From Lutjanus erythropterus (Eukaryota > Chordata > Actinopteri > Lutjaniformes > Lutjanidae), in the NCBI GenBank assembly GCA_020091685.1, contig CM034601.1:8310419-8374418 (forward strand): a stretch of DNA of 64,000 bases. Reading direction: 5' to 3'. Positions 1-64,000 of this stretch are shown here, in pieces. The stretch's first letter is position 1; the number at the start of each line of letters is the position of its first letter. The notes under the pieces are model-generated. The model did not search any database, was not told the origin of the DNA, and saw nothing but the letters and a program-made list of their open reading frames with translations. The position numbers and the translations under genes were made by a program.

Positions 1-1467
1 TCTTGCTACCGGCACTTACTCTTCTAATTTACATTCAATGTATATCAACTTTGAATGGTGTGTTTATATTCTACCATAAAGTGTACATTCACCCCCAGGG
101 TCTGAGCCCAACCCGACCCGCTGCGTAATTTTGGGAAAAAAAAAAAAAAAGTTTTGTAAAAGTTGTTTCAGTAAGGCTAAGGCTCTCTGGTGTGTATGTG
201 TTTTGGGGGAGTCTGAAATCTGAATATGTTATTCAAGAAAGCACAAATAATGTGATGTAAACTGTTATTTCTTCTATCTAAAGTTGCTCATTATTATTTC
301 GGAAAAGTCCATGAGTTCGACAGCAAGGTTTAAAACAGGTTGCATCTACCTTAATGAATGACTGACTTAATGCTCCAAGATTATTCCCTTCAACTGAAGG
401 ATATTTGTATGCAGTTGTATATCTTTTCTGCAGCTGGATTCCCAATGCAAACCATAATTTTTCGATGTATACATTTATTTTTTTCAGCATCTGATTTTTC
501 AGTTTCCCTCAGTTAAAGGGAAGGTGGTGGTGGGCTTCAGACGGTTCGTAAAACTTAGTTTAGCTAAAAATAAAAAAGAGAGAAAGTACAGAAAGAGGAT
601 ATGCAAATATATATCACAATTAATTATATACCTAAAGTTAATAATTTTGATGCTTTGTAGGGACAACAATTGCACTGCCAAAAAACATCAGGTTAGAAAA
701 CAAAACGTTTGCCCAGTTAGATGTGACTTCCAGGATAAATTATGTCCACTTCCGTCCGAAAACAGATAATTCTGTTTGCTGAACAGATACAGACACAGAT
801 AATGACATCTCTGTGTGCCTCTAGTCAGTATGTAGCTGTAGCCCTGCTGTTTATCATGATATTATCATCAAGGGAAACAGTGCAGTCTGGTGGTGCTTAT
901 GCAGCCATCAAAAGCTCCAAAATTGAAAATTGCTATGTAGAGAGTTTGCAAAAAATAGTATAAACTCTTGTGAAGGTTGCATCGCAGCATAAATTTGAAA
1001 ATTGTTTCACAGACTGCCACTCAGGAGCCGGGGCTGGAGGAGGTGAGCTACCCTTCTCTAGAGGGTCTTTCTTTCTCTCATTCTTTCTTCTTTCTCTCAC
1101 ATTTATCTCAATTCTCACCAGCATCCCCTGCAAACCTCTTCTCTGCTTCCTCGCCTCCTTCTTCCATTACAGGAACCACAGGGGGGATGATGAAGCTACG
1201 AAGCTTCATCGAGAAGCTGCCCCCAACCCGAGTCTCACACCTTAGGTTGCTCTCTACAGCACCTCCTGTTTAATGCCCCTCATTGATCCACCACTGTTCA
1301 CCCTCTCGTGCTTGACCCCCATTTCATCCCCACACCTTCTACCCTCTCATTCCTCTTTCACTGTCACTCACCACCCCCAACCTCATCCGTTCTAACCTTA
1401 CCTAGTGATTAATTTGCATACACAAGTGGCACTGTCTTTGTTAGTGAAAATACTTCATTAGCTGCTG
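1..1467. other. Upstream intergenic DNA, nothing recognised
   Basis: Mostly AT-rich unique-looking sequence with a poly-A run near 135-150 and a pyrimidine-rich tract at about 1060-1170. The tract ends in an acceptor-like TTACAG at 1172, discussed under rejected items. No gene is supported. Confidence 0.5.
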
Positions 1468-2050
1468 CAGTGGTGGAATCAGTTTTCTGAGGGGCAAGGG
1501 TGAACTAAATTAAAAGGGCACCAGCTGTATGCAGTGGGGCACCATTGTCCCAAAAGTAGTGATGCACATCTTTGTTTAAATAAAATTGCTTTATTATGTG
1601 ACTTAAAGTACAACTGCTACATCTCTGTAACAGAACCACGCAGCGAACTAGTAACTACTCAACTGTTATATGTAGAGGCCAACAAGTTTTCTATAATTTA
1701 GGGTGGCCAATATGGCGCTGCATTGCGTTTGCTCCACTGGAGGGCGCCCTGAGGACCCTGCAGCACATTTTCTCTGCAGGAAGGGCACACTCTTTACCAT
1801 GTTTTCTCCACTGGAAGGGCATCCTAGAAGGCACTTAATCATGGTTTGTCCATTGGAAGTGCACTCTTGAGGGTACTTTATTGTGTTTTCTCCACTGTAA
1901 GGGCACTCCAGTAGGCACGATTTGCCCATTGAAAGGGCACCCAGGAGGCCACAGGAGGCCAAGTTTTCTTGGACATTGCTGTGTTTTATCTACCACTAGG
2001 ACATTCAAGAAGGCACTTTTGCTGTGTTTTTTTGAACATGCACCCCCACC
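1468..2050 (+). repeat. Dispersed repeat with internal ~41-bp minisatellite, copy 1
   Basis: Starts with CAGTGGTGGAATCAG and a CTGAGGGGCA motif. From about 1730 to 2010 it carries some seven to eight degenerate units of about 41 bp, each with a core like TCCACTGGAAGGGCA followed by an AGGCAC-like segment and a TTTATTGTGTTT-like spacer. A second copy with the same outer edge and the same unit lies at 9091-9423 on the opposite strand. The CAGTGGYGG edge resembles hAT terminal repeats, but the far end is not clear. Open frames on both strands here are products of the repeat unit and not genes. Confidence 0.7.
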
Positions 2051-5000
2051 CACTCATCAAAATATTCTCTCAAATTTGAATTCCTTTTATTCAAATTCAA
2101 ATTCAACCCACACTCCCTTTAAAGTGCACAGGTTAAATTATCATGGGCTTACACCACAAATTTATCCACTCTCATCATCCATCATGTTATCCCTCTTGGC
2201 CTCGGATCACAGGCGAGTGGTTGCGTTACTTTCCAGAGAATCAAAAAATCTGCAGGCGGCAGAGTGTTTTCCCTCTCTGGAATCAGCCCCCCCTCCCCCT
2301 CCTGTGATAAAGGAACCACCGACTGTGGAAACCTTCAAATTGAAACTCATAGCCTATCTATTGTCATTGTCCTATGACCGACATCAGCACCGTCTAGCTC
2401 ACTGACGGCAGTCTGTGCTCCTGCCCCAGCCCGGGCAGCTGTGATACAGAGACATGCCAGTGGGAGCCCAGCACTACCTCCTACATTCCTGGTTGCTGCA
2501 CCACCACACTCAGTCGCCCTGCTATCTGTGTGCATTCAGCTCCCTGTGTCTGACTCTGTGAGCCGTGTGTGTGGCTGTTTATCTTTCCTCTCTGTAACAC
2601 ACTGGCCTGACGTAGCATTTCTTCCTGCTAGTGGAATGAGGTTATGCACTTACTTGTGGGGATGCTGATGCTGGCTGGCCCCCCACCACACCAGTCGTAT
2701 GCCTTGATTTCACTGTCACTGTCTATTTTAATGTTTTCTTCTGTGCATCCGACCTTCCAGTTAGAGTTTGGGTTAGGACTATTCTTGCTCAAGGTTTCTT
2801 CCTTCCTTGCTCTGTGAGCAGTGGGGCCAATAGATGGCAATGTTGGTAAATCTGTCGGTCATGTCATGATGTTAGTTGGTCCATCCAACACTTCTCCAGA
2901 GTAAGATACCTTGTCAACTACTGGCCATGTTGCCATGAGATCTGGTGTTTTCACAGGTCCTTATGATGACATTAATAGCAGTAAATATGCTGAGTTTCTC
3001 TTAGAGAGTGTGAGCTGGTGCTGAGCAGATGAATGTGTGCGCAGGGAGCAGCTTGCCCAAATCCATCTTCTGGGGGTTTCAGCACAGTCTGAGCCTAAAT
3101 TGTACCACTCATCAGCCCACGTCCAGTAGCCTGGATTGCCAAACAGCTCAATCCAAAATGCCTTACCCATTGCAAACTTCTGCAGCCAGCACATCTCTTA
3201 TCTGGGCCTCACAGTGGTCAGGCTGCTGCTAAATAGCAGTATGCAGCTGTACTCAGCTGACCAAAGAAGTGTCCATCTATACACTGTTTTTCCACAGAAA
3301 TGACTGCTTTCCAAGGGCGAACCAGCTGTGATGTCACACATTTGTTTGCAGGCTACCATTCTGGTGCCTCGAGTTCGGCATTATGTTGGTCACCATTGAG
3401 CTGGTAAGTGGCGTACTACGACTTGGCAATAATGGTGGCATGCCTGGCCACAAAGTTTCTCATATTACAGCTAAACAGTCACTAAAACAAGTTTATAAAA
3501 TACACTGCAGGCATGAAATAGGCACAGCAGTAACAGAACCTTGATAGACTGACCAAGCACTGTCTAGTGTGACAGTTTGGTCTGAGGTTTGTGAGCCCTG
3601 AGAATGACCAGTCAGTCAGATGGTAGCTCAAGCATACCCAGTTATATTGTGTATTTTTCTCTGAATAAGACCATAATTTACAAAATGAACATCATGATGC
3701 ATTGAAAAAGATTTGAAGCTAGCGGCTGAGACCATAAACTCATTAGGAAAACTATTTACTGAGGTCATACATCAAGTGAGAAGTACAGCTTTTCTGCCAT
3801 ACGAGTACATAACAATCAGACTTCTTTTGCCACTGGACATTAGATACAGTGCAGTGTTAAAACTTGAGTAAAGCTGGGTTGTAAATTTGTACAACTCCAA
3901 CTCCAAGTTCCTCACTTGTCCATCTCTAAGAAACATCCTTATGCCTGTCTAAGGTAAGACACATCACCCTTGAGATAGGCTGACAGTAGTAAAAATTTAA
4001 TTTTAAATTCTGACATGATAGACCTGAGATAGGCAATATAGTGACAGCTAGTGTTTTAAGCAATGCTGAACCTTAGTTTCCTGAGCAGGCTATGGCCATA
4101 AATGTCAGATGAAGTGTTTATTTAGGCTTCAAGTCTATTTTTTTCGACAATACGTGCAAAAACAAAAAGGCTAGTACCCAGTAAAAAGGCATCAAAAAGG
4201 TATTGTGTAATCCCATGGACTCTTTCTGCAGATTTTGTGGGCAAACTGCATTTACTGCCATTAGACAGGTTTACTGGTAAACTTTATTCCATCTGCTTTG
4301 ATTGCCAACACCTGTCTGTTCTGAGCGCAGCCACCAACACACTCTTTCTTTCTCTTTCTCTCCTTTGCTTATCCGCACCAACTGCAGTGCTTCTGCGTTG
4401 TGTTGATGCAAAATAGATCAAGAATATTCACACATATCAAAGGAAAACTACATATTCCAAGGAAAGTTTGGCTGCTCATTTGCTACTGGATGCTTTGAAA
4501 TGACAATGCAGAGCCTGTGAAGACAGACCCTTCAGCGTGGCAGGAACGCTGTCGTCACGCAAGCATGATGTTTCATGACGTCTGCAGCCTAGACACTGGG
4601 TAGGGCACTACTGCATTTGCTTCACTTTTCAGACCCAGAAGCTCTGCGCACTACTTAATATACAGTCTATGCTACTTTCTTTTTATTTCAAGAATCTGCC
4701 TTCTTATTGTGAACAGAATTTTGCATTTTACCAGGATCTCCCAGGGAAATTTATCTCTGGGGTTTTCTTTTGGACCAGTTTGCTATGTTTGTAATTACGG
4801 AAATCTTGACCAGTTAAAGCTTCTGTTTTGTCGTGCTTGTTTTGTTTTTGTCTGTTTGTTTGTTTGTGTGTGCCTCAACGGTGTTAACAGCTGAGGCAGT
4901 TTACTCTGAGCCAAAGTGTTGGGGCAGCTGACTGAAGTGGTTGGAGCAACCCTGTTAACATGGCTAAAAATAATTCAAGATAAAGGAAAGGAAAAGGAAA

Positions 5001-5440
5001 ATCCCTTAGCAGCAAAGGTAATAGCATATACAAAAGGGAAAAGGTGAACCTAAACAAAGAATGTAAAATATGGTTGCATAAACATACTGCACCTCACATT
5101 TCATTTTCACTGCTGCAGTGGATTATATACATATAAGGATGCAGCTATTTATAGTATCTACTGGTCATCAGCTTACGTATGTTTTCAAAATGATACTATT
5201 CAGACAATGCTATGTAGACATCCCAAGTTAGAATACCATAATAAAGCGCCATAAAGCCTCACCTCCCATGTCTGTCACTGGTTTTGATCTTTCAAGTCCT
5301 TCTGGGACCAATCACTTGAGGTTTAGTCTAAACTATTAGACGCAGCAATGAAATGAAGCATAGCTGGCCCAAGACTGACCCACATGACCATTAGAGGCCC
5401 ACAGAGCAAATTACTAAACTATAGGGGTCTATAGAGGTTT
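2051..5440. other. Upstream intergenic DNA, no gene recognised
   Basis: Contains an imperfect ATTCAAATTC-type direct repeat near 2070-2107, a proline-rich open frame (about 2220-2400) without a known domain, and pyrimidine tracts near 4350. Nothing has clear splice structure, conserved protein motifs or a repeat family that I recognise. Confidence 0.4.
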
Positions 5441-5451
5441 GTATCCACAAT

Positions 5452-6028
5452 TTAATTAATACAGTGGAAAATGCTTGTAGTGACCACATCTGCCTGGGCC
5501 AGCTTGGTCAATATGGGCGAATGATTATTATAACCAATTTCTTTTCTTTCCCTCTTTCGAAATACAGCAGCTGTGTCAAACACCACGTCAGCCTCGGCAG
5601 CCTCCCTATTAAGTTTCTCCAACACATTCTCTATTTTTAAATCGCTCAAACCAGCTCATTGAAATTTTGAAATTGTCCCCTCTCAGGCTCGCTGCCAATT
5701 CTTCTGCGTTCTCCCTCACCAAGGTCCTGCTCAAGGGGGCATTGTGTGACCGGGCATTATCAATCCACCTGACGAGGGGCGCTTCAACCACAGGTGCTTT
5801 CACCGTGGGCTTTTGTTTTCTGTCCCCATCACTTGCGGACCCTTTCTCGTCGTTTGAGTTGACTGCACAAGGTAGCCTGAGGAACACCAAGTTTTGCTGC
5901 TGCTGCATCTTGTTGGCTCGTTTTTGGCAGTTTGTCACTTTGAGGAGACTAGGTTTTTCATTGAGAGATTTTTTTTTCAGTGTGCACACAGCGAACGGAG
6001 GCCTCAGCAGAGGAAGGGTGGGAGGCAT
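5452..6028 (-). pseudogene. pogo/Tigger-type transposase relic with CENP-B-like HTH
   Basis: On the minus strand a 139-residue frame (6028 to 5609) has, at about residues 82-132, a segment that fits the CENP-B/Tc5-type DNA-binding helix-turn-helix of pogo/Tigger transposases: VEAPLVRWIDNARS, then RENAEELA, then MSWFERFKNRE. A Lys-rich part around residues 20-45 could be what remains of the first HTH. A second frame (5649 to 5452) in a different register continues with EAAEADVVFDTAAVFRKR, which fits the link leading to the DDE domain. The frame change and the absence of the DDE catalytic part show that it is a decayed fragment. A domesticated gene is unlikely because the frame is broken and short. 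Strand and family are fairly secure; element ends were not found. Confidence 0.7.
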
Positions 6029-6401
6029 GGGAGTAAAGTTAAATAGTACTGTATTTTTGGTAATTCCTCAACTACCAAAATATGCACATTGCACTTATCA
6101 CAGCCAGATCAGATCATGTCACAGTGGATATTTTGCTGTAAAATTTTTAACCCTGATTCAGGGTTGTTTTAATCTGACTATAACTATCATGATTGTGTAA
6201 AATATAACATCTTCTAACTCACTCATTTAGAAATAGCAAACAATTGTTTGAAATGTAAGAAAATATGATTTGGAATTTCTGATGTGTTGCTGCTTCTTTA
6301 GCTGTTGAAAACTGCTAAACTCAGGTCTGTTGTATCTCAAGCAAAGCAGATCACTCATGCATCCATTTCACACTCCAATCATAAAGGATGGTGATCATTC
6401 A

Positions 6402-6495
6402 ATAGCTAACAAACCTCCTGAGGTCTGATTATTACCATTTTTATATGGGTGGGGAGCAAAGGTGAATAGTAATCAGTCCTCAGGAGGTTGGCTAT
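6402..6495. repeat. Imperfect hairpin, about 40-bp stem
   Basis: Bases 6412-6431 and 6470-6489 are inverted repeats matching at 19 of 20 positions (AACCTCCTGAGG at the left edge). Flanking bases extend the stem: ATAGCTAAC on the left pairs with GTTGGCTAT on the right using one G-T pair and a 4-base bulge, and the inner side continues loosely to a loop of about 15 bases. Size and shape fit either a tiny palindromic MITE or a pre-miRNA-like hairpin. No known miRNA seed is recognised. Confidence 0.6.
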
Positions 6496-7253
6496 CTTAA
6501 TGCAGTGGAGGGGAATGTGTATCTCCATGACCTGGAGAGCTGAAATTTCATGGCAGTAGCTAGCGGTAAGGTAATTCAAAGCAAATTGGTCCGAGGCAAG
6601 GGTCAGACCTAGAGTGTTTCCAAAACCTGTTTTGACTTGGAAATCGAGCTACCTGGCTAAGCCTGTGAGAAGAGCTTGCTTGCGATCTTGTGGCTACACA
6701 AAGCTTGAAGAAATGGTATGGGGCCACCACCTTGTGGAGCAGCCGACTGCAAGACTAGATGTATGGATGAATCTCCAGGTGGGCTGGAGTACTGCTCCCA
6801 GACTATGAAAACTTGACATGACATGGCACATCACATCTCTGCAGAAGTAAAGCCAGGTCTTCAAATGCAGCAGGACTCCTTTTTTTTATATAGTTTCCAA
6901 TGGTCCTGAGCACCACTGTGTCAGACTCGCCAGTGACGAACGTCAATGTCGCTTAGGTCCCATGTCCACCAAAGTGTTTTTTCCCAGCTGAAAATGCCCT
7001 GCGCTCTTCTAAAAAGACTCAGCTGTGAGTGCATTAAGGCGCTTTGGAGGCACAGAGTTATTTCAGCTCAGATGCCTTGGTTGCTGTGATTACCCAAAGT
7101 TGACCATTTTGCAACCGTAAAGCGATGTCAAGCGCTCTGTGCAGAATAGATGCACAGCCCATTGTTATGCTGCTACTTGTGGCGTAGATATGTGGCGTTC
7201 CCATTAGAAACAATGCAAAAAATATGCTAGCTGGTGGATACAGCCCTTTATAG
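6496..7253. other. No gene recognised
   Basis: Unique-looking sequence with short unrelated frames on both strands. I see no splice structure, known protein motif or repeat family. Confidence 0.4.
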
Positions 7254-7614
7254 CAGTGGTTCTCAAACAGTGTGCTGGTCCAGGTGTGCAACAACACATT
7301 ATTATTGCAACATACGACTATACAAAAAGTTATGAATTAGGCAAATACTATACTCTGAAAAACGAATGTCTGTGAAAGTGAACCCTAGTTTTCGGTATAT
7401 GTGCAGTTGCCAGATGATGGCATGGTGTGACACATCAAAGGCCCTAATTTATTGATGCTTTTTTTTCCCCAACCTGCACTCTGGGAATTCTGCCTCTGAC
7501 TGGCTAGTGCTTGTTGCCTCTGTTGTTTAGGTTTTGCATTATTTCACAGGTGCACCTTGAGTTTTTGGCTTGCCCTTTGGTGCGCCATGGGTAGTAAAAG
7601 TTTGAAAACTGCTG
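7254..7614. mobile_element. Non-autonomous hAT-like element with CAGTGGTTCTCAAAC end
   Basis: The left end CAGTGGTTCTCAAAC is mirrored by the right end, whose reverse complement reads CAGCAGTTTTCAAAC. The interior keeps the paired phrases GGTCCAGGTGTGC and GGTGCGCCATGG near each end. This terminal sequence is typical of hAT/Charlie-like elements. The 8 flanking bases on each side (CTTTATAG and CCGTACAT) match at only 4 positions, so the target duplication has decayed or the end is slightly misplaced. No transposase is present. Confidence 0.65.
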
Positions 7615-9090
7615 CCGTACATTGCCTATACTATTCACGTTTTTCAGTTCCAAGGTCTTGTGCATGCTAGTTTACAGGGATGGCGTACTGGGGGGAGTTG
7701 TGTGAGGACTTGCTGACCTGTCTTGTCATGCATTGTAACACCATGGTCCAGCAAAAGGTGGTTCATAAATTGTATCTGGTCAGAGCTTTAGGCCAAAGGT
7801 CAATGATTCTCAACTCCTGTAAGTACAGTGGATCAGGGGATGGGGGAAGCCTTCACACAGAGCTGGTAAGCTAAAAAAAAGTAGTGTGGATGAACTAGGA
7901 ATATCTGGAAGAGGACCCTGTCCAGAAAGTCTCAAACACCAGCCTCAAGAGGAATTTTTCTTGCATCCTTGATAGAGGACACACAATATGAGTGGACCAT
8001 GTTGCGAGCCTCTATTGCAGACAAAACTGCTTAGACTTTAGCTGGAAGTTTGTCAATGCCTGTCAAGACAGTGACTAAAGAACCTGCTGGGCCACACCAA
8101 CCAAGTCTGAATGATGCCGTCAAGCTGAAGGACTCCCTTCAGACTTAGTTGGCTAAGAGAACTCTTGAGCAGCAGCCAGGTGTCTGAAGGCCTGAAAGAT
8201 TGCAGCTTCCATTGTCACTGTTTTTAAAAAAAAGGGGGACCAGAATGTGTGCTGTGCTTCAAATGTCAGGGTCTTGCTCATGAGTTAGGATAAGATATTG
8301 ATGTGCGGATTGGTGCTGGGTCAGCAATGATGTGGACAGCTATGGTGATAAGAAAGCTGAGCCTGGACAGGAAGCTCTTGATTTATCAGTTGATCTACCT
8401 CCAACACTCGACTTCCAACTATCACCCATCTTTGCAACACAAAAGAAACTAAATTAAATATAGCTTTTATCTACATTTGAAGTTTACATCATATAATATT
8501 AAATGTTCAAAAGTACAGCAAAAGTCGTAAAATAAAATGTCATTTATACTAAAAAAATATTAAATAAGATGTCATTTTAGCAATGTACATTAATTTTAAC
8601 AGCACTCATTGACAAAGAGCTTATCATTTCACCTGTTGATGTCTTGGATTACCTAGCGGAGCTCTACACCGCTCTGAGTGCATTTTTTTTTAGTAAGTAT
8701 TTGTCTTTTTCTTCCCTTTCTATTTTTGTAGATTGTTGTCCTGTCCTAGCTTTTACAGTGATGACTTTTGGTCCACCACATCAGCGGCTACTAATCATCA
8801 GTGCCTCTGGAACACTCTTTTTCACAACCAAGGCTCAAGAGCCAGTGATGTTGACAGATTTTTTATAATGCAATGAGTCCCCGAGAACCACAGGTGGTCA
8901 TTTGAGAGGGTCCCTTTCCCAATAAAATGTGTTTTTGATAAAGTGAAGTTTTAAACTTCTTTTGCTATATGGTTATATTTGTGTGTTTTACAACCTTAAA
9001 TATTTGCAGCAATGAAAGGCAACATACACATAATGCAGCAGTTATATTAATTAAAAAAACAATGACATGGACCATTTTACTTTTGATACT
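7615..9090. other. No gene recognised; AT-rich near 8440-8640
   Basis: Only short frames are present. A frame at 8644-8868 has a hydrophobic patch but no domain or splice context. The stretch just before the second minisatellite repeat copy is AT-rich. Confidence 0.4.
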
Positions 9091-9423
9091 TTAAATGCAT
9101 TTTGTGATAACACTTATATAATGTTTACTCCTCTCACTCTTGATGTCCTTCCAGGCAATCAAACATGGTAAAATGGCCTCTAGGGTGCACTTGTAGTAGA
9201 CAAAATGTGGTAAAGTACGCTCTTTGTGCCCTTTCAGTGGACACAACATGATAAACTGCCCTCTGAGGTGACCTTTACAGTGGACAAAAAGTGGTAAAGT
9301 GCCCTCTAGGGTGACTTTAATGTGGAGAAAACACAATGCAGTGCCATATAGGCTGCTCTATATACTAGATTTTTTTTTGCTTTTTTTCTACCATGCCCCT
9401 CAGACAGCCTGAGCCCGCCACTG
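9091..9423 (-). repeat. Dispersed repeat with internal ~41-bp minisatellite, copy 2 (inverted)
   Basis: On the minus strand this starts at 9423 with CAGTGGCGGGCTCAG and CTGAGGGGCATGG, matching the edge of the copy at 1468. It then has about four to five units with the core TCCACTGTAAAGG or TCCACTGAAAGGGCAC and the spacer CACTTTACCA. Copies 1 and 2 face each other about 7 kb apart. Confidence 0.7.
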
Positions 9424-9589
9424 CACTCTCCAGGCTGGCTGCCCTGAAGGAACTACCTGTCCCGTTCAACTTCTGCTCCATCAAACCAGCCCCACTGTTT
9501 GATTCCCACCTGTAGAAGTGAAGTGCAGGTGAAGAATGGGGGAAATGGTGGGGGGATATTGACTAAGACAGGTGAATTAATCAGTGTTG

Positions 9590-9611
9590 TATATATAAAT
9601 ATATATGTATG

Positions 9612-9684
<73 letters not shown>
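9590..9684. repeat. (TA)n microsatellite with a short TATG prefix
   Basis: About 70 bases of uninterrupted alternating T and A follow GTATGTATGTA, ending at 9684. Such tracts are unstable in length and can extrude cruciforms. Confidence 0.95.
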
Positions 9685-9686
<2 letters not shown>

Positions 9687-9763
9687 AAATGTATTCCTTT
9701 CAAGAGCCCACAGCATGAAAGGACTGTTTTCCCATGATGAGGATGGGACCCATCCAATTTCAC

Positions 9764-9788
9764 CACACACACACACACACACACACAC
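9764..9788. repeat. (CA)n microsatellite
   Basis: About 12 CA units, lying about 260 bp upstream of the exon 1 start codon. Confidence 0.95.
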
Positions 9789-9959
9789 CTCCCTACTCTC
9801 CACTCCTGCAGCACAACACAGCGATAAAAGCACTGAAAGCCTCCCCGAGTTTTCTTTTTTTTAGCATTAAAACATTAAAAGAGTTCTAGAATACAAGGCA
9901 CATTAATCACAAACCACATAATTTATCACAAAAAATGAATTAAATGAATATGTTAAATA

Positions 9960-10051
9960 GTACCCTCCCTTTCTCGCATCTCATTAACTGAGTCCCGTTG
10001 TAGCTATAGGTGAAGCTGCCTCTCTCTGCCATACTGAAGCAGGTGTCCAAC
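9960..10051 (+). promoter_or_regulatory. Probable 5' UTR and core promoter region of the 10052 exon
   Basis: The bases just upstream of the start codon change from AT-rich DNA with TA and CA microsatellites to a CT- and CpG-containing stretch. No convincing TATA box is seen at a standard distance, and the transcription start cannot be placed. A TAG at 10007-10009 is in frame with the ATG. The call rests on position relative to the exon and on base composition only. Confidence 0.4.
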
Positions 10052-11600
10052 ATGGCGAACACTCGCAGCGGCTCTCTCGCGACTATTCTCTTTTTATTCA
10101 TGCTCCAAGCGGCTCTTCACAAAGGTAGGACCTTTCTTTATGATGTCTAAACGGAATACACACTTTCCTGCCAGATTTCCGTGGATTTAGATGGAGGAGC
10201 GTGATTTTATCTGCAATTTTTGTACGTGCGCGGCAGCAGAGCATTTTTTGGATGCATGGTGTTGTTGAACAAGTAAGGAAAGCTAACTGTCCGTAAAGTT
10301 GCAATACGGAACAGAAAGGGCAGATTTGTGTGCGTGTGTGCCATGTATCCTATACAAACAGGCGTTACAGATACGCTGCCGAAGAATACATCACTTTGGT
10401 CAGCTCACCATTATAAATCGCTTTGCCGCCGCCACACAGCTGCCAACTCTTAAATGTAGCCAGTTCTGGTGTGGAAAAAGACAAATTGCGTGGTCTTTTG
10501 TCGCTCAGGGGGCATTGAGAGATACATATGACCTGTTTAAATGGGTGTTTGCTCGGTCAGTCCGCTAGCTTGGTTACTTTTGTGGCGTGTTGTTCAGAGC
10601 GGAGCCTGGGCTGCTGTAAATCACTGAAAACAGCGGTGCGTTTAAGTAGAATGTGCAGCAGCCCTGACAACGTGCAGTTTGAAGATACGCTACGGCGAAC
10701 TCTATTCAAAACTCTGCGAATTTAACTGGACGTCACCGAGTCTGCGATGCATGCACAGTAGAATGTAATTCGATTTATGTCAGTAATGTTGTGACTTTTT
10801 GATAAATTCGGCGTAAAGAAAGCGCACGATTCAGCAGTTATTTTCCATTTAATTTCAGTTTTACAGAATTCATTCACCGTTGGTCACCGCGCTGGATTTC
10901 AGCGAGGGGGCTACTAGAATGACGGGCGAAACCTTTATAAAAGTTGACATTTCAATGAAACGAGGGGTTGTTGTTGATTTGTCTGTATGCCGAAGTGAAA
11001 AGCACATCACAGTGGTTCGCATGATGTCTTATATCGTCTCTTAATATGTATGTATACTTGCTAGTAAACACGAGAAGATTAATTTGCGCGAGTTTCCAAT
11101 TACGTTCCGGGCTGTGTTTTCGTTAATATCGGGGCTGGATTTTCAGTGGCATCATGCATGGAAACATCAAAGGTTTGTTCGGGTGTAGTTGCCTAATCTG
11201 AGTCAGATGCTTTAGTGAAGCTGGTAGGTTACAGATAAAGCCGGCGAGGGAGAAAACTGCGACATGAATTTTTACGCTTTTGGCTTTTTAAACGATTGGT
11301 GGTGATGTTGTGAGGGGTATTAGTGAGTTGGCGGGCTGTGGAACAGGCACACACGTTTATTTACCAGACTAAAGATGGGATAAAGTGTTGTGTTACATGT
11401 CAGTATGAAGTCGGCGTATTAGAGGATATGTTTGCTCTGTGTTTACTCATGAAGTACTGAAAGATGCACACTCGTTTCGGTGTAATTGAGCTATCTTTGC
11501 GCATTGATAGGCTACGATGAAGATGTGGTGGAATAATAGTAGTCGGGGCAACGCGCCCCCCCACAGCACGCACATGCTGTTACTAACTGGAGACCCGTAC
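10000..11600. other. CpG-rich domain spanning exon 1 and the start of the intron
   Basis: CpG dinucleotides are visibly more frequent here than in the rest of the window, for example around 10060-10120, 10370-10440, 10680-10750 and 11220-11350. The stretch also lacks the hAT-type elements that are common further on. This fits an unmethylated promoter domain. I did not compute an observed/expected ratio. Confidence 0.45.
10052..10124 (+). CDS. First coding exon, signal-peptide exon of an unidentified secreted or type I membrane protein (partial)
   Basis: The exon encodes 24 residues plus the first base of codon 25. It begins MANTRSGS, runs through a hydrophobic core (LATILFLFML) and ends QAALHK. 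This is a textbook leader: a short n-region with one Arg, then an h-region of about 12 residues. The start is supported by A at -3 and G at +4, and by an in-frame TAG at 10007-10009 with no ATG in between. The exon ends AAAG|GTAGGA, a good splice donor, leaving phase 1. Phase-1 leader exons are usual in immunoglobulin-superfamily genes but also occur in other receptors. Surrounding DNA is CpG-rich, as at a vertebrate promoter. The mature protein lies outside the window, so the family is not shown. A synaptic adhesion molecule such as CADM2 is possible from the leader's shape and the long intron, but that is recollection only. I am fairly sure that it is a real exon and unsure of the gene. Confidence 0.72.
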
Positions 11601-12895
11601 AAATAGGTTGCACAATTATATAACTGGTTAAAATATAGCTTTATGGTGAATTTTATCCCAGCTGGTGTGCTGCTTCAGCTGCCTGTTATGGCCTTTGTTT
11701 TTGTCAAGTCAGTCCTGCCATGAGTGATCCCAAACATAAAGTTATCATCATGAGAATAAAACCTTTTTTTTTCACGCTGAGTTCGAGGCTGCAGTGGTGA
11801 GAATGACAGGGCGGCAGATGTCGTCGTTTGTCACATTGTGGATTATCAGGCGGGCTTAATCCATCATTGCGTTCATCCATTAAAATGGACGCACACTGAT
11901 CATGTTATTTCATGCGTCAAGTCTGCTAAACAGTCCTGCAAAGCACAGCAAACTAAGAAGGCTCTGTTGTTGTGTGGACAGTGGGGCAGTGCTGCTCTAC
12001 CTTCATGAAAATGGCTCCACTGATTTCAAACAAAGCTCAGGGCACGCTTGCACAAAGCATATCAATTATTTACCTCCAGTGCATACTGTATGCTCACATC
12101 TAGCTACAGTAAGCATTGCAGGATGTGTTTTTTTTTCCTCCCCCCTCTCAATACAAATAAATGGAAGTTAGTGCTATAGTTGCACTGCAGGCAGGCTATA
12201 AGAGAAGGCTGCATTAATTAATTTCACCCCAACTGCAAGTTCCGTTTTGGCACGCAGGCTAACCTCATATGGTCATCAAATCACACAAGTGCTCCAAATG
12301 AAATGGATTTATGAGAAGGCGTTCACAGTTCGCCGTGTTTGACTGCCATTGCTCTTGATTCAGAGGACTCAGAGGAGAGGATACAGTGTACCTCCAGAGA
12401 TCATGTTCGTTCATCCTCTGGAAATAAGTTAATTAGCGATCAGTTTAGTCAGTCATTGTTAGGGCATTTCAGCTGATTCAAGTAGAAATTTACCAGGTGG
12501 ACGTCATAAATTGTTCTCATAATATTTCACACAAAGCTTGAAGATAAAAGGGCTCTAACTAAGCATTGAGAAGCAAGAAAGAAATCTAAAATCAGCACAT
12601 TTTATTGCGGTAATTAGAGAGAGCATACACGGTAGAACACATTATCACAAAATTACAGACATAAACACACAGAGAGATGCAATAAAAGTTATATATTTGT
12701 GTATCTTAATTAAGTCTGCTCACAATCATATTATATTCTAATTGCAGTCATCAGTTTAGCTTCTACAAATAATTAGACTTTGAATTGGTTGTGGCTGTGA
12801 CATTTTGTGTTTAGATTGTCTGCCTCATTAATGAATTCTTGATTTATATTCATATATTTTAATCAAGTTTTATTCATAGAAGACAATAGCTCAGC
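11601..12895. other. Intron DNA, nothing recognised
   Basis: AT-rich sequence with several TTAATTA-type homeodomain-like strings around 12210-12440 and 12700-12860. No exon or named repeat is seen. Confidence 0.4.
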
Positions 12896-13488
12896 GGGGT
12901 AGTTTGGATTTTTAAGTGGGGTTGTAAGAGGTATTTATCCATAGTCATTGTATTACCTCCAGTAGATTGCAGTTGTCACACCTGCAGGTAGCAGAAGCAG
13001 CAGGAGCACAGGTGTAGGATGTACTGCTGAGGACAGGGTCAGCAGGAAAACATATTTTAGCCACATAAAAAAAGGTCCACCTAAAAAATATCAATATCTG
13101 TTTAAATCTACGCTATATTTAGAATATTTTTACAGGTTTTCTTTGCCATCAGACAGCCTTTTCTGATGAGAAACTGCTGTTATGTAAGCCAATTATTTCT
13201 CTCTCCAAACCAACCAAACTCCATAGGTAAAAACAGTCATTTTAACTTGCAGAACAAGGGAGTTGCTGGTGTGCCGCTGCTACGTCTGGTGAGTTTGTTT
13301 GTGTTATTGTGTGACATCTGTGTTTTCAAAGGTTAGTTTGGATTCTCCGAAATCACACAAAAGCAGTACATTGCTTAGCTTCCTACACTGGTACTCCTGT
13401 TGCTTTTAGTGCCATTTACTGCAGGTAATACACTGACCATGTATAAGTACCTCATACAACCGCACTTCAAAAAATCCGAACTATTCCT
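12896..13488. mobile_element. Non-autonomous DNA element with ~75-bp terminal inverted repeats
   Basis: The left end (about 12896-12970) and the reverse complement of the right end (about 13411-13488) match over about 75 bp at roughly 80 percent. Shared landmarks in order are TAGTTYGGATTTTT, AAGTGSGGTTGTAWGAGGTA, TAGTCA/GGTCA, TGTATTACCT and CAGTARAT. The interior of about 440 bp has no transposase. I know this end sequence as a common fish repeat but cannot name the superfamily, and no target duplication is clear. A partial relative of the end (AGTGATAGTTCGGATT) occurs near 55410. Confidence 0.75.
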
Positions 13489-16400
13489 TTAATGTTCAGA
13501 AGAAGAAAAGAATAATCATAAAGCCAACACTGATAGCCTTGCAGCCCCAGGATTAAAAGTAGCGTGCAGGGATATCTTGTATCCTGTCGTAATATATGCA
13601 TGGTGGTATGTTGTTAACATGATGTCGTAATCATTATAATTAAATTCCTTTATGATTAATTATTAAGCCCAGTTGTAATGTGGCTGATACACTTAGAATA
13701 CAAAGGGCACGGCACTTAAAAGGTGTTTTCAGAGAGTGCTAAGGCAGCACACTCTGACCACGAGCTTGCTGAGACTTGAACACTTGGTTAGGCAATCTAT
13801 CCGTTATAGTGAGAGGCATCTCTGCTTTCATTTTTGTGCAGTTATGTAATCGGGGTGGTAGCGCAGGTGAGAGCAGAGGCCGTTTCTGTGAATGCAGTGA
13901 AAGTGTATGCTAGTGTGTCTCCACCGTGACTAGTTCAGAGATGTAGAGATGTATGTGTGGATGAGCTGGACTTCTTTTTTTCTGAGTTTTCATGGCTCCT
14001 GTGTTTTTGATCTTGGATACTGATTATGTTTCTTATCTATATTTCATGAAGTTGCAGCGGACAAATCATCAGCATGTCTACGGCGTATGTAGCTTTAAGC
14101 TTTGTCAGAAACATATTTCCTATTGATGGACAGTCTGAAGTTACGGGTTTGCTTGTTTTCAGGGTGGAAATAGTCGTGCTGTCTTTGGACGATGGACAGG
14201 AGTCGTTCCCTTTGGAGCTTATTACTTTGTGGTGGTACATCATATGTTGAGTTAATCCACCTGTTTTCCTCTAGCGTTATTGTTACACCTTAGTTGTTGA
14301 AATTTGACCGCCACTGCTGATTTATTTATTTATTTATTTATTTGTTTGTTTATTTTAGAAGAGAACAGAGGCCCTCGCCTAATCTCTTTAGGAACTAGCA
14401 TTATGGCATTTCATATCCACGTCAATTAACGCACGAGTTGGGGACAGAGAGGATGCAGGCTAAAGCATATCAACGAGAAACTACACCGGGTACAAATGGT
14501 GATCACGGATTCTATGAGGGGAAAATGGATTTGCAACGTCGCGTGATGAGCGTGCATGAAATGCAGTCATTTGATACGCAAGGAAATGCATGTCTGTAAC
14601 AGTTGGAAGATCCAGGTATTTCACATGCACGCGAGAGCTGTCAATCAAAAAAAAACAACTGACAGTATAATATTGTCGTATTTAAAGGAGAGATTTGTAA
14701 AATATTTACTGTAATAAATCTTAAAATGACCATGATTTGTCATCAGAGATCAAGGAAATGTGCTAAGTTGAAATACTCATGTCTCTGACATCAATGCTGC
14801 ATCTGCAGTGTCCACCTTTGAAATTTCTATCTCAACAACTCGCCTCAACCATAGATCTATATTGAATAGGCACTCAACCTGTTTAATATACCCTCTGTGA
14901 GCTTACTGATTATTACTAACCCTGTGCCAACAACAGGAATATATCACATGACGTGGGATTTCCTAAAATAAAATATGATGTTGTACCTGACAAAAGTTTT
15001 ATTGCAGTAGTCAAAGTTTTGGCTGTTTTATTTGCTAGGTGTGATTAAAATCCACACCTTCCATGTGACAACTCAATTGATCTCCATGCTGCCTGCTTGT
15101 CCCGTGGCACGTCGGCGCCCGTTGAGCTCTTCAGAGGAGATTCATCGCTGCTTGTGGAAAATTGATGTGAGGCGCTGAGTTCAGTATGGCTGCACTGTTT
15201 CTTTTGGGAAATGAATTCATGGGGTGCTAAAGGCGAGAAATAAGAGTGCGGTACAATATTTAACTTTAAACATCAGTTCAGTTTACCAGGTATTGAGCAA
15301 GTTCGTGTCATTTATCAGTTGTGATGTACAGAGCAGCATGGCGCTCGCTCAGGCACAGGCGCTGAGATTTGCGGTGCAGCTAATGACTGCTTTACCACCT
15401 GGAATTTAGTAGAAGTGATGCAGTGATAAGTGTTGTGCAGTCGTCCACACAGGTCTTTAAAATGTTTGGACTTGTCATTTGGGCAAAATCTGCCCATACA
15501 CCATAGAAAAGATTACAACTTCATGTGACAGATTTGTTACGGTGGTGTTAGTTTTTATACTTCAGTTTGTAACGTCCTACCTGCTCAATATTTCAGTCAG
15601 TCATCTTGTTCATGTTGAACCCTGAAGCTGGGATGATTTTAATTGGGGCTGAAACTAATGATAATTTCATCCACAAAACTCATCAGGAAAAATTGTCCTC
15701 TGAGAGCTCAAAGAGACGTTGTCACATTGCCTGTTTTGTCAGACTGACAGTACAAAGCCAATTGTATTCAGTTAATGATACAGTAATGAAATAAAACAGC
15801 AAACCCTCACACTGGTGCACAGTGCTTTCAGACCTGGTCAGGTATTAAATAGACAGGATAGAATTACTTATTAGTAGATCACCAGAATATCACTCTTGGT
15901 AGTATGATATGAAATGAAACAATCAAATGTACATTATAATTTACTCATTACAAGGTTTTAATATTGACAAGCCAACTGCAGAGGATGGAAAACAACCAGA
16001 ACAGACGCTAAGTTCATGTAATTTCTTTTCTTCATGGGCCCTTTTATTTAACACTTCACTGTGTGTGAAATAAATCACTCAAAGGCCAGTAATGGTTCAA
16101 GCTCAGGGGTGGTCTGTGACCTGACTTACACTTGAAAGCTGTAGGTTTTTATCCATGTTCTGTGTTGTTTTAGTGTTTATTTTGTAGGTTAACCTGTTGA
16201 ACTTTGCGCTAGCGTGTTGCTAATGTGGCTACTTCCTACAGGTGATGTTGGGCGCTGAGGGATCACGTTGCTTTTTGTGAAAGTTAATACTGCAGTGCAA
16301 GCTGCGTCAAATTCGATCATAAATGAAGTCATTTGTGAAATCAAACAAAATGATGGATATAAGAACACATGCAGCGCTGTTAAGCCAACCTACATAACTA

Positions 16401-16810
16401 CAGGGGAAATTCTGTTACCGCAACAGACCTATTCAGTACTTTACTTCGGATGGCAGTGGCATTAGATGCTTTGTCTCAGTAGCACATCCGTGTGAATGCT
16501 GCACACAAAGCAATCCTGCTTTGTTGATGAACTTGACATTCATAATCATGTTTTCTTGTTCTCTGATCACGTACATCCTAATGTAAATAAAAATCTTATT
16601 TTAGACCGTTGGGGATTCGGTTTAGTTCCTGCACAGCTACTTTTATGAAAGGAAAAGAAGTTTTGTGGAAAAATCTGTTTATATTCCTCAGTGTAAGGTA
16701 TAAGGATAAATATTGTACTGGTTTCTGAACCAGATTTCAGGTATTCTGTCAGCCCTAGCTGGACACATTTCAGAAGATCCTCTGTGTTAAATGAAACACC
16801 CTTATGTGGC
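13489..16810. other. Intron DNA, mostly unique
   Basis: Contains the TTTA microsatellite at 14321 and a possible short hAT-like remnant at about 15643 (GGGGCTGAAACTAATGATAA). Otherwise it shows no repeat or exon that I can support. Confidence 0.4.
14321..14356. repeat. (TTTA)n microsatellite
   Basis: Eight to nine TTTA/TTTG units in a row. Confidence 0.9.
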
Positions 16811-16814
16811 ACAT

Positions 16815-17135
16815 GTCACAGCTTTTTTGGCCTCTAAAATGTCACAAACTGATGAAAAATGTTGATCACTGTTTTCCAAAGCTCAAGGTGATGTAGTCAA
16901 ATGTCCTGTTTTGGTCACAACCCTTATAGAGGAGTGAAGAAACCAAAAAATATTCGCATTTAAAAGCTGCAATCAGAGAATACTGACTTTTTTTTTTCTT
17001 AAAAAACTACTCAAATGATTAATAAGTTATCAACATAGTTGGTGATTAATTTAATAAACATTTTTCATCATTTTCTGACTTATGGATCAAACAACTAATA
17101 AACAACTAATAGACAAATCAAGGAAATGATCGACT
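16815..17135 (+). mobile_element. hAT-like non-autonomous family A, copy 1
   Basis: This copy has the interior landmarks of family A in order: AAAATGTCACAAACTGATG, AAAGCTCAAGGTGATGT, CAAATGTCCTGTTTTG, GAGGAGTGAAGAAACC, CAATCAGAGAA, TTCTTAAAAAACTACTCAAA and GTTGGTGATTAATTTAATA. The AGGGCTGCAACTAACGATT terminus is worn away. No protein is encoded. Confidence 0.75.
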
Positions 17136-17349
17136 GAGTAAAATATATTAAAGATGATCATTAGATGCAGTCCTGTCTGAAACAGATAAGTTAATAATAA
17201 TAATAATATAACATGTACAGTATGGGTAGATCTCTACTGTGGCTGCTAATGGAGTTTTAACTCTCCATAATGATCTAAATGTTGTTTTTCAGACTTTTCT
17301 GCCCTGACAAATATAATTAACTTAATAGTTTTATTTCTTTCCTTTTCAG

Positions 17350-18080
17350 ACCTTGTCTGAAAATTGCCATTTTTGTTATCACTGTGAGCTGGCACAAAAC
17401 ATTGCCGACGGGCAGCTTCAGTTACAAAGAAAACCCGCATCAGGCTCAGTTGAGTCCTCGTACAGAGTGGTTTGGCTCGGAGTCAAGCTGGTAGGAGCCC
17501 TGGTGATGGAAAACAGGTGTGGAAATGGACTTGTTCTCCCTCTGTACCCCCCAGCAGCCTCTCCAGCTGTAATGAAGAACAATAGCTTTATTCCTGAAGG
17601 GAGGGGACCCCAAGTGACCCCTCCTCCTCCTGTGCCTCCTGCCCCCGCCAGTCTACAGTGACTCTGCTGGCAAGCCAACAGATGACTAGGCTGGGTCGCA
17701 TCTGGCCTCTGTGCACTTAGTGTAATCAAAGCGAGAAAAAAGGTTTATGGCCTACTTGTTAGTGTGCCGCCGACTGATGGGATGTCAAGTAAGCACCCTC
17801 CGATTCCAAATCTCCGGAGGGATTGGGGAGGGGGTGTTGAGGGGGTGGGCGTGGGCCGCAATCTGCCATCCTGAAAGCAGCCTCTTGGCCTAGGTATCGA
17901 ATCATATTGTGCTCCGCAGTTTGACAATCTGGCTATACGAGCGAAATGAGTCAAATTCAGCTGATGTTTGAATATTTATGATCATATTTACATAATGTTG
18001 ATGCACAAAAGGCTACTGAGGTGAATGCAAATATTTCCCAAACATCACTTGTAGGAGTCTTGTCCGGCTGAGGCCTGTAG
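17350..18080. other. GC-rich unique stretch, candidate enhancer or conserved noncoding element
   Basis: After a good acceptor-like tract (TTTCTTTCCTTTTCAG ending at 17349), the sequence becomes GC-rich and unlike the repeats around it. It carries open frames on both strands (17350-17661 plus, 17418-17729 minus), a G-quadruplex motif at 17825-17855 and a perfect octamer ATGCAAAT at 18025-18032. The plus frame starts in phase 0 and cannot follow the phase-1 exon at 10052: that join gives a stop after three codons. It has no known domain. Confidence 0.35.
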
Positions 18081-18729
18081 CAAGTGTGTAAAAACCGACA
18101 CAGACCAGTTTAAGTGAGTCGTAAATCACATTAAGAGTAAGAACGACAGAGGAGGAGGAGAGTCTAAGGAGCTAAGGCATTGCAAGGCCATGGTGCATTT
18201 ATTCAGGGATTAATGTAAACACGTCGTGTACACATTACTTTTACAGTTTATGTCACAACCAGCTTTACTTTACACATGAAAATCCCCCCAGCCAATTAGA
18301 ATGTGAGGAGGCGTTTTACACATCAAGATCTTTTTTTTTTTTTTTTTTTCTCATTATGGTTCGTGCTACTCAGCCTGTGAAAAAAAAAAAGTAACGTCCT
18401 TTGTGGCTCTGGAGGAGCTTTGTCAAAGTCTGAGAAAATATCCCTGATGATGTCATCATGTTTTTTCTCAGCTTGGGCTTAGACACTTCAGGTTTCTAAC
18501 AAAAAGCTGTGGTTTCGGCCTCTACAGTTTCATTATTGAGCAGCTGTTTTTTTCAGGTCCTGTTTTCTCTCTGCATTTTTTTCAAATTAGGTATTCTTTT
18601 GAGCTGTTGTTTAACTGTTGCACATCCTGTACATCTGTCAGATGTGAGAATTTAAGACGAGGTGTAAATCAAGTCTCATCACAGTATGATGATGATCGAT
18701 TCTTCAGTACGGTATTTGCTGATATTATA

Positions 18730-19165
18730 AGGCTGAGCGATATAGCTTATAAATAATATATCAAAATCTTTAGGCAAAACCACATTATACAATGTGTATC
18801 TCAATATATGCTTTTTCACAAAAATAACATTGTAAATTCTCAAATAGTGCAAGCATGATGAACATGATGTATTACTGGAGATCAAACCACCTACCATTTT
18901 CACCAAATGTCTCAATGCTGTAACAATATCATTGGTTTAACTATTGGTTCTTTGGTTCTTTTGAGATTTTTGACAAATAATCATCAGTACTGTGGATATA
19001 ATGACTACATGGGTAAAAGGAAATAATAGATTAGCTAGAACAGTAAAGAAAATTACATCATTTTACTTTAATTCAGTCGCTAAAACCAGGAAAAGACAAT
19101 TCTGCCATGTCTCAATATGACGATTTCTAGTCCAGTGTGAAGATATTGATATATTGCTGAACTCT
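18730..19165 (+). mobile_element. hAT-like non-autonomous family C, copy 1 (near full length)
   Basis: Starts AAGGCTGAGCGATATA and ends GATATTGATATATTGCTGAA, the two worn inverted ends of family C (consensus AGGGCTGGGCGATAT). Interior landmarks: CATCAGTACTGTGGATATAA, TGACTACATGGGTAAA, AGCTAGAACAGTAAAGAAAA and AAAACCAGGAAAAGACAA. No protein is encoded. Confidence 0.75.
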
Positions 19166-19412
19166 GTACTGTCACAAAAATTTGCCATTATAGGAATTCA
19201 ATATAACTCGATTCAAGGGCCTGCAACGGATATGAGACAATATTATATACGCATTTAATGCAGTCATTTACAGAAGCTGCCACTCCTTTCTGCTCTGCAT
19301 TTGGCCATAAATTAAACAGCAACACATAAATAATTGTAACAGGTTAAGTGTAGTAGTTTCCCCTGAAGTGAGTCTACTAACACACATAAAACACGACTTA
19401 ACTGTAAGAACA

Positions 19413-19760
19413 TTTAAAGGTTCAGCGTGTAACATTTAGAGGGATCTATTGGCAGAGTGTGGCAGACATGGGATAAATATTCATAAATATGTTTTCATGT
19501 ATGTATAATCACCTGAAAATAAGAATCGCTGTGTGCTTTGTTACCTTTGAGTCCTTTATATCTAGAGAAGGAGCAGGTCCTCTTCTGCGCTGTTTCTGCA
19601 GGAGCTCACAACAAACAAACCAAACTCTGGCTCTAGGTACGGCATTTTATGTTTTTTTTTTGCAGCCATCATAGGTTCTTATAGAAGAGTGAGTTGAGGT
19701 GTTTGCAGTCTACAAGCTCACCACTGCATGCCACTATATCCCACACGCTGGTCTTTTGAA
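19413..19760 (-). mobile_element. Full-length TIR element ending GGTTCAGCGTGT / GACCAGCGTGT
   Basis: The left end TTTAAAGGTTCAGCGTGT and the reverse complement of the right end TTCAAAAGACCAGCGTGT form terminal inverted repeats (18 of 26 bases). The interior holds GGGATCTATTGGCAGA, TATTCATAAATATGTTTTCA, CACCTGAAAATAAGAATCG and GAGCAGGTCCTC, and near the right edge CACCACTGCATGCCACTATA. This is a very common fish repeat that I recognise by its ends (consensus AAAGGTCCAGTGTGTAGGAT). No protein is encoded. Confidence 0.8.
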
Positions 19761-21339
19761 GTATAAATTTTTGGCTCAGTGATAACTGTCAAGGTTCATA
19801 GACAAAACAATTATTTTTGCTAGTGTAGTTTTGCTAATGTAGTGTATGGCATTTTACGTTGCATAAATTAGCCTAGTAGTTTCTTCTACTGAACTTTTTC
19901 GCACTCATCGCTGGTTTAGGTCACTTTATCTCTGAACAAAAGACCACAGGTGAATTTCAGTCTGCATGCAGGTTTTTTTTTTTCATACTACCATTAATGA
20001 ACCGGAGTGTTTCCACAGCGAGAACAACAAGCCAGTGGACTGTACGCCTGGCCAAATTTGTTGTGTTTCCCGAGTATTTTATCTCATAACGGCATTGTTG
20101 CATGTGCACACTGCTGATTTATTCCCGTTTTGAATGTTTAGGAAGGAGGTACACTTCACGGAAATGATGATACAGACTTGCCATGGGAATTTCAAAATAA
20201 AGGCGAATCTTAAAGATTACAATACGGATTGATGCTTTCACTTTGCATCGAAGATCCTCGGATTCATACATTAATCCAGAATGATGGATTGTTAGATCCC
20301 TATTTGAGACTGCAGTCTTTACTGATCCAGTTCATTTATGAGTAAATGTTTTAATCAGTAACGACAGATATTGATATGTTGGTGGGTCCAGTCTACAGGA
20401 AGCCACTTCTTTGACCGTTTCCTGATAAAATTACGGATCAGTTCCGGTTCTGGTGTCATTTTTGTGCTAAATGCATACAGGAGTTTAGCACTCCCTCCGT
20501 CTGACACTTTTCCTCTTCCTCCTGTCACTTCTCTCATTCAGAGAGAAATGAGCCTGCTAATATTTTGAACCTTTAATAAATAAAGTCAGTGCAGCTGTCA
20601 TCTTTGAGCAGGATTGACTTTTCTTCTTTTTTTTTTTTCCCAACAAAATGTTTCTTAGTCATCACTCGCCGCTTTTTTTCTCCTGTCTGTCTGCGTTACC
20701 GCACTGCCATGGCTCAACTGTCACCGTCAGTGCCATGCAGGGATTGGCTGTGCTGTACTACGTCACGTGTATTTTAAAAAACTCTTGGATGATGAAGGAA
20801 TTGTACCGACTAAGGGTGAATTCACCAAATATATCATTGCACACTATTGTGATTTTTTTTTTGGTGCTCTCTAAAGCTGCCATCTTCACTTTTTGTTTTC
20901 TTCTGTCAAGGGCTTTTCTCACACATGGCTCGTTGGATTGAGGTCGGGTGACTTGGCCGGTCGAGAGCATCCCTCTGTTCTTGGTCGCTCTTGCTGTATG
21001 TTCAGGATCATTTTCATGGTGTGTTGTTATGGAATATGGGGGACCGTTTTTCTAACAGGGGCTACACGTCATGCACTGTTAACCTAGCGTGAAGGAGGAC
21101 ACCCTTCAATACCTTTTAAAGCTGCAAGTCCGTACTCACTCATTAAACTCATTCAACTGAAGGAAAACCAAAGCATAGAATGGCTTTTGTTGACATAATA
21201 TCATCGCAAGTCAATCATCTAAATTGTCTTAGGCGTTCTCTGTCTTTAATATTTTGAATGTGGACTGTTGTACCACTTTTTAATGCTATAGCGTTAAATT
21301 TTTCACCTTTTAAAATTTTTGGTCTGGCCAGTCAGTCTG

Positions 21340-21660
21340 CACTAGAGATGAAATGATCTGAAAATGTCATATCACGGTTATAGTGACCAAAATGATCATG
21401 GTTATCAGTATATCACAGTGTTGTTAGAATGTGCTGAATATGTTCAAAAAGTACTCGCATGCACACGAAAATCATTTTCCCAATTTTTAGTTTGAAAGCC
21501 TCTCATCAATTTGAAATGCCATCATGTTGTTGCGATGTGATTGTTTTCGTTGATGCAAAGCAAACCCACATTGTTGCCGTGCCTGCATACTGATCAGTGT
21601 CACCCAAAGTTAACAACAATCTCACAATGTGTGGTAATCAAACAGTTTCAGATGTGAAAG
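21340..21660 (+). mobile_element. hAT-like remnant with CACGGTTATAGTGACCAAAA interior
   Basis: Contains TATCACGGTTATAGTGACC, AATGATCATGGTTATC, TGTTCAAAAAGTACTC and GCATGCACACGAAAATCA, a run that I know from a common teleost non-autonomous element. Ends are not sharp. Confidence 0.5.
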
Positions 21661-22346
21661 GGGAATACAAATAGAATTTTATCCCTTGTCTGCACTTTTG
21701 TCCAGAGCTTTTATCCTAACAACGTCAGGCCAGATTATCTTTAGTTTCTGGTCTGGATTTTAATGACTTCCAAAGCAGGATTCATGGTTATTTTGGTAAC
21801 CAGCCTATCTTTCCTCTTCTGCTTCCATGAGAACTACTCATGTCGTGCTTCAGTCATCCTGTGGAGCGGAGTGTTGTAAGGGCTCTGACATTATTTAGAA
21901 ACAGCAGGCCCTGCAGCGGCTGGGTTCCAATTGTTGCCGTCTCGACAATGTCAAAGCCACAAAAGGTGCTGTCTGAGCCAACTTTTAAAAACTTTAATAT
22001 CATCTCATTAAATGAGATTGGTGGGTTCAGATCGGCTCCTTTCAACCAGCCAGTTAGCTGCTGAGCTGATTTCATCAGCTGGCTGTCAGCTGGAAACACA
22101 CATTCCAGAATCTAAGATCCACCTTAAAAGAAAAGTGTTTTCACTCAATATGAGCTTCTTTTCTCTCTCATGGAGAAACAATGAAAAAAAAAAAAAAAAA
22201 ACCTGTGGTCTTTTATTGTGGAGCACAAGGAGGAGCCCCGGCAACATCAGAGAGCAGCCTCAGGCAGGTGGATCTGCCCCGAGCCTCTGACACATGGAAG
22301 CAATCCTGACCAAACACTGACAACTGAGATAACACACGCACATGCG

Positions 22347-22367
22347 CACACACACACACACACACAC
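22347..22367. repeat. (CA)n microsatellite
   Basis: About ten CA units. The overlapping frames on both strands come from the repeat. Confidence 0.9.
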
Positions 22368-23251
22368 GTATATGATCACAAGCCAGAAGAGAAAAAAAAT
22401 CCAGTAACATAACAAGAGAAAAAAAATGTCTGCAGAAAAAAAGGCCTACATAAATTTGTTGTGAAACTCTTTGAGCTCGATTCAGAATACCAGTTTGATA
22501 AAGAATACTGCTATAAATATGACTGTGGCCACTGTTGTACCATTAATGCTGAAAATCAGAAAAGAAAGGTGGAACAGTGTATGTATAAAGTGATATTTAA
22601 GTGCGGTGCAACAGAATTCAACCCCTGCACATTTCCCCATATTCATAGTGGTATTATAGTATAGTATCATTGTACTGAATACAAGTCTGTTAAGAATTTG
22701 TGGCAAGGAGGTTCACAACAATTTAATCACTGGCCTTTTTTACATCAGCAGCAGAGAGAATCGGGTCTTTATTTGCATTTTTTAGAGACAGATCATTTTA
22801 TCATTATCCTTTGTTAATGTGAACCCAACACTTACCCCATGCTCACCCGTTATTTTCATAAATTCGGTACAATGGACATTTTCTCAGGACTAACTCAGTA
22901 AGTGCAACAATTCAGTCATGCCTTTACTCATACAGAAACACTCTTCTCGTTCAATAGTTATTTCCACTTTGCTGTTTTTCAATTAGTGTTAAGGAGCTGT
23001 CGGTATAACTCTTCTCTTAGGAGTTTAATATTTTAAGTCTTCAATCAGCTCAATGGACATAATCCTGCCCCTTTTTTGAGTTTGTTTTTATTAATGGTAG
23101 CTTAACAGCAATAAAGAAAAATGGTTAATTGGAAGAAATGGGAAACAATAAGTGAATGAAAACAGTATTTCTGGTGGGGGGAAAAAGTAGTAGTAGTAGT
23201 GAGTACAACATGAATCTGTTGTTATACTGATGGGTTTATATTATGCTTTCA

Positions 23252-23445
23252 ATTAGGGCTGGGCAGTATATTAATATAAAGTGGCTGTTGTGATTTGAGG
23301 TCTGAGATTGTTGTAGCATAAGAGTCCTTTCCTGGTTTTAAAGGCTGCATTACAGGAAATTGATGTAATTTTCTGAACTCAGCAGACTGTTCTAGCTGTT
23401 TTATTTTCTGCCTTTACCCACTGACTCATTATATCCACTAGGTTT
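23252..23445 (-). mobile_element. hAT-like non-autonomous family C, copy 2 (partial)
   Basis: Begins ATTAGGGCTGGGCAGTATA, the family C terminus. It then carries, on the minus strand, the family's CCAGGAAAGG, GAAAATTACATCAATTT, AACAGTCTGCTGAG, AGAACAG and TAAAGGCAGAAAATAA landmarks and GTGGATATAATGA. The far end is missing. Confidence 0.7.
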
Positions 23446-23559
23446 GGAAAGGAATGCGTAGTCATCCTGAACCTTTTGGTTCTGGACATTTGGATTGCTA
23501 TGGGACTTTCTCTGTCGGTACACCCTGTGACCCACACTGTCAGACTTGTCCATTTGTAT

Positions 23560-24010
23560 CTACTACTTGCACGCATGGAACAGAAACGTTAGAAATTTAC
23601 GTAAGACATTTTGGCAGTGCACCAGTTGTTGTGCACCAACAGAGAGAGGAAGGCGTGTCCGGTCTGTTTCCCCACGCCGGAGCGATAACAAGATTTCTAA
23701 ATTATGAGCTCTGCTTTCACATGTGCATGTTAGTTAGTGTACTGTGCTGCTCCGAGAGCAGAAGAGGTCAGATCAGGTCTTACAATGAAGCATTAGGCCT
23801 ACTTATTATTTATTTATTAATTATTTATGTTTTTCTTACTGACAATATGCAAGTGTCTGAGTGCATTAACTGTTACAGTAATGAAACACTCGCCAGTGAG
23901 CTGCCGTTGAATGTTTACACTTTTTAAAATAAATGTTATTTTGTAGTTCGACATTTTTTTTCCCCTGCTGTACCGATATTCTACCGAACCGTGGTTCCAA
24001 AAGTGAGATT
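23560..24010. other. Probable further element remnant with ACCGAACCGTGG motif
   Basis: The stretch between family C copy 2 and family A copy 2 includes TACCGAACCGTGGTTCC near 23981-23998, a motif that I associate with a fish hAT-like repeat. A 157-residue frame at 23454-23927 crosses the repeat boundary and has no domain, so I do not call it a gene. Confidence 0.35.
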
Positions 24011-24011
24011 T

Positions 24012-24331
24012 TTACTGAACTAATCACTAATTACTGATTAATCTGTTGATATTTTCTCCACTAATCAATCAGTCATTTGGTCCTGAAAATAGTGAAAATT
24101 TATCACCGTTTCTAAAGCCAAAGGTGACGACCTCAAATGTCTTGTTTGTCCACAATCCAGAGAGATTAATTTTAATGTCATAGAGGACTAAATGAACCAG
24201 GAACTATTCCCATTTGTGAAGCAGAAATCAGAGAATTTGGACTTTTTCAATCAATTAATCGATTATCAAAGTAGTTCTTGGTTACAGGTCGATTAATAAT
24301 TGATTCATTGATAAATTGCTGCAGCTCTATA
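24012..24331 (+). mobile_element. hAT-like non-autonomous family A, copy 2
   Basis: Carries AATCAATCAGTCATTTGGTC, AAATAGTGAAAATTTATCAC, AAAGCCAAAGGTGACGACC, TCAAATGTCTTGTTTGTCC, CAGAAATCAGAGAATTTGG and the right end ATTGATAAATTGCTGCAGCT. That end is the inverted partner of the family's AGGGCTGCAAC start. Confidence 0.8.
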
Positions 24332-25692
24332 CCAAACTGAATTTTTTATACCTTTCCATTCCTAGTATCCAAATTGTTGATGATTATTTATCAAAAATCT
24401 AATTGTGTTATGATTTTGTGGAAGCACCAGTAGTCATCCCTATAATCTGGAGGTAATTGGTCAACAATATTGTGATATTTGAGTTTGTTCATGTCAGCTA
24501 GCCCTAGTTTCAATATTGAGTAATTTAGAAATCCTATTTATTTGATTAATCAGCTGCCCAGTTTGCGGTGCCAACAGTAATGACAGATGTCTTTCACAAT
24601 TTGTCAGCTACCAAAACTAATCTGACCAACTGTCTTACCACCCAATGGTATTCAATTTGCAATGATATAATACATAGAAGAGCAGCAACTTTGCCAAATT
24701 TCTTAAAGTGGAACCAGCAAGTGATACTCGAACACTGTCATGGATAATAAAATTGATAAGGATAAATTGACGAGTCATTTCTCCCATAATGTGGACGGTC
24801 GTGTGAAGGACGCTGGGGGAGCTGTAATAGTAAGAAAATTTGGAAGCCCTAATACGTACGAGCGCTTGGCTAATCTAATCTGCAGTCCCAAGTGAAGCAT
24901 TGTCAGTCACAGCGAGAAATGTTTTCCATTTCGGTTGCCGAATTCACAAAAGACAACAAGTGGCCTTTGATTGCTCTTTTCCTCCCAGTTTGAGGCCTTC
25001 ATCATCTTGCTCTGCTGTGGAGTCACAGGGAGGCATCGCTTGCTGTAATTGGGCCCATTTTGCCTGCATTCATAGATACAATGCCGAGTTCAACAATGAA
25101 TGAATAAGGAATCAATGCATATCATTTGTGCTTTCAACCAAATAAACAATACAGCTGGTGTTCCGCTGTAATCATCGGAGGGGAAATGAATGCCCTTCTG
25201 AATACAATACAGGTATGCATCAGCCATCACGGCGCAGTAGGCTTGAGTGATCGGGGTTCTCCCATCTTTCATTTTACATAACACTCCAGCTTGTATTACA
25301 TTTCAGTGAATTTGCTCCTGATGAGACCCTTCAGGCTGTTACACTGTCTCCCACGGAACTGGATCACTTCTCCCTACTGTGCTCAGTTCCCGTCCTTTGT
25401 CTCATCTATTGTAACTCTGCCTTGACTGATATTTTCTGCACTAATGCCAGACAACTGCTGCACAATAGTGCACCATCTCATTTTCTTTGTGTCCTAGTTG
25501 GATGATGCGGAGGAAAATATTACCTGCTAAAGAACAATGGGGCCCTCCCTTGTGCAGAAATTGTAGATTGTAAGGCTGTGAAGTACCACTTAATTTCATT
25601 TAGTGTCGCAATCTTGATTCTCTTTTATGTGGAAAAAGAACTTTGCAATATCCTCCTGTGTTACTTTATTTTCCACTTCTCATTATTCAGAT
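24332..25692. other. Intron DNA, nothing recognised
   Basis: Unique-looking sequence with some TTATCAAT-type remnants directly after copy A2 (24360-24510), perhaps a worn element. No exon is supported. Confidence 0.4.
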
Positions 25693-25951
25693 TAAGGCTG
25701 CACATTTAATGGCAATATTATCAAAATCGCAGTATGGCCAAGTACAATGTCCAAATCGCAGAACCAGAACCAAATGGCAATTTTTTGACAAAGGAAAAAT
25801 GTGTGGAAAAACTGCCTTATAATGCAGTATTGTAGTGCTGCAGAGATGTCCTGACCTGCAAATCTTGTTCTCCAGATGATAGAAAACATGTTTGTTTGGT
25901 CATCATTGGAATAAGACCTTTTTTTACCATATCATGCATGCATCCACCCTA
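25693..25951 (+). mobile_element. hAT-like non-autonomous family B, copy 1, with near-perfect 8-bp duplication
   Basis: Starts TAAGGCTGCACATTTAATGG and ends GCATGCATCCACCCTA, whose reverse complement starts TAGGGTGGATGC. The flanking 8-mers are ATTCAGAT (25685-25692) and ATTCAGAC (25952-25959), matching at 7 of 8. Interior: AAATCGCAGAACC, GGCAATTTTTTGACAAAGGA, AGTGCTGCAGAGATGTCCTG. An 8-bp duplication is the hAT signature. Confidence 0.85.
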
Positions 25952-26214
25952 ATTCAGACCAAATTACATATATTACTCATAACAGGACATTATTGCAAGT
26001 GTGGCCAGGCGATATGGACAAAATGAAGTATGGTATTTTTCACCAAATACCTCCATATCAATATTTATTTATATCGTGGCAATATTTTGGGGGTGAGATT
26101 TCACAAAATATTAACACAATAAGAGTTTTGATAAATGATCATCAGTAATGTGGGTTAGGGTTGTTCAATATCAATACCAGTAACAGAAGTTGGGAAGCTG
26201 TTCCTTTAGCTTTC

Positions 26215-26400
26215 ACACGCCGGTGGTTTGATAGTTATTTCATCCATATCCACGGCTGGGTGGCGGCGGCTGGCCGAGCGCGACGTCCCGCTCTCAAGCA
26301 GCGCTTCGCAGCTCTTCCGCCTCAGCTCGCTCCTTTTGACGTGATGAAGTGGCGGCTCTTCTCTGAGCCCCTCGCGCTGTAGTTGTTGTCGTTGTCCAAC
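26215..26400. other. Short CpG-rich segment inside the split family C copy
   Basis: About 180 bp with many CpGs (for example GGCCGAGCGCGACG) stands out from AT-rich surroundings. A 73-residue frame covers it without any domain. It could be the interior of an unrecognised repeat or a captured CpG-rich fragment. Confidence 0.4.
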
Positions 26401-26539
26401 TTAAAAACATCCACAAATCTGCCGAATTGGCGGGCTGATCTATCCTTTATCTGCACTCATTTCGCACACTGTTGTCTTGTGCGTTTATGGGGCAACAGAC
26501 CAACACAACTGTTCATGAGGTTGAGCATATTCGTTCCTT

Positions 26540-26905
26540 CCGCTGAACCTTGAAGTTGGCAGATTTGAAAACGTCCAGGAGGATGACAGGCTATGTGAAT
26601 TGTGTGATTTAGGAGAAGTTGAGAATGAATCGCATTTTCTTCTGTATTGTCCTTTTTATGACGAGTTAAGAAAACCTATGTACAATGAAATGTCTGCTCA
26701 AAATCCAAAAATGTTTTGGTGCTCTGATGAAAATGTTTTGGTGCTCTGATGATGACTTGGAAAAAACAGGATGGGTTATGGGGTTATGTTATGTTATGTT
26801 TTTTTCTGGTTTCTGGTCTGTTTTGCTGAATAATGGTGTCTTGTAAGCCTGTTTGGACTGGGCACATGCTTGTGCATGACACAATAATAAGAAAATTCAT
26901 TCATT
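26540..26905 (+). mobile_element. LINE 3' end (C-terminal ORF2 fragment and 3' tail)
   Basis: In one frame from 26552 the DNA reads LEVGRFENVQEDDRLCELC, then GEVENESHFLLYCPFYDELR. This is the Cys-rich C-terminal motif of many non-LTR retrotransposon reverse transcriptases (CxxC, then HFLLxCPxYxxLR). It is followed by a noncoding tail with GTGCATGACACAATAATAAG and ends in a short ATTCATTCATT run. The copy is 5'-truncated, as LINE copies usually are. The clade is not certain. Confidence 0.8.
26708..26751. repeat. Perfect 22-bp tandem duplication
   Basis: The unit AAAATGTTTTGGTGCTCTGA plus TG occurs twice with no change, inside the LINE fragment. The lack of differences suggests a recent slippage event in this genome. 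Confidence 0.95.
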
Positions 26906-27723
26906 GTGTCGTGCTGTCGTGGTGGTTTGCATTTAAAAAAACCTGAAACATTTTATTGAACTGCTTTCTTATTGCTACTGAAGACAATGTCTAACCTTAT
27001 CACGGTATCAATATAATATCAATATTTTGCCAAGTCTGAATTACAAGTGCAGCATATTGTTTTTATTATTGATGTACTTTTGTTGCGATGTAATATCATC
27101 CAACATGAATAGTTCTAAAGTTCTACATAGTGCTAGCATCCTGCAGGTGTAACAGTATGTGATAAAAGGTTCCTGTTCAAAGCCGGAAATAATTTAAAAC
27201 GCATTAGATGAGTTGATTTGTCAGCATGGAAGCTCTGTTCCCTGTTCGGTTTAATCGTCCTTGGAGCCAGCCAGCTCCTGACCAAGTTGTCAGGTTCAGT
27301 TTCCCACCAATATGAAAAACAAAAAGTTAAAGCAAAAATGGCAAGTTGGCATCAGAAATAGCCTTTTCCCGCTGAGTTTGTTCAACATTTAGAAGAGAAA
27401 GAATTGGCAGCAAACATGTCATTGATGAAGATTATAAAGAGGATGTTCAGTGTGAACTCAGGCTTTTCCTGATTCACAGAGCACCTGTAGTGGAATGCTG
27501 TGAACGCCGGTGGTGCATTCCACTGCAAGCCAAGGCTTTCTGCAGATTGGCCTTCTGAAGTTGAGTATTTCTGCAGGGAGATCTGTCTGTGAATGAGTAA
27601 CATTGTGTTTATCATGACTTAATACAGTAAGCTTTGATTTGACCTTGTCTTATATAACAGATAATGTAAAGAATGTGCTTTACAGAAGAAGTAGTATTTT
27701 CATAAAAACCCTAAGGATGCTTT

Positions 27724-27970
27724 TAGGGTTGCAATTTTTGTGCATTTTTCTTAACTGATGGTTGACAAACGATTAATCATTTGATCATAAATAATTCATA
27801 AGATACAAACATTTTTTTATTTTCATATTTTTAGTTAAAGTCTCCTTATTCAGCAAGTGCTTTTGCCAGACAGAAGAATGTCAGATCACGTGCAATTACT
27901 GCCATTTGCTGGCCATCAATTAATTATTGATTTTTAATTGGTTGAATTCTTCATTTCTTGATACTGTCAC
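27724..27970 (+). mobile_element. Dispersed element family D, copy 1 (uninterrupted)
   Basis: Starts TTTAGGGTTGCAATTTTTGT and continues TTTCTTAACTGATGGTTGA, AATTCATAAGATACAAAC, TTACTGCCATTTGCTGGCC and TTTTAATTGGTTGAATTCTT. The same order recurs at 48673-49165, where another element sits in the middle. Confidence 0.65.
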
Positions 27971-28009
27971 ACCTGTAGTTTGGTACATTTGTCCCAGACC
28001 GAGCAAGTG

Positions 28010-28240
28010 ATGATTACTTTTTTATTGTTAATTAATCCAGCAATTATATTCTCAATCAATCAATAAGTTGTTTTGTCCAAAAAATGTCTGAAAATGGAAG
28101 CCGAAGAAGCCAAAACCAGACAACGCTGTCTTTTTCTCTTAACAAAATGACTCATTGATTAATAGATTATCCAAATTGTTGCCAATTAATTTATAGATTT
28201 ATAGATTCATAATTGAATAATAGCTGCAGCTGTAACCCTG
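28010..28240 (+). mobile_element. hAT-like non-autonomous family A, copy 3 (internally deleted)
   Basis: Has AATCAATCAATAAGTTG, TTTTGTCCAAAAAATGTCTG, then the right half with ATTGATTAATAGATTATCC, AATTGTTGCCAATTAAT and the end AATAGCTGCAGCTG. The central CAAATGTC segment is missing. Confidence 0.65.
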
Positions 28241-28614
28241 ACTTTTTCCAAGTGAACCAAAAGGGATATGAAGTTATTCACATTGACAGGTAACACTTTG
28301 ATTGGATAGTTTTGCCGCGAACAGTACAATCATCAGGACCAATGTGGGGAAATTGAAGTCAGAGGACAGAAGTTTTGTGCAGCACTTTATTGCTTCTGAT
28401 GTGAGCGAGTATATGTTCTTTGTGCTCAAGAAGTGCTAATGAATAAATAACTGAACATGAGCAATATTTAGCAAATTGCTGAATGAATACTGACTAACAG
28501 GTAGAGACAAGAAGAAAATGAGGCGTCTTGTACAGTAACGATTCGGTCCTCATTACTGTGGGATCGCTGTCACACATTTTTTAATGGACTTAACGAGCTA
28601 ACGAAGGACAAAGT

Positions 28615-28800
28615 AGGGTGACCAGGTGTCCCACTTTACGTGGGACTGCACAGCATTTTTATCCCCGTTTTATACTCTTTGTCCCACATTTGGTCTGTCA
28701 GGATCTCATCACCCTAGATACAAGCGCAGCAGTTTTAACTGCTTTCGACTTATTAATCAGGGGAAAATACCCGTGCTGGAGTGCTTATTTGTTCAGAACT
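28615..28800 (+). mobile_element. Fragment of an AGGGTGACCAGRTGTCCC element
   Basis: Begins TAGGGTGACCAGGTGTCCCA with GTGGGAC, then TTTTATCCCCGTTTTATAC and GTCCCACATTTGGTC. This terminus is a familiar vertebrate and fish DNA-transposon end. The right end was not found. Confidence 0.5.
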
Positions 28801-29094
28801 GCAACAAAAACAGTTTCACGTTCAGCAGCTGATTTGTTAGTAGTTTTAAAATCTTTTAAAATCACATACCTGCTGTCATAAAATCTCACAGCTGGTTTGT
28901 TTGCTGTTGAACCACAAATGAACTGCATCAGAGTCCGCTTGGAAATGGACCGAGACCTGCCTTTTCAAGCTGTCTCAGTCCGGTTGTTTGTTCCTCACCA
29001 GGGTTTGATTAACAGTTGTCGCAAAAGCTGAAATGAACTGCAATAATAAGGCAAATGCACCAGTCTGTTTTATTATTTTTGAACCAGAGGTGCA

Positions 29095-29423
29095 ACGATT
29101 AATCGATGAATCCATGATTAATCAACTATTTAGATAATTGATTAACTGAGTCTTTTTTTTTTTTTTCAGAAAAATATCCAAATTCTTTGACTCCAGTTTC
29201 TCAGGTCTGAATATTTTCTGTTTCTATTTTAGTCCTCCATTGAATATCTTTATTTTTTGAACAAAACGAGACATTTGAGGACATCATTTTGGGATTTGGG
29301 AAATACCGATCGACATGTTTTACAATTTTTCTGACATTTCATGGACCAAATGACTGACTGATTAATCAAGAAAATTGTAAACAGATTAATCGACAGTGAA
29401 AATAGTCATTAGTTGCTGCCCTA
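29095..29423 (-). mobile_element. hAT-like non-autonomous family A, copy 4 (full length, with TSD)
   Basis: Both ends are present: CAGAGGTGCAACGATTAATC on the left and TTAGTTGCTGCCCTA on the right. Interior landmarks appear in reverse order. The flanks TTTTGAAC (29087-29094) and ATCTGAAC (29424-29431) agree at 6 of 8, consistent with an aged 8-bp hAT duplication. Length is 329 bp. Confidence 0.85.
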
Positions 29424-29431
29424 ATCTGAAC

Positions 29432-32330
29432 CAAACTCTCACAGTTTTTGCATCAAGCTAATGGGTGAAGACAGTAAGACCATTAGATAACCAGTCACAG
29501 AAGATTGAAATTAGAATGTTTTGTCAATCAGTTCCTCAAAACACTCACTGGAAATAGGTTTACATTTAGCTTGTTTCTTTCCCAGAATGCACTTAATCAG
29601 GCCCTCCAAACAACAATATTTCAGCAAGTAGGACAAACCTCCTCCTGCTCTCCATCAGCCTCTGATCTGACAGACTTTGAATTCAGTTCACTGTCTACAT
29701 CCTCTTATGCTCTTGCCTGAATAAAGCATGCGGTAACATTCAAAGATTCTGAATGTTTTAAATAATTACTCCATCATCAACAACAAAAAAACACACCTCA
29801 CTGAATTGGATGCTGTATTTTTGGTGGTCTAGTTTTCTTTTTCAGGGCTGATAAATACCCACAGAAAGCCATTGATATTCTAATTCTGTTCTATTCTAGT
29901 TTGATAGCAGAACACATTTCAGCAGCTTTGTATCTGGTTTTGGTGTGACTTGGTTACAATCAGAAAGTTCTTCTGTTGACCCAGCCCCCCCACTGCTCAC
30001 TTCCAACAAGCACTCAGCGAGAAATCACATCCAGCGGGAGGTAAAGATACCAATTTGTCTACCAAAGGGAGCAAAAGCAAAGTGCCTGCACACCATGCTG
30101 CCATGCGACTTGAATGGATGGACAACACTTAGAACTCAGGCCCTTCTTACCCAGGTCACGGCTCTTTGTTGTTTGACCTTAGGACAAGCTGTTATGCTGA
30201 AATTGTTGTCTGTCCTTCCACCCATTACAGGTCCTTTGCGAGCGCGTGTGGCCACTGCGAGTTTACCTTAGCCAAGCACAATTTTCTTCTAATTATCCAC
30301 CAACAATAGACTAAATGCACTGCAGCCAGGAGACACTTTGCTCTGTGTAGGAGGTGAAAGACTTTCTGTGAAATGTAGGACATCACTAACTGAACTTGAA
30401 ATAAATGAGGCAGAGTGAGACAAACTAAAAAAAAAAAAATATATCATTACATAATAAAAAAGCGAACATGACAGATTGATGATATCTACTCAGCGAAAAG
30501 AGGGCAGCGCTGTATTTGTGTCACGAGTCTCAAAAATGTACAAGATGTACAAGGCTTTACCTGCCCCCCCCCACCCCAGCCTTAACATACACAACCTAAG
30601 CACCGGATCCAGCGCTTAAATGAGCTAAAATGTTCAGTTGAAACATCAGCGAGCAGCTCTTTATTTTAGGGTTTACTGAAGGTTTTTTTTTTTTTTTTGA
30701 AACGCCATGGGAAGGGTATGTGTCTCTGACTGAAAATAGGAGTGAAAGAAAAATGTTTGAACCCGGCCGGTTTTCCAAAGCATTTCCTGCTGCTTTGAAG
30801 TGTGTAGTATTTGTTGGGCTTCACTTGGCTGTCAGATTAATACCTTCTCGACTGAAAATGAAAATGGGTGAAGGAGCAGTTAATCCGCATAAGAATATTT
30901 TTTGAGGATGAGAAGCTGCGAGTCTAGCAAACTGTCTGCGTATTGATTGGTTGTCTGGCATTGCAGAATTGACCTGACATGCCAGGATCATCTAATTCCC
31001 TCTACGTCGCTGATTGCTGAACAGAATCTCGGCTTATCTTAATGTTTTTCGGAGTTAGCGGTGATGATGATACAATACCTGCAACACGGCAGCAACTGTG
31101 AAGTTGAACTGCACTCTGAGTCTGTGCATTTAAAGTAGCCACTGACCTTTTGAAGCTGTTTACTTGAGGTGGCATAGATGTTTTCCATTAATAATTGATC
31201 TGTGATGAAATTGTGTTTACTTGGGAGGAGGTAAATGTTGTCAGCTTCACCTCTGTGCAGTGCTTGACAGGTACACTTATTTTAAAGTTAACTTCAGGGA
31301 CAAAACCGATAATGTTATGCAGTTATTAACATTATTTCTCCATACAGTCTCTCCTCGTGTAGAGTTTTATACTTATGTTACAAAAAATGATTTAGTGAGA
31401 AGAATACAAAAAAAGTTCAATGTCCAACTGAAGCATGAAGTGGGAATGACTGTCATATAATCTGTTTTAGAAAGTTACAAAAAAATAGTGAACACACTTT
31501 TAAGCCTGATATCAGATTGAATTTGCAACTCCATTTCCACATTCAGTCTGAGATTGCCTCTATTATAACCAATTTTCCTGAGGCAGGGGGGAATTCGATT
31601 TTCCCTAACCGATCACCAGAGACTAACATCATTTTAAGTTGTTTTTGCCACCACTGTCTATGGTTTTTGCCTGAGAGTGAGTTTGTGAGAGGTGGTTTTG
31701 TCAGCTATAAGGACGTCTTCACAGCAGAGTCAGTCCAGATTGTGAAATGCTAATGTTAGCTAGTTAGCAGCTACAAGTCAGGCTAAAAACAACTAAAATA
31801 GTGTAAAACTGGAGGTCTTGCAAATACCATTTGACAGAAGCTGCGGGTACAGCCATCAGATATGGTTGTGACTTTTTGTTTTATTGTGTGTGTGTGTTAC
31901 GGACTGCCATGAAGTTAGCTCGTAGTTGCCAGTAAGCTAGCTCTGCTGCTGCATACACAGTTAACATTAACATGAACATCACATAAACTTTTTATGTCTT
32001 TTCGATTGCTGCAAACACAACACACAGCTTTTCAGTAACTGTTGTGCTGCCACCCATGCTGATCTACACACTTCTCTTCTTTAGTCAACTTAAAACAGCT
32101 TTGATTGAAGCGTCTGTCTCGTTCCTACGATATTGATTCCAGCACAGCTTGACAATCCTTTGCACTTGCCTCAATTCCGCCCCATGGTGCTGATTGGCTA
32201 AACATTAGTCCCCCCATGTGCCCTTAGTACTGATGTCACTATGCCAGACTAGAGAATCAGTTAACTAGACTAGACCAAGGGAATTACACTTTTGCTGGTA
32301 AACAACCTGACAAAACGGGTCATTTGAACA
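29432..32330. other. Intron DNA, unresolved; part probably repetitive
   Basis: The stretch at about 31260-32290 contains GCTAATGTTAGCTAGTTAGC (31751-31770) and other strings common in fish transposons, so it may be a larger unnamed element. Poly-T and poly-C runs lie near 30565 and 30683. No exon is supported. Confidence 0.35.
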
Positions 32331-32334
32331 ATAA

Positions 32335-32435
32335 TTTTCTTTACCCCTCTATCACAGTACACTGAATATCTTTGGGTTTTGAGCAAAGACATTTGAGGAC
32401 GTCATCTTAGGCTTTGTGACAAACATGTCTATAAT
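32335..32435 (-). mobile_element. hAT-like family A fragment joined to a family B fragment
   Basis: Reads CACTGAATATCTTTGGGTTT, GACATTTGAGGACGTCATCT and TAGGCTTTGTGACAAACATG, the family A interior on the minus strand. It runs directly into family B sequence at about 32440. Confidence 0.65.
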
Positions 32436-32439
32436 ATAT

Positions 32440-32610
32440 GATGTGTATGTCAGGACATTTTCTGCAGCACCACAATCTTGAATTCAAATGGTAATTTGAC
32501 ACAGTTTGCCCATATATTTTGCAAATATTGTGCCTTCTGCGATTTTAAAATTGTAGTGGGTCATGTTGCGATTTTGGTAACATTTCAATTAATTGTTCAG
32601 CCCTAATTGC
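32440..32610 (-). mobile_element. hAT-like family B, copy 2 (partial)
   Basis: Contains GGACATTTTCTGCAGCACCA, TTCTGCGATTTTAAAATTG, GTCATGTTGCGATTTTGG and the end TTAATTGTTCAGCCCTAA, the inverted family B terminus. Confidence 0.7.
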
Positions 32611-34035
32611 AATTGCAGGCAGAAGTTAATGAAGTTCCGATGCTTGTTAAGCCGACTGGGCCGGCCACTGTAGTTCAGCCTGAGCAGATACGATGTAGAT
32701 AGAAAGCCAGGTCATGCCGCAGAGTATCTCTGATTCAAAGAGACTTAGCAGCGAGCAGAGAGTGAACCAATGCAGTGAAGTTGCGGGCTGGACAGCTAAA
32801 CAATGAGCTGAAAGTCTCTATAAAGCTCCTTTAAAGCAGAGGGGAGACAGTGATGATTAAAACAAACTACCCCTGTCAGCCTGCAAGACAAGTCGTACGG
32901 ACAGAGCACACAAAAGCAGCGGTAGTAAAATTACAGTATAGGAAATTATCCACATCTGCTGCCTGGCTATTGTCTTTCCTCTCTAAAGTTTTTTAATTTT
33001 GTGGACATGATTGACGACAAGCTGAATGAACCTTGTCAGTTTACATACAGTGACTTCAGCAGTTCATGATCCAAGTATGTGGATTGTCAAATTTGAAATC
33101 CGAGACAATGCGCTCGCTTACCGCCGCCTACGTAGCCACTTAGCGCATTCCTGTCACTTTACATCCTCCATGTCAACTCTGACCGGTTGAGCAATGCGAG
33201 CGGAGGATGGTGCTTTTCTCTATATACATAATAGTACCTCCTACACCAGAATGATTGGCCAATAATTGTAGCTTAGAAGGCTCTATTAGTGCTTCTTGAA
33301 AGCCATATAACACCATTATACCTCAAACAGGTGGTCGTTTTTTTTTTTTTTTTTTCCACATATCAGACATAGGCGTCCGTTAAGTGGGGTAAGAATGTGC
33401 CTCTGTGCCAAGTTTATACTTGAAGTCTTAATGAGGCCAAAGTCTCCCGACCTCTTATTGATTACAATGAAGGCTGCACTCATTTGACCTTACTTCTTAA
33501 TCCGAGTGCTCTACCATGAGTTGGTAAACAATTAGGCTAATGTTTAGCAGTTAGCAGCCTCTGTGCATAAGCTCCAGACACTATAACATCTGTTGTATTT
33601 GTGCTGCTATTCAGCAACCTCTGTATCAAAGAGATACATTTCTTTGTTGGAGAATTACAGCAAGAAATTGGCACAATCAAAGCCTAAGAATTGCCTTGCC
33701 TGTTGTTTCTCTTTTTGATGAACTTTTTGGGTGCAGATAGACGCACTCTTTTTGACGGTATTGAATATTAATGTTGCTGTCTTTTCTTTTTCCCTGTAGT
33801 TCTTGTGAAATCTCCTTTGTAAATAAGTTTTGTCACCCACACACCCCGTATAAGAAACCTACAAGTTACCTGTGATATTCTGTGAGAGCGACACCACATC
33901 TCCTCTTCCACACGCTTGAACGTGGTTACGTGGTTCCCAGCTGCTGGGGTCGCTGCAAATAAAATCTGCTCAGCAGTATCAGGCAATTCCTGCATTTCAG
34001 CTTGAAACAGATGGCCGAATGTGCTGAGGTTTGTT
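32611..34035. other. Intron DNA, nothing firm
   Basis: CpG-bearing stretch near 33105-33200 and a poly-T run at 33339-33356. No exon and no named repeat. Confidence 0.35.
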
Positions 34036-34039
34036 TGTA

Positions 34040-34265
34040 TGCCTCCGCGCCACCAGCAGCTGTGGGCGGCGGCATGTTTTCAGGTTGTCCATCCGATTGA
34101 TTTTGAAGGTCGAAAGTCAACGTCGGCGTGACTAAAGGATGAACAGTTGGATTTTGGAGGTCAAAGATCAAGGTCAGCACGACTTTGTGGTCATCCCATT
34201 GTTGTGAACGCAACATCTCAGGAACACCTGAATGAGATTTATTTCAACTTTGGTTAAAATGTCCA
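34040..34265 (+). repeat. Dispersed repeat G (nuclear-receptor-site repeat), copy 1, partial
   Basis: Contains GGCGGCATGTTTTCAGGTTG, TTGGATTTTGGAGGTCAAAG, ATCAAGGTCAGCACGACTTT, CATCCCATTGTTGTGAACGC and ATCTCAGGAACACCTGAATG. The better copy is at 61790-62250. Its receptor-like half-sites here are degraded (AGGTCAAAGATCA). Confidence 0.65.
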
Positions 34266-34881
34266 CTTTATCTTTACAAATATTAGCATGAGCTTCTGAC
34301 TTGGATTGATATTGATGGATAGACGAAGCAAACGATCGTCTTCATTATTGTTAAAGCAGCTTATTTTTGATAGATTAACCCTTCAGAAAATAAGACAAAT
34401 ATATACAAAATGTATTAGTATCTTTTCTTCTAAATTTAATTTCATGCATGGACTGTTTCAGCATTTTAACCATTCATAACAGATTATTACGTCTAATGTG
34501 TAATGCCACTGGTTCATATCTGTATTTGTTGAAGTCTATCAGAGTTTTATAATCAGCTGGAGCACATTTAAATAGAAGCACCTGTAAATATAATGCAAGG
34601 CAAATTGTTATGTGATTGAACAATGTTATGGCATAATTACCATGCACTCAAGGTTAATACAGCTGTTACTCTGAAATGAGATTTGTTTGTCAGGGCTGAA
34701 TGGTTGAATTGGTAATCGATTGGTGATTAGTTTTTTCAGTCTTTCTACTTTAATTTGGTCAAATATTCTGTGGTCGGTCAATAATATTAAAAAAAAAAAG
34801 GAGCATAGTGTGAAGGAGCACATCAGACAGTAAAAATCAATTCATTGCGTCCTCTGTCACCCACAGATGGTGCCACTTCAA

Positions 34882-35057
34882 TCTCCTTTCTATTTTGTCA
34901 CGCTAATGTGCTGAAAGATGACAAGGGTGGGTCATCTCAGAGCAAAAATAGCAAAGGCTGCGTTTGACAGCCATGTCAGTCTGCCTTCTATTTTGTCACA
35001 CTAATGCTTAGAAAAATGACAACTGTGGGTCATTTCAGAGGAAAAATGGCAAAGGTA
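34882..35057. repeat. Old tandem duplication, two ~79-bp units, period 98
   Basis: Units 34882-34960 and 34980-35057 share TTCTATTTTGTCAC, CTAATG, GATGACAA/AATGACAA, GTGGGTCAT and TCAGAG, then CAAAAATAGCAAAGG/GAAAAATGGCAAAGG. Identity is roughly 80 percent by eye. Confidence 0.8.
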
Positions 35058-36640
35058 GTAGACTGTGACTATGGGTCCGGCGGCACTGCAAAATTTTCAA
35101 GATCTGATCTCCGTCTGTCCACCGTAATACGGCGCTGAATGCTTTGCATTTCATGTAGGACTCTAACATATTGCCCATTAATCATATAGGGTCACATTAA
35201 TGATTTAAAACTGCGAGCTCTCCTCTTAAGTCCGAAAATACCAGATACCATCTGGGCATTCATGCAACATAGAACGGCTGAAAATCTGAAATATAAAAGT
35301 GACATATATTGAAAATTTGAGTCTTCTGGTAAACTGAGTTGTACTTGGGCTAAGAAGTCATAAGACAACATCGGGTACAAGTTTGTTAGTTTCATGCTAT
35401 AAGCTCACATGAAATTGTTACATATCAATGTAAGTGTAAGGATATAATACAGGATACACTCTAAAATTAAACTATTTGTTTTAACTTAAAAAAAAATAGG
35501 TGTCCAGGCTTTAACTTCACTGAATTTTGAGAAGGCATGTTCAGGTAATTTTGTATTGTTTTAAATTTAATAAACTTTTTTCTAGTAAAGTACATTTCAT
35601 ACTAATTCAAGTGTAGATGAGAAAATGTTTAATAAGCTTAAGAAACAAAGTTAAACCTACAACTCTCAGTCACGCTGAAGAACATTACAAACAAATTTGA
35701 CTTGTTTTCTTAGTTTGAAGTCGGTCATATATGTTTTCTTCAGGCTGTGGTCTCAGTAGAGTTTTAACTCTCAAGCAGTGAATGCTGGGAAATGCGCTAA
35801 TATGCCAATCCTGCATCTTTAGAAAGTTAATTTAATGAGTTCATCGAACTCTACACAGTACATTTGTTCATCTAATCAGACTTGAAGTTATAAGATCTTG
35901 TTCTGAAGTGTTTCTAAAGTAAATGTCAGAAATTTAAAGTTTAATTATGTAAATAAAATGCATATATTTACGTAAAAGCTATGACAAGCATCCTGTGTTG
36001 ATTTTGTAGGCCCCTGTGTACAAAAGCGTTACTGTTTTCACTATAATAACCACAAAATATGATCTTACAGAAGTAAAATCACCTAAATAAAAATCTTCTC
36101 ACACTACTTTTTAACTGGCTAATGTACCGTTCACTAACTTTGCCTGGGAAAATGCCCAAAGCCCAAACCAGTGGCACTTAGATCAAGTATAGCCCATCCT
36201 CTCGCTGATGGTCCTGTTTGCTCATGTTAGATGGTTTAAAGGGATCAGTAATGGATTGAGGTTGTTTCAAAACCAGTGAAAAACTCCTTGTGGTAGGTTA
36301 AAGGTAATGAGAAACAATTAGTTGATTCAATTTAATTCCTGTGGTGTTTTACAGTGTAGGGTGTAGAGGTCTGCAAAAAAAGTTACTAAGTTCTATTGAA
36401 ATTTTATATTTAAAAGGTTTTTTTTAATGACATTGAATCTAAGGACAGTGATTCATTAGTAAGCATAACTGAAACAGGCTGTGAAGTTTTGCCTTTGAGT
36501 GCATGGTTGTTTTAATTAAATAACAAAATGACCACAATTAATCAGCAGACAACGGGCTTATTGAGTTCCTGATTTAAAGCTGTCACCTTCTTTACCCCTC
36601 ACTTATTAAAGATGGCTGCAACGGAGCATTAATTGAAATG
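35058..36640. other. Intron DNA, AT-rich, nothing recognised
   Basis: No repeats or exons that I can support. Confidence 0.4.
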
Positions 36641-36654
36641 GAGATTGAAGAACA

Positions 36655-36745
36655 GGGGCTGTGATAGACTCGCGACTCGTCCAGGATGTTTCTCTGCCTT
36701 TTGCCCAGTGCATGCTGGGATAGGCTGTAACCAACACTCACCTCA
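36655..36745 (+). repeat. Fragment of a common fish repeat (GCTGGGATAGGCT motif)
   Basis: Reads ACTCGCGACTCGTCCAGGAT, then CTCTGCCTTTTGCCCAGTGC and ATGCTGGGATAGGCTGTAAC. This matches the widely dispersed GACCTGTCCAGGGTG...GCTGGGATAGGCTCCAG block of fish genomes. I cannot say which element it belongs to. Confidence 0.55.
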
Positions 36746-36754
36746 TACCTCAGA

Positions 36755-36950
36755 AAACTGTGTTTTGTAGAAATCACAACATGGCCTCGTGCAAAATCCA
36801 AATCATAAAAATGCAATATTATGGTAAAGAAAACATGTTTCTTTGGTACAAATCCCGACAAATCATCATGATTTTAGCGATTGTTTTCATTGTCGATTAA
36901 TTGATTAATCAATTAATTGTTTGATTTTTTTCTTAACCATATCATCCATA
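36755..36950 (-). mobile_element. Family B fragment fused to a family A end
   Basis: The B part has GAAATCACAACATGGCCTCG and ATGCAATATTATGGTAAAGA. From about 36880 it continues as ATTGTTTTCATTGTCGATTA with further ATTAATCAATTAATTG, which is the start of family A. Confidence 0.55.
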
Positions 36951-37180
36951 GGGGTGCACGAAAATACTGATACACTATCCTACCGTGACTCATGAAAAGA
37001 TTTGTGGTAGTATTAAATCTTGTGTAAACCCAGACCACTAGATGGAAGTGTTCGCATCTATCTTCACTGTTCTAATTGCCTAAAAAAGATAAGATTTAAA
37101 AAATAGAAATATTTCACTTTGTTTACAGTATTGCAATGTATTGAACTGTAGCCCCTGTATCGTGATATGTGTCATATACT
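36950..37180 (+). mobile_element. Element remnant starting AGGGGTGCACGAAAATACTG
   Basis: Starts TAGGGGTGCACGAAAATACT and ends near AGCCCCTGTATCGTGATATG, whose reverse complement has a related start. This looks like a short TIR element of hAT type, with no protein. Confidence 0.45.
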
Positions 37181-37199
37181 AACTACTAATACTAACTCT

Positions 37200-39390
37200 G
37201 CAGCCTGAGTTCAGATCTGTTATATATTTCCACTCTAAATTGTTGGACCTTCCTCCTGCCTTTCAGATATTATCTGAGGCTGGGTATCAAACCAGCATTT
37301 ATTCAGTACGAATGAAAATTGTTACTGAAACTGATTTGCCCATAGAACGAAAATTGGAAACGTCAAGTAATAAAACACAGCATCCAAGGTCTAGTAAAAT
37401 TGATCCTCTGGTTTTAGTATTCTTGATAGGCTCTCATTTAAATCAGCATTTTGCCAGTTTTCTCTCTTCCTTCTCGTGTTGATACACTAACCAGCATCTG
37501 CTCCTTTTCTTAACTTAATTTAAAAAAAGTTTTCAAGAAAAGCTCTCTTCCTCTAAGGTATAGAGTATTGACTGAAGCGCTGGTATCTAAAGTTTTCAAA
37601 GGACGCCCAGCCCTTGACTGAATATTATTATAGCATGTATCTGTCAGAAAGACTGAGTGTTGCCATTCTTAGCTGAATAGTTGCTTTTTTTGGTTTCCAC
37701 GTCCTGCTTGATTCTACATATAGCTCTTTCCTAAAGCGACTGATCCAATCAAATTCTCCCCTGGGCCCCAAAAAAAACCTTCTTTCGGCCGACTTCCGTA
37801 TGTGCAGCTGTCCCACGTTTCTGCTAGAAATATGAGCAGCATAACACATTGATGGAGGGCGTTTTTAATTTATTTTATGAACTCACAGAACTATCATGGG
37901 TAGGTATCAGACACATGGTAGTTTTATCCAATCAAAATGCACAACAGTTCATTGTATCACTGGGAGTTATGTCTGTCATTAAGGCCTGTTATCCTGCAAA
38001 GGCTTTATGAATCTATAAAGAAACAGATTTTGTTGGTCAACCACAGAGTGAAACACTTGGCTGCATTGTTTTTCATTAGTTTATAAAGCTCCCCGTTCAC
38101 ATTAGTCAAATGGAGACTCCTGTTGTGCCACACAGATTGAAGCTGCTGGGGTAAGAACCAGTGTTTTGCAAAAGCTGACACAGCCACTTCCTATATGAGT
38201 TTGAGTTGGTGCCAGCGAGTAATTTACCATGGCTTAGAGACTGACAATGTGTTTCCCACTGAAATTAATGAGCAGTTGGAACAATTGGACTTTGTTTAAT
38301 GGAAGTTTAGCTTGAACAGAAAACTTGGAGAATTTATGAGGGAAGTTTTGTCGCCGCTATTTGCAGACGCAGTGAACACTGACCTTCGGGGCAGGGGTTG
38401 AACTTTTCAAGGCATTCATTTATGAAGATGGGCAGGTTCCCACCAGCTGCTTACTTTAAAAGTTGTGGTATCACAAGCCATCCTTTTTGTGAGAGTATGT
38501 GGGTGTGCTGTTTGGCTTTGCTGTTGTTTAGAACATATTAGAAGTCGTGTATGTTGGTTTTAAAAGACTTTGTTTGTTTTACTCTGCTGTATACTGTCAG
38601 TAACAGGCTTTATAGATATTTATATTTTAAGTAAAATACTTCCAAACCTCTCTGAGTTATAAATGGTAGACCAATGACCTTCCCCTATTTCTAAAATGAC
38701 CATGGACTTTGTTTTACCAACTTGCAAAGAGTTTATATTCCACAGTTACGCTTGGTGAGTACTGTAGAAGCTGATTCGAGTGTTATTGATCGTGGACCAA
38801 TTTAAGGTCAATCAAATAATGAATAAATGTTGGATTTAGCATTTTTCTCAAGACTTTTATTCCTAATAATATGGAAAAAGCTTTGAAATAGAACTTTGAT
38901 CCTCGTTGACACGTGCATACAACGTAAAAATTAAACGATGTGTCACTGAACGAGTAAATAAATAAATAAAAAACAAGAAATTTGAAATCATTTTCTGAGG
39001 GTGGTGAAGTTGTGCTGAGGGGAAAATCCTGGCTACGGCCATGGTTCCGAAAATTGGTGTGATATGATGCTGTAACACATTTTACTGCAGATCAGGTGTG
39101 GAAGTTCATGTCTCCTGTTGTCAGCGGCAGGATTTCCTATGAGGCGAGTTAAATGTGAGGAAAACTGGTGAGAAAGTCTGATTGTTTTCACAGCAGTCAA
39201 ATCTGGTTCAGAGTTTAACATTAGCAGCTTTGGCACACCTGTGTGGTCAGTGTGTTCTCAGGATCATACCAGTCAGTACTTTAAATAAAAAATGCAATCA
39301 TTAATTTAAAATGCTAAAATAAAAGGAAAGCAATTATTATAACCTGCAAGTTGTTTCAGAACAATCTTGCTCCATCTGCTTCGATAGAAA
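37200..39390. other. Intron DNA, nothing recognised
   Basis: Short frames only. An (AATA)n-like tract lies at about 38956-38970. Confidence 0.4.
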
Positions 39391-39394
39391 ATGA

Positions 39395-39640
39395 ATTATT
39401 GAGGAAATTACAGCTTCTTAAATGTGAACATTTTGTGGTTTCTGTGCTCCTCTAGGACAGTAAACTGAATATCTTTGATTTGTGGGCAAAACAAGACATT
39501 TGAGGAGTCACTTTGGGCATTGATCAACATTGATCAACATTTTCTGACACGTTATAGACCAAACAGCTACTTGATTGATCAAGAAAATAATTGACATATT
39601 ATGTGACAATGAGAATAATTCTTAGTTGCAACAACAATCA
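39395..39640 (-). mobile_element. hAT-like non-autonomous family A, copy 5
   Basis: Contains TTACAGCTTCTTAAATGTGA, GACAGTAAACTGAATATCTT, GGGCAAAACAAGACATTTGA and ATAGACCAAACAGCTACTTG, ending TTCTTAGTTGCAACAA. A 12-bp tandem (ATTGATCAACAT twice) lies inside at about 39517-39540. Confidence 0.75.
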
Positions 39641-39999
39641 ATTAATAATTTTTGATTTTTTGATTTAACTGGCAATTGTAATTTTTTAACACAATAAATA
39701 GACATATTATTACTGCAATAATCTTGAATAACACTTTGCAGCTCCTCACCAGTGTAAATGAAAAATATAGCATGTATTTAAACCTGTAAAATACATGTTT
39801 TTGTAGATTTAACTTTATTATTATGTATTTAAACATGTAAAATACACATACCGTTTTCATGACAAGAAGAATTTAACACTTTTGAGAAGTTTTTCAGAAC
39901 ATTATTGAACATTTTATCATTCCATGGCAATACTACACATATTATGTTTGATCTTAAAAACTGCTGGCTTTACTTGGCTGTAGTTAATCTATCTTGATT

Positions 40000-42260
40000 T
40001 ATTTATGTGGGTTCTTGTCATCTGATATATTTCAATGATGGCCATATGTATTATAACATAAAAAAGGACAGAGTCCTGGTAAGTTATTCATATCTTTTAT
40101 CCCCCAACCCAGCACATCCCCACGTTGCGGGCTTCCACTGAAGTTTTGTTTTATCAGGGTACCTGCATGTACGGCAGCACAATCAGGCCCCCCTCAGAAA
40201 CAAGGGGATTATGGTGCACCCAGGCTAGTCTTTGAGAATAATCAGTCAGGCCTGTGGAGAGGCAGCCTGGTAATTTTCCCTACTCGCACTGCCATCAGTG
40301 TAGCATCACCATGTTCCTGCATGGAATAAATAGTGCATCAGTCAGCCTCAGCTCCTCATGCTGTTTTCACTACCTGCCTGAGTGTGCATGCGTATGCATA
40401 ACCTACAGCCATCAGCGACAGCAAGGTAGTCATAATGACTAAAAAACTTTGCAGCACTGTATATCAAACATGGATCAAATTCACATCCCACCATCGCCTT
40501 TTTGGAGCCGGCATATTAAAGAACTGTAAAACCCTGACTTTGGGACTTAAACTTTTGATATTAAAGCTACTACAAGGAGTTTTTAACTGGTTTTAAAACA
40601 GTATCAGTTTAATACTGGTTACAGGATAATTATTCTTCTTTAAATATATAAATATATATTCATTTTTGCTTGGAAAAGCTCCCATATGAAGACACTTTAA
40701 CTCAGAAACATTGTGTTTCTGAGGCATGAGTGAAACATTGAATAGAAATATCTAATAGTGGCAATAGAAATAAACTGTTTTGTTTCCAGATATTCATACA
40801 TATTTCCAATTATACACATCTTCTTTCATTAAACATTGAACCACCCATCATTTAGCCTAGCCTGTGGCAAGAACATATCAATGGATTATATGCATTATTT
40901 TATGTTTTTAATGCACTATTTTTGAAATGAATCTAAATTAGTGCTGGAAATTTGACAGCCTGGTAGATAAAATGTTGCCTTACTCTTGCTGCATTCACTT
41001 TTTTTTTTTTTTTTTTTAGAGTAGATTGTCCAAAACTGCAATGGTGGTAATGGTGGCAAGGAATCTGTTATGCATCTGCCGCTTTATACCATCCCTCTAG
41101 ATCCGCCCCTGGTTGTACGTAAACCAGTTAGAAAGAAGCAGGAGGAGGTATTTATTTAGATAATTTTCTTTTTGATGTCACATGATTATTACTGTGGAAA
41201 CACAAACACTTTTGTCCGCAGGAGTCTCCAAAATCAAGACAATATGAAAATTCCTTGTAGTAGCTTTAACATTCAGTCAGTTGATGCAAGATGGTCAGAT
41301 GGTTGGTCTAATCTACAGCATGTTGCAGATTTTTATCAGGTTTCAGCTTATTGTCTTTGTTAACCAGTCCATATGCTTGAGTTCCACTGGCTGTCTCAGA
41401 TAAATTAAGAGCGAATTTAATTAAATAAATGCAAAGTAACTGAAAAGTGGAGAACCAAGCATGTACATTTAGGGTAAGGGTGCTTAAGAAATGGTATTAA
41501 CCTTTTCAGTATTCATAGTTATATAAGACTGCTCATGCAGTTCGTTATGTAAAAATTAGTTCTTGCTTGAAGCTAAAGCTCATGCTTTAGCCAGCCTTAG
41601 AGACTTCTTGTGCCTTTTAAGTTGCTTTTTTTTTTTTTTTTCGAATGCGAGATGCCCTGCAGTCAGCGCATTTAACGAAAGAACAGACATGACTTGGTGC
41701 GATTTGACCTCTTTGAATCTCCACAAAGGACCAGAAGAACTCCTGACCTCATCTGAACTGCTTGTATTAATGCATTGCATCAGTGCATTCAGGTCTTTAA
41801 GGAAATTTATCACAGAGCTATAGCCAAATATTCCATATTTAGATGCTTTGAACAGCTTTAGATAACCTAACCCGGCTTGTGCGTAACAAGGATTAGGCTG
41901 GCTTCTCTACACTTCAGGTTGAAATTAATCTATTAGTAATAGGCTCCATACTGTTGCCAACTGATGAACTATTTTAAGGTCTGTTGGATTGTGCAGTGTG
42001 TCATTGCATTAATACACACTACATCAGTTAAAATGGAAAAAAAATGTTCATTAAATATGCATTCATGTCTTATTGGTTAATATTTCACAACCACAAGCCA
42101 AATACTGGGTGGCTTGAAATTTGGGTTGGCTCATGAAGTCAAAAGCTTCTCCACACTATACTACACTTAACACATACTACGAACACGTGGACATTATATT
42201 TATTTATTTACTTTGACTTTAAACCTATAATATACATTTACTTTTTTAATATTTATCTTT
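40000..42260. other. Intron DNA; one hAT-like end near 41112
   Basis: The string CCTCTAGATCCGCCCCTG at 41095-41112 is the reverse complement of the hAT-like terminus CAGGGGCGGATCTAGAGG, so a small element probably ends here; its other end was not found. Poly-T runs lie at about 41000-41018 and 41627-41641. No exon is supported. Confidence 0.4.
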
Positions 42261-42284
42261 TATTTTATTCAGTAATCTTGTGTC

Positions 42285-42500
42285 TTACATCCAAATGCGA
42301 TTGTGGATCTTGGCATTGCAGCACTGTGGTCAGTAATGCTGCTGTAACAGCCTCCACTCTTCTGGGAGGGCTTTCCACAGTATTTTGAACCCGGCTGCAT
42401 GTTTGCTCCCATTCAGCCAAGATCATTAGAGAGCTCAGCCACTGATGTTGGCCGATAAGGCCCAGCCTGCAGTCAGTGTTCCAGTTCCTTCCCACAGGTG
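42285..42500 (-). pseudogene. Tc1-like transposase relic 1 (C-terminal part)
   Basis: Minus-strand frame 42495-42265 matches the end of fish Tc1 transposases: an EW segment (AEWEQTCSRVQNTVESPPRR), then VEAVTAALLTTV. This corresponds to the familiar LAEWxQIPTETLQNLVESLPRRVEAVIAA ending of the family. The upstream catalytic DDE part and the PNPIEHLWDELER segment are missing or scrambled, so it is a dead fragment. A related relic is at 50640-50945. Confidence 0.8.
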
Positions 42501-42762
42501 TTGGTTAGGGCTGAAGCACACTATTGTCTAAATTATCATTGTATGCTGCAGCATTAAGATTTCCCCTCATTGAAACTAAGGGGCCCTGCCACAAACCGTC
42601 ATACACAGCCTCACAAAAACACAAAACCATGTGGACAGTTGTGTTCACATTCTCTTGGCCATTTAGAGCAGAAGACATCCGACAAAATTGGGCAAATTTT
42701 ACTCTCCATGATCCAACCTGTTTAAAAAATGTATTTTTTTGTTTTAGGTTTTGGTTTGTTGA

Positions 42763-43055
42763 GGGCTGCAGCTAACAATTATTTTCATTACTGATACATT
42801 TTTTGATAAAGGAAAAATGTGTCAGAGATGCACTAGTGAACAAATCTCCAGATGTAAAAACAAAAAAAAACAAACATGTTTACTTGGTCCAGAGCCTAAC
42901 AAGTGTCACATCATCATGATTTTATTTTTTTCAGTTAAATTGAAAATCATAATACAAAAATGATCCTTCCCTCTGATCGTGAATCGTGACAATTGCAATA
43001 TCTGTCAAAACGAGTGAAAAATTGTTTTCAATCATGTGCAGCCATGTCTCCTTAT
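42763..43055 (+). mobile_element. Chimera: family A start joined to family B interior
   Basis: Begins AGGGCTGCAGCTAACAATTA with TTTTCATTACTGATAC (family A). It then changes at about 42800 to TTTTTTGATAAAGGAAAAAT, TGTTTACTTGGTCCAGAG, ATCGTGAATCGTGACAATTG and AATCATGTGCAGCCATG (family B). The switch occurs in a TTTTTTGA stretch. Confidence 0.6.
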
Positions 43056-43249
43056 AAAATCTTGCTTGAGACTCGAGACCAAAATAACCAAAGAAAAACT
43101 CTGCAGTCTAAATAAACCATTTCATAGATACTTGTTATGAATGCACCCATAAATGAAAGATGGAAAATACTCTGTGGTGACCTACACTGATGCCAAACAA
43201 AGCTGACCTTTTCTCCAAGTCACATACAATTGCTCACACTTCCCCAAGC

Positions 43250-43570
43250 AGCAAACTAAACCTTATGGTTCCCTCCCTGCACTTAGCCTTCATCAAATAT
43301 TAATCATCTCCAGGCCATTGTGGCTCTTCGTTCACACCGTGGTAAACTTATCCCAGCTGACAGAAATACGGCCCGAGCTGTGATGCTTAGCACTTGCTAA
43401 TTTATTTTTTTTCCACTCGACCCAAATGGAGCACTATGTACACATTCATTAGCATGATGCTGCTTGCTCTCTCTCATCGAGTATCTGCTTTCAGAATGCT
43501 ACTTATGAGCCTATTAGAAGACATTAACTCAGTCTTGTCATTTAATGGAATTGAGGTCTTCATGAGATCC
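43250..43570. other. Unique stretch, candidate conserved noncoding element
   Basis: A repeat-free island between a transposon chimera and a hAT element, with homeodomain-type strings (ATTAATCATC, GCTAATTTATT, CATTAGCATGATG). Whether it is conserved cannot be seen from one sequence. Confidence 0.3.
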
Positions 43571-43700
43571 GAGAACAGGTGAAGATGTGTCACCCAGATG
43601 TCTGAGAAGGTGGCAAAATCGGAGAAATGCTTGTGATAATCCTAATTTACATAAAAATGTACCACATGTAGCATAGTGGCTTCAGGGCATTCAAGCAGTG

Positions 43701-44213
43701 CAGAGGTGACAAAAGTGCACACATTCGTTAAAAGACTGGTAATAAAGGAAGAACTGATTCAACTTGTTTGCTCAAGTAAAAGTGAAAAAGTAGAGGCTCT
43801 GAAATGTACTCAAAGTATAAAGTGTTGTTGCCCTCTGAAGGATGTTTCTGCTGGCTATTTCCATGCAAAGCTAACTGAACATCACCTTTTCTCCCAAGTA
43901 GTCTCACTTGTTACATCCGTTATGCCTTTTTTGTCGTTATGTCTTGTTTTGTCAGTTTCATCTTGTTACATCTTTTACGTTGCTTTTTGTCTTGTTGCGT
44001 CATTTTTGTCTTGTTACGTCTCTTGTGAGCGATATGTGCTGACGCATACACCAAGGAATCGTCTTTTCTGTGTTATTGTCTCATCTATTTAGGTTGAAAT
44101 CGGTCTTGATGCTGGGAAAGCAGCGTGCAGTGATGCAAAATAAAAATAAATCAATAATTCCACTCAAATGCACTAAAACTAAAGTATTTGTACTTAGTTA
44201 CTTGCCACCTCTG
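43701..44213. mobile_element. hAT non-autonomous element with perfect 8-bp target duplication
   Basis: The left end is CAGAGGTGACAAAAGTGCAC. The right end, read in reverse complement, is CAGAGGTGGCAAGTAACTAA. The flanking bases are AAGCAGTG at both 43693-43700 and 44214-44221, a perfect 8-bp duplication. The interior has CTCAAGTAAAAGTGAAAAAG, TGTACTCAAAGTATAAAGTG and GTATTTGTACTTAGTTAC, a familiar fish repeat. Length is 513 bp with no transposase; the frame covering much of it is not a gene. Confidence 0.92.
43895..44030. repeat. Degenerate CTTGTTACGTC-type tandem repeat inside the hAT element
   Basis: Phrases such as CACTTGTTACATCC, TGTCGTTATGTCTTGTTTTG, CATCTTGTTACATC, TGTCTTGTTGCGTC and TGTCTTGTTACGTC recur at spacings of about 20-30 bases. 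Confidence 0.6.
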
Positions 44214-45036
44214 AAGCAGTGTTATCACAGAACACGGCATTACCTCTCTAGCAAAACACAACGATTTGGAAAGAATTATTCTTTGTAAAAGAAAAGAACT
44301 TTTTATCGTTTGGCCTCAGTTTGTAGTGAAACAACCTCTAAATCCCTCCAATGAAATCTGCATGATACTGGATGAAGATGGACCATTCTCTGGGTGTACA
44401 AAACTATTTGATGGGAACTCAGAGCAGCCTCCTAAACCCCTACCGCGGCAGGCCTTGTATTTGATATCGAACACGTTTCACATTACAGACTATCAAAGCA
44501 GCAGTTAATAGATTTCTCTGACATAGTTGTATTTCTGTGCTCGGCGCTGGGCCTCGGCTCAGGCAGGATACAGTGTCTCCAAAGAGCAGGCGGAGCACCA
44601 CACCGTTTCAAGAGATTAGAGGTTGGTCAGCTAGAGGAACCAAATCGATACATCCTCTCAGGGAAAGGATTGACCACGCATTGATCCAGACCTAACAGGA
44701 GCTGGAGATGCACCAGACCACTAGAAGTAGAGGTCTGATGATAACAGTATACCCACCTCACAGCTTGATTTCTGAATCACAGACACCAAGGTGGCATTTA
44801 TGTGCTCATCAAAACAGTCATTAGGTGAGGTGTTGAGCAAAATTACAGCCTTGGAAAAGCAGAACAAAGCGCAGCGATGTCCAGAGAGTTTTTACCTCCT
44901 ACTGGCGTTAGTTAATGTGGAAAATCAATGGCCATGAATGTCCAGATCCTTGTTAATATTACACAAATTATCACAGCAGCATGTCAGTTTTATAATCATC
45001 AATAACGACTATGTGGGTACATTAGGAAAACTAAAT

Positions 45037-45135
45037 GCAGGGTTCCTACAAATTTTCAAAAGTCAAATTCAGCCCCTTTTCAAGAATTTTTAAGGTGCAT
45101 TTTCAAGTTTTTCCAGCACCTTACAGCTTATATAT
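45037..45135 (+). mobile_element. Fragment of CAGGGTTCCTACAAATTTTC element
   Basis: Reads GCAGGGTTCCTACAAATTTT, then TTCAAGAATTTTTAAGGTGC and TTTTTCCAGCACCTTACAGC, a known fish DNA-element end. The partner end was not found. Confidence 0.5.
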
Positions 45136-45708
45136 TTATATACATCTGCTCAAGGTAATTATTTCACTTCTTGACCACATTAAATCAGATGTTATTGTAC
45201 TAAAAACAACCAAAACTGTGTTTTCTGCTGATGGAATTCTAATGAGGGGTGACAAATTAAAGGAAAACGTAATGAAGTTTGTTTTTTCAAAATTCAAAAT
45301 GTCAAAATGTCTGTAGTTAGACTTGGCATCCTTTATAACCCGCCTGAGCTAATTTCTTTATCTAAAAAGTGAATTATATATATGTTCAGGTAACCATCTC
45401 TTATGAAATTAATGCAATTACAATTTCACACAGTTTCAAGCATTTTATCCAAAAGATACCGATATGAACATTTGCACATTTTAGTTTGATTAGAGTTTAG
45501 TTTAGTTTTCCTTCTGAAAATCAGACCACTGATGTTTTTGCTCAGTTGTAGATTGTGAAGCTTCTGGGCTGTTACACTGATACAGATATAGTACAATAGA
45601 GTGAATAGGGATTTCAAATTCATGGAAATAATGAATGAATAATGATTTTTTTCATAAGTGATTAGATTCACATTGGCTTGTGGCGGTCAGAGCTGATATT
45701 CAAACAGG

Positions 45709-45830
45709 CCTTGTCCAAGGACCAACACGTCCTGTTGATGTTTCACATTAAAAGTCTGCCGGTACAGTGCTGACAGATTGTGCCCTTTGAAGGTTTTCAT
45801 TTTGAAACACACTTGAAGGAAGACAAATAA
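45709..45830 (+). repeat. Dispersed repeat H, copy 1
   Basis: Shares CCAAGGAC, GATGTTTCACATTAAAAG, ACAGTG, ATTGTGCCCTTTGA and TTTGAARCACA with a second copy 590 bp downstream in the same orientation. Confidence 0.7.
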
Positions 45831-46298
45831 TTTTTTGATCTTGTTTGAATTGTGCCTTTGGTTGTGAATTTCAAAGATACTTTTCCAAGTTAAGAAAATC
45901 GCCGTTTGTCATAAAACTGTTGAAGTATCAGACTGTGAAGATACTTAATAAGACAGACTGCACACCTAGTCGCAGAAGTGACATCATGACTCGCTCCCTC
46001 AAAAGCTAACATTAGCCTGTAAAGCTTCGACGCCCGAGTGTTTTTGTACTGGGTTGTTTGTTTTTCGTATCCCGGCTGACAAAAGAGCCAGGAGTTGCTG
46101 GATAAAACAGAGACGTAGTTTACTGAGCAGTTTCACATAAAACTAAACAACACAAATTTCAGTGTTCTTGTCTTGTATAAAGATCTTTTGACAAATATCA
46201 GAAATGGGACCAAAAAATTGTTTGTGTCTTGCTGTTGACTACATATTTTTTACCAAAATAAGGTCCTATGTGGGACATTGGAAAGGGAGGGACCTCTA

Positions 46299-46418
46299 CT
46301 GGCCAAGGACTCCCAATGCTGCAGATGTTTCACATTAAAAGCCTGCTCAAACAGTGGCAACTATTGTGCCCTTTGAGCCACTTGAAATCTTTTGCTTTGA
46401 AGCACATACAGGAAGTGT
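46299..46418 (+). repeat. Dispersed repeat H, copy 2
   Basis: Matches copy 1 at the landmarks listed there, roughly 70-75 percent by eye. The pair could be two insertions or one local duplication; the DNA between them is not itself repeated. Confidence 0.7.
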
Positions 46419-48672
46419 TCAGATTTATGGGAATAAACAGCGAACAAATGGCAGTTTGATTTAATTACTGACCGAAAACAATTCTTCTATTACAAAGACA
46501 AACTCAGAGCATCAGCTTGTGTGACATGACTTAATTGTTTTATTGATGGAATTAGTACTGTGAAGATGTGTATCCTAAATTCATCAGGACAACAGATAAA
46601 TAAATATTTAGTTTGTATTAACGGGAAAAAAAGCAGCAACACTAAATGCAAATGGGAGCAGTTCAGAAGGGCAGTGTCTTCCTACAATCTGACAAAATAT
46701 ACTTATAAAAAAAGAGGAAATTTGACATTAAAGACTGGAGCGGTCTACGGCCTGCATAAAATATATAGACTACAATAAAGAGAGAGATTTGATGGTATGC
46801 AGTATGCTTGATAGTCCTCAGTACTCTTCAGAGTTTTCCAATTTTTTTCTATTCATTGATCACATTTCAGTTATCTCCTGCCCACTGGAGAAGGCCAGAA
46901 CACCCTGAAAGCAAATGTCAGGCAGAGTTTTGTAAATAGTCAAATATAGTAGTCGGGTAGGCCTGTTGTGTGAGAAGTAACAATGTTTGTCTCTCTAAGC
47001 GGAGACAAGAAGCATGTGGGAAGCGAATGTGAAGCGAGTAAGAGCATCTCCAAATCTCCAAGGAAACAAAAACCAACAAAACCGTGGATGTGGTTTCGTT
47101 ATAAAAAAAAAAAAAAGTCAGACAAGCAGGAAACTGACATCTGATAGCTTTGCTGTGTGACTTTTAACGCCAGATAACTATTCATCTGAAGATGAAACGT
47201 GTACTTGAGTCTGAATATGTTTTCTAAAGCTTTTGTTTTGCTCAGTTTTGTCCAAAAGCTTTCCCGAGCCGTTCCCCTGTATCGTCGAAAAGTAACTGCG
47301 CTGCTTAGACACAGCAGAAAGACAGATACTCTCACACTTCTTTCACTTTCCAGAAACCCGCTTTGCTGTGATGCACAGGCTTCTGTCCACAATCGCAAAG
47401 ATTTCACATTATCTGAATCAGGCTGTATTACACATTACTGGCCTGGTTGTATTTTGATTAGTTACGTTGCGCTTCAAAGCATGACTAAATGCTCATCAAG
47501 CTGCCATCTTCTTCTATATTGTAATGTTGTTTTATTTTGTATAAGCAGATTCTGCATGACTTGCAAGTCGTCACATTCTCCCTCAGCTTCCAGAAACACC
47601 TTTATTGCAAAGTCTGGCATATTAATTTCACGGCTTACTATTTCTAGGAATTATGTTCATATTGGATAATTCAGCATCTTATGATATACATCCATTTTCA
47701 GAACATTTGCAGTTTATGTTAAATGTAGTCATTGGACATAAATTGGGGTTTTGCAGAATCGTTTAATATGAATGTCCTTGTCTGGTGATAGGGAGGGAAA
47801 TTTGCTGTGTCACTATCTAAAGTGACTGGGCACTTGTAAGAGCTGCATCTTTAAGATTCCTACAGTGTGTGCATAAATGCAAGGTGAAATTTAACTTGTG
47901 TTTTTCTTAACCCTGTACACCGTTGCCTCGAAGCAGTCGACACGGTGACGTACTCACTTACAATCACGTGTGCCTTTGTTTCCGTGTTCACATATTTCTC
48001 TTCCCTCAGTCTGCTCATTTTCAAGATGATTTCCTTTGTCGATCGCTGAAGTTGTGAGAGTAATTGTGCGTTATATTGTGCCTTTGCCAGTCACTGTGGA
48101 GAGCATCTCCTTTAATCTCAAAGGTGACCCTGAGATCTGCAAGCTTTCATGTATGGTGCAGTATATAGTTCATCAGAGAGAACTCAAGTTGCAGCCGGTG
48201 TTTGCTAGAGAGCAGGGACGAAAGCACATAATGTGGACGGTTGCAACACGGGCATCCCTGTTGTAACGCAAAACTCAGGAACATAAAGTCCACCCTGTCA
48301 TAAAGTTTTGCTCTGTTTTTAAGATAACGTTTATTTGTTGAGGATTGTAATCATCATTAGACCCATCCATAGGCTAAGTATTAGTGAATTTATCATTTTA
48401 GTCTGTCTTTGATGATAGCCAGGGTGAAATCGATGGAGAGGGGGGAGGGACAAATGTAACACGGTGCCACTTTTGTCCCTCTTTTTTTAAATACCTGTTT
48501 CTTTGCTCATTATTTTTGGCAGGAAATGCCCAGTGTTAGGGTGAGGAACAGACTTCCCATCAATACAGATGTGTATGGTAGAGCTTGTCAGGCTTTTTTT
48601 TTTTTATCTGAGGGGCAGACTGTAAGAGGTGATTATGCGCCAAGATAAATATGATGCATTGGACCGATTTTA

Positions 48673-49165
48673 TACTAGGGTTGAAAATTTTGTGTATTTT
48701 CCTTAACTGATAGTTGAAAACCTTAAACAATTAATCATTGATAATTAATAAGATACAAAACCCATGTTTTCTTCTTATTTTAAGTAGAGCTGCACAACTA
48801 ATCACAGTCTTATCATAATGGCAATATCCAGATCGCAGAACACTGCAATTTTTTGATAAAGGCAAAATCTGTGATAAAAGAGCATTATAAAGAAACACTG
48901 TAGTGCTGCAGGGATGTCCTGGCCTACAGATCCTGTACTCCAAATAGAAGAAAACGTGTTTGGTACAGACGGACAGTGAAAATGGAAATTATGATGCAAA
49001 AATGATCATTCCCAAACTTACTGCAATTTCAGTGAAAATAATCGCAACATGACTTTTTACCATATTGTGCAGAAATAATTTCATTGCCATTTCTAGACTA
49101 TGGATTAATCATTTATTACTGCATTTACAATTGGTTCAATTCTTAATGGTGGTGAATCGATTAAT
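48673..49165 (+). mobile_element. Element family D, copy 2, interrupted by family B
   Basis: The left part is CTAGGGTTGAAAATTTTGTG, TTCCTTAACTGATAGTTG and AATTAATAAGATACAAAAC. The right part is TTTCATTGCCATTTCTAGAC and TACAATTGGTTCAATTCTTA. The uninterrupted copy at 27724-27970 has the two parts close together, with different DNA of about 70 bp between them. Confidence 0.65.
48786..49072 (+). mobile_element. hAT-like family B, copy 3, nested in family D
   Basis: Starts AGAGCTGCACAACTAATCAC, continues ATCCAGATCGCAGAACACTG, AATTTTTTGATAAAGGCAAA, GTAGTGCTGCAGGGATGTCC and TAATCGCAACATGACTTTTT, and ends CCATATTGTGCAG. No protein is encoded; the two minus-strand frames here are repeat-derived. Confidence 0.8.
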
Positions 49166-49436
49166 GATAAATCATTAACTCCTTTTTCATATAATTGTGA
49201 CATTTCACATGATAAATAAACTTGAGGGTCATAGCTTGGAAGGATTATTGAACATGATATATGTACATTTACTTGTTTTGTGGTCGTTTTATTCAGCATT
49301 CATGTGTATGTTGTTCACAATTAAACATGGCCACTCTAAATAAGTGCGTCTCTGTGAAACTAAGGAAATGCATATAAGTTCTATCATCTCTGCTTAGTTT
49401 TGCAACATTTTAGATGCAGTTCCAATTTGCATATGA

Positions 49437-49458
49437 TGTGTGTGTGTGTGTGTGTGTG
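49437..49458. repeat. (TG)n microsatellite
   Basis: About 11 TG units. Confidence 0.9.
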
Positions 49459-49559
49459 ACAAATTGGATGAAAGTGATGTACGTTTAGACACATATGGTT
49501 GTCTCTAAAATGAAAAGCTTTTACAAAAGTTTATGCGAGTTGCATTTGGCGCAACATCT

Positions 49560-50095
49560 TGTTTTCCACCACATTGTCTTTCCTCTCACTGCTCCGAGCC
49601 AATATACCTGCTCTTATTGGCTGTCTTTCTCAGGAGTGTAATCTCACCAAAGTTGAGCAGCATTTAATTGCTATTCGTGTGCTCCTGTTATCTTCCATAG
49701 GAAGGAATAATTTAAATGCCCGACAGACAAAATTAGGCTTCTGCTATGTGGAAATTTATCCTGTAGTATGGCTGCTGCCCTCATGATTAGCCCTGCCAAT
49801 GACAACTGCAGGCTTATTGCAAAACAAAGCCACAGGCCTGATGCTGATGTGTGATGTGGATTGGATTGTTTTGGTCTGACACTTACCTATTCTCTTTGCC
49901 ACCTGCATTATTACTGAGACTTTGAACGCTGACCTTGTCCCACTGGTTCAAACAGTGAAGACGGCAGTTCATTGAATTCAGCTCAATAGTTCTTATATTG
50001 CCTGTCTCTGTCTGTTTAACAGAACCAATTAAACTGTTAATTCTGGCTGCAGTTCTGATCCAGTGATAATGACTGGAGAAGAATGGAAAGCATGT
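49560..50095. other. Unique stretch, candidate conserved noncoding element
   Basis: A repeat-free block of moderate GC between a TG tract and a poly-T run, with homeodomain-like strings (GAATAATTTAAATG, CCAATTAAACTGTTAATTC). It has the look of intronic enhancers in developmental genes, but this is an impression without comparative data. Confidence 0.3.
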
Positions 50096-50639
50096 GTCTC
50101 ATTTTTTTTTTTTTTTAGGCGAGTCACAGGTACAAGTCAAGGGCCTGGCTTTTTCCAGCTTTGAGGGGTTTCTCATTCAGCGAGGCAAATCAGGCCTCAG
50201 AGGCTTTGACGGGACCCTTTCTCATCCCCCCGGCTTTGTCAAGACTAGTTCATTTCAGTCTATTCAGGTGGACCACATTGTGTGCTGCCTCTCTGCCCAT
50301 GCATTTCATTTGCCAGGCCTTTGTTTTGAATTCAGCTGGAGATGAACCGGAGGCACTGAGTCAGAGCTAAGGCAGGGATTAGGACCACTCGTTTCACGCT
50401 TTCTTGGAGGTGGGCTAACTTTGAAAATGTCAAGGAGGGTGAGGTGATACAACTCTATTTGAGTACAAACTGTAGGCACATCACTGCGACGGCGTGCTTA
50501 GAATCCAGTCATTAATTAGGTGATTGACTACATTCTTTGTTCAGGGTGGCTGCAGCTCCTTGCAAAAAAAAGTCTGTGTCGCTACATGACTAAAAGTTTT
50601 AGGACAGTCAAACAATTAACTTATTGTTCAACAGTTCAA

Positions 50640-50945
50640 TTCTTAAAACCATGGACATTAATCTGCTGCTATAACAACCTCCACTCTTCTGGAAAGGCTT
50701 TCCACCAGATTTTGGAGCCCGGCCGCAGGGATTTGCTCCCATTCAGCCGCAAGAGTATTAGTGAGGTCAGCCACGGATGTTGGCCGATAAGACATGGTGC
50801 GCAGTCGGTGTTCATGCTCTACCCAAAGGTGCTGGATGAGGTTGAGGTCAGGACTCTGTGCAGGCCAGTTTCATCCATTCTACTATTTATTAATGGGCCT
50901 GGCTTTGTGCACAGGGAACATGTTGAAACAGGAAATGGTCCTCTT
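50640..50945 (-). pseudogene. Tc1-like transposase relic 2
   Basis: On the minus strand, 50940 to 50640 carries in order PVHKARPI (the family's APVHKARSI), a GLHR/LTST segment where DWPAQSPDLNPIEH would be, and LRPGSKIWWKAFP matching ETLQNLVESLPRR. The segments lie in more than one frame with internal stops. It is a second, independent Tc1 relic, longer than the one at 42285 because it reaches the PVHKA region. The minus-strand coding sense is clear from the order of the motifs. Confidence 0.75.
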
Positions 50946-51054
50946 AAAAATGTCAGGTTTTAAAATGAATAATATTATCTTCAGTTTGAATTTATAAAAT
51001 ATTGAATCCATTTTTTTGTCGGAATAAAGAGATTTTCTTGTGTACTAGTATATG

Positions 51055-51345
51055 GAACGGCAACGATTAGTTAATTGATTACTGTGTAGTTTAAAGGGTA
51101 GTTTAAATTGGTATGATACAACTAGAAAAAAATTAAATAAAAAAAAAAAATGTTGGACGGAAAAAAATGTCCAAATTCTCTAATTGACCTATCCTTGTTT
51201 CTTCTGTGCTTAATGACAGTAATCTTTTGATTGTGGACGATACAAGATGTTTAATGATGTCATCTTTGGCTTTGGAAATAACTAATAAATTAATCAAGAA
51301 AGGATTGAGAGCTGAATGGAAAATGGAAATACTTGTTAGTTGCAT
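51055..51345 (-). mobile_element. hAT-like non-autonomous family A, copy 6
   Basis: Starts ACGGCAACGATTAGTTAATT. Interior AAAAATGTCCAAATTCTCTA, AATCTTTTGATTGTGGAC and ATGTCATCTTTGGCTTTGG, ending ACTTGTTAGTTGCAT. More worn than copy 4. Confidence 0.7.
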
Positions 51346-51744
51346 GCACACACACATACATAGACTTGTAAAACAAGTATTGAGCTGGAGCTAAGTAAAT
51401 GTAAGCCAACACCCCAATAAATTACAATCTTTCCAGAGCTTTCTCATGTTAGAAAATCCCAGAATCTTAAAATTCTGCTTAATTTGTAAAAAAGTCTTTT
51501 TTTCCTTCCATTTTTCCGTCCAAAAAAGAATAAATTTAACTCTGTGCTATCTGCAGACGCTGCCTGTTCCAAAAAGGCTCGTCTGTTGAAGTTCTGAGTA
51601 AATATTCCATTCAATTTCACATTCATCCCGCATGTTGCATCTGCATCACCTTTTGTTTCCTTATTATCCCATTCTTTCCAGCACAAAAAAAGAAATCCAA
51701 ACACCAAATCAAAATAAAAGCCGAAAACTCTCATTTGCTAATCA

Positions 51745-52300
51745 AACTTGGGACAAGAGGTAATTAATTCTTTGGAATCAGTCAATTAATTTGCATAATA
51801 AGAGGTACCATAATTATGACTTCTGCTACTCAAGCCCAAAATTGTAATTAGAGATTTAGTCTGCATTACAGCAGAAAAGCCTGTTTTTTGGGAGCTGGTT
51901 CAGAGAGGAGATTGAGCATCCGTAGCTCTGGGATGGAAACGCTGGCAGAGCTGCATCAGAATAAAAGCTTTTCCTCCGCAGCCCTCCTTTTGCTCGGCCC
52001 TGAGGGGAAGTGCTGGGAGGACTGATCTTCTAATCTGTAAAGAACCAAGACCTCAGCTTTCAGGGGCCCCGATCTCTCTCAAGTCAACCAGGGCCTCTGT
52101 TCCTTGTCTTTTTCTCCCCAGCTTATTTTTTCCATTTCCATTTGCAAGGAAATCCATAATTTCTACAGTCCGCGCTGCTGCCACGGAAAAGCAGGGGTGG
52201 AGCTGGAAGATGAAGGGTTGCATTAGTGCGGCGATATTAGCTTTCTGCCGCATGCTCACTCAGCTGTGGGCAGTGACGGGGGGGAAAAACGGAAAGAAGG
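51745..52300. other. Unique stretch, best candidate conserved enhancer in the intron
   Basis: Dense homeodomain-type sites (TAATTAATT at 51761, CAATTAATT at 51783, TAATTA strings near 51812 and 51847) sit with a perfect POU octamer ATTTGCAT at 51789-51796. They are followed by a GC-richer block free of known repeats. The composition resembles vertebrate developmental enhancers. Conservation is untested. Confidence 0.35.
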
Positions 52301-52792
52301 CGATGCAAAACATAAAATAAAATAAGGGAGGAAATGTCACTAGGTGTGGTGAAAGGACTCGGATCGATGCCAGCTAATCATCCACCTTACTTTGCTACAT
52401 GAGGTCAATTAAAAGACACCAGTCATCAGCTGGATATATGATGCTGTGCCGCAAAGCAAACAGGAAGAACTTTCAGCCTTGTGTTGTCACTTTCTTTAGC
52501 GTCAACGGCTGTAGGCCCCAGTGTGTGGTCAAAAGTTGGTTCTCAATGCTGAGAAAATCATATCCAAGATATTTGCCAGACCTCACTTGCAGATCTCAGA
52601 TAATGTTGGAATTCATACCTGATGAGGAGACACTGTTGAAAAAGCATCACCCCTCAAGCGCTCTCTTTTAGAGATTTTGAAACTGAAGGTTAGACTGGGC
52701 TTTTATTACTGAAATAGGGCCTGTTTTTATTTAAGAAAACATTTGTACAGCCGACTCTCTCAAGTGTTTTAGATTATGGGGTTATTCATTAT

Positions 52793-53527
52793 TAGGGGTG
52801 TGGACGTGGAACAAGGTGGTGATACAACACAAGTCACGATTAGGAATTAGGAATTATAAAACAATGTTTTTTATGATATATTGTGAAGCTGTAATCAAGC
52901 TGATATATTGCTTGTTTTTAAGATCTAATTTTATAGAGGTATAATGATACCAAAAACTCAAGGTACCATAAAACTACAATAAAAAGTCCAAGATACAGTT
53001 TTTACTGCGATATTAAAAAACAAAGAAAGATGAGCATTTGAAAAAAACTCCTTAATTACATAATAAATCTGATGTGTACAGCATTGTTCCTTTAAACATA
53101 AAGGGCTTCTGCTTTCTCTCTTTAATAAAATAAAATGAAGTAGGGCTGCAACTAACGATTATTTTAATCAGTTGATTGGTTGATTATATTCTTGATTAAT
53201 TATTGCTTGTTTTAAAATGTCAGAAAAAGGTGCAAAACGTGTTTCCCAATGCCTGAGATGACGTCCTCAAATGTCTTACTTCACTCAGAAGCCAAAGGTA
53301 TTCAGTTGCCTGTCAGAGAGGAGAAAAGAATCCAGAAAATATTCACATTTAAGAGGCTGGAATCAAAGAATTTTGGCTTTTTTGGTTTTAGGAAATTGCT
53401 CAAAGTGAGTAATTGATTATCACAGTACTTGGCAATTAATTTGCAGTGGATATTGTCAAAGTTCAGTGTGATATTGAGACATTTTTTTATTTCCGATCCT
53501 GATATTCAGCAGATTGTTACATCCCTA
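52793..53527 (+). mobile_element. TIR element starting TAGGGGTGT, carrying a nested family A copy
   Basis: The left end TAGGGGTGTGGACG and the right end TGTTACATCCCTA (reverse complement TAGGGATGTAACA) are inverted. The interior left part has GGTGGTGATACAACACAAG, CAAGGTACCATAAAACTAC and TTTTACTGCGATATT. A family A copy interrupts it at 53141-53445. No protein is encoded. Confidence 0.6.
53141..53445 (+). mobile_element. hAT-like non-autonomous family A, copy 7 (best-kept left end)
   Basis: Starts TAGGGCTGCAACTAACGATT, then TTTTAATCAGTTGATTGG, ATGCCTGAGATGACGTCCTC, AAATGTCTTACTTCACTC, AATATTCACATTTAAGAGGC and AGTGAGTAATTGATTATCAC. The right terminus is lost. It sits inside the element at 52793-53527. 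Confidence 0.85.
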
Positions 53528-53744
53528 TAGTTTTATGGAAACTGTCGTAGTGTAAAGAATACAACACCGTTCACATAAAATCTGAGTAAGAAAAGTTTTC
53601 TTTTATGCAATCAAAACAGTGAAGGTAACAACGCTGTCATCGAGCAGTCAGCTGTTTAAACACAACACAAAATGAACCACGGCCGCAAATCTTTGCACGC
53701 ATCACAAAACTGTATCAATATTTTCTTACACTCCTAATTATTTA

Positions 53745-54150
53745 TATGTATGCTGCCCTGGCCTAGACTCTGTGTATCGTGGTTGTTGTTGTTGTTGTTT
53801 TGTATGTAACTCATTGTCCCGTACACATCACTGCGTACTTTGTGATCTGGTTTCCTGGCCTTCATCAAGGCTAAGGAGATAGCATCATCACTGTATTTTG
53901 ATTTTGGTAAACTCCCTTCATATCTGTGTGATCTCTTATCACTCACTAAGAGCTGTTCTGATTTTCGCTCCACTGGAGGATTTCCTCAGAACTTGGTTTT
54001 GCATTATATATCTGTTGTCCCCTGTCTGTTTTTGACATGCTGTATTTTGTCAATTTTGTAACTTTCTAATTGCATGCTATCTTTGCCAGATCTCATTCGA
54101 AAAAAAGAGATTTTAGTTTCAAGGGACTTAAATAAAGACAGGCCTAAATT
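53745..54150 (+). mobile_element. LINE 3' end fragment
   Basis: One frame reads PSYLCDLLSLTKSCSDFRST, like the PxYLxDLL...RSxRS segment near the C-terminus of CR1/L2-type reverse transcriptases. The tail then has TTGCATGCTATCTTTGCCAG, ATCTCATTCG, AAAAAGAGATTTTAGTTTCA, GGGACTT and AAATAAAG, the 3' end shared by many fish LINEs. It contains a (GTT)n tract at 53782-53799. The copy is 5'-truncated and not coding. Confidence 0.7.
53782..53799. repeat. (GTT)n microsatellite
   Basis: Six GTT units, giving an Asn run on the minus strand that is not a real protein. Confidence 0.9.
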
Positions 54151-54654
54151 TTGCCATATTCATGCTGTGTGAGGCTCTGCAGCTCACTGTAGTTTTTACA
54201 GCTTGTTCTTTTGCATATATGCAAGAAAATCATGTCTGTGCAGTAAATCAGAATTTTAGTATTATGAGGCTTGTGGTCTGAACACAGCCATTAATTGAAT
54301 TTCCAATGAGGTGGTAATGTGATTAAATATCATAAAACTTAATGCTGGGTGGTTCATAATATGTCTGTCAGTGTATTACAGTGTAACATTCTGTCACCTT
54401 TACTGTAATGCTCAATGGGTCAACATACACACGTCATGTTTTACTGTCTGAAGTTAATAGCAAACTGCTAAGAGTTCACCATTACCAAGAAACTATCAAG
54501 AGATCTTAACCAGGCTTAGATATACATAGCAAGCTACACTATCAGTCTATGTAACTGGTCTTCCTGTACTCTTTTCTCTCCCACCTTGACAAAGTTGTGA
54601 TGCATCCTAATTAGATCAGTTACCCCCAGTAACCACGGTGGTCCCAGGTCGCTG

Positions 54655-54850
54655 TTTTGCAAGTTGCAAGTACAAAAAGTCTCAAGAGTTGACACTCAAG
54701 TCCCAAGTCAAGACAGGAGATTCCCAACTGGGTTTTGTGTCTAAACAACTCATAATGTGTTCTTCAACAAATGTAATGCCAAAACACCTCAGGTGTACCA
54801 GCACTCAAAAGGATACAGGGAGATTTATTTATCATTTACATCAAGGTGGT
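54655..54850 (+). mobile_element. Fragment of a CAAGTC-rich fish element
   Basis: Contains AAGTTGCAAGTACAAAAAGT, CTCAAGAGTTGACACTCAAG and TCCCAAGTCAAGACAGG, the CAAGTC-type sub-repeats that I know from a common teleost element. Ends not found. Confidence 0.4.
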
Positions 54851-57130
54851 ATGATGGGATTTTGATTTAACGTAGTTCCCTCTTTGATTGGCTCAACAGC
54901 AGATACTTCTGTATCTCCTGCCCAGTGGCAGCAAGGTTAACAGGCTGGGGTGGGTGTTGTCTTTAAGTAAAAACCCACTGTAGAGTCTTCCTGTTCTGGG
55001 CTGTGCACATCCTGTGATGCCGGCCTGTGATGTTTCCAGTCAGGATCCTGACTTGGCACGGGAGATTTGCCTTCTTAAGTTCCCTTAAGAAATGCAGCTG
55101 TTCAGGGTCTCTGTGTTGTTGATTCCCAAGAACCTAAAACTTCACTGATGTAGATGGGTGTGTGTGTCTGTCTTTGCCTCCTTTTTTCTAAAACCAACAA
55201 ATCAGGTTCGAATTCCAATTATACTGGACTTTTCATGCATTCACAATCTCACTGCACCGGATATGATCGGTGTTTCCGGTTAGTTTGACAGTTTTCCTGC
55301 TGCGTCTCTGAATGGGCATCTTCAGATCAACTGTGACTTTTTCTGCACATGCATGCACCTGTGTACGTGCATAAATCTGCAGTTTCTCCACATATACTCC
55401 AACTCATCAAAGTGATAGTTCGGATTCATTGCTATCCTTGTAGGACACACAAATAACATCAGCAAACTAACAGATTGAGGCAGTGGTAGACCAGCAAAGA
55501 GTCAAAATATGCTTGTAGTGTTTTTTTCTGTTAATCCTGGGGAGGTCGTCTGTACAAGCTAATAAACTTGATCTTTATTTTGCCAATCATAATATAAAGT
55601 GCAAATTTGAATCTACTGTTAACATGCTTAGCGGCTAACCTTTCATGAAGGTAGTGTTGTGGTACAGCATCTATTCAAATGTTATTCCATTGATTTGGAC
55701 TGCGATGCTCTTTACAGGGATTTAACAGGGATTTGTTCCTGTTTTCCAAGTATGTGAGTATGATGTTAAACCAATATGGCTTTGTCATAAATAGGGCAAA
55801 TGCCTCTCTGCCATCATAGGCATATTCATGAAGTCGACATGGCACTAAAATGAACGAAGGCTGTTGGTGACAGTAGCTGCGGGCTCGGGGCTGTCGCTCC
55901 CTGCCAGGGTGGAAGGCGTCGAGCTGAATGTGGCGCAGACTTCCACTGACAGAGTATTACTGAACGGTGGAAACAGCTGGAGTTACATAACAGTTCCTCT
56001 GCATTTAGTCTGCTCAGAGGGAGAAAAGCTGTGGGTGAGAGCGAAAGCAGAGATGCCATTTTTCAACTGCGTGTCTGTGTGCATGCTATATGTCTAAATG
56101 TGTCCACACACATGCACACACGCACAAAAAAAGCGTGCTGCTTGGAGATGCTGTGATATTGTGCCAATGGTTGTGTCAGCAGGCGTGCGCGCTTGTGTGT
56201 GGTGTGTTGTTCAGTCTGTTGTTGTGTATGTGTGGTACTTTGCTCCAGCGCTCTCAGGGGCTGATGGGAACCTGCACTAATTCAAGCATGCAACCTCTCT
56301 GAGCAGCCGCCCCCACCCTTTCATCCCCAGTTTGTATCATGCTCTTACATGGATGCAAGTGCAAACTGGGATGCAGGCCAGACTTGGCAAACCGGACTCT
56401 GCTGCTCCAGAGACTGATGCGTGTCACGCTTTCACAGAGAACAGACCAATCTGGGATTTCTGACACTGATACAGATTATTCAGACTTAAATTTTCCAATA
56501 AATGATACATTGCCAATACTACTGGCAGTTCTTGAATTTAGTAAAATCACATTCGAGTTTACCTCTGGCTTATACTGATACTTCTCCCCTTCCTTTTCCT
56601 AAGTAATTTCTTTCACAATTTTCAATAAAATAAGGGTTAACATGTTTTATTCATACAGATTTCACAAAAACGGCCTACCAATACCTCAATAAAAACTAGA
56701 TCAAAACTAGAAATAAAAAAATAAAATAAGAAATAGAAATAGAAAGAAATCTTTATCCAAGTGAAAATTAGGAATTAGGAATTCCTTCATTGTGTCAGGA
56801 AGTATGCAGTGGTATTATGGCTACAGGGGTTAATTCTTTTCTTAATTTGCCCTTGTTGGGCAAGTGGGTCAGGAATCCACTTCCCCAGTGTGAATTTTTA
56901 CTTGCTCCTGTACAAATTATTTTATTTATTAGCGGTTATCAAATAACAGCAAAGACTAAAGTTAATTGTCATGATCATGTTTCACAATTTATCGATTATT
57001 AAAATAGTTTCATCATTTAATTCTTTTTTTTTATTAGCCCAAAGTGACATTTTATTTGCCCAGGGCAGTGGGCAGTCCTCACTGGTGAGCCCTGGGCTAG
57101 ATAAAGTGGTGATGAGGACAGTAAAACATT
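54851..57130. other. Intron DNA, nothing firm
   Basis: A relative of the 12896 element's end (AGTGATAGTTCGGATT) is at about 55410. A repeated GAATTAGGAATT string at 56770 resembles 52843. Overlapping plus and minus frames at 55826-56097 have no domain. Confidence 0.4.
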
Positions 57131-57135
57131 TCATA

Positions 57136-57646
57136 TACACTCAACAAAAATATAAATGCATCACCAAATCTTTTTCCCCAGGAGGGCAAAGACATGACCT
57201 GCCCGACAGTCTATCTCTGATTGAATAGTTATTGTTATCTTTGTTGGTTGTGTTGGTTAGGTTTAGGTATGAGGAGGGACTGGTTAAGGTTAGGGACAAA
57301 AAATCAGGATAAGCCAGTCAGAGGTAGAGAAAGGCGGGTCATAACTTTGTCCTTCTCAGAAAAATAATGGTATCTGTTACCCTATTTGAAATAGCCATAG
57401 CTCATTGCCTAATAAATGTCTTTTTTTCAAGATCAAACTGCACATTTTTGAGTGTCCTTTTATTATTATGCCACACCTGTCAGGTGGATGGATTATCTTG
57501 GCAGAGGAGAAGTGCTCACTAACAAGGATTTGAACAAATTTGTGAAGGCATGTTTTGTGTGCAAAGCAGTTTTGCATCTTTTGCTTCAACTTATGAAAAA
57601 TGGGAGGAAAAACAAAGGTGTTGCATTTATGTTTTTGTTGAGTGTG
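57136..57646. mobile_element. TIR element with CACTCAACAAAAAYATAAATG ends
   Basis: The left end at 57138 is CACTCAACAAAAATATAAAT. The right end in reverse complement (57644 leftwards) is CACTCAACAAAAACATAAAT, and the repeats continue for about 45 bp. The right half keeps TATCTTGGCAGAGGAGAAGT, GCTCACTAACAAGGATTTGA and TTATGAAAAATGGGAGG, known from a very common fish element that may be Tc1/mariner-like. The left flank has TA. The middle (about 57235-57340) looks like another repeat (GGTTAAGGTTAGGGAC). Confidence 0.75.
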
Positions 57647-57846
57647 TTGTGTTATTTAAAAAAATCTTGCTTAACAGTTAAAACTTAATAGATAAAATGA
57701 TCTCATAAGCAGAGATAAACCAATGAATGGCCTATCTGAAGTTCTCAAAACTATGAATAATGTTTTTATTTCAGCTGCCTCAGTCTTTCTTTCTTTCTTT
57801 TTTTTTTTTTTTAGTCTGAAGGTCAAAGACGGCAGCAGATGCCAAA

Positions 57847-58965
57847 GGTAATGAACCATGAGAACACTGTGATGCTACAAAATTAGCTAAATCAGCAATG
57901 ACAAAGTGTGTTCTGGCAGCACCCAGGTCTACATGAACACCTTCAGAGACACACAAAGTGTCAGCTGTCTCAGGCTGCTTCGGTTTGTTTGTCACAAATG
58001 TATTCAAGGCCAGCTGCCGTGATTTGGGTACATATAAAGTGAAGTGGAACCTACCGTTCAGTTTCCCTGTGTGGACTCTGTGTGGGTGTTGAGCGGACGC
58101 TGTCTGACAGACGCATGTTTAAGGCTCAAAATAAGTGTTTCATAGCTCCTGTCCACCGGCTTTGTTCGCTAAGATGAATCAACATCCCACAGGCCTCGCT
58201 CTGACGAATGAAAAGCAGCGCTGTACAAAGGGTCAGAGAAGGAGGTTTGCTGATGGCCTTGGTCATCAAAAGGCAGTTAGTAATGTGCGCTGTCGTGTTG
58301 GAGACACACGTGTCGACTCGGCTCCACAGCTCCTTGGTAGACCGGAGTGGAGGACCTTGGCCATTCAGCCGTTTGTGCACAGGGACACAGAGCACTTTAC
58401 CAACTTTGACTTTCTTTCCTCACAGTTAGAGAAGCTTCATTCACTCATCTGTCAACAAAGGGGTTTAGTGAGGAACAAGGGCAGTGTGGGTCAAGGTGGA
58501 AAACCCACCTGAACATCTTGAAATGAACCGTGGCTTGTTGCCCCTGGCAACAGTGTGTTTTCACTGTACCGTCCTTCTCTTGAAAGAAAATGAGGATGAT
58601 ATTGTACAAGACTATCTCCTGGTTACTTCAGTGTTTATTCTATAGGATCCCCATTGGCCATTCCCTAAATATAGTAATCCACATTTAAAAACATACATTT
58701 AAAACATACGTCTAAGACACATTTAAGAACAGACATTAAACATTGTTCACACAAATCATCATGTGTTAAAAACGTACATTAAACATTAAAGTAATTACAG
58801 ATAAGATATTAGACATATATTAAAGAATAACATTAATATCCATAAGTAAAAAGTTGCACACTATACGTGGCATCCGATCAATATAATTTTCCAAGATTTT
58901 GCCTTATTTGCTTTTTAAACACTGATTTATGTGTTTTATTTTAGTTGATAACAGTGGTAAAGAAT
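57847..58965. other. Intron DNA; T-rich tract with exon-like pattern just before it
   Basis: Contains long frames on both strands at 58126-58512 with no known domain, and an ACATTTAAAAACATAC-like degenerate run at 58680-58860. No supported gene. Confidence 0.4.
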
Positions 58966-58969
58966 TCTG

Positions 58970-59260
58970 GAGCTGCAACAATTAATCGTACTTGCTTATT
59001 AATCAATTAATAAATTAACCGCCAACTACTTTGCCAATTGGTTAACCTGTTGGAATAGTTTTTTTTAAGAAAAGAAAGTGAAAATTCTCTGATTACAGCT
59101 TCTTAAATGTAAATATTTTCTGTTTTCTTCAGGCCTTTGTGACAGAAAACTGAATATCTTGGGGTTGTGGGCAAAACAAGACATTTGAGGGCGCCCTGTT
59201 GGGCTTTGTGAAACACTGATCGGCATTTTTCACCATTTTCTGACAGCTGTCGCCATGTCA
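58970..59260 (-). mobile_element. hAT-like non-autonomous family A, copy 8
   Basis: Starts GGAGCTGCAACAATTAATCG, then CAACTACTTTGCCAATTGG, TGATTACAGCTTCTTAAATG, GACAGAAAACTGAATATCTT, GGGCAAAACAAGACATTTGA and TTTTCACCATTTTCTGACAG. The far end is missing. Confidence 0.8.
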
Positions 59261-59349
59261 TATTGGTGGCTGTGTTATTTATAAAGAGCTGAAGCTCTGG
59301 CTCTCGCCTTCGGGAATGATTTTAACCAAATGCTAGACTAATAAATGTT

Positions 59350-59430
59350 TGTATTAGGGGTATCACGATTCCTCCAAATCCATGATTCATTATGACTTTC
59401 GAGTTTGATCAACAGATCATTCATTGTATG
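59350..59430 (+). mobile_element. Fragment of TAGGGGTRTCACGATT element
   Basis: Reads ATTAGGGGTATCACGATTCC, TCCAAATCCATGATTCATTA, a familiar fish hAT-like terminus. Only about 80 bp remain. Confidence 0.5.
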
Positions 59431-59437
59431 TCCTGAC

Positions 59438-59830
59438 TAGTGTCGTCACAATACTGGAATTTCTAACTTTGATACAGTACCTTGAAAAATATTGATATTC
59501 AGTACCAAAGACTAAATGTTAAGTGCACAAAATTTTAGATCTTTATAAAAAACACAAGTATAACAAGGCTATAACATCACAACAGATATTCATCCAGAGT
59601 AAATGAGACAAGTGACGAGAAGGTGACACTGTCGGTGAGTGAGAGGAGGCAGGAATATATCAGCACTGCGGTGGTCTTTGTGTCAACTTGCTGTGAGAGA
59701 CGAGAGAAAATGAGAACATGCAGCTGTTACCACAGCATGAATACTTGAGGGGGACAGAAAAGAGAATTGAAAACATTTCAAATATTCAGCATTGATGTTT
59801 ATCCATATATCTGTATTTCTGACAACACTA
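59438..59830. mobile_element. hAT-like element with TAGTGTYGTCA ends and degraded 8-bp duplication
   Basis: The left end TAGTGTCGTCACAATACTGG and the right end (reverse complement TAGTGTTGTCAGAAATACAG) are inverted. Flanks GTCCTGAC (59430-59437) and GGCCTGCC (59831-59838) agree at 6 of 8. Length 393 bp, no protein. Confidence 0.75.
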
Positions 59831-59838
59831 GGCCTGCC

Positions 59839-61780
59839 AACTGTCATTGTGTTCCTAAAAAAGATGTCTGTATCATATCAAATGTGGTATAATGGATTGT
59901 AAGCTGTTTTTTTTTGTTTCTGGCGTGCAGCTTATACCACAACCGAGAGCGTATTTTGATTGATTTTCAATTTAGTACTGGATTTGTTACACCTCAAGAT
60001 TGAAGGTTAGCCGGGTAGGACAGTGATACTGTAAGACACTTTGTTTTATAGGAATGATACAGAAGAACTGTACCCAAATAAAAAAAACAAAAAAACATGA
60101 AAAGATACAACAATGCTGTAAACACAAACAAGAGCGGAGAACGGAGAAAAACTACAGCAAACAAGGAGGTAAGTTACAGCCGGGGAACAACACAGGCATC
60201 ATGCGGGTGACTGACAAACAGCACGAGCAACCCACAAGTGAGACCTAGTTTAAAGGGAATAAAACGGGCAGTGAAACAGCGCGGTGACTGTCAGGGTAGT
60301 TATTAAACTGGAGAGCAACAGCATGCATCTGGATTAATGTCTGTGATGGCAGCCTCAAAAACAGGAACAGATTAATTTGTCCAGTTGGAGTCTTATGCAA
60401 CTCATTCCAGTCTCGGCCCATTGAAGTGGAATGAGAAAAAAGCCCAGGGGAGTGTTGGCTGTTGAGGACTTTATATGGAACAGACAGCACAGATATTGTA
60501 CTCGTATAACAGCTGAACCCGCCTGTAAATAAACATGTTCTCATAGTTTTTAAATAGTTTTTATATTGTCGTGGCCGGGTTATTTTAATTATGATAACAA
60601 AGGTATCTGTAAATCGGTTAACACATCAGGATTTACCCAGCTCACATGTAATTTTGATTTTAAATTTATTTGTTTTGTGGAGATGTTGTCCATATTATTA
60701 CAACTATCTTGTTGCAGCTGTCTTACATTCAACCAGAGGCAGATTTAATGCACAAAAGCATTACTTTTTAGGTGTTGTATCTATTGCTTTTCTGAATATC
60801 CTATTCTGAATTTAATTATCTCTATATATTTGTTTAATCTTTGTGTAGTTTGAAGGGACTCCATCTCTCATTTTGTCGTCCAACCCCGTGTTATGTAATG
60901 AAAATAAATTATGTAAATAAAATACCTTTTATACTTTCAAACACTCTCAGATTTCAATTAAAAATGCAAAATTCATGGCACAGTGCCTGAGATTGTATTT
61001 TAAGGAGACTTTTTATTAAGACTCTTTTTCACCCATGTAATAAACCCTGTGTGAGATGGAATAAGCACAATAGACCTGAAGTATTTAAAGAGTACCTGTG
61101 TTTGATAAATTGAAATATGCACCTTCAGATTTGAAATTGGCTTTTTTTTTGTATATAAGTCATCTGATGCAGTTATGTGTGTTTTATTAACAAAGCAGGC
61201 ATCGTGGTGCAGTGCATCAGCGTGGGAAGTGGGAGGCTGAATATTTAAATGAACAAATGTGAACATATTGGGCGAAATGGTTTGCATAATAATGGCCACA
61301 GATGTATTAGATACGTGGTGAAAACTCCTACGTGCGAAAAAATAGTTCTTAACCTGACAACAAAATGTCATATTTCAAGACTTTTAGAGCTCCGTAGCTT
61401 AGCTCAGTCATCTTTAGTGCATGAATTATTATCTGATACAGGCAAGATATGGATCTGTTGCACACACAAAAAAAGTCTGCATATAGGCTTAACACACTTT
61501 TCTCTCCTCCCTGCACGATAACCTATATTGTGTCGGACTTGTGCTTCGTCACAGGCACAGTGACATGTTTGTTTGTGTGTGTGTGTGTGTGTGCGTGTGC
61601 GCATGAGTGCATGTTTGATCAGCAGACCTGCATCTTGTCTGAACAAATCTTGCACACTGCTGGACTGATCGGCCTATTTTTTTTTTGTGCACATTCTTGA
61701 CAACATGCTGAGGACCTCTGTGATGTAATAATTTTGGAAAGAACATAGAAAATATATATATATTTTTTATGGCTCCACGA
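59839..61780. other. Intron DNA, nothing firm
   Basis: AT-rich, with a (GT)n tract at 61574-61593 and an adenine-rich frame near 60054. No exon is supported. Confidence 0.4.
61574..61593. repeat. (GT)n microsatellite
   Basis: About ten GT units followed by GCGTGTGCGC, a purine-pyrimidine alternation that can form Z-DNA. Confidence 0.85.
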
Positions 61781-61934
61781 GGATGATTACAGCCTAGGCC
61801 ACAGACATTATGTTTTCAGGTCATCTCCTTCTTTTAACCATGAAATCTCAAGAACGGTTCAAGAGAAATTCTTAAAACTTTGCACAGATGACCACTTGGA
61901 CTCAAAGATGTGCTGATTAGGTTTTGGTGGTCAA

Positions 61935-61949
61935 AGGTCACTGTGACCT
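61935..61949. promoter_or_regulatory. Perfect ERE-type palindrome 1
   Basis: AGGTCACTGTGACCT is a perfect AGGTCAnnnTGACCT palindrome, the consensus oestrogen-receptor element. The preceding TGGTCAAAGGTCA also forms a DR1-like pair. It lies in repeat G, so occupancy in cells is unknown. Confidence 0.7.
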
Positions 61950-62063
61950 CATGTTTGTTCCATTCTCGTGAAGGCGATATCTCAGGAACGCTTCTTCAAA
62001 GTTTGTACAGATAACCACTTGGACTCGAGGAAGATCTGATTGGATTTTGGTGTCCGTAGATCA

Positions 62064-62078
62064 AGGTCACAGTGACCT
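62064..62078. promoter_or_regulatory. Perfect ERE-type palindrome 2
   Basis: AGGTCACAGTGACCT, a second perfect palindrome 129 bp after the first, in the second unit of repeat G. Confidence 0.7.
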
Positions 62079-62193
62079 CACGAACCACACTTTAGGTCAT
62101 AGCTTAAGAATTCATATGCTTATTATATATGTATAATTACACACAAACATTTAAGAGGTTAAAATGAGGAGGTCATGGCATTTTATAGCCAAA

Positions 62194-62206
62194 AGGTCAA
62201 AGGTCA
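62194..62206 (+). promoter_or_regulatory. Perfect DR1 nuclear-receptor site
   Basis: AGGTCAAAGGTCA is the ideal direct repeat with one-base spacing bound by RXR heterodimers, HNF4 and COUP-TF proteins. It lies near the right end of repeat G. Confidence 0.7.
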
Positions 62207-62250
62207 ACTTCACTGTGACATTATTATGTTCAGCTTTCCATCAGTCCTCT

Positions 62251-64000
62251 GTCCTCCTCTGTAACAAGAGTCCCCAAGTGAAGACAGCATGTTTCTTACT
62301 GGAATCACACATTTATAGTGAGAATCATTTTGCCAAAGAATATACTGTTTTATTTTTATTCGACCACTGACGGCTGACTTCTCACTCTTCTTAACCAGCC
62401 ACTAGGGGTTGGAAGCGATCGACAGTTCAGTTCAGTTTGAAGTCTTGCTTCAGCTCTGGTCAACGTATGTTGATGTTTGCAGAGCTTCGCAAATCGATGC
62501 TGGTTGCATCTGGCAGTTATGGTGGCATTGCAGTAGGTGCTTCACCATCTGTTTCCTTCGGGGGATCTGCTCTCTACTGAGTGCACTTCTCGAGTTTAAA
62601 AAAATATTAGTTTACATGGACCAGTGACATTATTATAGTTAAGAGAGAGTAATTAACAAGCCCTCCTCAGATGAGCTGCAACCAGTGAGGAAAAGAGGTT
62701 CCTTGTATATTTTGGTGCTAATGACATCTAGCACTCTCTGGTCATAAAAAATGAGTGCGTCATGAAAAATGCTTTCAAGTGATCTATCACTATGGAGAAA
62801 AAATGATCATTTTTGCAGCCTCCTTGAGGACCGGGACTCAGTAGCACTTCAGTTTTGAAAGCACAGGCCATAAATTGTATCAATACACAAAGTGCAGAGG
62901 TAGCTCCCTGTAATATAATTTTGTGTCCCAGAAAGTTCTTTTTTTTGTTTATGGAGAACAAGATTCAGCTTGTTTGTACTCCTTCAAACAATTACAGCCT
63001 GGTGAGAACAGGCCTGAGTGATTGAGGTTAACAGCGAATCTGTAGGGAAGGTGTTACTGGAAACTGACTTGTGCCTCATCAGAGTAAAATATCAGCCAAG
63101 TTCTTATGGCAGTAGTTGTAAGTCGAGCACAAGTTCTGTAAAAAACTGCCTTAAAAAAAATCTCCCTTTTATCGGTTTCTTTCGGTAATTTAGAGGGAGG
63201 CAACTGAACTCCTGCCTTACAATGAGGTTTTAGAAATGCATATCTTGAGGAAAGCACCACCACAGCCGTGTTATTAGCTCCAACAGAATGAAACTCATTA
63301 CTCCTGTCTAACTGTCGTCCTGCTAATGGATTTCTGCTACTCTTTCACAGTACATGTTATAGGGAAGCTACTGAACGGATTGCAGGTTGATGATGTGACA
63401 GTGTGAAAGAAAAGAAACATTAACTTCTGTGGCAGCTTGTTGCAGGAAAGTACACTGGGTACCTGCTATTTGATGCACTCAAATAACAGATGAAAAGATA
63501 AAAACCTGAGGAAAATCTTGTCAGATTTCAATCTTTTTTTAAATTTCATTTTTGCAGAGTTTATGTTTTAGTCAAAATCAGTCAATGAACTTCTCTCTTA
63601 TTCTTTTTTTTTTACTGACATGAACGCACTGCAATGGCAGATGTGACAAAGCTTTCCCTCTGCTTCCCTCTCAGTCTGCCCAAACTTTTTTTTTTTTTTT
63701 TAAGGGTCAGCTCGCTTGAGGATATCCGTTCCTTAAATTATCCAGCTGCTACTTTTGGTGCAGCCTGATTTCAGTCACTGCTCAGTTGTGTCAATGATCT
63801 GTGGGTTTTGAGAGCTGGGCCCTCTGCCAGGCAGCATCTTTGCGGTTAAGCAGCTTGGCTGAACCGCGCCCCGGCCAGAAACTGGGGGTATTTTTAATTT
63901 TCAGCTTCTTTAAAGGATCATACTGGATTGAATGTTTTTTCCCCCATTTATAATTTGGATCCTTTACATCACTGTTGAACATTTTCCCACAGATTTTTAT
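62251..64000. other. Intron DNA, nothing recognised
   Basis: Short frames and T-rich runs (63605-63612, 63687-63702). No exon, RNA gene or repeat family that I can name. Confidence 0.4.

Follow-up and report, generated by a model that had tools for sequence, protein, structure and literature searches.

Our analysis identified a single family of non-autonomous transposons of the Helitron superfamily to which about 95% of the perfect estrogen-response motifs (EREs) in the genome of Lutjanus erythropterus seem to belong, an estimate drawn from sequence, since 19 of 20 blindly sampled EREs lie within this family. The window analyzed here, a stretch of 64,000 nucleotides from contig CM034601.1, contains a member of it. 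We consider it probable that this member descends from a non-autonomous rolling-circle element and has since decayed, and that its family spread EREs neutrally until it held the share given above.

The whole window was scanned for the ERE pattern AGGTCANNNTGACCT, tolerating up to one mismatch, and for the DR1 motif AGGTCAAAGGTCA, tolerating up to two. Only two EREs were found, both of them perfect and 129 bp apart (61935-61949 and 62064-62078), compared with a mean of 0.16 in shuffled windows, two being reached in 1 of 100 shuffles. The DR1 scan returned six sites against 2.2 expected (six were reached in 1 of 100 shuffles), and a single one of them, at 62194-62206, was exact. An earlier note on this DNA had reported two perfect EREs and a perfect DR1 inside 272 bp of a dispersed repeat; all three motifs are exact in our scan, and they span 272 bp from first to last base. 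The repeat is dispersed as well: the 461-nt segment that the note had delimited (61790-62250) gave 4018 first-look candidates in the 938-Mb host genome (937,629,617 bases, 444 contigs), of which the best 40 were scored. These yielded 42 matches, mostly 69-79% identical to the segment (self excluded), and 28 of the 42 were examined as loci. The bounds of the repeat had to be revised, as both nhmmer and a wider comparison, which included 27 additional copies with their flanks, extend the element to about 61589-62599. In addition, the two EREs, although both exact, are not independent sites, since they lie at equivalent positions in two tandem units (a 79-nt direct repeat, 76% identical, with a spacing of 123). 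The features of the window, with the evidence for each in brackets, are:

34033-34273, + strand: another copy of the family, decayed (nhmmer, E 4.8e-19)
61566-61599, + strand: TG-rich microsatellite on the left side of the element (TRF; TG-rich DNA is likewise placed in other copies)
61589-62599, + strand: Helitron/Helentron-like (HINE-like) non-autonomous element copy (nhmmer with the family consensus)
61822-61951, + strand: central unit 1, with ERE1 at its end, bounds approximate (direct repeat D1/D2, alignment)
61928-61940, + strand: DR1-like motif with one mismatch, overlapping ERE1 (pattern scan)
61935-61949, unstranded: ERE1, AGGTCACTGTGACCT, exact (pattern scan)
61958-62080, + strand: central unit 2, with ERE2 at its end, bounds approximate (direct repeat D1/D2, alignment)
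62064-62078, unstranded: ERE2, AGGTCACAGTGACCT, exact (pattern scan)
62081-62225, + strand: third unit, diverged, with the DR1 and a degenerate palindrome, bounds approximate (third copy of D2 at 62210-62224, alignment)
62194-62206, + strand: DR1, AGGTCAAAGGTCA, exact (pattern scan)
62572-62594, + strand: short 3' palindrome, core CTC-TACT-GAG at 62572-62581 (copy alignment)

The nhmmer envelopes of the window copy (61589-62355 and 62339-62599) cover positions 4-757 and 946-1198 of the consensus; the copy lacks about 190 consensus positions near 62345-62354. Its non-CpG divergence from the consensus is 15-16%, its longest stop-to-stop frame is 75 aa, the 5' terminal hairpin of the family is not recognisable in it, and it ends in TCGAG followed by TTT, compared with TTCTAG followed by TT in the family consensus. 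In the second copy (34033-34273), the pattern scan found no ERE within one mismatch. Elsewhere in the window, a 152-aa open frame on the minus strand (5609-6067) matches PF03221, the DNA-binding domain of Tc5-type transposases (E 1.7e-12), and is perhaps a pogo/Tigger-like or CENP-B-like remnant.

In the host genome, the exact ERE pattern occurs 1911 times, against 111 occurrences of a reversed-pattern control, and the excess of 1800 agrees with the share of the family in a blind sample of EREs. This sample, which is small and lies entirely on contig C1, was drawn without regard to repeat content: from 50 listed sites, every odd-numbered one up to the fortieth was taken (20 in all), at 200 nt per site and with the motif masked. 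Nineteen sequences matched the consensus of the family with E values no higher than 1.7e-8 (95% interval of about 76-99% by our own arithmetic), the sole miss being L150, and none of the 20 reversed sequences did (best E 5.3). Two further counts bear on the same question. EREs with the family's trailing CA gave 699 and 749 strand-matches versus 3 and 9 in the control, a few sites being counted on both strands, and the spacers CAG or CTG, which are common in the family, are present in 29 of 50 distinct listed EREs (transcribed by hand from the site listing) versus 2 in 64 by chance. Finally, in 103 loci picked for either family or Rep sequences, 65,074 nt of family DNA hold 35 exact EREs, including the window's own two and with one copy (L036/L074) counted twice, and the 227,543 nt outside the family hold none, even at one mismatch.

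The exact DR1 was found 1949 and 1998 times in the host genome versus 94 and 80 in the control. In a sample of every tenth of 100 listed sites, all of them on contig C1, 5 of 10 fell within the family, two shared another repeat and three lay in neither, so that DR1 is not a monopoly of this family. At L157 and L158 (G000:C1, near 1.25 and 1.79 Mb), the DR1 is carried by a different repeat. Of the 100 DR1 sites listed, 33 fall within the first 2.2 Mb of C1, which contains one of the listed EREs.

Copies differ from the consensus at non-CpG positions by a mean of 13% in 118 segments taken at 60 loci (a set biased to good matches) and of 17.5% in the 20 segments from the blindly sampled EREs, which points to an old family. 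Its 1250-nt consensus has no frame longer than 98 aa, and an Rfam search of 61600-62400 returned no matches up to E 1. From 5' to 3', the element comprises a hairpin, TG-rich DNA, central units of ~125-135 nt, an inverted 3' terminal repeat, a palindrome and a sharp end. The 5' end consensus of the family copies, TTATCCCCGCCAGGTGTAAGCCGGGAGGGGATC, forms a hairpin of the terminal repeat and its complement, with a predicted DNA fold of -9.4 kcal/mol (z -3.34). The seed for this end matched 15 of 103 loci, always on the element's strand and in 13 cases from the first four bases. In the consensus ends, the 5' and 3' subterminal inverted repeats (ATCCCCGCCAGG and ATCCCTGCCAGG) agree at 11 of 12 positions. 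The arms of the 3' palindrome, CACTC-TACT-GAGTG, are intact in 25 of 30 copies that were themselves picked with that sequence, and its fold is no better than that of shuffled sequences (z -0.84; 36 of 200 shuffles as stable). A microsatellite and central tandem repeats, features of non-autonomous Helentrons (HINEs), were found by TRF and copy alignments. Units 1 and 2 of the consensus end in about GGTCAAAGGTCAAGGTCACNGTGACCTCA, and the unit consensus, built from 52 unit matches in L061-L120 that were not chosen by motif, is AGGTCACGGTGACCT.

With a slash marking each boundary, the left and right ends of the element read TTA/TCCCC ... CTAG/TT, and the common 3' end of the copies is CTCTTCTAG/TT. 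Among seven copies with both ends, TT begins the right flank in six, and six were judged by eye to be without a target-site duplication; the TT flank in 29 of 30 copies of the 3'-end sample (L061-L090) is a biased count, because the query ended in TTT. Rolling-circle elements are not expected to make target duplications. A 12-nt direct repeat, TTGCATCTTTAA, flanks L118 (G000:C6 near 3807887), by eye the sole such case among the seven. An empty site was sought for one copy (L109), and the matches were its own flanks alone.

Canonical Helitrons start with a 5' TC, end in a 3' CTRR that follows a hairpin, insert between A and T, and are without terminal inverted repeats. The TC and CTAG of this family fit that description and its inverted repeats do not. 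We hold the assignment to the Helitron superfamily firmly and the HINE subclass less firmly, since TC...CTAG also fits a canonical Helitron and the palindrome folds poorly. That the family derives from a canonical Helitron (5'-TC...CTRR-3', target between A and T) rather than from a Helentron is a real possibility, but an unlikely one: it agrees with the ends TTA/TCCCC ... CTAG/TT and with the presence of Helitron_like_N on a host Rep frame, but the pair of subterminal inverted repeats, the 5' hairpin, the microsatellite and the central tandem units together make up the HINE plan (PMC4067079, PMC7492417). The nearest likeness is indeed to HINEs and DINE-1, such as Cg_HINE of Crassostrea gigas (PMC7492417) and DINE-1 itself (PMC4067079), a likeness of described anatomy. 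Common to them and to our family are a 5' subterminal inverted repeat with a complementary inverted repeat, a microsatellite, a short central tandem array, a 3' subterminal repeat with a palindrome, an apparently T-rich target, many copies, and no coding capacity seen. Our family differs from HINEs in the perfect ERE that ends the central unit, in the 3' end CTAG, and in being unlinked to an autonomous partner.

Fifteen matches to Helitron_like_N (PF14214) were found in the host genome, in open frames of up to 3033 aa, and one of these Rep frames was confirmed as Helitron_like_N in Pfam. The family matched none of the 15 Rep loci, which were searched in stretches of 3-3.6 kb that perhaps fall short of the element ends. 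Five of the Helitron_like_N matches lie 8-36 kb from contig starts (G000:C12:7961, C7:12003, C7:32730, C10:36178 and C23:30110) and are possibly subtelomeric; two of these five sit in open frames of ~3000 aa. Short tandem peptide repeats open five of the eight Helitron_like_N frames inspected.

In the family consensus, one ERE (AGGTCACAGTGACCT, position 518 of the full consensus) and one DR1 are exact. Taken together with the 19 of 20 blindly sampled EREs, this indicates that the family did seed such motifs in the host genome. The earlier note had suggested that the repeat, if its family keeps the motifs, could have seeded nuclear-receptor sites across fish genomes, a proposal that our results support in part. 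In the consensus of window-like copies, the ERE of unit 2 and the DR1 are exact, and unit 1, where the alignment is unsure, is inexact. Preservation was counted in copies picked for likeness to the window copy (L034-L060, hence biased toward its motifs), by the 3' end (L061-L090) and by the ERE2-DR1 spacer (L091-L120). The latter two sets are best matches, 30 loci from 40 places in each search, which favors the less diverged copies. Two of the 27 window-like copies and none of 59 others carry two EREs together with a DR1, which places the window copy among the best keepers of the motifs; these counts omit the window copy itself (L033) and L074 (the same as L036), both of which are retained in the 35 EREs given above. 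Of the 30 copies selected by the spacer, 10 have an exact ERE2, 9 an exact adjacent DR1 and none both EREs; among the 29 selected by the 3' end, 4 contain any ERE.

Mean identity is 0.888 in the ERE columns and 0.863 in the other non-CpG columns, and a value at least as high as the former arises in 1585 of 10000 sets of random columns and in 13 of 94 windows of contiguous columns. Conservation of the ERE columns thus does not significantly exceed that of the remaining unit; this test leaves selection on the ERE unsupported, and family-wide use is not indicated. Of the 26 units that align in full, 10 contain the exact ERE (6.0 expected for independent columns), a share exceeding that of 85 of 92 other unit windows (7 of 92 are as intact), for which observed over expected intact is 699 over 544. 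We take this excess as a weak hint of retention and do not count it as selection.

It might be argued that selection kept the motifs and that the family forms a co-opted estrogen-receptor enhancer network, many copies of which would be bound by Esr1 or Esr2, with the DR1 bound by an Rxr heterodimer. We find this quite improbable. The near-monopoly of sampled perfect EREs (1911 versus 111; 19 of 20) and the slight excess of intact ones (10 versus 6.0 of 26) would agree with it, and precedents exist in the transposon-borne estrogen-receptor sites of mammals (PMC7145552, PMC3478180) and in a Drosophila transposon that spread dosage-compensation sites (PMC4384637; called a Helitron in PMC6825717). 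Against it, the motif columns are not significantly above their neighbors in conservation, and intact motifs are in the minority, both among spacer-selected copies (ERE2 in 10 of 30, DR1 in 9 of 30) and among those selected by the 3' end (any ERE in 4 of 29). The probability that the cluster is a matter of chance in one odd copy is negligible. All three motifs are rarely kept together (0 of 59 copies unbiased by likeness, 2 of 27 window-like ones), which would fit chance, but the genome count and the blind sample rule this reading out, and the counts with trailing CA (699 and 749 versus 3 and 9) agree with them.

The reading that we prefer is neutral spread by a rolling-circle family. Helitron-type Rep/helicase proteins made elsewhere, by a Helitron or Helentron, would have mobilized the family in trans, and rolling-circle transposition would have copied the element with the palindrome of its units carried along. 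Because the central units of 125-135 nt end in AGGTCANNNTGACCT, a single insertion could introduce one or two perfect EREs, and its third unit could deliver a DR1. The motifs probably rode along neutrally and then decayed, leaving roughly 1800 perfect EREs if the count and the sample are representative. Intact copies, whose letters match the consensus ERE, could be bound by the estrogen receptor, although only a minority of them is likely to lie in usable chromatin. The letters of ERE2 equal those of the classic vitellogenin ERE, which makes binding of the receptor in vitro likely; whether the site is used in vivo would depend on chromatin and on the genes nearby. The family carries putative EREs, recognized here from their letters, that are candidates for regulatory use.

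The principle that transposons spread regulatory binding sites is already known, from the estrogen-receptor sites of mammalian transposons and from the Drosophila Helitron. The latter, ISX of Drosophila miranda (PMC4384637; a Helitron according to PMC6825717), is, like our family, of the rolling-circle type and spreads a regulatory binding motif; binding and selection are reported for ISX (PMC4384637), whereas our family is known from its motifs. In mammals, MIR, L2 and ERV1 (PMC7145552, PMC3478180) and Alu supply estrogen-receptor motifs genome-wide, but these carriers are retrotransposons with known receptor binding, and ours is a DNA transposon identified by motifs. About one third of EREs are repeat-borne, Alu being the commonest source (Mason et al., 2010, as cited in PMC9301316), compared with 19 of 20 sampled perfect EREs in one family here. 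Among the titles and abstract openings of the open-licence literature, we found neither an ERE-bearing transposon, repeat or Helitron like this family nor a near-monopoly of EREs by one carrier, and the literal sequence has no occurrence in open-licence paper text. In viral contigs and prokaryote genomes, AGGTCACWGTGACCTCA was found at 32 loci, none of them with the surrounding repeat (best E 0.24), and a 25-nt pattern had no match in viral contigs.

It is improbable that this single old rolling-circle family set the estrogen-receptor cistrome of the fish lineage, its copies acting as Esr enhancers or as a sink that titrates the receptor. Some 1800 of about 1900 perfect EREs lying in the family would then translate into a large share of Esr enhancers; as a sink, the copies would jointly titrate the receptor genome-wide and set the sensitivity of the estrogen response. 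A single DNA-transposon family seems to account for almost all perfect EREs in a vertebrate genome, and this near-monopoly makes possible a direct test of whether the strongest receptor motifs are used wherever they are dropped or are mostly ignored. In addition, searches for perfect EREs in fish promoters, such as those made in work on vitellogenin or endocrine disruptors, may mainly find this ERE-bearing repeat.
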